DNA from: Idiomarina aquatica
Lineage (GTDB): Bacteria; Pseudomonadota; Gammaproteobacteria; Enterobacterales; Alteromonadaceae
Assembly (NCBI RefSeq): GCF_004362895.1
Contig: NZ_SNXI01000005.1
Span: forward strand, 1-64,000
Reading direction: 5' to 3'
DNA: 64,000 bases
Notes under the pieces: generated by a model
What the model was told of the DNA's origin: nothing
What the model saw: the letters and a program-made list of their open reading frames with translations, nothing else
Databases searched by the model: none
Shown: positions 1 through 64,000 of the stretch, piece after piece
How the letters are laid out: each line of letters starts with the position of its first letter
Numbering within the stretch: the first letter of the stretch is position 1
Made by a program: the position numbers and the translations under genes

Positions 1-219
1 AGAGTACACCAGAATAGAACCGCTACGCGGTTCCCGCTTGTATACCCAAAGGGCACACTGTCCCCGCCCGATTGGGCGAGGGTTTACGCGGAGTTGTGCT
101 AACTTAGGCCAAATTTTGTTTTGTTCAGCCGATGTTGGCTGTTGATCCGAGGCGGGCGAACAGCCCACCGCAGTTGATAGTGCAAGCGCAATAGCGGTGG
201 TAAGGTAAGCGCGTTTCAT
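1..219 (-). CDS. N-terminal part of a lipoprotein, possibly a GH3 glucosidase; runs off the window
   Basis: An ATG at 217-219 follows a strong AGGAGG ribosome binding site. Its ATG overlaps the TGA of the upstream permease gene (ATGA), so translation is probably coupled. The first 20 or so residues form a lipoprotein signal ending in a lipobox around AVGC, so the mature protein should be lipid-anchored. The next residues, ending in NKIWPKL, resemble the start of secreted GH3 beta-glucosidases; that is a weak family guess. Residues 41-73 are open to the window edge but look unlike protein, because the underlying DNA contains two tight hairpins (17-33 and 65-78). The gene may be interrupted by a repeat, or the window may begin at a junction. 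The sugar-use neighbours support a surface glycosidase role. Confidence 0.5.
17..78. repeat. Two small palindromic hairpins inside the edge lipoprotein frame
   Basis: GAACCGC (17-23) pairs with GCGGTTC (27-33) across a TAC loop, and CGCCC (65-69) pairs with GGGCG (74-78) across GATT. Two GC-rich hairpins in 60 bases is typical of intergenic repeat DNA rather than of a signal-peptide-proximal coding region. Confidence 0.4.
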
Positions 220-1487
220 GAGTCGGCCTCCTGTTTGCGTGCAACAGATTTAAACGCTTGGGGTTTATAGCCGCGCAAGCCATAAAATGCGATATAGACA
301 TAACACAGTAGCGGCAGAATAAAGGCGAGCTGGACGCTGGTTGCATCAGCTAAGGCGCCCTGTAGCAGTGGTATAATTGCGCCCCCGACAATGGCTAAAC
401 ACAAAATGCCAGAACCCTGCCCCGTGCTTTCTTTAAGGTTTTGCAGCGCCAGGCTGAAAATGGTTGGGAACATAATGGAGTTACACAAGCCAACAAACAG
501 CAGCGACCACATGGCTAACGCGCCACTCGTGTTAATGCTGGTGGCGACTAATACAACCGCGACACTTGCGTTGAACAGCAATACTTTATTACCAGCAAAT
601 TTCTGCATCACCGCCGCGCCAATGAAGCGCCCTACCATGGCACCACCGAAGTACCAGGAGATATAGTGGGAAGCCTGCGACATGGACATGTTGCCGATAT
701 CAGATTGTGACAAATATATCGCCAGGAAACTACCGATAGCCACTTCGGCGCCGACATACACAAAAATACCAATGGCGCCCAGTACCAAGTGACGTTGCCC
801 CCAGGCACCGCCTTTGGTTGGTAATGGTGCGGCAGCATCAACTTTACCCATATTCGGTAATTTCAATGCGGCAAAAACAATCGCCATAATGATCAGGGCT
901 GCGGCTAAAATAAAGTACGGTGTTGAGACCGTATCTTTACTCACACCCGTTACTTCGGGATCTGCCACGCCACCAAAGATAAGCCATGCACCAAACAATG
1001 GCGCGACGGTAGTGCCGAGCGAGTTGAATGCCTGCGTCATGGTCAGGCGGCTTGAGGACGTTTCCTCTGGTCCCAGGCGGGTTACATAAGGGTTGGCAGC
1101 GACCTGTAGTATGGTTACGCCGGACGCCAAAATAAATAGCGCGAGCAAGAATAAACCGTAGATTTCGAGCATAGCAGCCGGGTAAAACAGGACACAACCG
1201 GCACCAGCAATTAGCAGACCGGTAACGATACCCATTTTATAACCAATTCGACCCACCATCAGACCAGCCGGCACTGAGATAATAAAATAGGCACTAAAGA
1301 AGCAGAACTGAATCAGCATGGACTGGGTGTTATTCAGATCGAATAACAGCTTTAGATAGGGTATCAGAATGTCGTTGAGACTGGTGATGAAGCCCCAGAT
1401 AAAAAACAGCGAAGTAAGCGCGGTTAGTGCAAAACGATAGTTGGTATTGCCCCCGCCCACTGTCGCTGAGGTTTGCGGCGTTGTCAT
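216..1487 (-). CDS. MFS sugar permease, FucP/GluP-like
   Basis: This 423-residue protein has about 12 predicted membrane segments, starting with a hydrophobic stretch near residues 20-40 ([20 protein letters not shown]). The segment around [17 protein letters not shown] matches the fucose:H+ / glucose-galactose symporter (FHS) family. It should import a hexose into the cytoplasm with protons or sodium. It is divergent from the GH1 glucosidase operon, with a LacI-type operator between, and it overlaps the downstream lipoprotein gene by ATGA. The role proposed is uptake of the monosaccharide released by the glucosidases; glucose is the likely substrate by context only. Confidence 0.85.
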
Positions 1488-1543
1488 AATTCCCTCTTGT
1501 TTTATTTTATTTTTGACGATGGCTTGCAGACCATCTAGTATGA

Positions 1544-1557
1544 TGTAAGCGCTTTCA
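1544..1557. promoter_or_regulatory. LacI-family operator between the divergent sugar genes
   Basis: TGTAAGCGCTTTCA is a near-palindrome centred on CG with the AAGCGCTT core typical of LacI/GalR-family operators. It sits in the 162-bp gap between the GluP-like permease and the GH1 gene, so one site could control both directions. The LacI-type gene at 4384 is the obvious candidate regulator. Confidence 0.7.
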
Positions 1558-1649
1558 TTTGTAACGCACTTTATAACATAGTTTATGGGTTTAGCAATGG
1601 AAAACCAGCTTTTAATGATGACTACGTATGCAACCCAATTGAGAAAAAA

Positions 1650-3038
1650 ATGATAAAACTACAACTCGACAAACATTCGCCTTTATACTCACCGGATTTT
1701 GTTTTTGGCGTAGCCACTTCATCATTCCAAATTGAGGGCGACCGCCATGGTCGCGCCGATTGCATATGGGATAGCTTTTGTGCGCAACAGGGAAAGATTC
1801 ATGACGGCAGCAATGGCGATCGTGCCTGTGAACATGTAAAACACTGGCAACATGACGTGGATATTATTGCAAGTCTGGGCGTTGATTCATACCGGCTTTC
1901 TGTGGCCTGGGCTCGGGTTATAAATGCGGATGGCAGTGTTAACCAGGTGGGCTTGCACTTTTACGAGCGGTTAGTTGATGCGCTAACCGAGCGCGGCATT
2001 AGCACGCATATCACTTTATACCATTGGGATTTGCCACAGTACCTTGAAGATCAGGGCGGCTGGCTTAATCGCGATACCGCTTATCGCTTTGCTGAGTACG
2101 CCGCTGTTGTTGTTGGCGCGCTCGGCGACAAGGTTGCCAGCTATTCCACCATCAATGAACCTTTTTGTAGCGCTTATTTAAGTTATGAGGCTGGTATTCA
2201 TGCGCCGGGGCCAAATCCAGTCAGCCATGATTCGGGCAATCGCCGTAAAAATGGCCGTCAGGCAGCTCATCATTTATTGTTAGCGCACGGGTTGGCGTTG
2301 CCGCGCATGCGGGAACTCGCACCCCAGGCTGAACACGGCATTGTACTTAATTTCAGTCCCTGCCACGGCGCTTCTGATGCAGCCGCTGACCAGGCCGCTG
2401 CTGCAACCGCCCATGATTATCATAACCGTTGGTATCTACAGCCACTGCTGCAGGGTTCTTACCCTGATTTACTAGAACGCCTGGCCGCAGATGAACGCCC
2501 GCATATAGAGCCCGGTGATTTAACACTAATGTGCCAACCACTAGACTTTTTAGGCGTTAATTACTATACCCGAACCACCTTCAAAGCCACCGCAGATGGT
2601 TGGTTTAAGGATGTTCCGCCGAGGGGTGACGAATTGACCACCATGGGCTGGGAGGTTTATCCACAGGGCTTGACAGAAATCCTCACCAAGCTTAAAAAGA
2701 GTTATCCTAATCTGCCACCGATCTATATTACAGAAAATGGTGTGGCTTACGATGATATTGTCGAGAATAACCACATTCATGACAACAATCGTATCGATTA
2801 TTTTCAGCAACACCTGAACGCGATCGAGGACTGCATCACGCAGGGCGTTGAAATCAAGGGTTACTATATTTGGAGCTTAATGGATAACTTTGAATGGGCC
2901 GAGGGCTATACCCAACGCTTTGGTATCGTCCATATCGATTTTGATAGCGGCGAAAGACAGCTAAAAGACAGTGCTAAAGCGTGGCAGCAGCTGCTGCGTT
3001 CGCGGCAACAAGTTATTGCACCCGCAAGTTCATGTTAA
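1650..3038 (+). CDS. Family 1 glycoside hydrolase, beta-glucosidase
   Basis: A 462-residue cytoplasmic GH1 enzyme without a signal peptide, of the usual size for bacterial beta-glucosidases. It carries the [15 protein letters not shown]-terminal signature, the acid/base glutamate in TINEPF (E170) and the nucleophile in YITENG (E362), so both catalytic residues are present. It should hydrolyse beta-glucosides such as cellobiose to glucose. The GPH symporter gene overlaps its 3' end by 7 bases, and the upstream operator suggests induction by a beta-glucoside through the local LacI protein. The exact substrate (glucoside, galactoside or other) cannot be read from the sequence. Confidence 0.93.
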
Positions 3039-4366
3039 GCCGTCGCGAAAAGGTCGCTTACGGCCTGGGAGATACCGCCAGTAACATCATTTTCCAAACG
3101 GTTATGTTGTTCCTGGCTTTTTTTTATACCGACATCTTTGGTATTCCGGCAGCCGTTGTTGGCACCATGTTTTTGGTGGTGCGCTTAGTCGACGCCATCA
3201 CAGACCCTTTAATGGGCTTAATTACCGACAAAACGCGTTCTCGGCATGGCCAGTTTCGGCCTTATTTAATTTGGATGGCACTGCCCTTCGCATTTTTTAG
3301 CGTTATGGCCTTTACCACGCCCGATGTCAGTGTCGACAGTAAAATTCTTTATGCCTACGTCACCTACTGCTTATTAATGTTGGCGTATACCGCCATTAAC
3401 ATCCCCTACTCTGCCCTCGGCGGCGTGCTAACGGCCGATCCGCTGGAACGCGTGTCAGTGCAATCTTACCGGTTTGTGTTTGGGATGTTAGGTGGATTGC
3501 TGGTAACCACCACCACCTTGCCATTAGTAGAATGGCTGGGCGGTGGCGACAGCGTCATAGGCTATCAGCTGACCATCGGTGCGCTAAGTGTTCTCGGCAT
3601 ATTGTTGTTTACCCTTTGCTTTTTAGGTACCAAAGAACGCTTAAAAGCCCAACAAACTCGGCATATGGGCCTGAAGGACGGCCTCAAAATCCTCTGGAAA
3701 AACCCTCAATGGCGCCGTTTGTCTTTAGCTGCTGCCCTGGTGCTAACCGGAATCGCGCTAAAAAACACCCTCGCTATTTACTATGTAAAATACTACTTAT
3801 TACGCGAAGACATGGTTACTGTGTTTATCAGTATCGGTATGGTAGGTAACATCTTAGGCTGCGCGATCGCCCAGTATGTCACGCGTTACATCGATAAAGT
3901 CACTGCCTATGTCAGCATTCAGGTGATTGCTGCTTTCGTTTGTGCCGCTGCCTTTTTTGTGCCGGCACAGGATATCGTATTAGCCACCGTGCTGTATTTT
4001 TTCTGGGGGTTCTTTTTGCAAATGGGTACTCCCATGCTGTGGGCGAAAATGGCTGATGTCGTCGATTATGGGTTTTATAAGTTCGGTGTGCGCGCCACTG
4101 GTATGGTTTATTCATCCATCATCTTTTTTATTAAACTGGGCCTGGCTTTAGGCGGCGCTATTGGCGGTTGGTGGCTGGCATTTTATGACTATGTGCCGGA
4201 CCAAGCCCAAACAGCAACTACCCAGCAAGGTATTCTAATCGCGTTTGCGCTGTTACCGGCATTGGCTTCATTATTAGTAGCAATTGTGATGCGTGGCTAC
4301 ACCTTAACGCAACCACGGGTACAGGCAATAAACCGGGAATTACAACAAACGACAGCGGGTCAGTAA
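3032..4366 (+). CDS. GPH-family glycoside:cation symporter
   Basis: I start the protein at the ATG at 3032, giving 444 residues beginning [14 protein letters not shown], the standard N-terminus of the glycoside-pentoside-hexuronide:cation symporter family. An upstream start inside the GH1 gene adds only a low-complexity alanine stretch. About 12 membrane segments are visible, and DAITDPLMGLITDKTRSRHG is the family's conserved loop. It should carry the intact glycoside across the inner membrane with Na+ or H+. The 7-base overlap with the GH1 gene implies coupled translation and a shared substrate. Confidence 0.88.
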   Translation: MLSRREKVAYGLGDTASNIIFQTVMLFLAFFYTDIFGIPAAVVGTMFLVVRLVDAITDPLMGLITDKTRSRHGQFRPYLIWMALPFAFFSVMAFTTPDVSVDSKILYAYVTYCLLMLAYTAINIPYSALGGVLTADPLERVSVQSYRFVFGMLGGLLVTTTTLPLVEWLGGGDSVIGYQLTIGALSVLGILLFTLCFLGTKERLKAQQTRHMGLKDGLKILWKNPQWRRLSLAAALVLTGIALKNTLAIYYVKYYLLREDMVTVFISIGMVGNILGCAIAQYVTRYIDKVTAYVSIQVIAAFVCAAAFFVPAQDIVLATVLYFFWGFFLQMGTPMLWAKMADVVDYGFYKFGVRATGMVYSSIIFFIKLGLALGGAIGGWWLAFYDYVPDQAQTATTQQGILIAFALLPALASLLVAIVMRGYTLTQPRVQAINRELQQTTAGQ

Positions 4367-4383
4367 CAGGAGTTTAAACAACA

Positions 4384-5382
4384 ATGGCAACCATCTACGA
4401 GGTATCAAAATTGGCGGGCGTATCGCTGGCTACGGTATCTCGCGTGTTAAACAAAAACACCCCGGTTAAAGAAGAGACCCGCCTCAAGGTATTGGCGGCA
4501 ATGGAACAGCTAGGCTACCAACCTAACTCTGTTGCCCAATCGTTGGCTTCTAACCGCTCAAATAGCATCGGTATCGTGGTGCCTGAATTGAATGGTCCGT
4601 TCTTCGGTACCTTACTCAGTGACATCGAAAACCAATTTCGCCAGGCCGGCAAACACGTCATTATCGCAGCCGGTCACAGTGATGAAAAGTTAGAGCAGGA
4701 AAGTATTAGTTTTTTGCAAAGCCGTAACTGCGATGCACTGATTTTGCATGTTGAAGCGGTCAGCGACGATTACTTGGTCGAACTGATGCAAAAGAAAGTT
4801 CGGTTTGTGCTGATTAACCGTTTTGTCGCCCCCCTTTACGATCGCTGTATTACCCTAAACAACCAGCACGGCGGCTATTTAGCAACGCGCCATATTTTGG
4901 AGCATGGCCATACTCATATTGGTTATATTTCAGGGCCTATGTGGAAGCACGACGCCGACCAACGCTACAAAGGTCATGTTCGTGCCCTCACCGAATTTGG
5001 TATCGAGCCATCAGAACAGTTAGTTTACGAGGGCGACTACCACGAATCCAGCGGTGCGGCCGGTGCGCAGGTGCTGTTGCAAAGCAATCCGTCGATAACG
5101 GCGCTGGTTTGCGCCAATGACGAAATGGCTGCCGGCGCCATGACTGCCGCCCGTGAGGCCGGCCGAACATTGCCCGATGACTTGTCCATTATGGGCTTTG
5201 ATAACGTTAACTTCTCCCACTATACTTTCCCCAAACTCACGACTATCGACTACCCGGTTGGCGGTATGGGCGAAATGGCCGCACAATTAATCTTAAAATG
5301 CGTTTACCAACAGTCGGTAGATACCATTCAAACCGTGTTCGAACCGCGGTTAGTGGAACGCGATTCGATAAAAAATGTTTAA
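4384..5382 (+). CDS. LacI/GalR-family transcriptional regulator
   Basis: A 332-residue protein with an N-terminal helix-turn-helix and hinge helix (TIYEVSKLAGVSLATVSRVL, then PNSVAQSLAS) followed by a periplasmic-binding-protein-like sugar-sensing domain (SIGIVVPELNGPFF; IMGFDNVNFSHY). It is preceded by AGGAG and lies 17 bases behind the symporter, so it is probably the last gene of the glucosidase operon. It likely represses the operon and the divergent permease by binding the operator at 1544-1557 until sugar is present. Confidence 0.92.
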   Translation: MATIYEVSKLAGVSLATVSRVLNKNTPVKEETRLKVLAAMEQLGYQPNSVAQSLASNRSNSIGIVVPELNGPFFGTLLSDIENQFRQAGKHVIIAAGHSDEKLEQESISFLQSRNCDALILHVEAVSDDYLVELMQKKVRFVLINRFVAPLYDRCITLNNQHGGYLATRHILEHGHTHIGYISGPMWKHDADQRYKGHVRALTEFGIEPSEQLVYEGDYHESSGAAGAQVLLQSNPSITALVCANDEMAAGAMTAAREAGRTLPDDLSIMGFDNVNFSHYTFPKLTTIDYPVGGMGEMAAQLILKCVYQQSVDTIQTVFEPRLVERDSIKNV

Positions 5383-5393
5383 CTGTTTGCAAT

Positions 5394-5421
5394 AAAAAAG
5401 TGCGCCGCAGCGCACTTTTTT
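5394..5421. terminator. Bidirectional rho-independent terminator
   Basis: AAAAAAGTGCGC and GCGCACTTTTTT form a 12-bp stem around the loop CGCA. It has a U-run in either direction and lies between the convergent lacI and katG genes, so it can end both transcripts. Confidence 0.92.
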
Positions 5422-5444
5422 ATTTGTCGATTAACGTGACAGCT

Positions 5445-7643
<2,199 letters not shown>

Positions 7644-7748
7644 TTAATCGTTCTACAGCTTACGCCGTTTTCCACTTATTAGATTTATAGCAGGCAGGTG
7701 AAGATTGACAAAGGTCAGATTAGCGGTCGTTTTAATCGGTTTAAGCGA

Positions 7749-8174
7749 TTAAACTTCGTCACATATTAAAATTTCCGCGCGAAAACGTGGCTCCTGAAGC
7801 CAGACGATGGCGTGTTGCGAAAATTCCTGCCCCAACGCTAATGCATCTTGCTTGCTTAAGTTAGCAACCAAAAAACCCCGTTCATCAGGCCATTTCTGTT
7901 GAGGATCCTCGGCCACCGTTTTAGCACACAGATGCGCGTCAGACATCGATTTAAGTCGTTGCAACAAACGTTGACTCGCTCGGCGGTTGTCAGCTTCAGG
8001 CGTTTTCTTACTCTTAGGGTTGTATGCGGTTACAATACAGAAGCTGGAGTAGCCGGGATAAATTTCTCTCAGCGCAAGCTCTGCTTCGCCGATGCGGACG
8101 CATAACTCCGGACGGGCTAAAATCGTATAGTTGGTATTCTTATAGGCCTTTAATAATTCACTATCCACAATCAT
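7749..8174 (-). CDS. DUF3293 family protein
   Basis: A 141-residue protein starting at MIVDSELLKAYKNTNY. The pattern VRIGEAEL, then FCIVTAYNPKSKKTPEADNRR, and near the end ALALGQEFSQHAIVWL is typical of the DUF3293 family, small soluble proteins of unknown function. An upstream in-frame ATG would add ten residues outside the family match. There is no signal peptide or membrane segment. It lies alone between katG and a divergent lipoprotein gene, so context gives no function. Confidence 0.75.
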   Translation of the reverse strand: MIVDSELLKAYKNTNYTILARPELCVRIGEAELALREIYPGYSSFCIVTAYNPKSKKTPEADNRRASQRLLQRLKSMSDAHLCAKTVAEDPQQKWPDERGFLVANLSKQDALALGQEFSQHAIVWLQEPRFRAEILICDEV

Positions 8175-8261
8175 CCTTAAATAGGTAAAATCGAGACAAC
8201 GCACAAGTAAATTTTATGAAAATTATCTTATTTTTATTGGTCTTGCACTACAATAGTAAAC

Positions 8262-8585
8262 ATGAGTAAAACAAAATTAACAACGCTTTTAATGGCGATA
8301 TCCCTACTGACATTGAGTGCCTGTGGCTTTCCGCGGGCCGCTGATGACTACTTAGAAAAACTTGAATCATTAGCCGTTAAAATTGAACAGCTTGCGCAAC
8401 AGCCTTCGGTATGCCAATCACAAGTCAACAAAATTGAATACCGTTACGGTCACTTAGCCCCCGGCAAGAACACGTATCTGGAAGCTGATTTCACCCCTGA
8501 CGAATCTCGCCAATTCCATCAGCTCATCGAGCGCATTGAAGCCGCTAATAAAAAGATCATTCGCAAAGGTAACCCTGACTGTTAA
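8262..8585 (+). CDS. Small hypothetical lipoprotein
   Basis: A 107-residue protein with a lipoprotein signal peptide and lipobox LSAC at about residues 18-21, so it is expected to be lipid-anchored in the envelope. The mature part is mostly helical and charged (DDYLEKLESLAVKIEQLAQQ), with cysteines near the middle (SVCQSQ) and at the extreme C-terminus (NPDC) that could form a disulfide. I do not recognise the family. Confidence 0.7.
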   Translation: MSKTKLTTLLMAISLLTLSACGFPRAADDYLEKLESLAVKIEQLAQQPSVCQSQVNKIEYRYGHLAPGKNTYLEADFTPDESRQFHQLIERIEAANKKIIRKGNPDC

Positions 8586-8724
8586 TTGTTAACAAGTTGT
8601 ATAAAGTTTCGTCAAAGCCATTGTTTTCCCTGCCCTGCCTTCTATACTAATTTTGTAAATCTATGTAATCTATTTAAAATATTCTGCGTAGTACTCTTTA
8701 CACTTATTACAAAGGGGATAAGGA

Positions 8725-10419
8725 ATGACCAAAAAAGAAGAAGACGTACTCAGCGGTAAAAAGGACGTTGAGCGTGAGCGTCAAGCCGATGACCCGATGA
8801 TCCCGGATGGTGAAGTTAATCCCATCAATACGGACTATCAGGTAGGGCAAGACAATGTGGTCATGAAAATCGGTCCGTTTGGATTGGATTTCCATAACCG
8901 CGTTTTTGCTATTTCGGGCTTACTCATTGTCGCGTTTGTTTTTATTACGCTGGCTTTTCAGAATCAAGCTGAGCCAATCTTTACCGGCATGAAGGATTGG
9001 TTGACCGCTAATCTAGACTGGTTTTTTATAAGCGCCGCTAACATTTTCGTTATTGTCGCGTTAGCCTTGGTATTTTCACCCTTAGGCCGAGTAAGAATAG
9101 GCGGCACCGAAGCTAAACCTGATTTTTCGTATTTGGGTTGGTTTTCGATGCTGTTTGCCGCCGGTATGGGTATCGGACTCATGTTTTACGGTGTGTCAGA
9201 GCCTATTACCCACTTCAGTACCGCACTTGGCGGAACTGAGACAGGTGCCGACGGGCTACGTACCGACTGGGCGCCTTTAGGTGGCGCAGAAGGCAACGAA
9301 GCTAAAGCTGTTGCTCTGGGCATGGCCGCGACTATTTTCCATTGGGCGCTGCACCCATGGGCAATCTATGCGATTCTGGCACTTGGTCTAGCCATCTTCT
9401 CGTTTAACAAAGGCTTACCACTAACCATCCGTTCTATCTTTTATCCTATTTTAGGTGAGCGTGTATGGGGCTGGCCTGGTCACGTTATCGATATTATCGC
9501 AATATTAGCGACGTTGTTCGGCTTAGCCACTTCGTTGGGGCTTGGCGCTTCGCAAGCCGCATCAGGTTTTAACTTCTTGTTTGGCTGGGATGAAGGAAAT
9601 ACCACACAAGTACTGTTAGTTGTTGGTATTACTGCCGTAGCGCTTGTGTCAGTGCTTGCAGGGTTAGAGTCAGGTGTACAACGTCTGTCGCAGATCAATA
9701 TGTCGTTAGCGGCAATACTGATGCTGTTCGTTATTATCGTAGGCCCTACGGTTGCGATCCTGACAGGCTTTGTCGATAACCTCTATAACTACATTGTTAA
9801 CCTGCCGGCGCTATCCAATCCGGTTGGCCGTGAAGACGCAAATTATTCACAAGGCTGGACTACCTTCTACTGGGCTTGGTGGATTGCCTGGTCGCCGTTT
9901 GTTGGTATGTTCATCGCTCGGGTGTCACGTGGCCGTACCGTGCGTGAATTCCTCATCTCTGTGCTATTGATTCCATCGTTAGCCTGTGTGTTCTGGATGA
10001 GCGTATTCGGTACTGCCGCCATTGAGCAATTTCTGTCAGGCGCAGAGGAAGTTGCCAACGTCGACTTGTCGTTGCAGCTGTTCGTTATGCTGGAAGGCTT
10101 ACCCTGGACCGGTATCACCTCGTTTATTGGTATCATTTTGGTGATGGTATTCTTTATCACCTCATCGGACTCGGGTTCGCTGGTTATCGATACCATCAGT
10201 GCCGGTGGTAAAGTCGAAGCTCCCGTACCTCAACGAGTATTCTGGTGTACGTTCGAGGGCTTGGTTGCCATTGCATTGATTCTTGGCGGTGGCTTGGTTG
10301 CACTACAAGCGATGTCAGTGTCAGCCGGATTACCGTTCACCCTGGTACTATTAGCTGCGACTTATGCACTAATTCAGGGCTTGCGCTCTGAGCCCCGGGT
10401 TGGTAAAACCTCAAAATAA
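8725..10419 (+). CDS. BCCT-family transporter for betaine, choline or carnitine-like solutes
   Basis: A 564-residue membrane protein with about 12 segments, preceded by AAGGGGATAAGGA. BCCT hallmarks are GMGIGLMFYGVSEP, HWALHPWAIYA and TFYWAWWIAWSPFVGMFIAR, the last containing the conserved tryptophan-rich substrate box. A long charged N-terminal tail of about 55 residues precedes the first segment. It should import quaternary ammonium compounds with Na+ or H+, usually for osmoprotection in marine bacteria. The exact substrate is unresolved. Confidence 0.93.
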   Translation: MTKKEEDVLSGKKDVERERQADDPMIPDGEVNPINTDYQVGQDNVVMKIGPFGLDFHNRVFAISGLLIVAFVFITLAFQNQAEPIFTGMKDWLTANLDWFFISAANIFVIVALALVFSPLGRVRIGGTEAKPDFSYLGWFSMLFAAGMGIGLMFYGVSEPITHFSTALGGTETGADGLRTDWAPLGGAEGNEAKAVALGMAATIFHWALHPWAIYAILALGLAIFSFNKGLPLTIRSIFYPILGERVWGWPGHVIDIIAILATLFGLATSLGLGASQAASGFNFLFGWDEGNTTQVLLVVGITAVALVSVLAGLESGVQRLSQINMSLAAILMLFVIIVGPTVAILTGFVDNLYNYIVNLPALSNPVGREDANYSQGWTTFYWAWWIAWSPFVGMFIARVSRGRTVREFLISVLLIPSLACVFWMSVFGTAAIEQFLSGAEEVANVDLSLQLFVMLEGLPWTGITSFIGIILVMVFFITSSDSGSLVIDTISAGGKVEAPVPQRVFWCTFEGLVAIALILGGGLVALQAMSVSAGLPFTLVLLAATYALIQGLRSEPRVGKTSK

Positions 10420-10432
10420 CTAGCTTATGATA

Positions 10433-10459
10433 AAGTGGCACCTGTTTAGGGTGCCACTT
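10433..10459. terminator. Strong hairpin after the BCCT gene
   Basis: AAGTGGCACC and GGTGCCACTT form a 10-bp perfect stem with a 7-base loop, starting 14 bases after the BCCT stop. No U-run follows, so it may be a weak terminator or an mRNA 3'-end stabiliser before the next gene at 10480. Confidence 0.55.
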
Positions 10460-10479
10460 CCTACCAAAAAGGTGCTTTT

Positions 10480-12333
10480 ATGGAAGCTGAGCACGTCGAA
10501 ATACTCAATTTTTTACGTCAGTATTCTCCCTTTAACCAACTACCGGAAGAGGAATTACAGTTAGCTGCACAACAGACATCAGTAGCTTACTTCCGTGCCG
10601 AAACACAAATTCTTGAATTTAACCAACCCATCGATTCGCTGCATGTTATTCGTAGTGGCGCTATAGAAACTTACCAACGCGATGGCTCCTTATTTAACCG
10701 GCTTGATGAAGGCGGCTTTTTTGGCGAAGCAGGCCTGTTACGTAAGGGGCGGGTGCGTTTCCCGGTCAAAACAATCGAAGACACCCTGCTCTATTATATT
10801 CCCGGCGAACTATTTAACCGCTTTTACGACGAGTATGACGCCTTTGCCGATGCCGTCGAGGTTGAAGAGAACCGTCGCGTGAGTCATGCAGTAAAAGAAA
10901 AAAATACCAATGGGTCGTTAGCGGCCCGGGTTGAGAAACTGGTTACTCGAGAAGCCGTAGCCATTGATATGCATGCATCGATACGCGATGCAGCATTAAA
11001 AATGACGGACGAAAAAGTCTCGTCACTACTCATCTACGACGAAGCTAAACAAGACAAGCCGGTGGGGATTATTACCGATAAGGATTTGCGCAAACGGGTG
11101 CTGGCGGCTGACAAAGATCCGTCCGCGCCGGTGGCTGACATTATGTCGTCCGATTTGGTTTTTATTCCGCACAATAAGCGTGTTTTTGAAGCGTTACTAA
11201 CAATGCTACGCACCAACCTGCACCATTTGCCGGTACTTAAAAACACAAAGGTCATGGGCGTTATTGCCTTGTCGGATGTGGCACGACACGAATCGCAAAG
11301 CAGTTTATACGTGGTATCCAGTATTTTTAAACAAAACTCCATCGAAGAGTTATCGCAGCTGGTACCTGACGTCTACAAAAGTTTTGTGCGGATGGTCGAA
11401 GAAGATGCTAATTCCAGAATGATCGGCTCAGCAATGGCAACCATCGGACGTACTTTTAAGCAACGTCTATTAGAGCTAGCTGAGGAACGCCTCGGCCCGC
11501 CCCCGGTGCCCTACTGTTTTTTAGCGTTAGGTTCCATGGCGCGCGACGAACAGACTATTGTGACCGACCAAGATAACGCCTTGGTGTTAGATGATAGTTT
11601 TGACCCACAGCAACACGATGAGTACTTCTTAGCCCTGGCGCAATTTGTTTCTGACGGCCTACACTCTTGTGGTTATACCTATTGTACTGGCGATATCATG
11701 GCCACCAATCCGAAGTGGCGCCAACCGTTATCGCAATGGAAGGCCTATTTTAATGACTGGATTGATAATCCATCGCCGGAAAAATTATTGCATTCGTCCA
11801 TCTTTTTTGATCTCGATGGTGTTGGCGGTAATAAGCGTTTTGCCAACGAACTCAACAAATTAATCCGGCAAAAGGCGCCCCGTAATAAACGCTTTTTAGG
11901 TTCAATGGCACGTAATGCGCTAAATCGCACGCCTCCACTGGGCTTTTTTAAAGACTTTGTGATGGAAAAGGATGGCAAGCATCGCGACAGTATCAACACC
12001 AAACGCCGTGGCACCGGCCCTGTTGCCGACCTTATTCGCGTGCACTCACTGGCGATTGGTGCCAAGCGTCAAAACTCGTTTGCACGGCTGGAAGAAATCA
12101 TCGCCTCAGAAATACTGCCTAAAGGCCGGGGACCGGATTTACGTGATGCGTTGGAGTTGATTTCTATGGTACGTATTCGACATCAAGCGCTCGCACTGGA
12201 GGCAGGTGAAGTGCCCGATAATAATGTAGCCCCGGAAGATCTCTCTGATTTTGAAAGGAAGAACCTAAAAGACGCCTTTCAGATCTTAAGTAATGCGCAA
12301 AAATACCTGCGCTACCGTTACTCGGGAGCATAA
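10480..12333 (+). CDS. Cyclic-nucleotide-binding/CBS/DUF294 nucleotidyltransferase-like protein
   Basis: A 617-residue soluble regulator. Domains in order are a cAMP-receptor-like cyclic-nucleotide-binding domain (about 10-130; GGFFGEAGLL), a pair of CBS domains (about 155-275), a DUF294 nucleotidyltransferase domain with LGSMARDEQTIVTDQDNAL (about 345-370, GS and D-x-D residues retained) and a C-terminal substrate-binding helical domain. The architecture resembles GlnD-like signalling enzymes, but the modified partner is unknown. The exonuclease gene starts one base after its stop, so the two are co-translated. In related bacteria such pairs often sit by solute transporters; here the neighbour is a BCCT. 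Confidence 0.85.
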   Translation: MEAEHVEILNFLRQYSPFNQLPEEELQLAAQQTSVAYFRAETQILEFNQPIDSLHVIRSGAIETYQRDGSLFNRLDEGGFFGEAGLLRKGRVRFPVKTIEDTLLYYIPGELFNRFYDEYDAFADAVEVEENRRVSHAVKEKNTNGSLAARVEKLVTREAVAIDMHASIRDAALKMTDEKVSSLLIYDEAKQDKPVGIITDKDLRKRVLAADKDPSAPVADIMSSDLVFIPHNKRVFEALLTMLRTNLHHLPVLKNTKVMGVIALSDVARHESQSSLYVVSSIFKQNSIEELSQLVPDVYKSFVRMVEEDANSRMIGSAMATIGRTFKQRLLELAEERLGPPPVPYCFLALGSMARDEQTIVTDQDNALVLDDSFDPQQHDEYFLALAQFVSDGLHSCGYTYCTGDIMATNPKWRQPLSQWKAYFNDWIDNPSPEKLLHSSIFFDLDGVGGNKRFANELNKLIRQKAPRNKRFLGSMARNALNRTPPLGFFKDFVMEKDGKHRDSINTKRRGTGPVADLIRVHSLAIGAKRQNSFARLEEIIASEILPKGRGPDLRDALELISMVRIRHQALALEAGEVPDNNVAPEDLSDFERKNLKDAFQILSNAQKYLRYRYSGA

Positions 12334-12334
12334 T

Positions 12335-13084
12335 ATGCTGTACCTTGCGCCGGGCGAAGAAAAGCGTCAGCAGCGTAACCCAATCGACTGGCCTGAGCGG
12401 TTTAAGACCTTAGCCAATCAGGCTAAAACGCCAGCGCTAAAACGCTACTATCAAGCAGGTATCCCTGCACCGGACACACTCATTGCCGAAGCCCCGATGG
12501 TTGCGGTTGATTTCGAAACCACCGGTATGGACGTTAGCCAGCACGGTATTGTCAGTATCTCTGTTATACCGATGACACGCGACCGTATACATCAGGGCGC
12601 AGCAAAAACCTGGCTGGTAAAGCCACGTCGCGTTCTCACTGAACAGTCAGTTACCATCCACGGCATTACCCATAGTGCGATAGAACAGGCACCTGATTTA
12701 GAAGAAATTATCGAGCCGTTACTGGAAGCCGTTGCGGGCAAGGTGTGGGTAGTGCATTATCACGGTATTGAACGGCCATTTTTACAAGATGCGTTGCTAG
12801 AACGACTGGGTGAGAGTATCGAATTTCCACTGATTGATACCATGGAGATCGAGGCACGCTTTAGACGCCAGCAACGGGGCATTATCGATCGACTGATAGA
12901 TAAGTTTAAAGGCCGCCAGCCACCCTCCATTCGTTTGGCGGATAGTCGTGAACGCTACCACCTGCCCTTTTATGCGCCCCACGATGCTATGACCGACGCG
13001 CTTGCGTGCGGGGAGTTACTACAGGCTCAACTTGCGTATCATTTTGCCGATAACAGTTTATTATCCGATGTTTGGTTACCTTAA
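12335..13084 (+). CDS. DEDDh 3'-5' exonuclease, DnaQ-like
   Basis: A 249-residue protein starting at MLYLAPGEEKRQQ (ATG 12335, with GGGAG just upstream inside the previous gene). Exonuclease motif I is AVDFETTGMD (D and E), and motif III is the C-terminal HDAMTDALACGEL (H and D), matching the DNA polymerase III epsilon family. It lacks the polymerase clamp-binding tail of true epsilon subunits and has a family-specific N-terminal extension of about 55 residues. It is coupled to the DUF294 gene, so it probably acts with it rather than in replication. Confidence 0.88.
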   Translation: MLYLAPGEEKRQQRNPIDWPERFKTLANQAKTPALKRYYQAGIPAPDTLIAEAPMVAVDFETTGMDVSQHGIVSISVIPMTRDRIHQGAAKTWLVKPRRVLTEQSVTIHGITHSAIEQAPDLEEIIEPLLEAVAGKVWVVHYHGIERPFLQDALLERLGESIEFPLIDTMEIEARFRRQQRGIIDRLIDKFKGRQPPSIRLADSRERYHLPFYAPHDAMTDALACGELLQAQLAYHFADNSLLSDVWLP

Positions 13085-13187
13085 GTAGAAACTACTACTT
13101 AGTAGATACCCATTGAACGCAAAGGATTTTCAGTTTCACTTTTTATAAAATAACTGTTGGAAATTTCTCCTTAGGATGAGAGTGCTT

Positions 13188-15179
13188 ATGAGCTGGTTAC
13201 GAAATCTATCGATGCGCAATAAATTGTTGCTGTTAATTCTTCCTTCGCTGTTTATTATGCTGTTACTGGCAGCGACAAACTTATGGACGAGTTATAGCGA
13301 TTATCAGGAAGCGCATCGTATTGAACGTTTAGCCGAAATCACTTCAGCCAGCGCACCCGTAGTGGTCGAGCTACAACGGGAACGTGGCATGAGCGCACTT
13401 ACCATGGCCTCAAATTATGCTGACAGCAATGTTCGCCAATTACGGCAACAGCGCCAGGCCAGTGATCAAGCAATCAGTCGTTTTCTAACCACCGTTGAAT
13501 CCGTTCAGCAAGAATTGGCATTGCGCCAATCAACCGTTGACCGTGTGGCAACACTCAAACGTGATGCGTACGAACAGTGGCGCAGCCGCATCGATAGCAA
13601 GCAAATGAAACGCTCACAAATGGTGCAAAACTATACCGGCTTAATCAGCACCATGATGGGGTTAATTGATGACGTTGTTGCTGAATCATCGCAGGCACAA
13701 ATAACCCGGTTGCTGGCGGTCTATTCGTTAACCGCAAACGCCGCAGAGTCAGCTGGCCAAGAACGCGCCGCCATTGCAGCTTACCTGGCCGGCGGTCAGT
13801 TTAGTTTAGACGATTTAGTTGCAATTCAGCAGTTCTCCGGCCAGCAACAAGCGTTGCTCGATAACGCCTTTTATTCAGCCAATTCAGCGTTAAAACCAAC
13901 CATTGATGAGTTACGTCAGTCCTCAGCGTTAAGCAGTGTAAAAACCGTGCGTTCGCAACTCGTTGATGAAAACGTATTTTCGAATGTTAATAGCAACGAC
14001 TGGTTTAGCACCAGCACCCGTTACATTACTGCGATTAACGAAGCTAAAAGTGAAATTTTGAATACCGTTACGCAGATGGCAAAACAATTAGCGGCTGATG
14101 CCTTTAGCGCGTTATTGATTATGTCGCTGGTTACTGCCGCCGTTATTGCGGTAATAGCTGTTCTGGCAACATTGATTCTGCGCGGCATCTACAGTCAGGT
14201 TGCTGAACTACTGCACGGCATCGATTTTGTGATGACTAACAAAGATCTTCGTCGCAAAGTGGACAGTAAAAGCTCTGACGAGTTAGGCCGTATTGGCAGC
14301 GCCTTTAATGAGCTGCTGACCAAATTCAGTGAGTCATTACAAAAGATTGACCAAATGAGCGTGCAGTTGGCGACTGCTACTGAGGAAACCAGTTCCACTG
14401 CCGAGCAAAATGCCGAGCAAATTGGCAAACAACAAAAACAAATCGAGCAAGTTGCGACCGCAACCGAAGAAATGAGCGCGACCGCAGCAGAGATTAGCGA
14501 GAATATCCAACGGGTTGCTGATGCCGCTGATAACTCACTGCAGAGTAAAGAAAAAGGCGCAGCGGCCGTGCGCGAGAGCATTACCTCCGTACGAGCACTG
14601 GCTGACGCTATCGGTAACGTCGGTCAGGTAATAAGCCAGTTACAAGAGCGCAGCGTTGATATTAATCGCGTTATCGACGTTATCAATAACGTTGCCGAAC
14701 AAACTAACTTACTGGCGCTTAACGCAGCTATTGAAGCAGCTCGTGCGGGTGAACACGGCCGTGGCTTTGCGGTAGTTGCCGACGAAGTCCGTCAATTAGC
14801 CAGTCAAACGCATAATTCGACCCAGGAAATTGCTGACATGTTGTCTAATTTCCGCTCGCTGTCTGATACTGCTTACAATGATATTAATCAAAGCCAGTCT
14901 ATTGCCGAAGCTACCGAAGAACAGGCTCAGGAGTTGGATCGGGCATTCCAGGTGATTGCCGAAGATATCAACAGTATTTCTGAAATGTCGACACAAATTG
15001 CTACTGCATCAGAAGAGCAGGTAAACGTCGCCAAAGATATTGCCGGTAACATGGAATCAGTAAACGAGGTATCGTTGTTAACCCTGACCGGTTCTCAAGA
15101 AATTAAAGCCGTGACACAAGAGCAGGCTAAATCTGCGCGGGAACTGCAGGATCTGGCGATGGAGTTTAAGACTGCATAA
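13188..15179 (+). CDS. Methyl-accepting chemotaxis protein with NIT-type sensor
   Basis: About 663 residues. A first membrane segment (about 12-35) is followed by a periplasmic helical domain with [17 protein letters not shown], the signature of the nitrate/nitrite-sensing NIT domain. A second membrane segment (about 305-330), a HAMP region and the cytoplasmic signalling domain follow, with the hairpin tip [21 protein letters not shown] chose the second ATG (13188) because AGGATGAG lies upstream; the ATG at 13176 has no such site. It should signal to CheA at the cell pole. No che genes are in this window. Confidence 0.92.
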
Positions 15180-15274
15180 ATTGTTCGTAAAACGAGTGGT
15201 ATCTTTGTAATGTTCGTGTCAGCGTATAACATCTCACAAAGCCATCAAAATAAATACTAGCTAATGGTCTAACT

Positions 15275-15892
15275 ATGAAAAATATTGTTTTAACGTCAAT
15301 TATCGTCGCAGTCGGCATTACATTTGGCTCGAACACCGCCGTAGCCCAGTCGGTTGTGAAGCCGGCACCACAGGTGACCACTCAGGCTCAGGCTGAATTT
15401 TTTGCCGCAATAAACAAGCATTGTGGTAATTCATACGCGGGCGAAGTAACCGTTGATACGCCCGCAAGCGATGGCTTCGAGGGGCCATTGATAATGCATG
15501 TGCGTAAATGTGGCGAACAGCGTATCGAAATTCCGTTTCATGTTGGCGATGACCATTCACGCACCTGGGTCTTAACGCAGACAGGCTCGGGCATTAGCCT
15601 TAAACATGATCACCGCAAACCCGACGGTAACTATGACCCGCTAACCATGTACGGCGGCCATACGATCGATAAAGGCTACCCGACTGCACAGTCGTTCCCG
15701 GCTGACGCCTACTCAAAAGAATTATTTATTGAATTAGGTGTGCCGCAGTCGAATACCAATATTTGGCAAATGTATATTCATGAAGACACATTTACCTACC
15801 GCTTAATTCGCGAGGGCAGAGAGTTTCGGGTGGATTTTGATCTGACAAAAACCGTCGACACTCCCCCTACTCCATGGGGTTATGCCGACTAA
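15275..15892 (+). CDS. Secreted hypothetical protein
   Basis: A 205-residue protein with a clear signal peptide (MKNIVLTSIIVAVGITFGSN, cleavage near AVAQ). The mature part has a cysteine pair (NKHCGNS and VRKCGEQ) and repeated aromatic and acidic beta-like stretches. The patterns HVGDDHSRTWVLTQTGSG and SLKHDHRKPDG are regular enough to suggest a conserved periplasmic family, but I do not recognise it. It is isolated between the chemoreceptor and the convergent prpF. Confidence 0.75.
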   Translation: MKNIVLTSIIVAVGITFGSNTAVAQSVVKPAPQVTTQAQAEFFAAINKHCGNSYAGEVTVDTPASDGFEGPLIMHVRKCGEQRIEIPFHVGDDHSRTWVLTQTGSGISLKHDHRKPDGNYDPLTMYGGHTIDKGYPTAQSFPADAYSKELFIELGVPQSNTNIWQMYIHEDTFTYRLIREGREFRVDFDLTKTVDTPPTPWGYAD

Positions 15893-15899
15893 CAAGGTA

Positions 15900-15923
15900 A
15901 GCTCGTGCCGAGGCACGAGCTAC
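15900..15923 (-). repeat. REP-like hairpin with 5' GTAG
   Basis: AGCTCGTGCC and GGCACGAGCT form a 10-bp stem with a 2-base loop. Read on the minus strand it begins with GTAG, the tetranucleotide that precedes the hairpin in REP elements handled by RAYT transposases. The TAG of this GTAG is the stop codon of prpF. It could also end the two convergent transcripts. Confidence 0.6.
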
Positions 15924-17098
15924 AGAACATCTCCCGGAATACGCACGTTACCTTCCATTAAAACGCGCGCGCTGCGGCTCATAATGGCTTTGATGGCGGT
16001 CCATTGCCCGTTTACCTGCTTACATTCGGCGCCCACTTGCAAGGTACCCGACGGGTGGCCAAAGTTAACCATGGTACGGTCATTACCGCCAGCCGCCAGG
16101 TTAACAGTAGTGCCCGGAATTGCTGCGGCAGTTCCGATAGCCACTGCGGCTGTGCCCATCATGGCGTGATGCAGTTTGCCCATCGACATCGCTCGCACCA
16201 ACAGATCCACGTCACTGGCGGCAATTTTCTTACCACTGGAAGCGATATAGTCTTTTGGAGGTGCCACAAAAGCCACTTTTGGGGTGTGTTGGCGGTTAGC
16301 CGCTTCAGCGACATCATCAATCAGCCCCATTTTTACGGCACCATACGCACGGATCGTTTCAAAACGTTCAAGTGCCGCAGGGTCGCCGTTAATGGCTTCC
16401 TGCAGTTCGGTGCCATCGTAGCCAATTTCTTCTGCATTCAGGAAAATGGTCGGAATGCCGGCGTTAATCAGCGTTGCTTTTAAGGTGCCGATACCCGGAA
16501 CTTCTAAATCATCGATCAGGTTACCGGTGGGAAACATCGACTCGCCATCCGCTGACGGGTCCATAAACTCAACCGGCACTTCCGCTGCCGGGAAGGTAAC
16601 ACCATCCAGCTCAAAATCACCGGTTTCCTGCACTTCACCGTTGACCATAGGCACTTTATTGACGATAGTTTTGCCAATATTGGCCTGCCAAATACGGACT
16701 TCGCAAACACCATTTTCAGGAATGCGTTCAGGCGCTACCAAACCGTTGGCAATGGCAAAAGGCCCCACAGCAGAGGACAAGTTACCGCAGTTACCGCTCC
16801 AGTCGACAAATGGCTTGTCTATGGACACCTGACCAAACAGGTAATCCACGTCATGATCCGGCTGTTCGCTTTTAGATACGATGACCGTTTTACTGGTGCT
16901 GGACGTCGCACCCCCCATGCCATCGGTGTGCTTGGCGTACGGATCCGGACTACCAATGACACGCAATAAAATGGCATCGCGCACTGCGCCCGGTTGCTGT
17001 GCTGCTTCAGGCAAGTCCTGCAAACGGAAAAATACGCCCTTTGAGGTCCCGCCACGCATATAGGTGGCGGGAATTTTGATTTGTGGTTTAAACGCCAT
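15920..17098 (-). CDS. prpF: 2-methylaconitate isomerase PrpF
   Basis: A 392-residue protein of the PrpF / diaminopimelate epimerase-like fold. It starts AFKPQIKIPATYMRGGTSKG, the family's signature, and SGNCGNLSSAVGPFAI is conserved near residue 95. It works with AcnD to convert 2-methylcitrate products to 2-methylisocitrate in propionate breakdown. A good AAGGAG site precedes its ATG, 12 bases after the acnD stop, so it is the last gene of the prp operon. Its stop codon falls in a REP-like hairpin. Confidence 0.95.
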   Translation of the reverse strand: MAFKPQIKIPATYMRGGTSKGVFFRLQDLPEAAQQPGAVRDAILLRVIGSPDPYAKHTDGMGGATSSTSKTVIVSKSEQPDHDVDYLFGQVSIDKPFVDWSGNCGNLSSAVGPFAIANGLVAPERIPENGVCEVRIWQANIGKTIVNKVPMVNGEVQETGDFELDGVTFPAAEVPVEFMDPSADGESMFPTGNLIDDLEVPGIGTLKATLINAGIPTIFLNAEEIGYDGTELQEAINGDPAALERFETIRAYGAVKMGLIDDVAEAANRQHTPKVAFVAPPKDYIASSGKKIAASDVDLLVRAMSMGKLHHAMMGTAAVAIGTAAAIPGTTVNLAAGGNDRTMVNFGHPSGTLQVGAECKQVNGQWTAIKAIMSRSARVLMEGNVRIPGDVL

Positions 17099-17110
17099 AG
17101 CTCAAACTCC

Positions 17111-19708
17111 TTAGCTTGCTTCCGCTTCTAAAAAGTCCTGTGCAAAGCGCTGTAATACACCACCAGCCTCGTAAATAGAGACTTCCTCTTTGGTATCCAG
17201 GCGACAAATAACCGGAACTTGCTGTGACGATCCGTCCTTACGGTGGATAGTCAGCTGCAATACAGCGCCCGGCGCCGGAGTGCCTTTCACGTCGAAGGTT
17301 TCAGTACCGTCAATGTTCAATGTTTTGCGCGTAGTGCCCTCTTCAAACTGCAGTGGCAACACACCCATACCAATTAAGTTGGTGCGGTGAATGCGCTCAA
17401 AGCCTTCAGCAACAATAACTTCAACACCCGCTAAGCGAACACCTTTCGCTGCCCAATCGCGCGATGAGCCCTGACCGTAATCAGCGCCGGCCACGATAAT
17501 CAGCGGCTGCTTGTTGTTCATGTAGTGCTCAATGGCTTCCCACATGCGCACGACTTTGCCTTCCGGCTCAATACGCGCCAGCGATCCCTGAATCACGTCA
17601 CCGTTGTCGTCACGCACCATTTCGTTAAACAGCTTCGGGTTAGCGAAGGTGGCACGTTGCGCAGTGAGGTGATCGCCGCGGTGGGTCGCATAAGAGTTGA
17701 AGTCTTCTTCCGGCACGCCCATTTTAGTCAGGTATTCACCTGCAGCACTGTCAGCCATAATCGCATTTGACGGCGATAAGTGGTCGGTGGTGATGTTATC
17801 ACCCAGTACCGCCAGCGGACGCAGACCGGTTAAGGTATTCTCTGCGGCTAACTCGCCTTCCCAATAAGGAGGACGACGAATATAAGTGCTCATTTCGCGC
17901 CAATCATACAACGGATTGTTCTTCTCGCCGTAGTCGACACTCAGGTTAAACATTGGGTCATAGACCTTGCGGAACTGCTCAGGTTTAACACTCTCTTTGA
18001 CGATACGGTCAATTTCTTCATCGCTCGGCCAGATATCTTTAAGCGTTACCGGGTTACCTTCGTGATCATACCCCAGCACGTCTTTTTCGATATCAAAGCG
18101 GATAGTGCCGGCAATCGCATACGCCACAACCAACGGCGGCGATGCCAAAAACGCCTGCTTAGCATATGGATGAATACGTCCGTCAAAGTTTCGGTTACCC
18201 GACAATACCGCGGTTGAAAACAGATCACGGTCGATGATCTCTTGCTGAATTTTCGGATCCAGCGCACCACTCATACCATTACAAGTGGTACAGGCAAACG
18301 CCACCACGCCGAAACCTAAGTCTTCCAGTTCAGGCAGTAGCTGCGCCTCTTCCAGGTACATCTTTACGGTTTTAGATCCCGGAGCCAATGACGATTTAAC
18401 CCATGGCTTACGCGTTAGGCCAAGCTTGTTAGCGTTACGCGCAATCAAACCCGCTGCAATCATATTGCGTGGGTTACTGGTGTTGGTACAACTGGTAATC
18501 GCCGCAATAATTACTGCGCCGTCAGGCATTTTGCCCTCTTCCGGCTGTTCAATATGTTTGGCTACGCCGCGCTCGCTGAGCTCAGCTGCCGGTAGTAAGG
18601 CATGCGGATTAGACGGGCCTGCCAGGTTACGCTCGACTTTTGACAAATCAAAACGTAAGACACGACCGTATTCGGCAGTTTTCAGGCTATCGCCCCACAA
18701 GCCGGTTTGCTTGGCAAACTTCTCGACCAACTCCACTTGATCGTCATCACGACCGGTCAGTTTCAAATAATCGATAGTTTGGTTATCGATATAGAACATT
18801 GCCGCGGTGGCACCGTATTCCGGTGTCATGTTAGAGATAGTGGCACGGTCGCCAACAGTCAATGCCTCTGCACCTTCACCGAAGAACTCAAGGTAAGCGC
18901 CAACCACTCGTTCACGACGCAAAAACTCAGTCAGCGACAACACTAAATCGGTGCCGGTAATGCCCGGACGCAATTTGCCCGTGAGTTCAACACCTACGAT
19001 ATCAGGCAAACGCATATAAGAGGCGCGGCCCAGCATCACGCTTTCGGCTTCCAGACCACCCACGCCCACAGAAATAACGCCTAAAGCATCAACCATCGGC
19101 GTGTGGCTGTCGGTACCTACACAGGTATCAACAAAAGCAACGTTGTCACGAACCTGCACCACGGGCGACATTTTCTCCAGGTTAATCTGGTGCATAATGC
19201 CGTTACCCGGCGGTATCACGTCGACGTTTTTAAACGCCGTTTTAGTCCAGTTAATAAAGTGGAAACGGTCGTCGTTACGGCGATCTTCAATGGCGCGGTT
19301 TTTCTCAAACGCGTCTTTTTCGAAGCCGGCGTGCTCAACCGCCAGTGAATGGTCGACAATCAGCTGCGTTGGCACGACCGGGTTCACTTTGGCCGGATCG
19401 CCGCCTTTTTCGGCGATAGCATCGCGTAGACCGGCTAAGTCCACCAGCGCTGTTTGTCCGAGAATATCGTGGCAAACTACGCGTGCCGGGAACCACGGAA
19501 AATCGTGCTCTTTTTTGCCGTAAATCAGCTGCTCTAACGACTGCGTTAAAATCTCCGGCGGGCAGCGACGTACCAGGTTCTCTGCCAGTACCCGAGAGGT
19601 GTATGGCAGTTTGTCGTAAGCACCCTGTTCAATGGCTTCAACGGCTGCCCGAGTATCGAAATACTCGAGCGTGGTGCCGTCTAGTTTTTTACGGTATTCA
19701 TTGTTCAT
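17111..19708 (-). CDS. acnD: Fe/S-dependent 2-methylisocitrate dehydratase AcnD
   Basis: I start at MNNEYRKKLDGTTLEYF (ATG 19706-19708, one base after the prpC stop), giving 865 residues, the usual AcnD length. An earlier in-frame start would lie inside prpC. Aconitase 4Fe-4S ligands are visible in TSCTNTSNPRNM and in CTTCNGMSG. The C-terminal swivel domain contains DYGQGSSRDWAAKG. It dehydrates 2-methylcitrate in the methylcitrate cycle. The presence of AcnD with PrpF, rather than PrpD, marks the acnD/prpF variant of the pathway. Confidence 0.96.
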   Translation of the reverse strand: MNNEYRKKLDGTTLEYFDTRAAVEAIEQGAYDKLPYTSRVLAENLVRRCPPEILTQSLEQLIYGKKEHDFPWFPARVVCHDILGQTALVDLAGLRDAIAEKGGDPAKVNPVVPTQLIVDHSLAVEHAGFEKDAFEKNRAIEDRRNDDRFHFINWTKTAFKNVDVIPPGNGIMHQINLEKMSPVVQVRDNVAFVDTCVGTDSHTPMVDALGVISVGVGGLEAESVMLGRASYMRLPDIVGVELTGKLRPGITGTDLVLSLTEFLRRERVVGAYLEFFGEGAEALTVGDRATISNMTPEYGATAAMFYIDNQTIDYLKLTGRDDDQVELVEKFAKQTGLWGDSLKTAEYGRVLRFDLSKVERNLAGPSNPHALLPAAELSERGVAKHIEQPEEGKMPDGAVIIAAITSCTNTSNPRNMIAAGLIARNANKLGLTRKPWVKSSLAPGSKTVKMYLEEAQLLPELEDLGFGVVAFACTTCNGMSGALDPKIQQEIIDRDLFSTAVLSGNRNFDGRIHPYAKQAFLASPPLVVAYAIAGTIRFDIEKDVLGYDHEGNPVTLKDIWPSDEEIDRIVKESVKPEQFRKVYDPMFNLSVDYGEKNNPLYDWREMSTYIRRPPYWEGELAAENTLTGLRPLAVLGDNITTDHLSPSNAIMADSAAGEYLTKMGVPEEDFNSYATHRGDHLTAQRATFANPKLFNEMVRDDNGDVIQGSLARIEPEGKVVRMWEAIEHYMNNKQPLIIVAGADYGQGSSRDWAAKGVRLAGVEVIVAEGFERIHRTNLIGMGVLPLQFEEGTTRKTLNIDGTETFDVKGTPAPGAVLQLTIHRKDGSSQQVPVICRLDTKEEVSIYEAGGVLQRFAQDFLEAEAS

Positions 19709-19709
19709 A

Positions 19710-20834
19710 TTAACGGTCACCAATAGCTGGAACTGGACGCGCCTCTGGACCGGTGTAGTCCGCAGACGGACGAATGATACGGTTGTTGGCACGCTGTTCT
19801 TTAACGTGCGCGGTCCAGCCGGTTACCCGTGACATAACAAAAATTGGCGTAAACAGTTTGGTTGGAATGCCCATGTAGTTGTAGGCAGAAGCATGGAAGA
19901 AGTCCGCATTCGGGAACAACTTCTTCTCGCGCCACATGACTTCTTCACAGCGTACAGAAACATCGTACAAACGGCTGTCGCCGACTTCTTCAGATAATTT
20001 CTTAGACCATGCTTTGATGATGTCGTTACGCGGATCAAACTCTTTGTAAATGGCATGACCGAAGCCCATGATTTTCTCTTTACGCTCTAACATGCCCATC
20101 AGCGTTTGCTCGGCATCGTCGGCGTCTTTCATGTCTTCGATAAGTTCCATTGCTGCTTCATTCGCACCACCGTGCAGTGGGCCACGCAGTGAACCAATCG
20201 CACCGGTAACACACGAGTGAATGTCAGACAGTGTTGAGGCACAAACACGCGCAGTAAAGGTCGACGCGTTAAATTCATGCTCTGCGTATAGAATTAGCGA
20301 GGTGTTCATCACGTCAGCATGCAGCTGTGAAGGCGTTTTGTCGTGCAATAAACGCAGGAAGTGCGCGCCGATAGACTCTTCTTCTGAGTCAGTATCGATA
20401 CGAACGCCATCGTGAGTAAAACGATACCAGTACAGCACGATGCCAGGGAAAGTCGCTAGAAAACGTTCAATATGGTCATCGGCTTCGTCGAAGCTCTCTT
20501 CTGTTTCCAGGTTACCCAGCATTGAACAGCCGGTACGCATAACATCCATTGGGTGTGCTGACTTTGGAATACGCTCCAATACGTCTTTGACTTCCTGTGG
20601 CAATACGCGCAGTGACTTTAAGCGTTTACGGTAGTCGTCAAGTTGCGACTGAGTTGGCAATTCGCCTTTTGCCAGCAGGTATGCCACTTCTTCAAAGCTG
20701 ACTTTTTCAGCCAGTTCTTTAATATCATAGCCGCGGTAGGTTAAGCCTGAACCGCTTTTACCAACAGTACATAGTGCCGTTTCGCCGGCTGATTGTCCGC
20801 GCAAACCTGCGCCGCTTAGTTTCTTCTCTGCCAT
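19710..20834 (-). CDS. prpC: 2-methylcitrate synthase PrpC
   Basis: A 374-residue citrate-synthase-family enzyme with GLTYRGYDIKELAEK, the histidine in LYAEHEFNASTF, and GFGHAIYKEFDPR near the active site. It is shorter than TCA-cycle citrate synthases, as expected for PrpC, and condenses propionyl-CoA with oxaloacetate. A GGAAA site precedes the ATG. It is separated from prpB by a 118-base gap holding an inverted pair of REP-like hairpins, the only sizeable gap in the operon. Confidence 0.96.
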   Translation of the reverse strand: MAEKKLSGAGLRGQSAGETALCTVGKSGSGLTYRGYDIKELAEKVSFEEVAYLLAKGELPTQSQLDDYRKRLKSLRVLPQEVKDVLERIPKSAHPMDVMRTGCSMLGNLETEESFDEADDHIERFLATFPGIVLYWYRFTHDGVRIDTDSEEESIGAHFLRLLHDKTPSQLHADVMNTSLILYAEHEFNASTFTARVCASTLSDIHSCVTGAIGSLRGPLHGGANEAAMELIEDMKDADDAEQTLMGMLERKEKIMGFGHAIYKEFDPRNDIIKAWSKKLSEEVGDSRLYDVSVRCEEVMWREKKLFPNADFFHASAYNYMGIPTKLFTPIFVMSRVTGWTAHVKEQRANNRIIRPSADYTGPEARPVPAIGDR

Positions 20835-20882
20835 GGTAATTTCCTTTTTTCAATCTTGTATGACTTTTTTCAATCTTGTTTG

Positions 20883-20938
20883 ACTTGCGTCAGGACGCAA
20901 GCTACGAACTTTCTGGTACCTTGCGCCCTGGCGCAAGC
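20883..20938. repeat. Inverted pair of REP-like hairpins between prpB and prpC
   Basis: CTTGCGTC/GACGCAAG (20884-20901) is followed by GCTAC, so the minus strand reads GTAGC before the stem. CTTGCGCC/GGCGCAAG (20920-20937) is preceded on the plus strand by GTAC. Both stems are 8 bp with a CT loop when read in their own orientation. Two oppositely oriented copies about 20 bases apart resemble a BIME and may stabilise the upstream prpB message. Confidence 0.65.
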
Positions 20939-20952
20939 GTCGAAACACCCGA

Positions 20953-21831
20953 TTATTTTTTAAACAGCTGATCGAGTTTTTCTTCGAAGTCGTGATAGTT
21001 CAGGAATTCATACAATTCCGCTCGCGTTTGCATGTCATCGACAACCTCTTTCTGGTCGCCGTTCGCTAAAATACTATTGTAGACGTTGAGTGCCGCTTTG
21101 TTCATGGCACGGAACGCACTTAGTGGATAAAGCACAATTTCCACGCCCACATCAGCCAGTTCTTGCTTGTTAAACAGCGGCGTTGCACCAAATTCGGTGA
21201 TATTGGCCAGTACCGGCACGTCCAGTGCGTCAGTAAAGGCTTTGTAGTGTTCCAGCGTGTGCACTGCTTCGGCAAAAATCGCGTCAGCACCGGCTTCAAC
21301 ACAGGCTTGAGAACGTGCAATTGCTGCCTCGATACCTTCCTGCTGGAACGCGTCGGTGCGAGCCATGATATAAAATTGATCATCGATACGTGCATCAACA
21401 GCCGCTTTTACACGGTCAACCATTTCCTGCTGGCTCACAATTTCCTTATTAGGACGGTGGCCACAACGCTTTTGCGCAACCTGATCTTCGATATGAAAAC
21501 CTGCCGCTCCGGCACGACTCATTTCTTTTACCGTACGGGCAATGTTAAACGCCCCACCCCAACCCGTATCGGCGTCCACCAACAAAGGCAAGTCGCTGGC
21601 ACCGGTAATACGACGAATGTCTTCACACACGTCGTTCAAAGAAGTCATGCCTAAGTCAGGTAAACCAAACGACGCATTTGCCACGCCTGCACCCGACAAA
21701 TACAATGCTTTGTGGCCGACTTTTTCTGCCATCATGGCAGTGTAGGCATTAATAGTACCGACAATTTGCAATGGCTTTTCATCGGCAACGGCACGGCGCA
21801 ATTTCGCGCCCGGGCTTTGTAATTGACTCAT
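20953..21831 (-). CDS. prpB: 2-methylisocitrate lyase PrpB
   Basis: A 292-residue isocitrate-lyase-superfamily enzyme. The catalytic loop [13 protein letters not shown] contains the family KRCGH motif, and [19 protein letters not shown] carries the metal-binding aspartates. It cleaves 2-methylisocitrate into pyruvate and succinate. Its ATG overlaps the stop of the gntR gene (ATGA), so the regulator and the first enzyme are co-translated. Confidence 0.96.
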
Positions 21832-22526
21832 GATACTTCCTTATGTGCTTGTAGTTTTGTTTCAATGTTTTTGCGTGATGCGCTGATATGGCGGCGCATC
21901 AACAAATCGGCAAGTTCGCCATCACGGTTAGCAATAGCGGTAATAATCGCTTTGTGTTCGTCAAAGGCACGCGACACTCGCGGGCCATTCATGCCCAGTT
22001 GCACACGGTACATACGCACCAAAAAATACAACTCGTCACAAAGCATATTAATTAAATACTGATTTTTACTGGCTAGAATAATGCGGTAATGAAAATCGAC
22101 ATCACCCGCCTCCTGATAATAACTTTCGCCTTCACGGACGCGCTGATCTTTAAGGTGTTGCTCTAATAACTTGGACAACGCATCGACTTCCTCGTTTGCC
22201 ATTTTTTCCGCAGCTAAGCGACAGGCTAAACCTTCTAATTCTTCTCGTATTTGATACAAAGCAATGAGGCTTTCATAACTTAAGGTCACTACTCGCACAC
22301 CTGCATTCGGCGTCCGCTCAACCAGGTGACAGCGCTCCAGCCTTGCCAGTGCTTCACGCAACGGCGCGCGGCTTACATTAAATTGTTTGGCTAGGCCCGT
22401 CTCGGTTAATTTACTACCGGCGGCAATATCACCCTCGACTATGGCTTGTTGCACGGCATACAAAACCCGATCAGCCGACGTTACCGGTGATCTTAATGGG
22501 TTTTGTGGATCGTAAATTACTGTCAT
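21828..22526 (-). CDS. GntR/FCD-family regulator of the prp operon
   Basis: A 232-residue protein with an N-terminal winged helix ([33 protein letters not shown]) and a C-terminal helical FCD ligand domain ([17 protein letters not shown]). It takes the place of the sigma-54 activator PrpR found in enterics. It is the first gene of the operon, overlapping prpB by 4 bases. Two TTGTCGACAA-type palindromes upstream suggest autoregulation, with methylcitrate or a related acid as the likely effector (inference). Confidence 0.9.
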
Positions 22527-22566
22527 AATTAGCCGTTTTTTATTGATAAAAGATGTTCGACAGCAT

Positions 22567-22578
22567 TATGTCGACAAT
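22567..22578. promoter_or_regulatory. Putative GntR operator 1
   Basis: TATGTCGACAAT is an imperfect version of the TTGTCGACAA palindrome. It lies about 45 bases upstream of the gntR start codon, where a repressor could block the prp promoter. Confidence 0.55.
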
Positions 22579-22626
22579 GTCAGGAATATTAGCGCCAAAT
22601 GGAAATTATTTCAATCACAGCCCAGC

Positions 22627-22642
22627 ATATTGTCGACAATAT
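22627..22642. promoter_or_regulatory. Putative GntR operator 2
   Basis: ATATTGTCGACAATAT is a perfect 16-base palindrome sharing GTCGACAAT with the site 60 bases away. It lies between the divergent gntR and MHYT-EAL genes, 54 bases before the latter's start, so the regulator might affect both. Confidence 0.6.
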
Positions 22643-22696
22643 TGATGCAATTGCAGAAGGCTCGCCTGCTAACTCTTATCTGCTACACTGCCCACT

Positions 22697-24871
22697 ATGA
22701 ACGATTTATTGGCACAGTTTTTTGATCTGAACCAGTTTAGCCAGGCCCCTTTGGCCGGCGAGTATAATAATTGGTTAGTCGCACTATCATACATAGTTGC
22801 GTTTGTTGCCTCTTTTGCTGCACTTACAATTTTTGCGCGCGCTCTGGGGCAACGCAATGGACTGCGACGTAAAGGATGGCAACTTGCTACGGCATTCGTC
22901 GCCGGCATTGGCGTTTGGAGTATGCACTTTATCGGCATGCTAGCCTTTGAACTGCCGGTGGTGATGAAACACGGTGTTGCACTCACACTGCTGTCCATTC
23001 TGCCCGCCATAGCAGGCAACTACGCAGCCTACTCGCTGCAACTCCAGATCAAACGCTTAGCCGAGCGCAAACGCTTGTCCGCATTGCACGAAAAATCATT
23101 GATTGTTGCATCTGGTAGTTTGCTGGGTGCGGGCATCGGCTTGATGCACTACATTGGTATGGCAGCGATGCAGCTACCAGCGGAGCTGCGTTATGATATC
23201 GGTTGGTTTACTACGTCAATTGTCGTGGCTGTGGTACTAGGCATAATCGCAATGGCCACTTACCGTAACTATCAAGTACCAACCCGACAGGGCGGACATT
23301 CTAACCGATTGCAGTTAAGTACCGCGCTCATTATTGCTGCTGCAATATCAGGTATGCACTACGTTGCCATGATTGCAGCCAGGTTTTATCCAACATCCGC
23401 AGCCGAATTAATCACCGGCTCCGGTCACGATCAGCATCAGTGGCTTATCTACGCGATAGCGCTGTCGGTCATCTTAATCGCTTTATTTGCGTGGCTTTCC
23501 TCGGCATTAGATAAACGCTTACAGAATACCAGTCGCGCGATTCGACAGTCTGATCGTAAAATTCGTGAGCTTGCCTTTAATGATTCGTTAACAGGCCTGC
23601 CCAACCGTCGCTCGCTACTCGAGTATTTAGACAGCCAGCCGGCACAAAATCAGCAAGGCGAATGCCTCGCATTATTTTTACTGGATATCGATAAGTTTAA
23701 GGTGCTTAACAACACGCTCGGGCCAACGCTCGGCGACTTGCTGTTGCAGTCAGTAACACACCGGCTAGAGCGTATCCCGATGGACGTTCATATGGTGGCG
23801 CGCCCTAGTTCTAATGAATTTGCCGCAGTCGCTCGAATCCCATGCGATGGCAATCCAGCCTCTGCCCAATCAAAAGCGTTGGAATTAGCGCGTTTAATGC
23901 AGGACAACCTGCAGCAGCCCTATTCGTTAAAGGATTACCGCCATCGTTGCTCACTAAGTATGGGACTCACCTTACTCAACGACAGCGCAGTGTCGGCGGA
24001 AAACCTGTTAGTACAAGCCGCCTTGGCGCTCTCCGAGGCCAAACGTTCGGGCTTAGGTCAAATACAGCTATATCATCGCGAAATGGCTGAGGCCATAGAA
24101 AAGCGCGTGCGTATTGAAGCTGACTTACGTTATGTAATTGAAAACAACGAACAGCTAGAGCTTTATCTGCAGCCGCAATTAAACGCGCAGCGCAAAGTCA
24201 TCGGCGCAGAAGCACTGATTCGCTGGCAGCATCCCGATTTTGGTTTCATATCGCCGGCTGAATTTATTCCGCTGGCCGAAGAGACAGGATTGATCATTGG
24301 GCTGGGTGACTGGATTAACGAACAAGCCTGTCAAATTATTAAGCAGTGGCAACAACTTGGCTTTAATCATTTAGTGTTATCAATTAACGTTAGCGCGCCA
24401 CAGTTTCAGCAACTCGATTTTGTCGACAAATTGAATTCGCTAATTCGACAGCATGATTTGCCGAAAGGCTCGCTCAAACTCGAGTTAACGGAAAGCGTAT
24501 TGATGCAAAACGTCGATGACGTGATTAACAAAATTAACGAACTAAAACAATTGGGCATTCAATTTGCGCTTGACGATTTTGGCACCGGTTACTCATCACT
24601 ATCCTACCTAATGAAATTGCCATTCGATGTGCTCAAAATCGATGTGTCTTTTGTGCGTGACATGTTTGAATCGCCACAAAAAGAAGCCATCGTACAAACT
24701 ATTGTTCAACTCGCCCATAATCTGGGCTTAAAAGTCGTTGCCGAGGGTGTCGAAACGGAAAAACACTTTGACTACCTTTCGTCGTTAGGTTGCGACTATT
24801 TCCAGGGCTATTTGTTTAGCAAACCGGTGGCAGAGTCTGAGTTCAGGTCCCATTCGCTGATACTCCAATAG
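22697..24871 (+). CDS. MHYT-GGDEF(degenerate)-EAL membrane phosphodiesterase
   Basis: A 724-residue inner-membrane protein. The N-terminal about 260 residues hold three MHYT motifs in membrane helices (MHFIGM, MHYIGM, MHYVAM), thought to bind copper and sense a gas or redox state. A GGDEF domain follows in which the signature is SSNEF (codons at 23807-23821), so cyclase activity is unlikely. The C-terminal EAL domain keeps EALIRW and DDFGTGYSS and should hydrolyse cyclic di-GMP. It is divergent from the prp operon with a GntR-type palindrome upstream. Confidence 0.92.
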   Translation: MNDLLAQFFDLNQFSQAPLAGEYNNWLVALSYIVAFVASFAALTIFARALGQRNGLRRKGWQLATAFVAGIGVWSMHFIGMLAFELPVVMKHGVALTLLSILPAIAGNYAAYSLQLQIKRLAERKRLSALHEKSLIVASGSLLGAGIGLMHYIGMAAMQLPAELRYDIGWFTTSIVVAVVLGIIAMATYRNYQVPTRQGGHSNRLQLSTALIIAAAISGMHYVAMIAARFYPTSAAELITGSGHDQHQWLIYAIALSVILIALFAWLSSALDKRLQNTSRAIRQSDRKIRELAFNDSLTGLPNRRSLLEYLDSQPAQNQQGECLALFLLDIDKFKVLNNTLGPTLGDLLLQSVTHRLERIPMDVHMVARPSSNEFAAVARIPCDGNPASAQSKALELARLMQDNLQQPYSLKDYRHRCSLSMGLTLLNDSAVSAENLLVQAALALSEAKRSGLGQIQLYHREMAEAIEKRVRIEADLRYVIENNEQLELYLQPQLNAQRKVIGAEALIRWQHPDFGFISPAEFIPLAEETGLIIGLGDWINEQACQIIKQWQQLGFNHLVLSINVSAPQFQQLDFVDKLNSLIRQHDLPKGSLKLELTESVLMQNVDDVINKINELKQLGIQFALDDFGTGYSSLSYLMKLPFDVLKIDVSFVRDMFESPQKEAIVQTIVQLAHNLGLKVVAEGVETEKHFDYLSSLGCDYFQGYLFSKPVAESEFRSHSLILQ

Positions 24872-24914
24872 CTAGCGCAAAAATAATTCATTTTATCGTT
24901 TTTGGTTCCAATCT

Positions 24915-24948
24915 GTGGCCTTGCCTTGTAAAGTAAGGCCACTTTTTT
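24915..24948 (+). terminator. Rho-independent terminator after the EAL gene
   Basis: GTGGCCTT and AAGGCCAC form an 8-bp stem with a 12-base loop, followed directly by six T residues, 44 bases after the EAL stop codon. Confidence 0.9.
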
Positions 24949-25023
24949 CGACTGCGACTTTAGTCGAAATACGTTGCTAGTTAAATAAACAGTTGTTTTT
25001 AAATAATAAAATGGATAACAAGA

Positions 25024-26577
25024 ATGGATCCTAAAAATATCGTCGATAAAGACGCAAGCTTCTTTGGTCAACCCGGCGGCTTGCAAACCCTGTTCTTTAC
25101 CGAAATGTGGGAGCGCATGAGTTATTACGGCATGCGCGCGCTGTTAGTACTATTTATGACGGCTAGCCTGCAAGAAGGCGGTTTAGCTATCACGGTAGCC
25201 TCAGCCACCGCCATTTACGGCCTGTATACCGGCGCAGTCTATTTTATGGGCTTGCCCGGCGGCTGGATTGCCGACCGCTTACTTGGCGGCCAACGGGCAA
25301 CCTGGTATGGCGGTATTATCATCATGCTGGGTCACATCGTGTTGGCTATTCCTTCTGTGGCCAGTTTTTATATCGGTATGATTTTGGTAGTTCTGGGTAC
25401 TGGCCTGCTGAAACCAAACATCACTGCCATGGTAGGCCAACTATACAGCTCTAACGATGATCGTCGCGACGGCGGTTATACTCTGTATTACATGGGTATC
25501 AACATTGGTTCAATCATCGGCTACTTTGTTACCGGTTATTTACAAGAAAGTGCAGGCTACCACTGGGGCTTTGGTGCCGCAGCTGTTGGTATGGCATTAG
25601 GCTTGATCCAATACAAAATAACACAGCCTAAATTGAAAGGCGTCGGTGCCGAGCCACCCAAGCCATTGTCACCACAAGGTGCAAAACGCAGTTGGGGCAT
25701 CATCGTTGCGCTACTTGCCGGCTTAGCTGTATTCACCGTGGCTGCATTAAAAGGCATTGTCACCATCAACCCGGTTATCGTTGCCGAGAATGTTGCCATC
25801 GTATTCACCGTTATCTTCTTCGTCTACTACCTGTCGATCTTCTTGTTTGGTAAGTTAACAAAAGACGAAATGAAGCGCCTCGGTGCCCTGTTCCTGGTCT
25901 GTATTGCATCGACTATGTTCTGGGCAGGCTTTGAGCAAGCTGGTTCATCATTCAATTTGTTCGCTCGTGATTTGACCGACCGCGTTATCGGCGACTTTAC
26001 TATTCCAACCACCTGGTTCCAGTCGCTTAACTCGATATTCCTGGTTACCCTATCGCCGTTTTTTGCCGCGTTATGGATTAACTTGAGTAAGCGCATGATC
26101 AACCCATCGTATGGCTTTAAGAGTGCGCTAGGTCTGATTATTATGGCAACCGGCTTTATCGTGATGTTCTTTGCCTCACAAGCCGCTGCCAGCGGCCTGA
26201 AAGTAGCGCCTTATTGGTTGGTAGCGGTTTACTTCATTCACACCGTCGGCGAGCTTTGCTTAAGCCCTGTTGCATTAAGTGCGGTAAGTAAACTGTCACC
26301 AAAACGTATGGCCGGTCAGTTGATGGGTGTGTTCGTTTTAACCTACGCTATGGGTAACGTTATCGCCGGCTTGCTGGCAGGCGGGCTGGACCCTGAAAAC
26401 CCGCAGGCGATGCCGGAACTATACTGGACCATCTTCGTATTCGGCGTCAGCGTCGGTGCAGTAGTTTTTGTCCTGGCATTCTTTACCCGTAAGTGGGAGA
26501 AACTTGCGCCAGACGACGGCGAAGACGACCACCCTGGTGCAGTTATCGACGCCAACGAACCTGTCGGTAAGCCTTAG
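25024..26577 (+). CDS. POT/PTR-family proton-dependent peptide transporter
   Basis: A 517-residue membrane protein with about 14 predicted segments. FFTEMWERMSYYGMRALLV is the ExxER-type motif of POT transporters, and KPNITAMVGQLY and MGINIGSIIG are further family signatures. It imports di- and tripeptides with protons, fitting a peptide-using marine bacterium. A hairpin terminator follows 11 bases after the stop. The C-terminal tail is short and acidic. Confidence 0.94.
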   Translation: MDPKNIVDKDASFFGQPGGLQTLFFTEMWERMSYYGMRALLVLFMTASLQEGGLAITVASATAIYGLYTGAVYFMGLPGGWIADRLLGGQRATWYGGIIIMLGHIVLAIPSVASFYIGMILVVLGTGLLKPNITAMVGQLYSSNDDRRDGGYTLYYMGINIGSIIGYFVTGYLQESAGYHWGFGAAAVGMALGLIQYKITQPKLKGVGAEPPKPLSPQGAKRSWGIIVALLAGLAVFTVAALKGIVTINPVIVAENVAIVFTVIFFVYYLSIFLFGKLTKDEMKRLGALFLVCIASTMFWAGFEQAGSSFNLFARDLTDRVIGDFTIPTTWFQSLNSIFLVTLSPFFAALWINLSKRMINPSYGFKSALGLIIMATGFIVMFFASQAAASGLKVAPYWLVAVYFIHTVGELCLSPVALSAVSKLSPKRMAGQLMGVFVLTYAMGNVIAGLLAGGLDPENPQAMPELYWTIFVFGVSVGAVVFVLAFFTRKWEKLAPDDGEDDHPGAVIDANEPVGKP

Positions 26578-26588
26578 CCTTTAATTCT

Positions 26589-26609
26589 GCCCGCGACCCC
26601 TTCGCGGGC
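26589..26609 (+). terminator. Hairpin terminator after the POT gene
   Basis: GCCCGCGA and TCGCGGGC form an 8-bp GC-rich stem with a 5-base loop 11 bases after the stop codon. Only three T residues follow closely, so efficiency is uncertain. Confidence 0.7.
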
Positions 26610-26613
26610 ATTT

Positions 26614-26768
26614 AGGCCGAATAGCCATCGGCGTGGTTGATATGGGCACCTCTCGCCCAAGGATGTTGGAGGGCATGGATGCCCGGAAACAAGCCACACG
26701 GACGTGCTTGGAGCGGTTCTTGGGCGAGAGGTGCCCGTGTCAAGCAAAAGCCGATGGCTACTCGGCCT
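26614..26768. repeat. Nested inverted-repeat element A
   Basis: The outer arms (AGGCCGAATAGCCATCGGC at 26614-26632, and 26750-26768) match at 18 of 19 positions. Inner arms of GGGCACCTCTCGCCCAAG at 26644-26661 pair perfectly with 26719-26736. The centre holds the tight hairpin GGGCATGGATGCCC (26671-26684), then GAAACAAGCC (26686-26695) and a second hairpin ending in GCTTG. No open reading frame is involved. The central core recurs in the element at 33493-33664 with unrelated arms. Confidence 0.85.
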
Positions 26769-26775
26769 TGCCTCA

Positions 26776-26832
26776 CTTGTGCCTAGGCGTAAGCTAAATC
26801 TGTGTCTCACTTGCGCCAAACGCGCAAGCTAC
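26776..26832. repeat. Two REP-like hairpins at the 3' end of the DUF4442 gene
   Basis: CTTGTGCC/GGCGTAAG (26776-26793; one G-T pair) is followed by CTAA. CTTGCGC/GCGCAAG (26810-26828) is followed by CTAC, giving GTAG on the minus strand. The TAG of this GTAG is the stop codon of the DUF4442 gene. Both hairpins have the same orientation and the same CTTGYGC stem as the copies at 20.9 kb. Confidence 0.6.
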
Positions 26833-27290
26833 TTTTTATTTGATACGTAGATGGTGATGTGGCCTTTGGCGACGACGGTGTCGTCAGCGCGGCGGGCGAC
26901 AACTTCAATCAATTGGTCGCCGGGGTGCCAGGTTTGTTCGCTGGCTTTTGCTTCGATGGTAACGTCACTGGTTGTTTTCGCCAGATACTCAACGTTCATG
27001 CCTTTTGGCAACCAACGCAAATGCTTGGGGATTGATGCTTCGGCAACGGCTCCCATGGCCATTTCCATGCCGTTGCAAACGGCAATAGCATGCACCGTAC
27101 CAATGTGGTTTTGCACCGCTTTGCGTTTTTTAAACGTTAACTGACAAAAGTTAGGTTCGAGTACCTGAATACGCGGTTTGATGGTAGCAAAGTACGGTGC
27201 TTTGCGGGCAAACATGGTCGAAAAAAGCCAGCGGCCGCCGGGATATTTCAGGCACTTTTTATACAATCTAAGTAAGTAGTTATCAGTCAC
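26829..27290 (-). CDS. DUF4442 hotdog-fold thioesterase-like protein
   Basis: A 153-residue protein starting at a GTG. It has the hotdog-fold pattern of DUF4442 / PaaI-like acyl-CoA thioesterases: NHIGTVHAIAVCNGMEMAMG forms the central helix region and the C-terminus is beta-rich. It probably acts on an acyl-CoA or acyl-carrier substrate. It starts 20 bases after the TPR-oxygenase gene and is likely co-transcribed with it. Its stop codon is part of a REP-like hairpin. Confidence 0.75.
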   Translation of the reverse strand: MTDNYLLRLYKKCLKYPGGRWLFSTMFARKAPYFATIKPRIQVLEPNFCQLTFKKRKAVQNHIGTVHAIAVCNGMEMAMGAVAEASIPKHLRWLPKGMNVEYLAKTTSDVTIEAKASEQTWHPGDQLIEVVARRADDTVVAKGHITIYVSNKK

Positions 27291-27310
27291 TTTTCATTAC
27301 CTGTATGCGG

Positions 27311-29131
27311 TTAAGACGGCATGATATCGCATGGAATGGTGATACGTTCATCATCCGCGTCAAACGGGATGGTGCCGTGCCAGCAATAACTCGGAAAAAT
27401 CACACACATGCCCGGTTGCGGACAGACGGCTTTATCAATCTGTTCTTTTCCTTCCAGACCCAGTGAGGTTTCGCCAAACTTTATCCAGCCCTTTTTGTCA
27501 GGGTCATCTGCACTGACTTGTTCAGGCACACTTAAATAAGTACACATCGAAAGCCACCCTTCCGGGTGAACATGATTGGTATGAAAGCCCGCTTTGAATA
27601 GCTTAACAGACCAGCTACCACTAAAATGATAGCTACCGGTTTTACGTGCGGTGACGGGGTGGGTCTTATCATCAGGCAAAGATGCTAAATAATCATCGAT
27701 ATAACGCGTCAGACTTTGTTTATAGGCGTTAATGACAGGGTCATCCATTGCCAATAGTGAGCCGACGGTTTGTGTGCCGCCCCGCACAGACTGGTCCAGT
27801 GGTTGATGTTTAGTTTTATGCAATTCTCGAATGCGTTGCGTTAACACATCCCAAAACTGTTCCAGCGAATCATAACCATCAGGTGTTGGTAAAAATCCAA
27901 CCTTAACGTAGCGCTGGTAATCGTTCAGGTAATCAAATTTTTGGGTGTCGCCACTGAGTTTCCAGCACAAGCCTTTGTAGGCATGTACCTCCTGATCTAA
28001 CGGCTGGTTTTCGTGCGCACGATCGAGTAATGCTAATGCTTCCTGATAACGTTGTTGACGCAGGTATAAATTGGCCTGGTCAATCAGGTAGCGTGGATGG
28101 CGCGGTTGTTGCTGTAACGTTTTGTCGTAACAGACTTCTGCTTGTTGCCAATCGCCGGCACGAAGCAGCGCGCCCCCTTTTAGGTGCAACAAGCTGTGTA
28201 CTTCGCCAAAGCGCTGCAGAAATTCATCAAGCAATGCATTAGCCTGTTGTTCCTGCTGCGCCCTGTATAAATGCGATAAATAGGAATAAGCCAGCGCCAG
28301 AGAGTCGGGCTGGCGACTTAGCGCCTGGTTGAATGATTGTAAAAATAACTCGTTGTTACCATGCTCCCAGTAGAGTTTATTGAGTGCCTCATGCGCGGGA
28401 ACAAAATCATTTTGTAGCTCTAGTACCTCTCGTAAGATTTTTTCTGCTTGCTCGTAATCACCATCGTCGTAGGCTAGACAACCGAGCTGGAACAAGCGTT
28501 GTGGCTCATTAAATCTCCCTTTGAGCTCTGCATAAATTTTACGCGCCTCTACGGTGTGTTCGATATAGCGGTAAACCAACGCCAGATTGAATAATAACGT
28601 TGGCTCGTCCGGCCAGCGTTTCAGTGCTGTTCGGATAGTTTTTTCGGCAGCGTCAAACAATTTGTAGTCAAGCTCAGCACGCCCTTTTAACAAGTAGGCT
28701 TTTAAATAGTCAGGCTTTTGCGAAACCGCTTTTTCAGCCGCATGTGCAGCAGCCAAATAATCACGAGACTGATAATGCACTGACGCCAGGTTGTACCAAG
28801 CATCAACTAAACTGCTGTCTAATTTCAGTGCTTGCAGATAATAACGCTTAGCTGCCCGCAGCTGCTGGCTGGACTGCAAAAAGTTGGCAAAATTCGATAG
28901 CACCGAGGGCTGCTTTGGATTGAGTTTTAAACTTCGCTCAAAATAACCCAGAGCTCGGGCGGGCGCTGCCTGTTTTGTTGCTAACGCCAGTAAATGCAAA
29001 ATATCAGGATGATTGGGTGATTGCTTATCCAGTTGCGTTGCTATTTGCTCCGCGACTGAAAACTGCTGGTTTTGTAAGGCACTGACCGCTTGCTGAAACT
29101 GCTGCGCCAGAGTTGATTGATTTTGCGCCAT
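27311..29131 (-). CDS. TPR protein with C-terminal 2OG-Fe(II) oxygenase-like domain
   Basis: A 606-residue soluble protein. About residues 1-390 are tandem TPR repeats (for example YYLQALKLDSSLVDAWYNLA). The last 200 residues match the putative 2OG-Fe(II) oxygenase family found behind TPRs: FHTNHVHPEGWLS holds candidate iron-ligand histidines, CWHGTIPF the distal histidine, and ERITIPCDI the 2-oxoglutarate-binding arginine. It may hydroxylate a protein held by the TPRs, but the substrate is unknown. The DUF4442 gene follows 20 bases downstream. Confidence 0.82.
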   Translation of the reverse strand: MAQNQSTLAQQFQQAVSALQNQQFSVAEQIATQLDKQSPNHPDILHLLALATKQAAPARALGYFERSLKLNPKQPSVLSNFANFLQSSQQLRAAKRYYLQALKLDSSLVDAWYNLASVHYQSRDYLAAAHAAEKAVSQKPDYLKAYLLKGRAELDYKLFDAAEKTIRTALKRWPDEPTLLFNLALVYRYIEHTVEARKIYAELKGRFNEPQRLFQLGCLAYDDGDYEQAEKILREVLELQNDFVPAHEALNKLYWEHGNNELFLQSFNQALSRQPDSLALAYSYLSHLYRAQQEQQANALLDEFLQRFGEVHSLLHLKGGALLRAGDWQQAEVCYDKTLQQQPRHPRYLIDQANLYLRQQRYQEALALLDRAHENQPLDQEVHAYKGLCWKLSGDTQKFDYLNDYQRYVKVGFLPTPDGYDSLEQFWDVLTQRIRELHKTKHQPLDQSVRGGTQTVGSLLAMDDPVINAYKQSLTRYIDDYLASLPDDKTHPVTARKTGSYHFSGSWSVKLFKAGFHTNHVHPEGWLSMCTYLSVPEQVSADDPDKKGWIKFGETSLGLEGKEQIDKAVCPQPGMCVIFPSYCWHGTIPFDADDERITIPCDIMPS

Positions 29132-29192
29132 AACGCCTATACTGCCCGCTAGCTAACATTATTATAAGAATTTATTTACAATAACATAACTT

Positions 29193-30203
29193 TTAACGCT
29201 GTTGCTTACGTCGCGATTTTTTTATTTGATACATCGCTTGGTCAGCGAGCTTCAGCCAGTCTTCAAGCCTTCGGTTTTGTTCGTTAGCCGTGACGATACC
29301 AATACTCGGGCCAGCATAATCAATAACTCTGTTGAGCGTTCTAAACCGCCCGCTAGTTAGCGACGCAAGCAACTTATGCAGGATCACCTCGGACTGCTGC
29401 GCGTCATCTGAATCTGCCTCTTGTACCACTGCAAATTCATCACCACCAATACGAGCGACGATTGCCGTTGTCGGTAAATGCGATATCAGCGCTTGTGCAA
29501 TGGCGATTAAAAAGCGATCGCCCTCGTCATGACCGTATAAATCGTTAATCGCTTTGAAACCATCAAGATCAATATAGGCAACGTGCAAAGGTCGTTTAAC
29601 ATTTTTTTGTAATTCAATGACCTGACTGGCTAAACCGCGGCGATTCCATAACCCGGTCAGTGGGTCGGTATGAGCGCTTTGGCGCAGCTCGATTTGTTCG
29701 TGTTGCAAGCGCTCGATCATTAAATCCCGCTCGACTTGCCGGGCGATCAGTGAAGTGAAAATATCAAATAATTGGCTGGTTGCTTCTGATGGTTTTTGTT
29801 GTTCGGTACTTGCTGCACATAACGTACCGTAAAGCTCTTGTTGCTCGCCAACGTATACCGGACGGCTAACGTAACTTGTTATGCCCAACTCACTGGCAGC
29901 TTCAGAGTCGCCCCAGCATTGGCTTACGTCGTCGGTCTCGTATTGTCTTTGTTCGATTGCTCGCCGACACAAGGTATCGCTCCAGGGGACTTCTAATCCC
30001 TCAGGAATAGACAAACTGCCTGAATTGATGGCATGCATGATTGACTGCACACCGCGCTCCTCGTCAACTCGAGTCAAATAGACAGACTCAAACGAGGTCA
30101 CGGTCTGTAAAATTCTAAGCAGCGACGGCGCCAGGCTGTCTGTTTGCTTGGTGTTACGCAACGCCTCAGCTAAATCTGCCAACGCCAGTTTTTCGTCAAC
30201 CAA
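29193..30203 (-). CDS. GAF-GGDEF diguanylate cyclase
   Basis: A 336-residue soluble protein starting at a TTG with AGGTG upstream. A GAF sensor domain covers about residues 15-165 and a GGDEF domain the rest. RIGGDEFAVV is intact, so it should make cyclic di-GMP. The inhibitory I-site five residues upstream reads LPTT instead of RxxD, so product inhibition through that site is not expected. No membrane segment is visible, so it should sense a cytoplasmic ligand. Confidence 0.88.
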   Translation of the reverse strand: MVDEKLALADLAEALRNTKQTDSLAPSLLRILQTVTSFESVYLTRVDEERGVQSIMHAINSGSLSIPEGLEVPWSDTLCRRAIEQRQYETDDVSQCWGDSEAASELGITSYVSRPVYVGEQQELYGTLCAASTEQQKPSEATSQLFDIFTSLIARQVERDLMIERLQHEQIELRQSAHTDPLTGLWNRRGLASQVIELQKNVKRPLHVAYIDLDGFKAINDLYGHDEGDRFLIAIAQALISHLPTTAIVARIGGDEFAVVQEADSDDAQQSEVILHKLLASLTSGRFRTLNRVIDYAGPSIGIVTANEQNRRLEDWLKLADQAMYQIKKSRRKQQR

Positions 30204-30286
30204 ATCAACGCACCTATAACGTGAAGTTCGTTATGATGGTAGCAAAGTTATCCAGTATGTTCGAACTGAGTCGGATAGACGGATAT

Positions 30287-30306
30287 ATAAAAGGCGCGGT
30301 AGCGCC
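30287..30306 (-). terminator. Terminator downstream of isocitrate dehydrogenase
   Basis: On the minus strand GGCGC, TACC and GCGCC form a hairpin followed by TTTTAT, about 60 bases after the isocitrate dehydrogenase stop. A second small hairpin, CGCTC/GAGCG at 30306-30318, is next to it. Confidence 0.75.
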
Positions 30307-30365
30307 GCTCGATGAGCGAACACAAACCACGCCTTAGGATTTGCCTAACGGCTTTTGCCTAAAAG

Positions 30366-32666
<2,301 letters not shown>

Positions 32667-33107
32667 TTACCATTCGCCCGTATTTTCCATCGACGCCCAA
32701 GGCTCTTGTGGCGCAAGATGTTCGCCTTCCTGTAACAACTCAATAGAAATATTATCCGGTGACCGCACAAAAGCCATGTGACCGTCTCGCGGCGGCCGGT
32801 TAATAATCACACCGTTGTCCATTAGCCGTTGACAAGTTTCATAAATATTAGCGACACGGAATGCCAAATGACCAAAGTTACGCCCGCCGTCATAAGTTTC
32901 CGGATCCCAGTTATAAGTCAGTTCCAGCATCGGTGATTTGGTTTCCTCCGCCCGTTCTGCATCGTCAGGCGCAGCCAGAAAAACCAGCGTAAAGCGGCCT
33001 TTCTCATTCTCTTTACGGTACATTTCTTTTAAGCCGAGCAGCTCACAATAAAAGTGCAACGACTGTTCTAAATCATGCACACGAACCATGGTGTGTAAAT
33101 AACGCAC
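32667..33107 (-). CDS. gloA: Lactoylglutathione lyase (glyoxalase I)
   Basis: A 146-residue enzyme of the VOC fold. The expected metal ligands are present: H5 in YLHTMVRV, a glutamate in LELTYNWD, H in GHLAFRV and a C-terminal glutamate in SIELLQ. It converts the methylglyoxal-glutathione adduct to lactoylglutathione. It lies upstream of the isocitrate dehydrogenase gene on the same strand, 75 bases away, with no obvious link. Confidence 0.95.
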
Positions 33108-33253
33108 AGTTAACTCCTTTTCTGTTTTGTTACCGCTGTTACGAATTTCTCTTAGCGATAGATTTATTTCGGCTAAATATAACCGCTTTTATTGATCTGC
33201 ATTAAAAATACATTTAGGATGAACCTATTAAACATGCATATGGAATGTTTATT

Positions 33254-33475
33254 ATGAGTCCACAGACATTACTGCGCACCTCTAATACCTCTATGGTGGT
33301 GTTTTTATTACTTTCAATCGTTGTTTTTTATTTAGCCTGGTTCCAGGAACAAAATTTACCCTTAATGTTGCTGGTGTTCCTGCATTTGTCGCAGGTGATC
33401 CTGGCGGGTTTATTTAAAGTTGCTTACGTGTTCCGCTTAATAGCGCAAAACCAGTTAGGTGAAGAGCTGCGGTAA
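33254..33475 (+). CDS. Small hypothetical membrane protein
   Basis: A 73-residue protein if started at ATG 33254, which has GGA nine bases upstream; the ATG at 33245 would add three residues. Two hydrophobic helices (about 15-35 and 42-62) are joined by a short turn, with a charged C-terminus. I do not recognise the family. It is divergent from gloA and is followed by inverted-repeat element B. Confidence 0.65.
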   Translation: MSPQTLLRTSNTSMVVFLLLSIVVFYLAWFQEQNLPLMLLVFLHLSQVILAGLFKVAYVFRLIAQNQLGEELR

Positions 33476-33492
33476 AATCGCTCGGTGCTAAG

Positions 33493-33664
33493 TAACGGGG
33501 ACTGGTAACAGGTGCTTTGTTGGAGACTTGGCGGGGGGACTCACGAAACACGCGACAAGCCCATCCATGGGGGCTTGTTTCACGCCATCCATGGCGTTCA
33601 ACAGTTTCGTGAGTCCCCCCGCCAAATCTCTTATCAACAAAGCACCTGTTGCCAGCCCCCGTTA
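33493..33664. repeat. Nested inverted-repeat element B
   Basis: The left arm (33493-33549) and the right arm (33604-33664) are near-complete inverse complements over about 57 bases, with one small length difference. They include the perfect stretch GGCGGGGGGACTCACGAAAC. The centre carries two hairpins: ACAAGCCC/GGGCTTGT (33555-33578) and ACGCCATCCATGGCGT (33582-33597). On the minus strand the core reads CATGGATG, then GAAACAAGCC (33572-33581), then GGGCTTG, in the same order as element A. The right arm begins at the stop codon of the following gene. Confidence 0.87.
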
Positions 33665-35416
33665 ACTGAACTTTCGCATTACTGCGCGGGTGCCGATACG
33701 CAACTTTTGCGCTAGCGGAAAGCGCTTAAAGGTAGACTTTGCCGTACCCGACGTGAAGGCGGTTTGTTTGCTGTAATCAATGGCAACGTCGACGATAACG
33801 GGTTTGCCCTCTTCGGCAAATCGCACGGCGTTTAAAATCCCATCATCGAGGGCTTCATCGTTGTTGATTAATACGTACTCCGCGCCAACACCTTTTGCTA
33901 TTCCTTCGAAGTCGGCACGGCCCAATGTCGTGCAGGGCTTACGGTTGTACGGCATGGCCTGCGCCTGGGCAATTTGCGACAGTTCGCCGTCATTAAAAAC
34001 GAAATACATGATGCCGAGCTTGTGCTTTGCTGCGGTCAAAATTTCCATACAAGTCATCATAAAACAGCCGTCACCGACGATAGCGAAAACTTGCTTTTCG
34101 GGATGGCTAAACTTTGCGCCAATAGCTGCCGGAACCGCATAGCCCATCGCATTAAAATCAGTCGGCGTCAGTAAGGTGGCAGGCTCTGCTAAAGGATACA
34201 GTTCGGCGGTTAAAAAGGTATGGTTGCCGTCATCCAATACGGTGATGGCATCGTCGTCCATGTGCTGTCGCAGGTGATTAAAAAAGCGTGCGGGATTAAC
34301 GCGCCCGTTACTGTCGTGATCAAGCCATTGCTGCTGATAATCTGCTTTGCGCTTCTCGATACCGTTAACCAAACTAATGTTTTTTTCGCGCTTTTCGTCA
34401 GCTTTCAATTGTTGTAATAGTTCATCCGTAAACGCTTGCGCATCGGCGGCGATAGCTACTTTAGCGGGATAATTTTGGTTAAATACGGCGCCATCAATGT
34501 CCACGTGAATTAATTTATCGGGTACTTCGGCACTAAAACTGCCGGTCGGTATTTCGGAAAACCGCGTGCCGATGGCCAATAGCGTGTCACATGAGTCAAA
34601 TGCCCATTGTGCCGCCGGCACGGCTGATGGGCTGAAGCCAAACCCAGCGTGTAGCGGATGATTATGAGGGAAGGAAGATAACCCCTGTAGCGTCGTCGCG
34701 ACCGGCATTTGCAGTTGTTCGGCTAGCTGGATTAATTGTTTTTTTGCATGGCGCGCACCCCACCCAATAAACATCGCCGGGTGTTTGGCTTCGCGCAGCA
34801 GCTTTGCAGCCTTGCTAACTAACTCCGGTAGATCGTCATTTGCGAGAACCGGTTGCTGCTCTAAAAAGTCCGCGTAAGGAATGGGTTTTGGCACTCGGTC
34901 AGTAAACAATTGCAGGTTAACCGGTATTTCGACCAATACCGGACCGGGCTTGCCGCTAATCGCTTTTTGATAAGCACGGTAAATGGTTTCCACGACTTCG
35001 TTTTGATGACCCACCCGGTACGCCGCCTTAGTCAGCGGTTTAGCAAGCTCCAGTTGGTCAACACCGTGCAGCTGAAAACGGTTACCCGTATCGGTGCGAA
35101 CGCCACCGGACAGGATCAACATGGGTATGCCGTCTAAGAACGCTTCGCCTATGCCACTTGCAGCGTGCGTAAAGCCCGCTGCGGGGACAATGGCTAATAC
35201 ACCAATTTCGCCACATCCCGCTTTAGCCGCACGACTGGCACCGTCAGCCATAAACGCCGCGCCGCCCTCGTGAGTCACCAACACCGGTTCGATTTGCTCG
35301 CTGCTGTTAAGCGCGTCATAAAGCTCAGTATTATGCACGCCGGGTATGCCAAAGGTGTGTTTAATGCCCAATTGTTCCAGTGCAAATACCGCCAACTCTG
35401 CTGCATTTTTCTTCAT
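33662..35416 (-). CDS. Thiamine-diphosphate-dependent enzyme, acetolactate synthase-like
   Basis: A 584-residue protein with the three-domain plan of the pyruvate decarboxylase/acetolactate synthase superfamily. The catalytic glutamate is in THEGGAAFMADG (about residue 50), the central domain has FIGWGARHAKKQL, and the cofactor motif is GDGCFM...FNDGELSQ (about 445-475). The substrate is unknown, since no ilvN or other pathway gene is adjacent. Acetolactate synthase, sulfoacetaldehyde acetyltransferase-like and benzoylformate decarboxylase-like functions all remain possible. Confidence 0.82.
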   Translation of the reverse strand: MKKNAAELAVFALEQLGIKHTFGIPGVHNTELYDALNSSEQIEPVLVTHEGGAAFMADGASRAAKAGCGEIGVLAIVPAAGFTHAASGIGEAFLDGIPMLILSGGVRTDTGNRFQLHGVDQLELAKPLTKAAYRVGHQNEVVETIYRAYQKAISGKPGPVLVEIPVNLQLFTDRVPKPIPYADFLEQQPVLANDDLPELVSKAAKLLREAKHPAMFIGWGARHAKKQLIQLAEQLQMPVATTLQGLSSFPHNHPLHAGFGFSPSAVPAAQWAFDSCDTLLAIGTRFSEIPTGSFSAEVPDKLIHVDIDGAVFNQNYPAKVAIAADAQAFTDELLQQLKADEKREKNISLVNGIEKRKADYQQQWLDHDSNGRVNPARFFNHLRQHMDDDAITVLDDGNHTFLTAELYPLAEPATLLTPTDFNAMGYAVPAAIGAKFSHPEKQVFAIVGDGCFMMTCMEILTAAKHKLGIMYFVFNDGELSQIAQAQAMPYNRKPCTTLGRADFEGIAKGVGAEYVLINNDEALDDGILNAVRFAEEGKPVIVDVAIDYSKQTAFTSGTAKSTFKRFPLAQKLRIGTRAVMRKFS

Positions 35417-35508
35417 TGTTATTGCTCCAGGTGCTGTATGCTTAAATCGAATCCAGCGCCCGGTTCGATAAATCGTTTCATGATTTACTGAGGACGGTTC
35501 AGCTATTT

Positions 35509-36180
35509 TTATTCGTTGTGATTTAGCCGATGCCGTCTTTCACTCCAGTCAGGCAAGAATTTATCCATCAAAGCATAAAATCTTGCATTATGGTAGCGTT
35601 CGTACAAGTGAGTTAGCTCGTGCACCACGACGTATTCGAGGCTTTGCGGCGATTTTTTAACTAAGTCAAAGTTAAGCCAGATTTTCTTTGTTCGAATATT
35701 GCAACTCCCCCAGCGCGTTTTCATTTTACGCACACCAAAATCACTCGCTTGCACCTGCATTATGGGTTGCCAATGCAACAATAGCTCACTAATTTGCTGT
35801 TTCAGCTGGCTCCGGTACCAGCGCTCAAGTCGTTGTGTGACAGCGCTTTCGTCATCGGGCTGCGCTAGCTGTACGATGATTTCATCGTCAACGATAGTCA
35901 CCTTGCTTGCACCTTGTCTTAATGCCAGTCGGTAATTACGGCCGCGATAGGGAATCATTGCGCCATCGACGAGCGGTGCAGAAGCCAACTCCGGGCGCTC
36001 GGCAAACCGTTGCTGTTGTTCTGTTATCCAGTCACTGCGGGACTCAATAATGGCGACGATATCTTCGTGTGGCCACTGCCGGGGCGCAGATACATGAACC
36101 TGGGTTGCGTTTTTGATCTTTAAATAGAGGTGTTTTGTGCGCTTTCGCTCAATCACAACCTGATGCGGTCCAATTTGCAA
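35509..36180 (-). CDS. YgjP-type metallopeptidase domain protein
   Basis: A 223-residue protein with HELTHLYERYHNARF near residue 187, the zinc motif of the YgjP/SprT-like (formerly DUF45) family, and conserved MKTRWGSCN upstream. It starts at TTG, and the choice is forced by a strong GGAGGTG site just before it. It lies 17 bases behind the ion-channel gene. The family's peptidase activity is mostly predicted, so only a metal-binding role is secure. Confidence 0.85.
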   Translation of the reverse strand: MQIGPHQVVIERKRTKHLYLKIKNATQVHVSAPRQWPHEDIVAIIESRSDWITEQQQRFAERPELASAPLVDGAMIPYRGRNYRLALRQGASKVTIVDDEIIVQLAQPDDESAVTQRLERWYRSQLKQQISELLLHWQPIMQVQASDFGVRKMKTRWGSCNIRTKKIWLNFDLVKKSPQSLEYVVVHELTHLYERYHNARFYALMDKFLPDWSERRHRLNHNE

Positions 36181-36197
36181 ACTTCACCTCCGTTTAA

Positions 36198-37007
36198 CTA
36201 GCGATCTTTTAACAACGCTTTGAGTTCCCGTATCTCACGTTGCAAATCAGCCATGCTCGGTTCCGGCTCCTGTTCACTGGCCAGTTCTTCGCGTAAGCGG
36301 TCAGCTTCGGCACGGCTCTCTTTATCCATCACGTTAACGACAATACCTATCACCATGTTTAAAAATGCAAACGCCGTTAAAAAGATAAACGACATGTAAA
36401 ACATCCAGCTGAGTGGATACACTTCCATGGTTTCGTACTGAATATCAGTCCAGTCTTCGAAGGTCATCACCCGGAACAGCGTCAACATGGATATCGCGAT
36501 GTTTTCCCACAAAAACGGATTGATATCAGCAAACAAATAACTGCCAACCGCTGCGTAAATGTAAAAAATGATGAACATTAACAGCACCACATAGCCCATC
36601 TGCGGCAAGGCTTTTAGCAGTGATGTAATCAGCGTGCGTAGTTCAGGGATTATGGAAATCATCCGCAGCACCCGGAAAATACGCACTAAGCGCGCTAACA
36701 GGGCTAGCTCAGAGTCGTTAACCGGAATTAAACTAACCACCACAACCAGGGTATCGAAAACATTCCAGCCGTTTTTAAAGAAATTACGTTTATCGTGGTC
36801 AGCAATAAAACGGATGCTAATTTCAACCACAAAGAATACCGTAATAAACCAATCCAGGCCGAGCAGCAGTTGGTTCATAATTCCCGGCAGTTCGTAGGTT
36901 TTCGCGCCAATTTCTAAGGCTGAAATAATAATCACGCTAATGACCGCAAATTCAAACAAACGGTTACTCTTTAGCGTTACCAGGCGACTTTTCAAATTCT
37001 CGTACAT
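36198..37007 (-). CDS. Prokaryotic voltage-gated cation channel, NaChBac-like
   Basis: A 269-residue single-domain channel subunit that should form tetramers in the inner membrane. S1-S3 span about 15-95, S4 is LVRIFRVLRMISIIPELR with regularly spaced arginines, and the S5-pore-S6 module follows. The selectivity filter TFEDWTD (codons 36444-36464) aligns with TLESWSM of NavAb, so it adds aspartates at the second and last filter positions. The C-terminus (about 235-269) is an acidic stretch and a coiled coil (LQREIRELKALLK). It is 25 bases behind uppP and just before the YgjP gene. Calcium permeability is inferred. Confidence 0.92.
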   Translation of the reverse strand: MYENLKSRLVTLKSNRLFEFAVISVIIISALEIGAKTYELPGIMNQLLLGLDWFITVFFVVEISIRFIADHDKRNFFKNGWNVFDTLVVVVSLIPVNDSELALLARLVRIFRVLRMISIIPELRTLITSLLKALPQMGYVVLLMFIIFYIYAAVGSYLFADINPFLWENIAISMLTLFRVMTFEDWTDIQYETMEVYPLSWMFYMSFIFLTAFAFLNMVIGIVVNVMDKESRAEADRLREELASEQEPEPSMADLQREIRELKALLKDR

Positions 37008-37032
37008 CAGCTTCTATTCACCTGCTTCGTGA

Positions 37033-37830
37033 TCATACAAACATCCAATACAACACACCGGCTAACAATAGTCGGTAAATCACGTAGGGCCACATACCGA
37101 AAGCATTGAGCCACTTTAAAAATAAGTGAATTGCAGTAATTGCGGTGATAAATGACGCGATGCCACCAATTAAAAAGCCTGTCCAGTCAACCGCTATCGA
37201 CTCGCTCCAGATGGTTAACAATTTAATTGATGCAGCCGCAATGGTTATAGGGATAGCCATATAAAACGAAAATTTAGACGCCGTTTCGCGGTCTAACCCC
37301 ATAAATAAGCCCGCAGTGATGGTAGCGCCTGAACGAGAAGTGCCCGGAATTAACGCCAATGCTTGAGCCAGCCCCACAATGATTGCATCTAACCAACCAA
37401 TATCGGTGAGTTGCCGCTGGCCTCTGCCCCAGCGGTCGGCTGCTGCTAATAACACCGCAAAAACAACGGTGGTGGTAATAATCACACCCACCGCACGTAA
37501 CACAGAGTCAATGTAATCAAGCAAGAACACGCCGGCAACGCAGGCGGGTATGGTGGCCATAACAACCATCCAACCCAAATGGCTTTGGCCAAGGTTACGC
37601 CGCGCGGGAATTGAGCGAAGCCCGTCAACAAGCAATGTTGCAACGTCTTTTCTGAAGTAAAGAACTACCGCAAGCAAGGTGCCGACATGCACTGATAAAT
37701 CAAAACCGACGCCTTGGTCGCTCCAGCCCGTCAGCGCGGGCATTAAAATGAGGTGTGCCGAACTCGATATCGGCAAAAACTCAGTAATTCCCTGCACAAT
37801 CCCTAGTATGATGGCCTGCCACAAATCCAT
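37033..37830 (-). CDS. uppP: Undecaprenyl-diphosphatase UppP (BacA)
   Basis: A 265-residue polytopic membrane enzyme that recycles the lipid carrier for cell-wall synthesis. Both family motifs are present: QGITEFLPISSSAHLIL near residue 13 and PGTSRSGATITAG near residue 160. It lies 72 bases behind lysC on the same strand and leads into the channel gene after 25 bases, so lysC, uppP, channel and ygjP-like genes may share a transcript. Confidence 0.96.
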   Translation of the reverse strand: MDLWQAIILGIVQGITEFLPISSSAHLILMPALTGWSDQGVGFDLSVHVGTLLAVVLYFRKDVATLLVDGLRSIPARRNLGQSHLGWMVVMATIPACVAGVFLLDYIDSVLRAVGVIITTTVVFAVLLAAADRWGRGQRQLTDIGWLDAIIVGLAQALALIPGTSRSGATITAGLFMGLDRETASKFSFYMAIPITIAAASIKLLTIWSESIAVDWTGFLIGGIASFITAITAIHLFLKWLNAFGMWPYVIYRLLLAGVLYWMFV

Positions 37831-37902
37831 GAGATACCCTGTAAAATCACGTGATACTGCAAAAATTTAGGCAGGCATTATAGACTGAATAAACAGCCAG
37901 CG

Positions 37903-39282
37903 TCATAGCTTTGCATGTAATTTTTTTACCACCGTATCGGCAGCTTTATCGTCGACTAAAAAGCAAAGATTATGATGGCTAGCTCCCTGACACACCATAC
38001 GGATAGTTGCCGGCGAAGCGGCTTGCAGAACACTCGGCGAAATATCGCCGAAATGACCGATGTCATTGCCGATGACAGCGATAAGAGTCAGTCCCGATTC
38101 AATATTAACGTGGGCAAACTGCTGCAATTCAGTCAGCATAGCCTCCGCTAACACGGTATCGCCATTAGCTTTAGAGCCTTCTTCATCCAGCGTAATGGCG
38201 ATACTCACCTCAGATGTAGTAACCAGATCAACACTAACGTCGTAGCGCGCTAAAACATCAAATAGCCGCGCCAAAAAACCAGTAGCATGCAACATATCAA
38301 CGCTATGCACAGTCAATAGTGTTTGATTTCTGCGCAGCGCCAGCGCTCTAATCGACGGCCTTTCAACCGGGGTGGCAGAAATCAAGGTTCCGCCCTGCTC
38401 GGGTTTGCGGCTATGACCGACAAAAACATCAATACCATGCTCTATAGCAGGCTTTAAGCTTTTAGGGTGTAACACTTTTGCGCCAAAAGTCGCCAGCTCA
38501 GCGGCTTCTGCAAAGCTGATTTCAGCTAATGGACGGGCATCTTCGCACACACGTGGATCGGTGGTGTAGATGCCTGCGACATCTGTCCAGATATTGAGGC
38601 GTTGCGTTTGCATAGCGGCCGCAAATAGCGCCGCGCTGTAATCACTGCCACCTCGACCCAACGTGGTGGTATAGCCCTCAGGCCCCGAACCAACAAACCC
38701 TTGCGTAACCATTGCATCACCCGCTTGCAAACGTTGCTGCAGTGGCTGACAGGCTTGTTGCATAGCAACCCAATCAGGACTTGCCTGACCATGGCGTCCA
38801 TCGGTAGGTAAGAAGTCACGCGCGTCAACGCATGTTGCGCTGTCGTTGTACTGACGCCAGATTGCCGCAAACAACTCACTGGAGCAACGCTCACCAAAGC
38901 TTAAAATGAGATCGCGCCGGCGTAACAGCGCTACTGTAGATGTCGGACACGGAGCGACAATAATGTCGATGAGTTGCTGATGCAGTTGCTGTAAAGCCTC
39001 TCTACAGCGCGTATCCACATGAGCCTGTTCGGCTATGTGTTGATGCCGCTGGATGATTTCATCAGCCAGCCGCTGACGTTCCACCAGCGTTCGTGATTCA
39101 CTTATGGCAATAAGGCGGTTGGTAATGCCTGCGCACGCACTGACCACCACCAACGTAGGTGCTTTTTCTGCACAAATAATAGCGACGCATGCGCGAATCG
39201 CATCGGCATCGGCCATACTGGTGCCGCCAAACTTTGCGACTTGAATAATAGCGACCTGTTTAGATATGGGGGTTACTGACAT
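37903..39282 (-). CDS. lysC: Lysine-sensitive aspartokinase III
   Basis: A 459-residue enzyme starting at MSVTPISKQ (ATG 39280-39282). An upstream in-frame start would fall in the riboswitch leader. The kinase domain has VAKFGGTSMADAD, VVVSACAGITN and GRGGSDYSAALFAAAM, and C-terminal ACT domains follow (from about residue 310). It phosphorylates aspartate at the entry to lysine, threonine and methionine synthesis. A lysine riboswitch occupies its leader, which fits the lysine-regulated LysC type. dapA and dapE of the same pathway are further along the window. Confidence 0.95.
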   Translation of the reverse strand: MSVTPISKQVAIIQVAKFGGTSMADADAIRACVAIICAEKAPTLVVVSACAGITNRLIAISESRTLVERQRLADEIIQRHQHIAEQAHVDTRCREALQQLHQQLIDIIVAPCPTSTVALLRRRDLILSFGERCSSELFAAIWRQYNDSATCVDARDFLPTDGRHGQASPDWVAMQQACQPLQQRLQAGDAMVTQGFVGSGPEGYTTTLGRGGSDYSAALFAAAMQTQRLNIWTDVAGIYTTDPRVCEDARPLAEISFAEAAELATFGAKVLHPKSLKPAIEHGIDVFVGHSRKPEQGGTLISATPVERPSIRALALRRNQTLLTVHSVDMLHATGFLARLFDVLARYDVSVDLVTTSEVSIAITLDEEGSKANGDTVLAEAMLTELQQFAHVNIESGLTLIAVIGNDIGHFGDISPSVLQAASPATIRMVCQGASHHNLCFLVDDKAADTVVKKLHAKL

Positions 39283-39359
39283 GATCTGACCCTGAACAAA
39301 ACAACACAACACAACGTTCAGAGAGCTTGCAACGATATACTGGCTACGTATAGAGGACT

Positions 39360-39519
39360 GCAGAAGCTCTCCACCAAATGGTGACAGCTACAGGTGTTCA
39401 AACCCGATAGCCGATAGCAACTTACCCCACAATTGCTACCTCGGCGGCCACTCCCCTGATTGAGTCACCCCGGGTGGGTTATTCTGACTCAACGACCTGA
39501 GTGCCGCGCCTCTTCCTGC
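39360..39519 (-). promoter_or_regulatory. Lysine riboswitch (L box) in the lysC leader
   Basis: On the minus strand the leader contains the conserved pieces of the lysine aptamer in order: AAGAGGCGCGG, GAGGTAGCAA, GTTGCTATCGG, and GCTGTCACC followed by GGTGGAGAGCTTCTG. The closing helix pairs the segment at 39512-39519 with 39360-39366. GAGAGCTT (39364-39371) can instead pair with AAGCTCTC (39321-39328) downstream, a plausible switch. No U-run terminator is visible before the lysC start, so control may be translational or rho-dependent. Confidence 0.92.
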
Positions 39520-39567
39520 GCTTAGTAAATCACAAATACTCTGCAAAAATCAATTCAAACTAACCGT

Positions 39568-40626
39568 TCAGGTGTACATTTCGATACGATTTCGACCATT
39601 ATCTTTCGCTTTATAAAGTGCTTTGTCGGCATGACCAAGCAGGGTTTCTGCATCGTAGCCCGGGCGCCAAACCGCAATCCCCCCACTAAAGGTTACCTCA
39701 TGCTCACAAATTGGCGTGTCCGCAATAAGTTCCCGTAGCCGCTCGGCTAATTGGTATGCTTGCCGGCTACTGGTATTGGGCATCAGTACGGCAAATTCCT
39801 CGCCACCCCAGCGTGCCAGAAAGTCCTCACTACGTAGGTTTTGCTGTAAATAAGTTGCCAATGACTGCAACACAGAATCACCAAATAGATGCCCAAACTG
39901 ATCATTTACGCGTTTAAAATGATCAATATCGACAAGCAGCAACGCAAACGGCTGTTGTTTGCGCTCAGCATCAACAACGTATTTATGTAACTGTTGGTCG
40001 AAACGCTGACGGTTGTTCAACCCTGTTAACTTATCCGTGTTAGCGATGATTTCTAGCTGTTCACGGTTTTGCTGTAACTGCAACATAGCATCAGCTCGGG
40101 TACGTTCATAAAACCTGAACAGCATGATGTGTGCAATCAGCACTTCAATAACGTTCAATACACCGCCAAGTGATAGTTGGTATGTGAGACCCGCCTGAAC
40201 ATGCCCGTATACGATATAGGTGGCATAGCTAAAGAATACGATGGATACCAGGGTTCCCATGCTGCGGCCAAGCAGAAAAAATGCCACGGGCGGTATTAAC
40301 GTTGCCCATACGATACCGTAGTTATTACCACTCCAGACCGTCAGGAACGCCCAAATAATTGTGATGAACAGGATGGTTACTGCCCAGCCTGCCACTTTTA
40401 CATTCCCTGTTTTACGAAAATACCAGTAAATACAGAGCGATAACGTTAAGCCGATAGCATCAATAAAGGCGATTTCTTTAGCATCGAAAAGAAATAGGTT
40501 CAGCGCGGTAACAACGCCGGCAAGTATGCAGACAAATAGAAGTAAGTGATAAATGAGCTTGGCACGGTGAAAGTCGCCGTGATGGCGTGGAATATGAGAA
40601 AAGTTTTTATACCAAAACGACAACAT
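39568..40626 (-). CDS. Membrane diguanylate cyclase with multi-helix sensor
   Basis: A 352-residue protein. About residues 22-175 form a block of six or so membrane helices without a recognised ligand domain, a short coiled region follows, and the GGDEF domain fills the C-terminus. The signature is RWGGEEFAVLMP and the inhibitory site RSED precedes it, so it is likely an active, product-inhibited cyclase. Its start codon directly abuts a 13-bp perfect hairpin (40627-40662) that includes part of the ribosome binding site. Confidence 0.9.
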   Translation of the reverse strand: MLSFWYKNFSHIPRHHGDFHRAKLIYHLLLFVCILAGVVTALNLFLFDAKEIAFIDAIGLTLSLCIYWYFRKTGNVKVAGWAVTILFITIIWAFLTVWSGNNYGIVWATLIPPVAFFLLGRSMGTLVSIVFFSYATYIVYGHVQAGLTYQLSLGGVLNVIEVLIAHIMLFRFYERTRADAMLQLQQNREQLEIIANTDKLTGLNNRQRFDQQLHKYVVDAERKQQPFALLLVDIDHFKRVNDQFGHLFGDSVLQSLATYLQQNLRSEDFLARWGGEEFAVLMPNTSSRQAYQLAERLRELIADTPICEHEVTFSGGIAVWRPGYDAETLLGHADKALYKAKDNGRNRIEMYT

Positions 40627-40662
40627 AAGATACTGATACCTCGATAGAAGTATCAGTATCTT
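40627..40662 (-). promoter_or_regulatory. Perfect hairpin abutting the start codon of the diguanylate cyclase
   Basis: On the minus strand AAGATACTGATAC (40662-40650) pairs fully with GTATCAGTATCTT (40639-40627) around a 10-base loop that ends CGAG. The likely Shine-Dalgarno GAGG spans the loop and the first stem base, and the ATG follows the stem immediately. This could control translation of the cyclase, act as an operator, or help end the upstream alcohol dehydrogenase transcript. Confidence 0.6.
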
Positions 40663-40693
40663 TTAGGTATTTGAGCATTAAGTCAAATAAAAC

Positions 40694-41743
40694 TTATTTC
40701 TTTTTCAGTGAATTCATATCAATTACAAAGCGGTATTTTACGTCGCCTTTTTTCATTCGCTCATAAGCTTCATTGATGTTCTCGATATCAAGCATTTCGA
40801 CATCACAGTGAATGCCATGCTCACCGCAAAAGTCGAGCATTTCCTGAGTCTCAGGTAACCCACCGATTAACGATCCAGCAATGACGCGACGCTTTAAGAC
40901 CAGCGCCCCCGCCTCTAGCGGCGGTTCAACTGATTCAAGTAAACCAACAATGATGTGTGTGCCATCATACTTCAAACAGTTTAAATACGGGTTCAGGTCA
41001 TGTTTTACCGGCACCGTATCAAGCATGAAGTCAAAGCTTTCAGCAACATCCTGCATTTGTTGCTCGTCAGTCGAGATCACCACATGATCAGCGCCCTGCT
41101 TTTTCGCTTCTTTCACTTTAGATTCAGAGCGAGTAAAGATGGTCACTTCTGCCCCTAATGCCTTAGCAAACTTAACGCCCATATGGCCTAAGCCGCCCAT
41201 GCCAATAACGCCCACTTTGTCACCTTTTTTTACACCATAATGACGCAGCGGTGAATAAGTCGTTATACCGGCACATAGCAATGGCGCGGCTTTAGCCGGA
41301 TCAAGCGACTCCGGTACTTTTACGACAAAACGATCGCTGACGACGATACCTTCTGAGTATCCACCATAAGTAACCGAGCCATCGTGCAGGTCTTCGCCGT
41401 TATAAGTTGGTACCATGCCGTTTAAGCAATACTGCTCCAAGCCATCATGACAAGCTGAACAGTCACGGCATGAATCAACCAGGCAACCTACGCCAACCGT
41501 GTCCCCCGGTTTGTACGCTGTCACCTTAGCGCCTACCTCAGTAACCCGGCCGATAATTTCGTGCCCGGGTACAACCGGATAGACAGTGCCACCCCAGTCA
41601 TTTTCAACATAGTGAATATCGGTATGGCAGACACCGCAATAATCAATCTCAATCGCGACGTCATCATCTCTCAATTGACGACGCTCAATCGGATGCTCGG
41701 CCAGACCTGAGGTTTCCGATTTTGCTGCATAAGCTTTTACCAT
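40694..41743 (-). CDS. Zinc-dependent NAD(P) alcohol dehydrogenase, YahK/CAD-like
   Basis: A 349-residue enzyme starting at MVKAYAAKSETSGL (ATG 41741-41743) with AAGGAAG upstream. A longer reading would add 30 non-conserved residues. Catalytic zinc ligands are in YCGVCHTDIHY and GHEIIGRV, the structural zinc cysteines are in CRDCSACHDGLEQYC, and GMGGLGHMGVKFAKALG is the nucleotide-binding loop. The pattern fits the cinnamyl-alcohol-dehydrogenase branch, which reduces aldehydes with NADPH. The physiological substrate is unknown. Confidence 0.92.
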   Translation of the reverse strand: MVKAYAAKSETSGLAEHPIERRQLRDDDVAIEIDYCGVCHTDIHYVENDWGGTVYPVVPGHEIIGRVTEVGAKVTAYKPGDTVGVGCLVDSCRDCSACHDGLEQYCLNGMVPTYNGEDLHDGSVTYGGYSEGIVVSDRFVVKVPESLDPAKAAPLLCAGITTYSPLRHYGVKKGDKVGVIGMGGLGHMGVKFAKALGAEVTIFTRSESKVKEAKKQGADHVVISTDEQQMQDVAESFDFMLDTVPVKHDLNPYLNCLKYDGTHIIVGLLESVEPPLEAGALVLKRRVIAGSLIGGLPETQEMLDFCGEHGIHCDVEMLDIENINEAYERMKKGDVKYRFVIDMNSLKKK

Positions 41744-41889
41744 AATGAACTTCCTTATTTGAGGGTGTAACTGAACACAACTGCAATGTAATACTAATAA
41801 GGCATGGCAATGGATCCATAGCAAACGTTGCATCTAGCTGCATCGCGGCATACTATGAAATCTTTACAATAAAAATAATAGTGTTTCAC

Positions 41890-44793
41890 ATGCGTCAGGT
41901 GTTCTTCTTTTTTACTGTTTTATCCATTGTTTTAGCGGTTACCAGTTCGCCGCGCGTTCATGCGCAATCCGATGCACAGTATAACTTACCTGACCTGGCA
42001 GACAGCAATTCGTTACAACACTATGTACGGCAGGTTTGGACGACTCGTGAAGGGTTGCCGCACAATTCAGTCAATGCCATGGTACAGGATCAAAGCGGCT
42101 ACCTGTGGCTGGGCACCTGGCAAGGCCCCACGCGCTTCAATGGCCGGGATTTTGAAATTTTTGACGATGTAAGAGTTACCGGCCTACCTGATATTGGTAT
42201 TTATACCGTCGCACTCAACCGATGCAATGGCAGTTTGTACGTGGGTGGTGCACGCGGCGGCATCAGCCGTTATGACGAAGGTAGTTGGCGCGAACTGGAG
42301 CCGGCTCCGCCCTTTATCAACCAGCTTTCAATTGATGACCAATGTAACTTATGGGTGGCGAGCAGCGAACAGGGATTGCTGTTTTATGAGAATGACGAGC
42401 GCTCGGTAGCTTTTACCACAGAGCACGGACTGCCCTCCAATGCGGTTTACCAAAGTGTCGTCGACGCTAACGACAACCTTTGGGTCGCGACCAATAAAGG
42501 ACTCGCGGTAAAAACAGCCAACAGCACACAATTTACTGTAATTGACTCAGTGCCGGGTAACTTGATCCGAGAGTTGCATCTGGGCCCTGATGACAAATTG
42601 CTGGTCGGCACAGAACAAGGTCTTTATCGACAACAATCAGATAACGACTTCGTACCTTTTATACCAGAGTTGAAAGCAAGTATCAGCACCATTCACCACA
42701 GCCCTGATGGCTACCTATGGATCGGCACCTATCGTCAGGGTGTATGGCGCTATGACGGTCGTAGGCTAGATTCACTCAACGTTGAAAACGGTTTACCAAA
42801 CAACCACGTGTTGGATATACAAAATGACCATGAGGGAAGTATCTGGGTATCTACCCACGGTGGTCTGGTTCAATTTCGTGATGCGTTATTCAACACCTAC
42901 TCTAAAGCCCATGGCTTAGCTGGCAACTACGTGAGAGCCGTTTATCAGTGGCAAGGTGCCTTGTATGTTGGTACCAGCAATGGTGTCAGTCGTATCGATG
43001 CCGAGGGCGTTCACACTGTTGGCCCTGCTACTGACATTCCTAATCAATCGGTTCTATCGCTGGCAGAGTATCAGGGCAACCTGGTTATCGGTACCTACAC
43101 TGGCGGAGCATATGTCTGGAACGGAAACACTATAGTTGAGCATTGGCACAGCGAAAACATTCTGCCGGACAATGAAGTTCGGCAAATCGCAGTGCACCCG
43201 GACATAGGAATTGTAATGGGCGGCCCCGGTGGCCTAACCCATATCCATAACGACAATATCAGCTACGTCACCCAGGTTGATGGCCTTAAAAATAACTACA
43301 CCACGGCACTATCGTTCGATCACCAGGGCCAGCTTTGGGCAGGCTCTGTCAGCGGGGTTGTTAAGATAGCCTTGCAGAATAATGGCGATCACTTTAGTTA
43401 CCAAATTGAACCGGTAGACCTGTCGACATTAAATGATGCCGAATTGGTGTTTCAAATTCAGGAGTACCAGGGGTACCTATGGTTTGCCAGCGATCGAGGG
43501 CTTATTATCTACAACGCGGATGACGATAGTTGGCGTATTTTTAATCGCGATACTGGTTTACCTTTTGATAATTATTTATCCGTCGCCTTTGATGGAGCCG
43601 CAAATCTGTGGTTGGGAACTAACCGCGGTGCACTTTTAATCCCCCATGATGCGTTTACCGCGACTTTGAGCAATCCGCAAAAGCCACTCATCTATCACCG
43701 CTATACCGAGGTCGATGGCATGAGTAACTCACAGGTCAATAGCGGTGGTCCCGCCCTGTTTAGAACCAGTGACGGGAATTTATGGTTTGCCACGGCGACC
43801 GGGGTATCTGTAATTGACCCGGGCTCGATCAGTAAACTTGCGGCAACGCCTCCGCCAACCGTTATTGCTACTGTTACCGCGGATGGCGAGACACTGAGCT
43901 ATGGCGAGCGCGTGGCAGCCGACACCCAGCGTCTTGCTTTTGATTACGCAGGGCTGGGTTACTTGATGTCAGAACAGATACGCTATCAAGTACGATTGGT
44001 CGGTTTTGATCAAGATTGGGTAAACAAAGGTCGTTTTACTACCGCAGAATACACCGCCCTGCCAGCCGATGATTATTTATTTCAGGTGCGAGCAGCCTAC
44101 CCCGGCGGAGAATGGAGTAAACCCGCGACATTTGCATTTAGCCAATCAGAACACTTCTGGCAACGACCAATGACCTGGCTATTATTAGGGCTAGGCACTC
44201 TCTTGTTGGCCGGGTTTATTGTTCGCGCTCGACTGCGTTATTTGGATCGCAGCCGACAGCGGCTTGAAGCAATGGTAAAAGAAAAAACCACGGAGTTAGA
44301 AGCTATCGCACGCCAGGATCCGTTAACAGGATTGGGCAACCGCCGCGCATTTGATGAGCGTTTAAAACTCGAAGTTAAACGCAGTGCCCGTTCTGGTGGC
44401 TTACTATCCTTAGCCATTATCGACGTAGATTATTTTAAACAGGTTAACGACGAGTTTTTACATACCATTGGTGACCAGGTACTGATAGAGCTTGCCAGAC
44501 GCTTGCGGCGAATACTTCGGGATATTGACTACGCTGCCCGCTGGGGTGGAGAAGAGTTTGCCGTGCTGCTGCCCGATACAGGCTTAGAACAAGCCTATGA
44601 TGCAGCAGAGCGAATACGACTGGCGATAGAACGCCATGATTTTTCACACTTAATCGGTGATAAGCAATTAACTGTCAGTATTGGCGTTGCAAGTAATCAA
44701 CACTATCCCGATCACAGCAGTCTGCTTGTTGCTGCCGATAAAGCGCTTTACGAGGCCAAGAATAAAGGCCGAAACCGAACCGAGAAGAAATAA
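41890..44793 (+). CDS. Two-component-regulator-propeller diguanylate cyclase
   Basis: About 967 residues. The signal peptide (MRQVFFFFTVLSIVLAVTS, cleavage near VHAQ) supports the ATG at 41890 over a GTG three codons earlier. A periplasmic beta-propeller of Reg_prop repeats (GYLWLGTWQGPTRFNG and similar) covers about residues 30-660, followed by a Y_Y_Y domain, a membrane helix (about 765-785) and a cytoplasmic GGDEF domain. RWGGEEFAVLLP and the inhibitory site RDID are intact. It likely senses a periplasmic signal, often a glycan fragment in this family, and makes cyclic di-GMP. Confidence 0.92.
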   Translation: MRQVFFFFTVLSIVLAVTSSPRVHAQSDAQYNLPDLADSNSLQHYVRQVWTTREGLPHNSVNAMVQDQSGYLWLGTWQGPTRFNGRDFEIFDDVRVTGLPDIGIYTVALNRCNGSLYVGGARGGISRYDEGSWRELEPAPPFINQLSIDDQCNLWVASSEQGLLFYENDERSVAFTTEHGLPSNAVYQSVVDANDNLWVATNKGLAVKTANSTQFTVIDSVPGNLIRELHLGPDDKLLVGTEQGLYRQQSDNDFVPFIPELKASISTIHHSPDGYLWIGTYRQGVWRYDGRRLDSLNVENGLPNNHVLDIQNDHEGSIWVSTHGGLVQFRDALFNTYSKAHGLAGNYVRAVYQWQGALYVGTSNGVSRIDAEGVHTVGPATDIPNQSVLSLAEYQGNLVIGTYTGGAYVWNGNTIVEHWHSENILPDNEVRQIAVHPDIGIVMGGPGGLTHIHNDNISYVTQVDGLKNNYTTALSFDHQGQLWAGSVSGVVKIALQNNGDHFSYQIEPVDLSTLNDAELVFQIQEYQGYLWFASDRGLIIYNADDDSWRIFNRDTGLPFDNYLSVAFDGAANLWLGTNRGALLIPHDAFTATLSNPQKPLIYHRYTEVDGMSNSQVNSGGPALFRTSDGNLWFATATGVSVIDPGSISKLAATPPPTVIATVTADGETLSYGERVAADTQRLAFDYAGLGYLMSEQIRYQVRLVGFDQDWVNKGRFTTAEYTALPADDYLFQVRAAYPGGEWSKPATFAFSQSEHFWQRPMTWLLLGLGTLLLAGFIVRARLRYLDRSRQRLEAMVKEKTTELEAIARQDPLTGLGNRRAFDERLKLEVKRSARSGGLLSLAIIDVDYFKQVNDEFLHTIGDQVLIELARRLRRILRDIDYAARWGGEEFAVLLPDTGLEQAYDAAERIRLAIERHDFSHLIGDKQLTVSIGVASNQHYPDHSSLLVAADKALYEAKNKGRNRTEKK

Positions 44794-44853
44794 AAGCGCG
44801 GTACCTCTGGCCACCTGGAGCAGCAAGTACAGCGCCGGATTATGTAACGAGAT

Positions 44854-46227
44854 TCATAGTAAATGTTCTACCGGCAGGCGCGCTGTAAGCCACACCATCA
44901 AACGGCGCGCCACACCAGCTTTGGGTTCGCGGTAGTAACGCCTGGCCGGCACACAGCTTTTATCCAGCCAGTAAAGTTTATAAAAGCGGTTGAGCCGTGG
45001 TTGAAAGGTTTTAAACGGCAACTCATTGGCAAACATAGCATTGATTTGTTTGGCTATAGTTGCCGAGGCAATTACCAGTCCGGCCTCGGTGTTTATCTGC
45101 GCCGAGCGTGGGTCGAAATTGAACGAACCGACAAACACCTGGCGTTCATCGACAGTGATAGTTTTTGCATGCAAACTGGTCGCTGAGCGGCGAAAATAGG
45201 GCAGGACTTTCTTCTGCTCCTGTGTATCTTCCAACCGCCGTAACTCATAGAGTTTTATGCCTGCCATTAATAAACGCCGACGACTGCGTTGATAACCGGC
45301 ATGTACCGCCGGCACATCGGTAGCAGCCAGTGAGTTGGTCAATACCTGAATATCAACGCCCTGCTCGCTCAACTGCTCAAGCTCCTTCACGCCGTTGGAA
45401 GTAGGAACAAAATAAGGAGATACCATGCGCAGTTGCTGTTTTGCCTGACCCAAAACGCGTGTCATCTGTTGTGTGACCAAACGTAACGGTTTGCGGTCGA
45501 TACTGGCCTTCAGCGGGTCGTCACTAACCCAGTTAGCTTGCGCCTCAATCCATTGACGTTGCGTCAAATTGGTACTCAAGGGGTCGTTTAGTACATAATC
45601 TCGCAATTGTTGTACTTGTATCTGTTGCTGATGGCGTTGCCAACGTTGCAGAAAGGCTTCGGTCGGACTGCGACCGGGAATATTTGCAATATCAACCGCC
45701 AGGTCGCAACCCCAGTAACTTGCCCAGTCTTGCTGTATTTGCCTTACGACGTCGCCCTGCACGAGTACATCTAAATCCGAAAATAACTCGCCCGCATGCA
45801 CACCAAAGTACTCATCACCGACATTGCGGCCGCCGACAATTGCCATGCTGTTATCGATAACCATCGCTTTGTTATGCATGCGTCGGTTAACCCGTTTAAA
45901 ATCGAGAAAGTAATTGAGCCAACGTAACCGTCGGTGGCGTAACGGGTTAAAAAGCTTAACCGCAAAATTGGGTAAACGCTGCAAATCACGAAGCAGCCGC
46001 TCGACGGCACTACTATGAAAATCATCCAGCAATAAGCTGACCTTCACGCCACGGCGACTTGCTTTGACCAATTCATTCAGCAACGTAAGCCCGCTTAAAT
46101 CATCGCGCCACAAGTAGTATTGCAGATTAATACTCTGCTGCGCCTGTCGGCACAACCGTATCCGCTCAAGTAAGCTTTCATGCGCTGTCTCCAGCAGTAA
46201 AAATTGCGCCGCCAGCATTTTCGTCAT
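44854..46227 (-). CDS. Phospholipase D-family protein, cardiolipin synthase-like
   Basis: A 457-residue protein with two HKD motifs: MHNKAMVIDNSMAIVGGRN (about residue 117) and LHAKTITVDERQVFVGSFN (about residue 350). This is the arrangement of ClsC/YmdC-type cardiolipin synthases. It lacks a strong N-terminal membrane helix. Its ATG overlaps the stop of the VWA gene (ATGA), so it is the last gene of a four-gene coupled set. It may make or remodel phospholipids; phosphatidyl transfer is the family function, not shown here. Confidence 0.85.
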   Translation of the reverse strand: MTKMLAAQFLLLETAHESLLERIRLCRQAQQSINLQYYLWRDDLSGLTLLNELVKASRRGVKVSLLLDDFHSSAVERLLRDLQRLPNFAVKLFNPLRHRRLRWLNYFLDFKRVNRRMHNKAMVIDNSMAIVGGRNVGDEYFGVHAGELFSDLDVLVQGDVVRQIQQDWASYWGCDLAVDIANIPGRSPTEAFLQRWQRHQQQIQVQQLRDYVLNDPLSTNLTQRQWIEAQANWVSDDPLKASIDRKPLRLVTQQMTRVLGQAKQQLRMVSPYFVPTSNGVKELEQLSEQGVDIQVLTNSLAATDVPAVHAGYQRSRRRLLMAGIKLYELRRLEDTQEQKKVLPYFRRSATSLHAKTITVDERQVFVGSFNFDPRSAQINTEAGLVIASATIAKQINAMFANELPFKTFQPRLNRFYKLYWLDKSCVPARRYYREPKAGVARRLMVWLTARLPVEHLL

Positions 46228-47393
46228 TTGATTAACTCGGTCGCACGTTGCAAACCCGCCAGGGTAAGCGGTTGCATTCGTCCCTGCATGATTTCATGAA
46301 GCATTTGAATTGAAGGATAATAGCGCCAATGTGACGACGGCTGCGGATTAAGCCAGACGGCGTTAGCGAACTTCTTCAGCAGACGTCGCAACCATACTTC
46401 GCCGGGCTCCTCGTTCCAATGTTCAACACTTCCGCCCGGATAAGCAATCTCGTATGGGCCCATGGTAGCATCACCGACCAACACCAGTTTGTAATCCTCG
46501 CCGTAGGTTTGGATAACTTGTTCAGTCGGCACTTGTTCACTACGGCGCCGGCGATTAGTCCGCCATAAGCCCTCATAGGGGCAATTATGAAAATAAAACA
46601 GTTCAAGATGCCTGAACTCATTTTTAAGTGCAGTAAACAGTTGTTCTACCTGGTAAACGTGGTCATCCATCGAACCGCCGACATCAATTAGTAGCAATAA
46701 TTTAATCGCATTGTGCCGCTCAGCCTGCCATTGCAGATCCAGCAGCCCACCCTGACGAGCTGTAGCCGTCAATGTCGCATCAATATCAAGTTCGGTTGGC
46801 GCGCCAGTGCGGGCAAACTGCCGTAAATTACGCAACGCAATTTGGAAGCCGCGCTGCTCAAGTTGCGCCTCGTCATCAAGATCGCTGAATTCACGTTTGT
46901 CCCATACTTTTGCCGCGCTACGATTACGGTTACCCTGCTGCCCGACTCGAATACCGCCCGGGTGATAGCCATAAGCTCCAAACGGTGAGGTTCCGCCTGT
47001 GCCAATCCATTTAGAGCCCCCCTGATGGCGCTCCTGCTGCTCTTGTAAGCGCTCCTGAAATGTTTTTAATAACTCATCGAGCGACCCGAGTTGCTTAATT
47101 TTTTCTTTGTCCTCAGCCGAAAACTCACGTTTTAGTGCATCTTCGAGCCACTCTTTGGGTATACTTTCTGCGATATCCGTATTTTTAACGCGCTCAACAT
47201 AAGCCGCAAAGGCACGATCAAAACGATCGTAAAAACGCTCGTCTTTAACCAGTATCATGCGACTCATATGGTAAAACTGATCAACATCGGCAAAAATCAC
47301 GCGTTGCTCAAGTGCCTGCAATAAATCGAGCCACTCGGTGATCGTTGTTTTTACCCCTGCTCCACGCAGCAGCTGAAAAAACTCAATTAACAC
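46224..47393 (-). CDS. VWA-domain protein, CoxE-like
   Basis: A 389-residue soluble protein that starts at GTG within the end of the MoxR gene (11-base overlap). The C-terminal half is a von Willebrand A domain with the metal site LLLIDVGGSMDDHV and later LVLVGDATMGPYEIAYPGG. The N-terminal half is helical and charged with a glycine-rich linker (GTGGTSPFGAYGYHPGG). Such proteins partner with MoxR ATPases as chaperone or insertase-like complexes. The target here is unknown, and the adjacent kinase and PLD genes are suggestive. Confidence 0.85.
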   Translation of the reverse strand: MLIEFFQLLRGAGVKTTITEWLDLLQALEQRVIFADVDQFYHMSRMILVKDERFYDRFDRAFAAYVERVKNTDIAESIPKEWLEDALKREFSAEDKEKIKQLGSLDELLKTFQERLQEQQERHQGGSKWIGTGGTSPFGAYGYHPGGIRVGQQGNRNRSAAKVWDKREFSDLDDEAQLEQRGFQIALRNLRQFARTGAPTELDIDATLTATARQGGLLDLQWQAERHNAIKLLLLIDVGGSMDDHVYQVEQLFTALKNEFRHLELFYFHNCPYEGLWRTNRRRRSEQVPTEQVIQTYGEDYKLVLVGDATMGPYEIAYPGGSVEHWNEEPGEVWLRRLLKKFANAVWLNPQPSSHWRYYPSIQMLHEIMQGRMQPLTLAGLQRATELIK

Positions 47394-48213
47394 GACGCAG
47401 CCGTTCGATTAACTCAACATCCTGCTCGTGTTTTAATAACGCGCCGGTTAACGGCATGGCACTTTGTCGTTGTCGAGACTCAGCCAGTTGTTGTGCGCTG
47501 ATATCTTCAGCAAGTAACAACCGCAACCAATCCAGCAGTTCTGATGTTGATGGTTTTTTCTTTAAACCCGGCGTGTGTCGCAGTTCAAAAAACATTCCCA
47601 GCGCTTCATTCAATAACTTTTGCTGTAGGTCGGGAAAATGCACCTGCGCAATTTGCGCCAGCGTGTCCTCGTCGGGGAACTGAATAAAATGGAAAAAACA
47701 ACGCCGTAAAAATGCGTCCGGTAAGGCTTTTTCATTGTTTGACGTTATCAACACGATAGGACGTTGCTTTGCCTCGATATGCTCACCCGTCTCGTAAACG
47801 TGAAAAGCCATTTGGTCGAGTTCATGTAATAAGTCATTCGGAAACTCAATATCGGCTTTGTCAATTTCGTCGATGAGTAGCACCGGTCGCTGTTCGGCGG
47901 TGAACGCCTGCCACAGTTTGCCCGGACGAATATAGTTGCTGATATCATGCACCTTATCGCTGCCAAGTTGACTGTCGCGTAGCCGTGAAACCGCATCATA
48001 TTCGTACAATCCCTGTTGAGCCTTAGTGGTCGACTTTATCGACCACTGAATAAGATTGGTGCCTAATGACGTTGCCAGTTCCTGCGCCAGCCGGGTTTTG
48101 CCGGTTCCCGGTTCGCCTTTTAACAATAGCGGTTTTTGTAAGGTTACAGCCGCATTGACTGCGCTGGCTAACTGCTCAGAAACGATATAGCTATCGGTGC
48201 TACGAAATGCCAT
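47383..48213 (-). CDS. MoxR-family AAA+ ATPase
   Basis: A 276-residue protein with Walker A GEPGTGKTRLAQ (about residue 37), Walker B LLIDEIDKADIEF (about residue 110) and sensor-1 LITSNNEKALPDAFLRRC, typical of MoxR ATPases that work with VWA proteins. It overlaps the kinase gene upstream by 14 bases and the VWA gene downstream by 11, so translation is tightly linked. The role is probably ATP-driven maturation of a metal- or cofactor-containing partner (inference from the family). Confidence 0.9.
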   Translation of the reverse strand: MAFRSTDSYIVSEQLASAVNAAVTLQKPLLLKGEPGTGKTRLAQELATSLGTNLIQWSIKSTTKAQQGLYEYDAVSRLRDSQLGSDKVHDISNYIRPGKLWQAFTAEQRPVLLIDEIDKADIEFPNDLLHELDQMAFHVYETGEHIEAKQRPIVLITSNNEKALPDAFLRRCFFHFIQFPDEDTLAQIAQVHFPDLQQKLLNEALGMFFELRHTPGLKKKPSTSELLDWLRLLLAEDISAQQLAESRQRQSAMPLTGALLKHEQDVELIERLRRVN

Positions 48214-50167
48214 GTTGAGTCCTGTTTTTGGTGATACTAATGCGCGTTAGTACACGCGCGAGATCTTCTTTCACAAAAGGTTTCGTTACATAGTCGTCCA
48301 TCCCCGAGTGCAGCGCCTGGGTGCGTGTTTCCGGGAATGCATTCGCGGTTAAGGCAAAAATATGCGGTTGTTTAACATCCGTTAATTGGCGTATTTTTCT
48401 GGTCGTTTCCATGCCATCCATCACCGGCATGTGCAAATCCATAAAAATGGCGTCGTAGGCAGTCTGCCCTAATCGCTCAATCGCCATTGCACCACTGGTC
48501 ACCGCATCAACTTGCTGTCCCAGTGTTCGCAACATCTCACAAACAATCATTTGATTAATGGTATTGTCATCAACCACTAAAATAGCAAACTTTTCTATCT
48601 CTGGTAGCGGCAGTTCTGACAGCTCCTGCTCATTAGGCGCCGCACCAAGGTGCACACTCATTGGCAGGCATACGGTAAAACAAGATCCCTCGCCTGGTTC
48701 GCTGTCTACCTGAATTGTTCCGCTTAGTAACTGCACCAGATTACGCACAATAGCCAAACCCAGACCGCTGCCTTGTTGCGATCGGGTTAAGCCATCGTCC
48801 TCTTGTTCAAACAGCTGCCAGATCCGCTGGGTATCGCGAATACCAGCACCGCTATCGATAACGCTAATTTCCAGCTCGCCCCGCCGCTGAGTTTCCGGTA
48901 GCCAACGTGCCCGCAAACAAATTTGGCCCTGTTCGGTAAACTTAATCGCGTTGCTAACCAGGTTACTAATAATTTGAATAATCCGGGTATGATCCATGAT
49001 GGTTTGCTTGGGTAACTGATCACTGATATCCAGCTTAAATTGCAAACCTTTCTCGCTAACTCGTTGCTCAAATAACGAAGCCACGTGCTGCAAAATCCGT
49101 TCAACGCTGTGGGTTCCGAGCTTAATTTTTAATTGCCCTTCCTCTGCCCGGGTTAAATCTAATAAGTCGTTGAGCGTATTTAACAGGTAGTCTCCGCTGT
49201 TTTTTATGGTCTTTAATAATCGCTTCTGATAATCCGTAACCTGTGTATTTTCCAGTACTGACGCTAAGCCGAGAATACCATGCAGCGGTGTTCGAACCTC
49301 GTGAGACATATTGGCCAAAAATACGTTTTTTGCATGCGCTACGCGACGCGCATCGATCTCGGCTTGTTTTTGCTCAGTAACATCAGTCACAGTGCCCGCG
49401 TAACGTGTCGCCCGCCCCTGATTGTCACGTTCGATAATTCGGCCACGATCCAGTACATAAACCCAACGGCCGGAGCGGTGCAATATACGATGCTCACTCT
49501 CGTAAAACGGCGTAATACCATCTAAGTGGTCTTTAATGGCACGCCATACACGGTCATAGTCATCGGGGTGCAGGCGGCTTGACCAGGTTTCCACCTGTTT
49601 CTCTAGCTCATCGGGTTCATAACCGAACATTTTTGCCCAACGCTCGTTAAATCGCGTTTCATTGGTCTGTGGATTCCACTCCCAGGTACCCAGCCGTGTT
49701 GCATCGAGTAGTAACGACAAGCGGTTGCGTTCTGTTTCGAGCTTTAATTCCAGCGCCTTGCGCTCGGTAATATCAATTAAATAGCCAAACAGAACGTTAA
49801 CGCCCTTCTGCTCGTCACGTTTAACCACTGTGGTATCGGTTACCCACACATAATGCCCGTCTCGATGACGTATACGGTAGTCCTGATGAGTAAGGCGATA
49901 ATCGGTTTTTCCTGACTTCAGCAATTCGACTTCGTCATTAACGCGCGCTAAATCATCCTCGTGGATAAGGTATTTAAATTGCACCTCGCGGTTAAGAAAC
50001 TGCGCCTTGCTGTAGCCAAATACGGTGGCAACGTTATCCGAAACATAACGTACCGGCCATAGCTCGGTATCTTCCCAGACAAACAGCGTCAACCCCGTAC
50101 CAGCATTGATCAGCTGTTCAAGGTTTTGATTAGTAACGGGTTCAGGCTGGCCTACTGATTTACTCAT
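48200..50167 (-). CDS. Hybrid sensor histidine kinase (PAS-PAS-HisKA-HATPase-REC)
   Basis: A 655-residue protein without membrane segments. Two PAS/PAC sensor domains (about 15-140 and 145-275) precede the dimerisation domain with the phosphorylated histidine in MSHEVRTPLHG (about residue 287). The ATPase domain follows (NAIKFTEQG; GSGLGLAIV), then a C-terminal receiver with the phospho-aspartate in FMDLHMPVMDG (about residue 575). There is no output domain or adjacent response regulator. It is the first gene of an overlapping set with MoxR, VWA and PLD genes, so it may control them post-translationally. Confidence 0.93.
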   Translation of the reverse strand: MSKSVGQPEPVTNQNLEQLINAGTGLTLFVWEDTELWPVRYVSDNVATVFGYSKAQFLNREVQFKYLIHEDDLARVNDEVELLKSGKTDYRLTHQDYRIRHRDGHYVWVTDTTVVKRDEQKGVNVLFGYLIDITERKALELKLETERNRLSLLLDATRLGTWEWNPQTNETRFNERWAKMFGYEPDELEKQVETWSSRLHPDDYDRVWRAIKDHLDGITPFYESEHRILHRSGRWVYVLDRGRIIERDNQGRATRYAGTVTDVTEQKQAEIDARRVAHAKNVFLANMSHEVRTPLHGILGLASVLENTQVTDYQKRLLKTIKNSGDYLLNTLNDLLDLTRAEEGQLKIKLGTHSVERILQHVASLFEQRVSEKGLQFKLDISDQLPKQTIMDHTRIIQIISNLVSNAIKFTEQGQICLRARWLPETQRRGELEISVIDSGAGIRDTQRIWQLFEQEDDGLTRSQQGSGLGLAIVRNLVQLLSGTIQVDSEPGEGSCFTVCLPMSVHLGAAPNEQELSELPLPEIEKFAILVVDDNTINQMIVCEMLRTLGQQVDAVTSGAMAIERLGQTAYDAIFMDLHMPVMDGMETTRKIRQLTDVKQPHIFALTANAFPETRTQALHSGMDDYVTKPFVKEDLARVLTRISITKNRTQHGIS

Positions 50168-50258
50168 GGCTGATATGTTGCTTTACTCAACAACTGCGCT
50201 AAGGGTACACTGAGATTAACAATAAAAATAACGAACATACAGTTTACGATAAAAATTC

Positions 50259-50726
50259 ATGGCAACGGACGTCAATCAGTGGCAAACACAGCTTCTAGAA
50301 CAAGTCGATAAGCTCATCGCTGTCGCACGTCAGCAGCTGGTGCAACAACAACCGCGCGATGTTAAAGTGCGGGGGCCCGAGTATTGGCAGCGTTATGCCA
50401 AACATCATTATGTAAAAGCTGCCGAACTGATTAAACACTCCCCTTTTGACGCCGCTAAACACTTTCGTCGTGCGGCTTTGCTGGGTCACGGTAAGGCGAT
50501 GCTCTATCTCGGCCAATTGTTTTTACAGGGTGAACACTTACCGGCAAGTCCTTTTCACGCATGTTGTTGGCTAACGTTAGCCGAAAAAGCAGGACAGCCG
50601 ACAGCCTCTAAACTGCTCGAGCAATTAACCCCGCGCCTGACCGCACATGAAATCAATCTTGCCCGACGCCTAGCTGCCGAACGCTTCGAACAACTCTGCG
50701 ACGCCAGCTTTACTCATAGCAACTAA
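50259..50726 (+). CDS. Sel1-like repeat protein
   Basis: A 155-residue soluble protein. The segment from about residue 50 to 110 (AAKHFRRAALLGHGKAMLYLGQLFLQGEH, then PFHACCWLTLAEKAGQPTA) fits tandem Sel1-like helical repeats used for protein interactions. The N-terminus is helical. It is divergent from the hybrid kinase gene. No enzyme motif is visible. Confidence 0.65.
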   Translation: MATDVNQWQTQLLEQVDKLIAVARQQLVQQQPRDVKVRGPEYWQRYAKHHYVKAAELIKHSPFDAAKHFRRAALLGHGKAMLYLGQLFLQGEHLPASPFHACCWLTLAEKAGQPTASKLLEQLTPRLTAHEINLARRLAAERFEQLCDASFTHSN

Positions 50727-50734
50727 ATCCAAGG

Positions 50735-51802
50735 CTACTGCCACAATTGTAAGCGCTGTTTGATTTTGCCACTGGCAATCAGTTCGGCAAGTTCTTCACC
50801 CAACGCCTGCCCTGCCGCTATTGCTTTGCGCCAATAGTCAATACGCTCCGCCACCGGCAGTTTCTGAAAATCTGTACGATCCGGTATTTTGCCGTAAGGC
50901 AGTGACCGTACAAACTCATCCGTGGGAGATATAAAAACAACGTTTGGCCACTGCTTGCCGCTGGTGCGACGTTTTTTTAGACGCTTATCAAACCACCCCG
51001 GGATCGCCTCGGAATGAAAGTGCGGATAAAGCACCAAGCCGTTAACCCGCGACAAGTCGAGGTCAAAATGATAGTCGGTAATACCGCCATCACGATACAT
51101 ACCCGCAGGCGCTCCCGGTATATCCTTAACGCCCTCTAACACTAAAGGAATCGAACCCGTTGCCAATAAAGCCGGGGCAAAATTTTGCTGACTCAGCGAC
51201 ACAAAACGTGTAGGTAAATCATCCCAGTGCTTACAAAAATCGAGATCCGACTGGGGATGATGAAACATCACTCGTTCGTAATATCGACCCAGCGCGCGCC
51301 GATTAACCGAGTTAGCCAACGCTGATGATAATAATCCCCATAGTTGTCGACGACCTTCTGAGGCCGTACTCCGTAAACAGCGAGCGACAATAAAGTGATG
51401 CTGTACGTTAGTCTGGTTAAGGATCGAAGTCACCGCATGGTCAGGGACGTATTCCGCCAACAGCTTTTTGGCCTCGGCAGTAATTTCCGCGCGATCAGGG
51501 TTTTCACTATAGGTCTGGGTGCTATACAAGCGCGCAAACAATTCGCTGGCAGCTACCGGATCAGGCTGTCCCAACGCCGCAAAACGCCAAGCGCCCGCCG
51601 ACGTCCCCAGGGTCTTTAACGGTTGCTCCTTGCCGGCAAAAAAATCGCCAAATAAAAACCGATCTAATCCCTGCAATATAAACCACTTCGGCCCACCCGA
51701 CGCGCCTAATAATAAGTCTACATCGTTGGCCTGCAGACCCTGCTGCTTGATATGTTCGTAGGCGCTTGCGCCAGCTCGTATACTTAACAATGGCGTGCTC
51801 AT
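50735..51802 (-). CDS. Patatin-like phospholipase
   Basis: A 355-residue protein with the patatin catalytic dyad: the oxyanion/GxSxG region LLLGASGGPKWF then LGTSAGAW (about residue 68) and the aspartate in YRDGGITD (about residue 215). It should be a serine lipase acting on acyl lipids. No signal peptide or membrane segment is clear. It precedes the DUF3392 gene's neighbour region on the same strand, and that gene ends 14 bases before it starts. Confidence 0.87.
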   Translation of the reverse strand: MSTPLLSIRAGASAYEHIKQQGLQANDVDLLLGASGGPKWFILQGLDRFLFGDFFAGKEQPLKTLGTSAGAWRFAALGQPDPVAASELFARLYSTQTYSENPDRAEITAEAKKLLAEYVPDHAVTSILNQTNVQHHFIVARCLRSTASEGRRQLWGLLSSALANSVNRRALGRYYERVMFHHPQSDLDFCKHWDDLPTRFVSLSQQNFAPALLATGSIPLVLEGVKDIPGAPAGMYRDGGITDYHFDLDLSRVNGLVLYPHFHSEAIPGWFDKRLKKRRTSGKQWPNVVFISPTDEFVRSLPYGKIPDRTDFQKLPVAERIDYWRKAIAAGQALGEELAELIASGKIKQRLQLWQ

Positions 51803-51815
51803 AACATCCTGTCTT

Positions 51816-52139
51816 TTATAATTGTTTTTTACGTTCGGCTAAAACACCAAGTAGTAATAAAATGGCGAGCGTTGCAGGTGCAGTTAAATGCAAGGGAATA
51901 CCGTGCAACCATGACGACAACAGTGGTGTAAACCAAATCAATAAATAGCCATAGCCAAAGGCACAAACCAACACAAAGATAGCCGCACGAAACACAAAAT
52001 GTAACCCTGAGATTTGCCGGCGAATCACCTGATTGACTTCGTTGCCATAGATAACCAGTAAGGTCGCGACAATCATGGTGGCGATTTGGTATAAATGAGG
52101 CCGAACCATTAGGCCTAGCTCGTTTAATAACTGCAACAC
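51816..52139 (-). CDS. DUF3392 family membrane protein
   Basis: A 107-residue protein starting at GTG with AGGAT upstream. Three hydrophobic helices and the segment YGNEVNQVIRRQI and LLIWFTPLLSSWLHG match the DUF3392 family of gammaproteobacterial inner-membrane proteins of unknown function. It ends 14 bases before the patatin gene and is probably co-transcribed with it. Confidence 0.8.
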   Translation of the reverse strand: MLQLLNELGLMVRPHLYQIATMIVATLLVIYGNEVNQVIRRQISGLHFVFRAAIFVLVCAFGYGYLLIWFTPLLSSWLHGIPLHLTAPATLAILLLLGVLAERKKQL

Positions 52140-52286
52140 GTTGTATCCTATTACTTATTGTTACTTTCTCTGCGCCAGCGCAGTATACGATTTTTTAAAA
52201 CATGACGCATCTAAAGCTGGTCGCACGTAACGACTGGGTTTGTTATTATCGGCATCATCGTAGCCATTAAATGAGTTAACCAACAG

Positions 52287-53096
52287 ATGAAGTTTATTTC
52301 TTTTAACATCAACGGTATTCGCGCTCGCCTTCACCAATTACAGGCGTTAATCGACAAACATCAGCCTGACGTTATCGGCTTACAGGAAACCAAAGTCCAC
52401 GATGACCAGTTCCCGCTTAGCGATGTTGAAGCCATGGGCTATCACGTTATTTATCATGGTCAAAAAGGCCACTACGGCGTCGCCTTAATGAGCAAAAAGC
52501 CATTACAAAATCCGCAGTTTGGTTTTCCTACCGACGACGATGACGCCCAGCGTCGAATGATTATGGGCGACTATCCGTTAGACGACGGTCGCAGCGTTCG
52601 CGTGCTCAATGGTTACTTCCCGCAAGGCGAGAGCCGTGACCACCCAACTAAGTTTCCTGCTAAAGAAAAGTTCTATCAGGACTTAATGGCGTATTTGGAA
52701 AACTCACTGGATGCCAGCGAGCCGGTCATTATCATGGGTGACATGAATATCTCTCATCAGGATATCGATATTGGTATCGGTGAGCAAAACATGAAGCGCT
52801 GGTTAAGAACGGGTAAATGTAGCTTCTTACCTGAAGAACGTGACTGGCTTAACCGCTTGCTTGATTGGGGGCTAACCGATACTTATCGTAACCAGTACCC
52901 GGACGACACCAATGAATACAGCTGGTTTGATTATCGCTCACGTGGCTTCGACGATAACCGTGGCTTACGTATTGATTTGATCCTCGCCACCCGGGCATTG
53001 GCCGAAAACTGTATAGATAGCGGTATTGATTACGAGCTACGCGGCATAGAGAAGCCGTCCGATCATGCGCCGATTTGGAGTTCATTTAGCGTCTAA
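52287..53096 (+). CDS. xthA: Exodeoxyribonuclease III
   Basis: A 269-residue AP endonuclease and 3'-5' exonuclease for base excision repair. All family motifs are visible: [10 protein letters not shown] at the start, LQETKVHD with the metal-binding glutamate, [21 protein letters not shown], and SDHAPIW with the catalytic aspartate-histidine near the C-terminus. It is followed after 17 bases by a membrane protein gene on the same strand. Confidence 0.96.
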
Positions 53097-53113
53097 ACGG
53101 CGGTAACCATCAA

Positions 53114-53749
53114 ATGACCTGGGTCATTCATGGGGCGGCGCTACTCGTTGTCCTCCTCAGCATAATGAACAGCAACTGGGCTTTGCTTCGGCAGAGCTCA
53201 CTGTTGCAGCATCTCAGCCTGGGAGGTATGGCGGTACTCAGCTTTATCTGGACGTTTTCGGCCGAGCTAGAGCAAGGTCTTAGCATTCACTTCCTTGGAG
53301 TTACCGCATTAACCTTAATGTTAGGTTTTCGCCGTGCTGTGGTAGTCGGAGCGGGCATCGTGTTGCTAAACCTTTGGGTTAGCTCCTATTCTTTAAGCAG
53401 CATTTCTGCACTTTACTTAAGTCATATCGTTGTTCCGGCACTTGTAACTTACGTGGCGTATGCGATTGTGTACCATCGGCTCCCCCGCCATCCGTTTGTT
53501 TATATCTTCGTAAATGCCTTTATTACCGCAGCTAGTGCGATTGCTGCCGCGCACATGGCACACGCAACCTGGGCACTGAGCAGTGGTTATCTGAGTTGGG
53601 ATAATATCTGGCAAAACTATTTGGTCATCACGCCACTCGTTATGTTCCCGGAGGCACTACTGAACGGGATGGCAGTTACGCTGATGGTGGTTTACAAGCC
53701 AGAGTGGCTAAAAACCTTCAGTGACCCAGTCTATATTGACGGCAATTAG
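53114..53749 (+). CDS. Membrane protein, possibly of the COG3235/ECF-permease type
   Basis: A 211-residue polytopic protein with about six hydrophobic helices. The C-terminal LITPLVMFPEALLNGMAVTLMVVYKPEW resembles predicted membrane proteins of the energy-coupling-factor permease type (COG3235), but this is weak. It begins 17 bases behind xthA and its last four bases overlap the end of the convergent yfbV. No partner ATPase is nearby. Confidence 0.6.
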   Translation: MTWVIHGAALLVVLLSIMNSNWALLRQSSLLQHLSLGGMAVLSFIWTFSAELEQGLSIHFLGVTALTLMLGFRRAVVVGAGIVLLNLWVSSYSLSSISALYLSHIVVPALVTYVAYAIVYHRLPRHPFVYIFVNAFITAASAIAAAHMAHATWALSSGYLSWDNIWQNYLVITPLVMFPEALLNGMAVTLMVVYKPEWLKTFSDPVYIDGN

Positions 53750-54180
53750 TGCTCATGAGGCGGCAGGGTGTCCAACGCCTTACGAATAATAACACCCAGG
53801 TCATAATAGTCGGGGCCTTTTCTGCCCTGCGGCTGACACACCTCACCACTAGCCTTTAGCTTGTTCTGTAGCTCTTTATACCAAGCTTTTAAGCGCGGTG
53901 ATAACGGTTGCCGCGCGCGCCACCCCAGCCAGTAGACCCCCTGTAGCGGCAATGACAGCATGATAAGCGAAAGCAAAATCCCCTGCGCCAACTGCTCTGT
54001 GGGCATAAACTGATAAAACAATGCACTATTTAATACTGCAATCGCAGGTGTCCAACGTTCACCTAATCGCGTAACTGGAATAACACGCGACTCTGTGAAA
54101 GCTGCGGTGACAGAATGGTGTGGCCAAACCTTTGCGTAATCCCGACCGTCTTTTAACACCGTAATAAAACTTCGCTTCAT
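53746..54180 (-). CDS. yfbV: UPF0208 membrane protein YfbV
   Basis: A 144-residue protein starting at MKRSFITVLKDGRDYAKVWP (ATG 54178-54180, with GCGAGG upstream). A GTG 12 bases earlier lacks support. It shares with E. coli YfbV the start LKDGRDYAKVWP, ESRVIPVTR, a pair of membrane helices and SLPLQGVYWLGWRARQPL. The family has been linked to chromosome macrodomain organisation in enterics, which is not demonstrable here. Confidence 0.85.
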   Translation of the reverse strand: MKRSFITVLKDGRDYAKVWPHHSVTAAFTESRVIPVTRLGERWTPAIAVLNSALFYQFMPTEQLAQGILLSLIMLSLPLQGVYWLGWRARQPLSPRLKAWYKELQNKLKASGEVCQPQGRKGPDYYDLGVIIRKALDTLPPHEH

Positions 54181-54386
54181 AATACCTCGCACTCATTGTG
54201 GCGTTATTATAAACAATATCGGAATGATTGTACGATTACTGCACAAAAGATTTTTTCTTTAAAATTCAATGATATAACAACTTACATTACCGTAGTGCAC
54301 AAAGATATCCACAGATAATGTGGATACAGTTGCAGGGACTGCCAAGGTTTGCCAAGATACCGTTTTATTCTGGTACTAAGCGAGTG

Positions 54387-54872
54387 ATGACGTTGCCAAC
54401 TGAGCTACTACCGATCACATCCCCTGCGAATGGTCGATTCTGCACGGTCGATGAACATGCATCCGCGTTTTCACGCAATCAGCTATTTGGCCAGGGTCCA
54501 ATGATAGACGTCACCGGCAACCAAATCGTTGCGCCTTTTTACGCCACCGTTAAAACAATCAGCAGCAGCGGCGACTTTATGCAGCTCATGGCAACGGGTG
54601 TCAGTGCAGCAGTCACATTAACGCTCATGTTTGGACATGGCGAACACTTTCAGGTACATCAGGCGCTTAGCCGGCACGTCCGCGACGGCGATACGGTGAA
54701 CAAAGGTCAGTCGTTATTAACCCTCAACCAGGCGCTTTTGCGCGCAGGAGAGCCACACCAGTCTCGCTTAAGTCTTTTTATACAGTGTCCGGCAACTTTA
54801 ACCTGGCCAACTTCCGGCACAGCCACTGCGCTGGACAGCATTATTTTTGAAGAGGAACAAGACAAATTATGA
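54387..54872 (+). CDS. Degenerate PTS EIIA(Glc)-like protein
   Basis: About 161 residues from ATG 54387, where homology begins (LLPITSPANGRF). An earlier ATG at 54318 would add 23 residues without a ribosome site. The fold pattern of EIIA-Glc is kept (GQGPMIDVTGNQIVAPFYAT and VRDGDTVNKGQSLL). Both active-site histidines are missing: the phosphorylated one is replaced in LTLMFGHG and the other in SSGDFMQL. It cannot act as a normal phosphocarrier. It overlaps yffB by 4 bases and leads the yffB-dapE genes. Confidence 0.72.
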   Translation: MTLPTELLPITSPANGRFCTVDEHASAFSRNQLFGQGPMIDVTGNQIVAPFYATVKTISSSGDFMQLMATGVSAAVTLTLMFGHGEHFQVHQALSRHVRDGDTVNKGQSLLTLNQALLRAGEPHQSRLSLFIQCPATLTWPTSGTATALDSIIFEEEQDKL

Positions 54873-55213
54873 TGACGGTTTTCGGTATTAAAAACTGCGA
54901 TACAGTTAAAAAAGCAACCGCCTGGCTCGAGCAAAATAACATTGCTTACACCTTTCGCGATGTTCGCCAGCACCCTGTAGATGTTGATACCGTATTGGCG
55001 TGGCTGCAACAGGTGCCCGCCGAGAAACTCGTGAATAAGCGCAGCACAACCTGGCGCCAACTGACGGATGAGCAACGCCAACTGAACAGTAATGACGCCG
55101 CGGCGCAGCTTATTGTCGATAATCCAACCTTGTTTAAGCGGCCGCTGGTTGAAGATAACCAGGGTATACACGTTGGCTTTAAAGAAGCCGACTGGCAAAC
55201 TCGATACCAATAA
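54869..55213 (+). CDS. yffB: ArsC/Spx-like reductase-fold protein YffB
   Basis: A 114-residue protein of the Spx/MgsR-ArsC family with [19 protein letters not shown] at the N-terminus (single conserved cysteine) and [11 protein letters not shown] and [11 protein letters not shown] further on. Like E. coli YffB it lies directly upstream of dapE, here 14 bases away. Arsenate reduction is unproven for this family. An ATGATG start leaves a choice of two codons. Confidence 0.88.
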
Positions 55214-55227
55214 TCAGGAATCACGTT

Positions 55228-56373
55228 ATGAGTGAAACGTTAGCACTGGCAAAAGACTTAATTGCCAGACCCTCGATAACACCGGCTGATGAAGGCTGCC
55301 AACGCGTGATTGCAGAACGGCTGGCTGCATTGGGCTTTGATTGCGAAACCTTGGTTTTTGAGGACACCACTAACCTGTGGGCGCGTCGCGGAACCGGCAA
55401 GCCGGTTTTTTGCTTTGCCGGCCATACTGACGTAGTCCCACCCGGTGATCCGAATGACTGGGACACGCCTCCGTTCGAGCCAACGCTAAAAGACGGAATG
55501 CTTTATGGTCGGGGCGCGGCAGATATGAAAGGCAGTCTGGCGGCAATGGTAGTCGCCGTGGAACAGTTTCTGGCCAAAAATCTGCAACCATTGCCCTTCG
55601 ATCTTGCCTTTTTAATTACCAGCGATGAAGAGGGTCCGTTTATTAACGGCACTAAACGCGTCATTGAGACACTGGAGCAGCGCAACGAAAAAATTACCTG
55701 GTGTATTGTCGGTGAACCGTCCAGTACCGATCGCGTTGCCGATATTATCAAAAATGGTCGTCGTGGCAGTTTAACAGGTGACTTAGTAGTGCATGGCATA
55801 CAAGGCCATGTTGCCTATCCTCATATGGCACAAAACCCGGTTCACGAAGCAGCGATCGCACTGCATGAGCTGGCATCTGAACAATGGGATAATGGCAACA
55901 GCTATTTTCCACCGACAACGTTTCAAATATCGAATATTCATGCGGGTACCGGTGCAGGCAACGTCATTCCCGGCCGCTTAGACGTGCAATTCAACTTTCG
56001 TTTTTCTACTGAGTTAACTGCAGCACAAATTAAGCAGCGGGTTAGCGAGCTTCTTGATCGCCATAAGTTGAATTATCAACTTACCTGGAAACTCAATGGA
56101 CCACCCTTTTTAACTGAGCCCGGCACCCTCGTTGACGCCGTGCAAACGGCAATTAGCCAGCAGTGTAAGCAACCGGCAACGTTGTCCACCGCCGGCGGCA
56201 CATCAGACGGTCGCTTTATCGCGCCAACCGGCGCGCAAGTTATCGAGTTAGGCCCCGTTAACGCAACCATCCATAAGGTCAATGAGTGTGTCAACGTCGA
56301 TGACCTGGACAAGCTAACGGCTATTTACTGCCATACACTGGTTGCGCTTAATCAAAGCCTGGATCAATCATGA
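55228..56373 (+). CDS. dapE: Succinyl-diaminopimelate desuccinylase
   Basis: A 381-residue M20 metalloenzyme of the lysine and cell-wall diaminopimelate pathway. Metal ligands and catalytic residues are visible: [37 protein letters not shown] and GEPSSTD, with the C-terminal histidine in [14 protein letters not shown]. It converts succinyl-diaminopimelate to LL-diaminopimelate. The next gene overlaps it by 4 bases (ATGA). Confidence 0.97.
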
Positions 56374-57098
56374 CCATGCCCCAGTTGTCATTGTCAGTAC
56401 AGCAACTCTGCGGACAAGATCAGAGCCATGTGGTTGCTATACCCGCAGAGAATGGCTTGCTTCACCCGTCAGCTGTATCGGCATACCTTGAGATGCGTGC
56501 CGCGGCGAAAAGTCAGGGCATAGTTTTAGCAATCGCCTCCGGCTTTCGCTCATTTGAACGCCAACTGAGTATTTGGAATCGGAAATGGTCGGGAGCGCTC
56601 ATGCTTCGCGATCAATCTGGCCGGGAGCTGGACGTAACTGCATTAACAGATGATGAAAAGTTGGCCGCGATCCTTCACTGGTCGGCATTGCCGGGCTCTA
56701 GCCGTCATCATTGGGGAACCGACCTAGACGTTTATGATCCTACTGAATTTACCAACACCGAGCGTCAATTACAGCTAGTCCCGTCTGAATATTGCGATCC
56801 ACAGGGGCCTTGCTTCTCGCTTTGGCAATGGCTGACAGAACACGCCAGTGAATTTGGCTTTTTCTTCCCTTATGCGCGGTATCAGGGCGGCGTTGCGCAA
56901 GAGCCCTGGCATTTAAGTTACCGACCGCTCAGTTGCCGGCTATTACCTCAGCTGACACCAGCCGTACTCAAACAGATAATAGCATCGGCAGATATCGCCG
57001 GGCAGTCAGCGATTTTGGCTAATATCGATCGAATTCGCCAACAATACATTGATAACATTTGCGAGGACAACGGATGGACCAATACATGGTGTGGCTAA
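56370..57098 (+). CDS. M15B D-alanyl-D-alanine carboxypeptidase family protein
   Basis: A 242-residue zinc peptidase of the VanY/LdcB family. [14 protein letters not shown] supplies the first histidine and aspartate, and EPWHLSYRP holds the catalytic glutamate and last histidine. No clear signal peptide is visible, so the location is unresolved. It is translationally coupled to dapE, so cell-wall building-block synthesis and trimming genes sit together. Specificity (DD- or LD-bond) is not readable. Confidence 0.87.
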
Positions 57099-57241
57099 TC
57101 ATCCTTTTAGTGATTGGCGTAATTGTAAGTAATTTGATGGTGCTTAAATACACCAGTAAGTTCAAATGGCCGGGCAATAAAAAGCCGGATGAAAAAAATT
57201 CACCCGGCAATAACAGCGACGAAAATAAAGGTGACGACTAG
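57074..57241 (+). CDS. DUF2897 small membrane protein
   Basis: A 55-residue protein from ATG 57074, with GCGAGG about 10 bases upstream. One membrane helix (about 5-25: [18 protein letters not shown]) is followed by a lysine- and then acid-rich tail (NSDENKGDD). It overlaps the carboxypeptidase end by 25 bases and ends convergently with purC. E. coli places its small membrane protein YpfN at a comparable site after dapE. The function is unknown. Confidence 0.72.
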
Positions 57242-57951
57242 CTAAGTTCTACACCCAGACGCTGAGCGACTTCACGGTAAGCCTCAACGACACCGCCCAA
57301 GCCCTGACGGAAGCGGTCTTTGTCGAGTTTTTCGCGTGTTTTAGCGTCCCACAAACGGCAGCCGTCAGGGGTAAATTCATCACCCAACACCAACTGACCG
57401 TCGACTACACCAAATTCAAGTTTGTAATCCACCAACAGTAAACCAGCCTGTTCAAACAGCGATTTAAGTACCGAATTGACTTTGAACGTGAGGGTTTTCA
57501 TTTGCTCTATTTGCTCTTTGCTTGCCCAGCCAAAAGCCTGTATATGATACTCGTTAACCATCGGGTCATGCAGCGCATCGTTCTTCAGGAAGAACTCAAA
57601 CGTTGGCGGATTCAGTTCCTTACCTTCCTCTACGCCCAAACGCCGAACCAGAGAGCCTGCCGCAATATTGCGAACAACGCACTCAACCGGGATCATCTCC
57701 AGTTTTTTAACCAGTGACTCATTGTCACTCAACAGTTTGTCCAGTTGCGTCGGAATACCCGCCTCTTCCAGCCGCGTCATAATAAAATGATTAAAGCGGT
57801 TGTTCACCATGCCCTTGTCGTCGAGTTGCTCGACCTTCTCGCCATCAAAGGCTGAGGTGTCGTTGCGAAACTCTAAAACCAATCGGTTGGGATCATCGGT
57901 TTGGTAAACAGTTTTTGCTTTGCCGCGGTACAACTCACTGCGTTTTTCCAT
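57238..57951 (-). CDS. purC: SAICAR synthase PurC
   Basis: A 237-residue enzyme starting at [17 protein letters not shown] (ATG 57949-57951). A longer reading would overlap bamC and adds 34 non-conserved residues. [23 protein letters not shown] and [19 protein letters not shown] are characteristic. It joins aspartate to CAIR in purine synthesis. It lies 20 bases behind bamC, keeping the E. coli order dapA-bamC-purC. Confidence 0.97.
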
Positions 57952-57970
57952 GACTGGACAGACCCTTATA

Positions 57971-59059
57971 TTAACGTTGATTTTGCTCTTGCAAGGCAGT
58001 TGCAAAAGCGTCTTCGATAGCCTGTAACCAGGCTGCTGGTACCACTTCGCCATCTTTGACGACAGTCATCGCGGTATCATCATTATATTCTACCAAACGA
58101 ACTTCGTATTCGCCTTCTTCAATATCAAGCGCATCGTAATCATCGCCGCCCATAAAGAGGAAGCCGCTGTCAGGTGCACTGTATTCGACAAAATACGTTC
58201 CTGCATCACGGTTAAGGTCATCAACAGTCAAGCCGATAGCCTCTAATGCTAGTCCGGCAAGCGGCCAGGCATTCTCAAAGTTCATGCCGATAATAAAGGC
58301 AGGTTCCTGATTGTTATTAGAAGCCAACGATAAAGGCACGACCTGATTACCCTGTTCAAGCACCGCTTGTTGCTGCAGACGATTGACTTCAGAGATGATT
58401 GCGTTGAGCAGCATGACTTCGGTATTGGTTTGGCGAATGTCTGACATTGCCACCGTCTGGCCATCTTGTTGCTCTGTCGCGTCAACCAGATCAATGGTCA
58501 GTGAAGTTGTACGTTGATGTTCTGCCGGCTGCTGTTGTAACTGGTAGCGGAACGAACGCTGTAACTGACGCGTTTCACTGTCAGTAAAGTCCCAGAAGCT
58601 GCTATCGTCATCAATCTCCACGGCACGGCTTACAGGTTCAGTTAACCAGCGATGTTCCGCTTGCTGTTGCCAGCTAATGCCACGACGCTCTAAAACACGC
58701 TCCGCCGCTCGCCAGACGAAATCAGCAACTGAACGTCCCATACCGTCGACGACATCAAAATACACCGTAGATTGTTGCTCATTCTCCAGCACGCGACTAC
58801 CCAAGGCTACCGGTCGCACTAAACGCGGGGACATGACATTGACGTTGCCACCAACAGCACCGGGATACTGCTTCTCGGTTTCTACGCGATAATCTCCAGG
58901 GTTAGCTGGCTGTTCTAATTGTCCGGGAATGGTTAACGACTCTGACTGATTGATTTCAACATAATCAAAGTCACCACTAGCCTGCTCTTTTGGCCCACTT
59001 GAACACGCTGAAACAGCGATGGTTGCGGCTACAACAGTAGCAACGCGCGTAAATTTCAT
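57971..59059 (-). CDS. bamC: Outer-membrane assembly lipoprotein BamC
   Basis: A 362-residue lipoprotein with signal and lipobox VSACSS (about residues 17-22). The flexible N-terminal region with [16 protein letters not shown] is the BamD-binding part, and two helix-grip domains follow. It is a component of the beta-barrel assembly machine on the inner face of the outer membrane. Its ATG overlaps the dapA stop by one base (TAATG), so it is translationally coupled to dapA. Confidence 0.93.
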
Positions 59060-59949
59060 TATGACTCCTGAGAATTTAATAAATCGAGGTCGGCAAGTAC
59101 CGCTTCTATTTTTTCTTGGCTATGCGCTTCCGGTGGTGTTAATGGCAGTCGGTAATTAGCGCTACACCAACCCATTAGCGCCAATGCCCACTTAACCGGT
59201 ATCGGGTTAGATTCAATAAATAGCACCTGATGCAACGCGTCCAGCTCAGCATCGATTTGCTCAGCAGCACTGCGGTCTCCCGAAGTGGCAGCACTAACCA
59301 GCGCTTTCATCTTAGCCGGAACAACATTGGCGGTTACGCTGATGACCCCATCACCACCGGCTAACATAAATTCACGCGCAGTTGGGTCATCACCACTTAG
59401 CAATATGAACTCATCGCCACAGCGCTGTCTTAATTCCTGCACGCGCGCGACATCGCCGGTGGCCTCTTTGATACCCACGATGTTGTCGATTGTTGCCAAC
59501 GCTTCAATCATATCGGGTGTCATATCCAATGCGGTACGACCCGGCACATTGTACAAAATTTGCGGTTTATCGCTTGCTTCAGCGCAGGCTTTGTAATGCG
59601 CAACCAGCCCCGCAAGCGAGGGCTTGTTGTAATAAGGGGTAACGTTTAGAAATCCGTCGACGCCCAGGTGACTCATCTTCTCTGTCAACTGAACCGCTTC
59701 ACTGGTCGAGTTAGAACCGTTTCCGCCAATGACGCTAATGCGCCCATCAGCAAGCTCGACCATTGCGCTGACAACATCAATATGCTCTTCATGGCTTAAC
59801 GTCGTCGATTCTCCGGTGGTCCCTACCGCTACGATAGCGTCGGTGCCTGCCTCACAATGGCGATTAACTAAATATTCCAGCTCGCTGTAATCGATATTCC
59901 CATATTTGGTAAAAGGCGTGACCAACGCGACGATACTACCCTTTAGCAT
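59059..59949 (-). CDS. dapA: 4-hydroxy-tetrahydrodipicolinate synthase
   Basis: A 296-residue aldolase-fold enzyme starting at MLKGSIVALVTPF (ATG 59947-59949, GGAG upstream). An earlier in-frame start adds 31 non-conserved residues. VGTTGESTTL binds the substrate carboxylate, NVPGRTALDM contains the catalytic tyrosine region, and GIKEATGDVAR the Schiff-base lysine. It begins the diaminopimelate branch of lysine synthesis. The dapA-bamC-purC order matches E. coli, but gcvR, which precedes bcp there, is not present. Confidence 0.97.
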   Translation of the reverse strand: MLKGSIVALVTPFTKYGNIDYSELEYLVNRHCEAGTDAIVAVGTTGESTTLSHEEHIDVVSAMVELADGRISVIGGNGSNSTSEAVQLTEKMSHLGVDGFLNVTPYYNKPSLAGLVAHYKACAEASDKPQILYNVPGRTALDMTPDMIEALATIDNIVGIKEATGDVARVQELRQRCGDEFILLSGDDPTAREFMLAGGDGVISVTANVVPAKMKALVSAATSGDRSAAEQIDAELDALHQVLFIESNPIPVKWALALMGWCSANYRLPLTPPEAHSQEKIEAVLADLDLLNSQES

Positions 59950-60117
59950 ATCTGCTCCGTTTAAAAATTTTCGGCTTCTAATGGTAAAGGTACACCACCA
60001 TAAAGACAAGACTAGGAACATAGCTAAGCACTTTGGTTCCATCTATTTTTAATCCAAAACCTGCTAATGTATCCTATAACAAAAGGCGGATATGTAATTG
60101 CAACCAAGGAGTAGTCT

Positions 60118-60591
60118 ATGGAACGTTTAAAATCAGGTGATAAAGCACCGGCATTCGAATTGTTGAATGCAAATGAAGAAAAAGTCGCTCTGGCTGATTT
60201 ATTAAAGCAATACCGGGTACTCGTATATTTTTATCCAAAAGCAATGACCCCTGGCTGCACGGTTCAAGCTCAAAATCTTCGGGATGCTAAAGAGGAATTA
60301 GCAAAACATAACGTTATTTCGGTAGGTATTAGTCCGGATGCTCCTAAACGACTGGCTAAGTTTACAGAGCGTGACGAACTTAACTTTACCCTGTTAAGTG
60401 ATGAGGATCATAAGGTGGCTGATCAGTTTGGCGTATGGGGTCCGAAAAAATTTATGGGTAAGGAATACGACGGCATTCACCGCATTAGCTTTTTGATTGA
60501 GCAAGACGGTAAAATTAGCCACGTGTTTGATAAATTCAAAACAAAAAATCACCACGACGTGGTTCTCGAGGCGTTAGCCGACAACGATTAA
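60118..60591 (+). CDS. bcp: Thiol peroxidase Bcp, one-cysteine form
   Basis: A 157-residue peroxiredoxin with a strong AAGGAG site. PKAMTPGCTVQAQNLRD contains the peroxidatic cysteine. E. coli Bcp has a second cysteine five residues later and another in the DEDHQVC region, and here these are Q and A, so only one reactive cysteine remains. It removes hydroperoxides using thioredoxin or another thiol. It is divergent from dapA and convergent with perM. Confidence 0.95.
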   Translation: MERLKSGDKAPAFELLNANEEKVALADLLKQYRVLVYFYPKAMTPGCTVQAQNLRDAKEELAKHNVISVGISPDAPKRLAKFTERDELNFTLLSDEDHKVADQFGVWGPKKFMGKEYDGIHRISFLIEQDGKISHVFDKFKTKNHHDVVLEALADND

Positions 60592-60600
60592 TTTGTCGGC
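60577..60600. terminator. Hairpin spanning the bcp stop codon
   Basis: GCCGACAA and TTGTCGGC form an 8-bp stem with an 8-base loop that contains the TAA of bcp. AT-rich sequence follows. It lies between convergent bcp and perM and could end either transcript. Confidence 0.55.
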
Positions 60601-60601
60601 A

Positions 60602-61684
60602 TTAATTTGTTGACTTAGCCTCGTATATTGTATTTTCTATGCCACTGGACCACGCCGTTAATACCGCTTTAACCAGGCTGGCCAGTGGGATAGCGAAAAA
60701 CACGCCCCAGAATCCCCAAATTCCGCCAAAAACTACCACAGCGGCAATAATGTAAACAGGATTAAGGCTAACGGCCTCTGAAAACAGTAGCGGAACCAAC
60801 ACGTTTCCATCCAGCGCCTGTATTATAAAATAAGCCACCGCAATCCAGGTAAACGTAGAGCTGGGCCCAAACTGAAAAAACGCCACCAACAAAACAGGAA
60901 TGGTAACCAGTGCGGCACCAATGTATGGAATTAGCACCGAAAACCCAACCATGATTGACAACAGGGCTGCATAGCGCAAATCAAAGCTAAAGAAAGTAAT
61001 AAAACTAACTATCGCGACCACCACCACTTCAATCGCTTTACCACGAATATAATTCATGATTTGCAGGTTCATTTCCTGCCCCACCTGGCTGATTAGCTGG
61101 CGGTTAGAAGGCAAGGCGCGGCTAAGATGAGACATCAACTCGTCTCGATCTTTCAACATAAAAAAGACCAGTAACGGTACTACGATTAGGTAAACCAGTA
61201 CTGACATAGCGCTACTTAGTGAACTCAGCGACAAGGTGACTAATTGTTCACCCAAACCAATCGCCCGCCTGCGCATGCCCGCCACCAGCTCGTTAATTTG
61301 CGCCTGATCGACAAACGCGGGAAACAACTCAGGTAGCTTGTGTAACCAGATCTGCAGATTAGTCAGCATCTCAGGTAATTCAGTAATTAGTGTGGTGCTT
61401 TGCTGCCAGATAACTGGAACCAGGGTGACCACTACCAGTAACGCAATGGTGACAAACAACGTAAAGGTTATGATACTGGCTGTTAGGCGCGATAACCCCA
61501 TATTCATTAGTCGCGACACTGGCCAGTCCAACAGGTAAGCCAAAGCCAACGCAATTAGTACCGGTGCGAGCAAGCTGCCAAAGAAAACAATGGTAGCAAC
61601 TGCAAATACTAACAGTAAAAATAAGGTAACCGCATTCGGGTCAGAGAACTTGCGATTATACCACTGCTTTAAATAGTCCAGCAT
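60602..61684 (-). CDS. perM: PerM/AI-2E transporter-family membrane protein
   Basis: A 360-residue protein with about eight membrane helices and the AI-2E family core (PLLVFFMLKDRDEL; SVLIPYIGAALVTIPVLLVAFFQFG). The E. coli counterpart in the same neighbourhood is PerM. The substrate is unknown; the family name does not prove autoinducer transport. It is divergent from bepA. Confidence 0.9.
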   Translation of the reverse strand: MLDYLKQWYNRKFSDPNAVTLFLLLVFAVATIVFFGSLLAPVLIALALAYLLDWPVSRLMNMGLSRLTASIITFTLFVTIALLVVVTLVPVIWQQSTTLITELPEMLTNLQIWLHKLPELFPAFVDQAQINELVAGMRRRAIGLGEQLVTLSLSSLSSAMSVLVYLIVVPLLVFFMLKDRDELMSHLSRALPSNRQLISQVGQEMNLQIMNYIRGKAIEVVVVAIVSFITFFSFDLRYAALLSIMVGFSVLIPYIGAALVTIPVLLVAFFQFGPSSTFTWIAVAYFIIQALDGNVLVPLLFSEAVSLNPVYIIAAVVVFGGIWGFWGVFFAIPLASLVKAVLTAWSSGIENTIYEAKSTN

Positions 61685-61819
61685 CGTGACACGACTCCTT
61701 TACGTAAGACTAAATCATATCAGCCCTTGCATTCTTTCCATAACCCCATAGAGTAAAAAGGAACTATTTTTTATTTGTTTACTCATAGCAACAGATTGTT
61801 GGTTACACAAGAGCGGTAC

Positions 61820-63262
61820 ATGCCATCCTTTCGTCTTCTATTCACGACACTACTTAGCACCTTGCTAATGTTTAGTGCTGCGGTCGCAGCGCAGGACCAC
61901 TCACGCCTACCCCAAATGGGAACCACCGGCGCGGGATTTATGACTATTGAACGAGAGCGAGTAGTTGGTGATTATTATATGCGACAGGTTCGGGCGCAGG
62001 CACCTATTATAAGTGACCCGGTATTAGACAGCTATCTGGCTGACCTCGGTAACAGTCTGGTGGTAAATTCAGATAACGTCCGCTACCCCTTTAATTTTTT
62101 CTGGATTAATAACGCCGAGATCAATGCGTTTGCATTTATGGGCGGTTACGTCGGCGTCCATACGGGGTTAATTCAGGAAGCGCGCAATGAATCAGAAATC
62201 GCGGCGGTGCTGGGGCACGAAATAGCGCACGTAACCCAACGCCATATTGTGCGGCGCATGCAAGAGCAGCAGCGCAGTATGCCAATGACTATTGCCGGGT
62301 TGGTCGGCTCAATTTTGTTGGGCATGGCCAGTGCGGATGCAGGCGCAGCAGGACTGTATGCCACCATGGGCATGAGCCAGCAGTCACAGATTAATTACAC
62401 CCGTTTGTACGAGCAGGAAGCTGATCGAATCGGTATGTCGGTGTTGGCAAGTGCGGGTTTTGATCCTGCCGGCGCACCCAGCTTTTTTGGTCGTTTGGCA
62501 GAAAAGTACCGTTATGTCAGTAAGCCGCCGGAAATGTTAATGACCCACCCGCTCCCTGAAGCGCGTATTGCTGATACCCGTGCCCGGGCTGAGAATATGC
62601 GCCGCGTTGACGTAGCCCCTAGCCTGGACTTTCACCTGGCCAAGGCGCGAGTCGATGCCCGCTACACGCGCGCAAGTACGCAGTCGGAATTACTCGACAT
62701 GGCGCAAAGTGATAATCCGATGATGCAGCGCTACGGTCAATATGCGTTAGCTATCCGGGCATTGGACAGCGGCGAAGCTGAAAAGGCTGAACGACTCCTG
62801 CGACCATTGCTACAAGAGTCGCCGCGCAACCGCTTTTACCTTGACGTAAAAACCGATATTTTATTGCAGCAAGAGCGTTTCGACGATGTCTTAACACTAC
62901 TGCGAGAGGCTTATCAACGCAGTCCGAATGAGCAGGTGATTACGCTTAATTTCGCTAATGCGGCAATAGAAGCTGGTGAAATTGGGCTAAGCATTGATCT
63001 GTTGCGCCACTTTTTGCTGGAGAACCCGGAGCACGTGCTTGCCCTGGACTTATTGACTGCCGCTTACGAGCGCAGCGCAAATCGTGCCGCAATGTACGAA
63101 ACTCGAGCGGAAGCGCTCGCTCTCAGAGGCAACTTTAAATTAGCAATTGACCAATTACATACTGCGCATAACCACACTAACAGTGACATCACACACAAAC
63201 GACTCAATGCCCGCATTGATCAGTTACGGGCGCAACTCGAGCAAGCACAAAACCTGATGTAA
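61820..63262 (+). CDS. bepA: Periplasmic metalloprotease-chaperone BepA
   Basis: A 480-residue protein starting at MPSFRLLFTTLLST (ATG 61820), which opens a clear signal peptide (cleavage near AVAAQ). An ATG 45 bases earlier would hide the signal. The M48 zinc site is GHEIAHVTQRH with the third ligand in EQEADRIG, and TPR repeats fill the C-terminal third. BepA helps assemble and clean up outer-membrane LPS-export proteins. It is next to a thioredoxin-like gene and arsC, as in E. coli perM-bepA-yfgD. Confidence 0.94.
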   Translation: MPSFRLLFTTLLSTLLMFSAAVAAQDHSRLPQMGTTGAGFMTIERERVVGDYYMRQVRAQAPIISDPVLDSYLADLGNSLVVNSDNVRYPFNFFWINNAEINAFAFMGGYVGVHTGLIQEARNESEIAAVLGHEIAHVTQRHIVRRMQEQQRSMPMTIAGLVGSILLGMASADAGAAGLYATMGMSQQSQINYTRLYEQEADRIGMSVLASAGFDPAGAPSFFGRLAEKYRYVSKPPEMLMTHPLPEARIADTRARAENMRRVDVAPSLDFHLAKARVDARYTRASTQSELLDMAQSDNPMMQRYGQYALAIRALDSGEAEKAERLLRPLLQESPRNRFYLDVKTDILLQQERFDDVLTLLREAYQRSPNEQVITLNFANAAIEAGEIGLSIDLLRHFLLENPEHVLALDLLTAAYERSANRAAMYETRAEALALRGNFKLAIDQLHTAHNHTNSDITHKRLNARIDQLRAQLEQAQNLM

Positions 63263-63727
63263 TTACTGTTTTACTGCTTCACGCAGCGAGGCTAGTGTCT
63301 GCTCCCCCATCATCGGTCCCTTAACACTCCCGTCGGCAAAAATGACGTAGGTCGCAGGTAGCATTTTAGGGCGTTCAAATGGGAATTTTGCGGTAGGTTG
63401 TGCTAATGCCAATGGATAATCGATGCTATGCCGTTCCGCCAGCGCTTTAATTTGCTGGTTATCCAGCGGATCAAAACTAACCCCTACTAGCTGCAGATTT
63501 GATGTAGATTCTATGTCCTGATGATAAAACTCATTTAACTCCGGCAGTTCGCGCAAACAAGGAGCGCACCACTCGGCAAAGTAATTGACCACCACCGGCC
63601 CTTGTAAATTATTCCAGTCTAACTCTTGATCATGGGTGGTAACGACATCCGGTGCTTTTGAACACCCCGCTAACAATGTTGTTAAAACGATTGCTGTGCC
63701 GGCCAACGGCTTTAACCAGTTTTTCAT
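63263..63727 (-). CDS. TlpA/ResA-like thioredoxin-fold lipoprotein
   Basis: A 154-residue protein with a lipoprotein signal and lipobox LLAGCS (about residues 17-22). The active site is EWCAPC (about residue 53), giving a periplasmic thiol-disulfide exchange domain, and a cis-proline region is in PATYVIF. Its stop abuts the bepA stop. It may keep envelope cysteines reduced or oxidised; the direction is not readable. Confidence 0.9.
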   Translation of the reverse strand: MKNWLKPLAGTAIVLTTLLAGCSKAPDVVTTHDQELDWNNLQGPVVVNYFAEWCAPCLRELPELNEFYHQDIESTSNLQLVGVSFDPLDNQQIKALAERHSIDYPLALAQPTAKFPFERPKMLPATYVIFADGSVKGPMMGEQTLASLREAVKQ

Positions 63728-63847
63728 TATTATTATCCTGTATTGTGCAGTCTTTGCCTTGAGTTAAAGCTTTGCGGTACTATCTACCGTAAGTACACTA
63801 ACATCGTTACGCTAGCTTGCCTTAAAAAACGGAGAACAGTCAATCCT

Positions 63848-64000
63848 ATGAGCACCGTTACTATTTTTCATAATCCGCGTTGTTCCAAGTCACGCCAAAC
63901 CCTCGAAATAATTAAAGATAAAGGGATTGAGCCGGAGATCGTTGAATATTTAAAGACGCCCCCTAATGCCGCTGAAATAGAACGTATTCTGACGCTGCTG
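63848..64000 (+). CDS. arsC: ArsC/YfgD-family arsenate reductase, 5' part
   Basis: The first 51 codons, open to the window end. STVTIFHNPRCSKSRQTLEII holds the CxxS-type catalytic cysteine motif of glutaredoxin-dependent arsenate reductases. In E. coli, yfgD sits beside bepA in the same way. GGAG lies about 15 bases upstream of the ATG. True arsenate reduction is likely but untested. Confidence 0.9.
   Translation, partial: MSTVTIFHNPRCSKSRQTLEIIKDKGIEPEIVEYLKTPPNAAEIERILTLL

Follow-up and report, generated by a model that had tools for sequence, protein, structure and literature searches.

The window, i.e. the whole stretch of 64,000 nucleotides of Idiomarina aquatica DNA analysed here, carries a gene for a one-domain voltage-gated cation channel which, by analogy with measured homologs, is best regarded as sodium-preferring and calcium-blockable, on the ancestor-like/NavRh side of the BacNav family (a probability of roughly 55% is given to this reading). 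The protein is real, intact and conserved, is of a kind already known, and combines a recognisable fold class and an intact voltage sensor with an acidic conserved filter, TFEDWTD, set in a pore scaffold other than that of NavAb. The letters of this filter do not suffice to tell calcium selectivity, because NavPp from Plesiocystis pacifica, whose filter is near-identical, conducts mostly sodium and undergoes calcium block.

The channel gene and its product

36198..37007, minus strand: voltage-gated cation channel, one-domain (6TM), 269 aa (ORF; Pfam Ion_trans 2e-44; AlphaFold2; Foldseek)
36204..36254, minus strand: C-terminal helix, residues 252-268, coiled coil (AlphaFold2 block pLDDT ~92; sequence MADLQREIRELKALLKDR)

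The ORF is open from an ATG start over its 269 codons for amino acids, and residues 16-232 of the product account for the Ion_trans match. The AlphaFold2 model displays six helices with a mean pLDDT of 86, including a long S6-neck helix (residues 200-245) followed by the separate C-terminal helix, and was matched by Foldseek to NavMs, CavAb, NavRh, NavAb and NaChBac. As a single-domain 6TM Ion_trans protein with a pore loop, the window channel falls within the BacNav superfamily, and the similarity of its C-terminal sequence MADLQREIRELKALLKDR to the C-termini of NaChBac and NavAb, together with the model, points to a coiled coil after S6. Regarding ion selectivity, the monomer model is uninformative and was discarded as evidence.

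Placement in the BacNav family

The reference sequences of NavAb and NaChBac were exact against their PDB entries, and that of NavRh (alphaproteobacterium HIMB114, PDB 4dxw) was taken from a public genome, with 219 residues and one mismatch to 4dxw. A tree of 79 rows resolved three clades, one of canonical BacNavs, NavAb and NaChBac included, one of TLEDWTD channels, and one that unites NavRh with the TFEDWTD channels, that of the window among them. The latter grouping, separate from NavAb and NaChBac, received a support of 99/97, and of 100/99 once the pore columns were removed, bearing in mind that the placement of NavRh rests on a long branch. The TLEDWTD clade stood beside the window clade when the pore columns were kept (98/93) and, weakly, beside the NavAb clade without them (91/47). 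Members of this second clade (L132-L140, L142, L184-L188 and others) mostly exhibit TLEDWTD, show about 40% identity to the window channel and in some genomes (e.g. G112, G131, G197 and G260) occur together with a TFEDWTD channel.

By sequence, the closest solved prokaryotic channel is also NavRh, with an E-value of 4e-61 vs. about 1e-36 for the NavAb entries. NavRh is sister to the window channel in both trees, shares about 45% identity with it and has the same short P2 spacing, but differs by its TLSSWET filter, a Gln instead of the Arg before the filter, its long branch and the lack of heterologous current. As for NavAb and NaChBac, they share with the window channel the six-helix topology, four S4 arginines and a C-terminal coiled coil, whereas their filters are of the TLESW(S/A)x type, preceded by Gln and followed by a 15-residue P2 spacing, and identity is only about 28-36% in structural alignment. 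These comparisons place the window channel on the NavRh/ancestor-like side of the family, off the NavAb scaffold used for CavAb.

In terms of the types described so far, the window channel is not a canonical BacNav, as its TFEDWTD filter is not of the TLESWxxG type and it does not group with NavAb or NaChBac. It matches the ancestor-like BacNavs (AnclNavs) as defined in PMC7041947, by its acidic TLESW-like filter and a position in the tree outside the NavAb-like and Bacillus groups, and the NavRh type by its sister grouping and short P2; with Asp185 in place of the Gly at filter position 4, it is not of the CavMr type. Ancestor-like BacNavs with acidic filters are spread over many phyla (PMC7041947). 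A Cellvibrionaceae genome (G752), found in a family-level search centred on Marinimicrobium of the same family, holds a single BacNav-type gene, encoding a TFEDWTD channel with 61% identity to that of the window and falling in the same clade. This genome being taken as Teredinibacter turnerae, the channel of this species (YP_003073405), classed as an AnclNav (PMC7041947), is probably a direct ortholog of the window channel; if G752 is T. turnerae T7901, Sf9 cells have already served to express a direct ortholog, which gave no current.

The selectivity filter and pore loop

36444..36464, minus strand: selectivity filter TFEDWTD, residues 182-188 (sequence; invariant in 156 distinct orthologous CDS)
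36471..36473, minus strand: Arg179 in the P1 helix, three residues before the filter Thr (Arg in 186/186 distinct EDWTD channels)

The initial annotation had aligned TFEDWTD to TLESWSM of NavAb and stressed two aspartates held in common with CavAb. These aspartates are indeed there, but the full register does not hold, since the filter Trp and the S6 Trp are 14 residues apart in EDWTD channels (where measurable) and in NavRh, vs. 15 in the NavAb/NaChBac type. Because the window clade is one residue shorter after the Trp, the final filter Asp is out of simple register with Met181 of NavAb. CavAb (TLDDWSD, PDB 5klb) resembles the window channel in its fold class and in having Asp at filter positions 4 and 7, but it is a man-made derivative of NavAb, with Asp rather than Glu at position 3, Gln172 before the filter and a P2 one residue longer.

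While Arg occupies the position three residues before the filter Thr in each of the 186 distinct EDWTD channels, Gln is found there in NavAb, NaChBac, NavRh and the canonical channels. An Arg of this kind was also seen with ESWTS and EGWT filters, and these comparisons support a one-way coupling in which EDWTD always comes with Arg, which can itself accompany ESW or EGW. Among five orthologs of one family (f194), four (L225-L228) combine Gln, TFESWAT and the 15-residue spacing, and the fifth (L168) combines Arg, TFEDWTD and the 14-residue spacing, with 81-85% identity between L168 and the other four outside the pore loop. For L168 and L228, identity is 85% outside the pore loop and only 13 of 27 positions are alike inside. 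The natural reading of this difference is a coordinated switch or a cassette replacement, which would resemble a natural pore-cassette swap.

A tentative and rather doubtful extension would be that the acidic filter, Arg179 and the P2 shortened by one residue form a single selectivity module, inherited or exchanged as a unit, in which the Arg offsets the carboxylates and makes the EDWTD pore sodium-preferring and calcium-blocked rather than calcium-selective. If so, the orthologs with Gln, ESWAT and a longer P2 would be natural controls.

A statistical proof of coupling between Arg179 and Asp185 was sought on a tree from which the pore columns had been removed and was not obtained, as only two of six independent pairs change jointly and the other four are the same in Arg (p = 0.5). 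Besides, one clade member (L131, genome G220) has an altered TFDNWAH filter, with Gln before it and a longer P2 (spacing of 18). The exact string TFEDWTD gave no match in the literature searched.

Sodium or calcium

NavPp, which provides the nearest measured native filter (TLEDWTD), gives larger currents in Na+, with a PCa/PNa of 0.308 and calcium block (PMC7041947). Compared by filter alone, it resembles the window channel as a one-domain channel with three acidic filter positions per subunit and a filter only one residue off, the differences being Leu for Phe at position 2 and its myxobacterial origin. Phe is found at this position in some BacNavs and AnclNavs, and NavAb does not become calcium-blocked through the L176F substitution alone (PMC10349818). 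Moreover, NavPp remains calcium-blocked with the CavAb-like filters TLEDWSD or TLEDWAD (T6S and T6A; PMC7041947). The analogy with CavAb was consequently dismissed as a proof of calcium selectivity, as NavPp behaves oppositely; it stands for one position in a continuing debate, and the native homolog with the closest filter argues against this position.

A sizeable minority of the probability nonetheless goes to a native calcium-preferring or mixed Ca2+/Na+ channel, in which the twelve filter carboxylates would select Ca2+ and depolarisation would admit it as a signal. On the NavAb and NaChBac scaffolds, EDW(S/A)D filters do select calcium, and CavMr given the complete NavPp filter has a PCa/PNa of 13.8 (PMC7041947). 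In addition, a review holds the opposite view to that of PMC8002053 (see below), namely that an aspartate at position 4 (the HFS+1 'beacon') is always calcium-selective (PMC10120453), and the post-filter WTD(I/V)(M/Q)Y resembles WVDIMY of domain I in T-type Cav channels. Set against this are the sodium preference and calcium block of NavPp, CavAb-like filters included, and the behaviour of the ancestor-like group, in which calcium selectivity is conferred by Gly rather than Asp at position 4. CavMr from Meiothermus ruber (TLEGWVD) is like the window channel a native ancestor-like type with an acidic position 7, but owes its calcium selectivity to Gly at position 4 and has Val at position 6; in this native calcium channel, replacing the Gly by Asp lowers PCa/PNa from 218 to 7.7 (PMC7041947).

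Since TLEDWTD gives a ratio of 0.31 in NavPp and of 13.8 in CavMr, it is the surrounding scaffold that decides selectivity, and in one-domain channels the latter is no longer predicted by filter charge alone (PMC8002053). The NavRh filter is Na+-selective when grafted into NaChBac (PMC4225499), in favour of the sodium-preferring reading. The suggestion of the initial annotation that the channel may pass calcium, or calcium with sodium, is therefore retained in part: some calcium permeation is plausible from the two ratios above, but the case for calcium selectivity drawn from CavAb is weak, given the NavPp measurements and a scaffold of the window channel other than that of NavAb.

According to the preferred, sodium-preferring reading, the protein would form a homotetrameric, depolarisation-activated cation channel in which four subunits bring together a ring of E184, with D185 and D188 above. 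Arg179 behind the filter, possibly in contact with its carboxylates, and the P2 helix shorter by one residue would give a geometry unlike that of CavAb. In seawater, Na+ would be the main charge carrier, and external calcium would bind the acidic ring, permeate weakly and block, as in NavPp. The channel may then serve the gated re-entry of Na+ in a bacterium with a Na+ cycle; it would stay shut in the resting cell and probably need strong depolarisation to open.

The choice between sodium and calcium in one-domain channels is unsettled, as identical filter letters act differently in NavAb, NavPp and CavMr. The window clade, large and with a near-invariant filter, and counting close orthologs with a switched filter type, offers a ready set for finding the scaffold residues that decide selectivity. 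As a matter of caution, filter charge is no ground for naming channels 'calcium'.

A relative with 47% identity (L236, G058:C2:303182-303874) has the native filter TLEGWTD, i.e. the letters of the mutants NavPp-D4G and CavMr-V6T (PCa/PNa of about 40 each). It is a better candidate than the window protein for a native gammaproteobacterial calcium channel.

Voltage sensor and gating

36663..36692, minus strand: S4 gating arginines R106, R109, R112 and R115 (invariant columns of the alignment)
36900..36902, minus strand: Lys36 in S1, at the position of NaChBac Glu43 (alignment; Lys in 136/179 orthologous loci)

In an alignment of 24 rows, NavAb-type channels among them, the four S4 arginines and the charge-transfer residues F59, E62 and D85 are all invariant. 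The earlier description of the S4 arginines and the C-terminal coiled coil as intact thus agrees with the alignment and with the modelled helix 252-268, but the expectation that the channel should gate normally is not assured. The acidic S1 residue (E43 in NaChBac) is replaced by K36, and in NavSheP, E43 mutants need strong depolarisation to activate (PMC5071848). Given this substitution and the behaviour of these mutants, a depolarised activation threshold is predicted for the window channel, and might be one cause of silence in standard recordings.

The same residue bears on an improbable alternative, that of a poorly conducting or conditionally silent NavRh-like channel requiring unusual voltage, lipid or partner conditions. 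Such silence has precedents, as NavRh is non-functional in mammalian or insect cells (PMC4225499) and no current could be detected for the ancestor-like channels of T. turnerae and H. elongata (PMC7041947). Yet NavPp and CavMr, from the same broad group, do conduct, and a working channel is implied by how strictly S4, the filter and the pore are conserved across hundreds of genomes.

Distribution and conservation

The channel is present once in 17 of 18 other genomes of the same genus, with 75-89% identity, Idiomarina baltica being among the carriers. Related loci were found in Alteromonas, Pseudoalteromonas, Colwellia, Marinomonas, Cellvibrionaceae, Vibrio, Endozoicomonas and others. As the six peptide patterns used for the homolog scan exclude the filter, this census is unbiased towards it. 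TFEDWTD occurred in 163 of 203 homologs in an earlier, smaller set, and in 168 of the 224 distinct homologous proteins finally gathered, TLEDWTD accounting for 18 of them. Over the 156 distinct orthologous CDS, the seven filter residues never change, although all four Thr codons and both codons of Phe, Glu and Asp occur, and this fixation of amino acids amid mixed silent codons is indicative of purifying selection. The comparison of filters across relatives that the initial annotation had called for accordingly shows that TFEDWTD is no oddity of one strain. That the ORF results from chance, pseudogenisation, a sequencing error or a strain quirk has a negligible probability and was ruled out by the orthologs within the genus, the fixed filter and the silent codon variation.

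Gene neighbourhood and host genome

37033..37830, minus strand: BacA/UppP, upstream neighbour, 25 bp gap (Pfam BacA 7e-78)
35509..36180, minus strand: YgjP-like metallopeptidase, downstream neighbour, 17 bp gap (Pfam YgjP-like 1e-63)

The common strand and the short gaps (25 and 17 bp) are suggestive of co-transcription of uppP, the channel gene and the ygjP-like gene within the genus, to which this gene order is restricted. Among 76 loci outside the genus, no flanking gene recurred in more than 14, if one disregards the channel gene and a spurious ORF overlapping it in antisense. The arrangement being genus-limited, the gene neighbourhood was dropped as a functional clue.

Two NQR2/RnfD/RnfE-family proteins encoded in the genome are consistent with a Na+ cycle, and one Na_Ca_ex-family protein has both repeats. 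Because exporters of this family are common in bacteria generally (11 of 14 control genomes), the latter lends no special support to the calcium reading. This host may well have a Na+ cycle as well as a calcium exporter, and neither decides the ion.

The other Ion_trans match of the genome (L002, G000:C22:9225-9488) joins a potassium-type filter, TVGYG, to a periplasmic-binding-protein-like region in one fusion protein and is similar to a bacterial glutamate-receptor-like channel. Elsewhere in the window, a hydrophobic ORF of 76 aa with no Pfam match (33245-33475, plus strand) lies on the strand opposite to its neighbours, and a diguanylate cyclase (39568-40626, minus strand) associates a MASE6 membrane sensor domain with a GGDEF domain.
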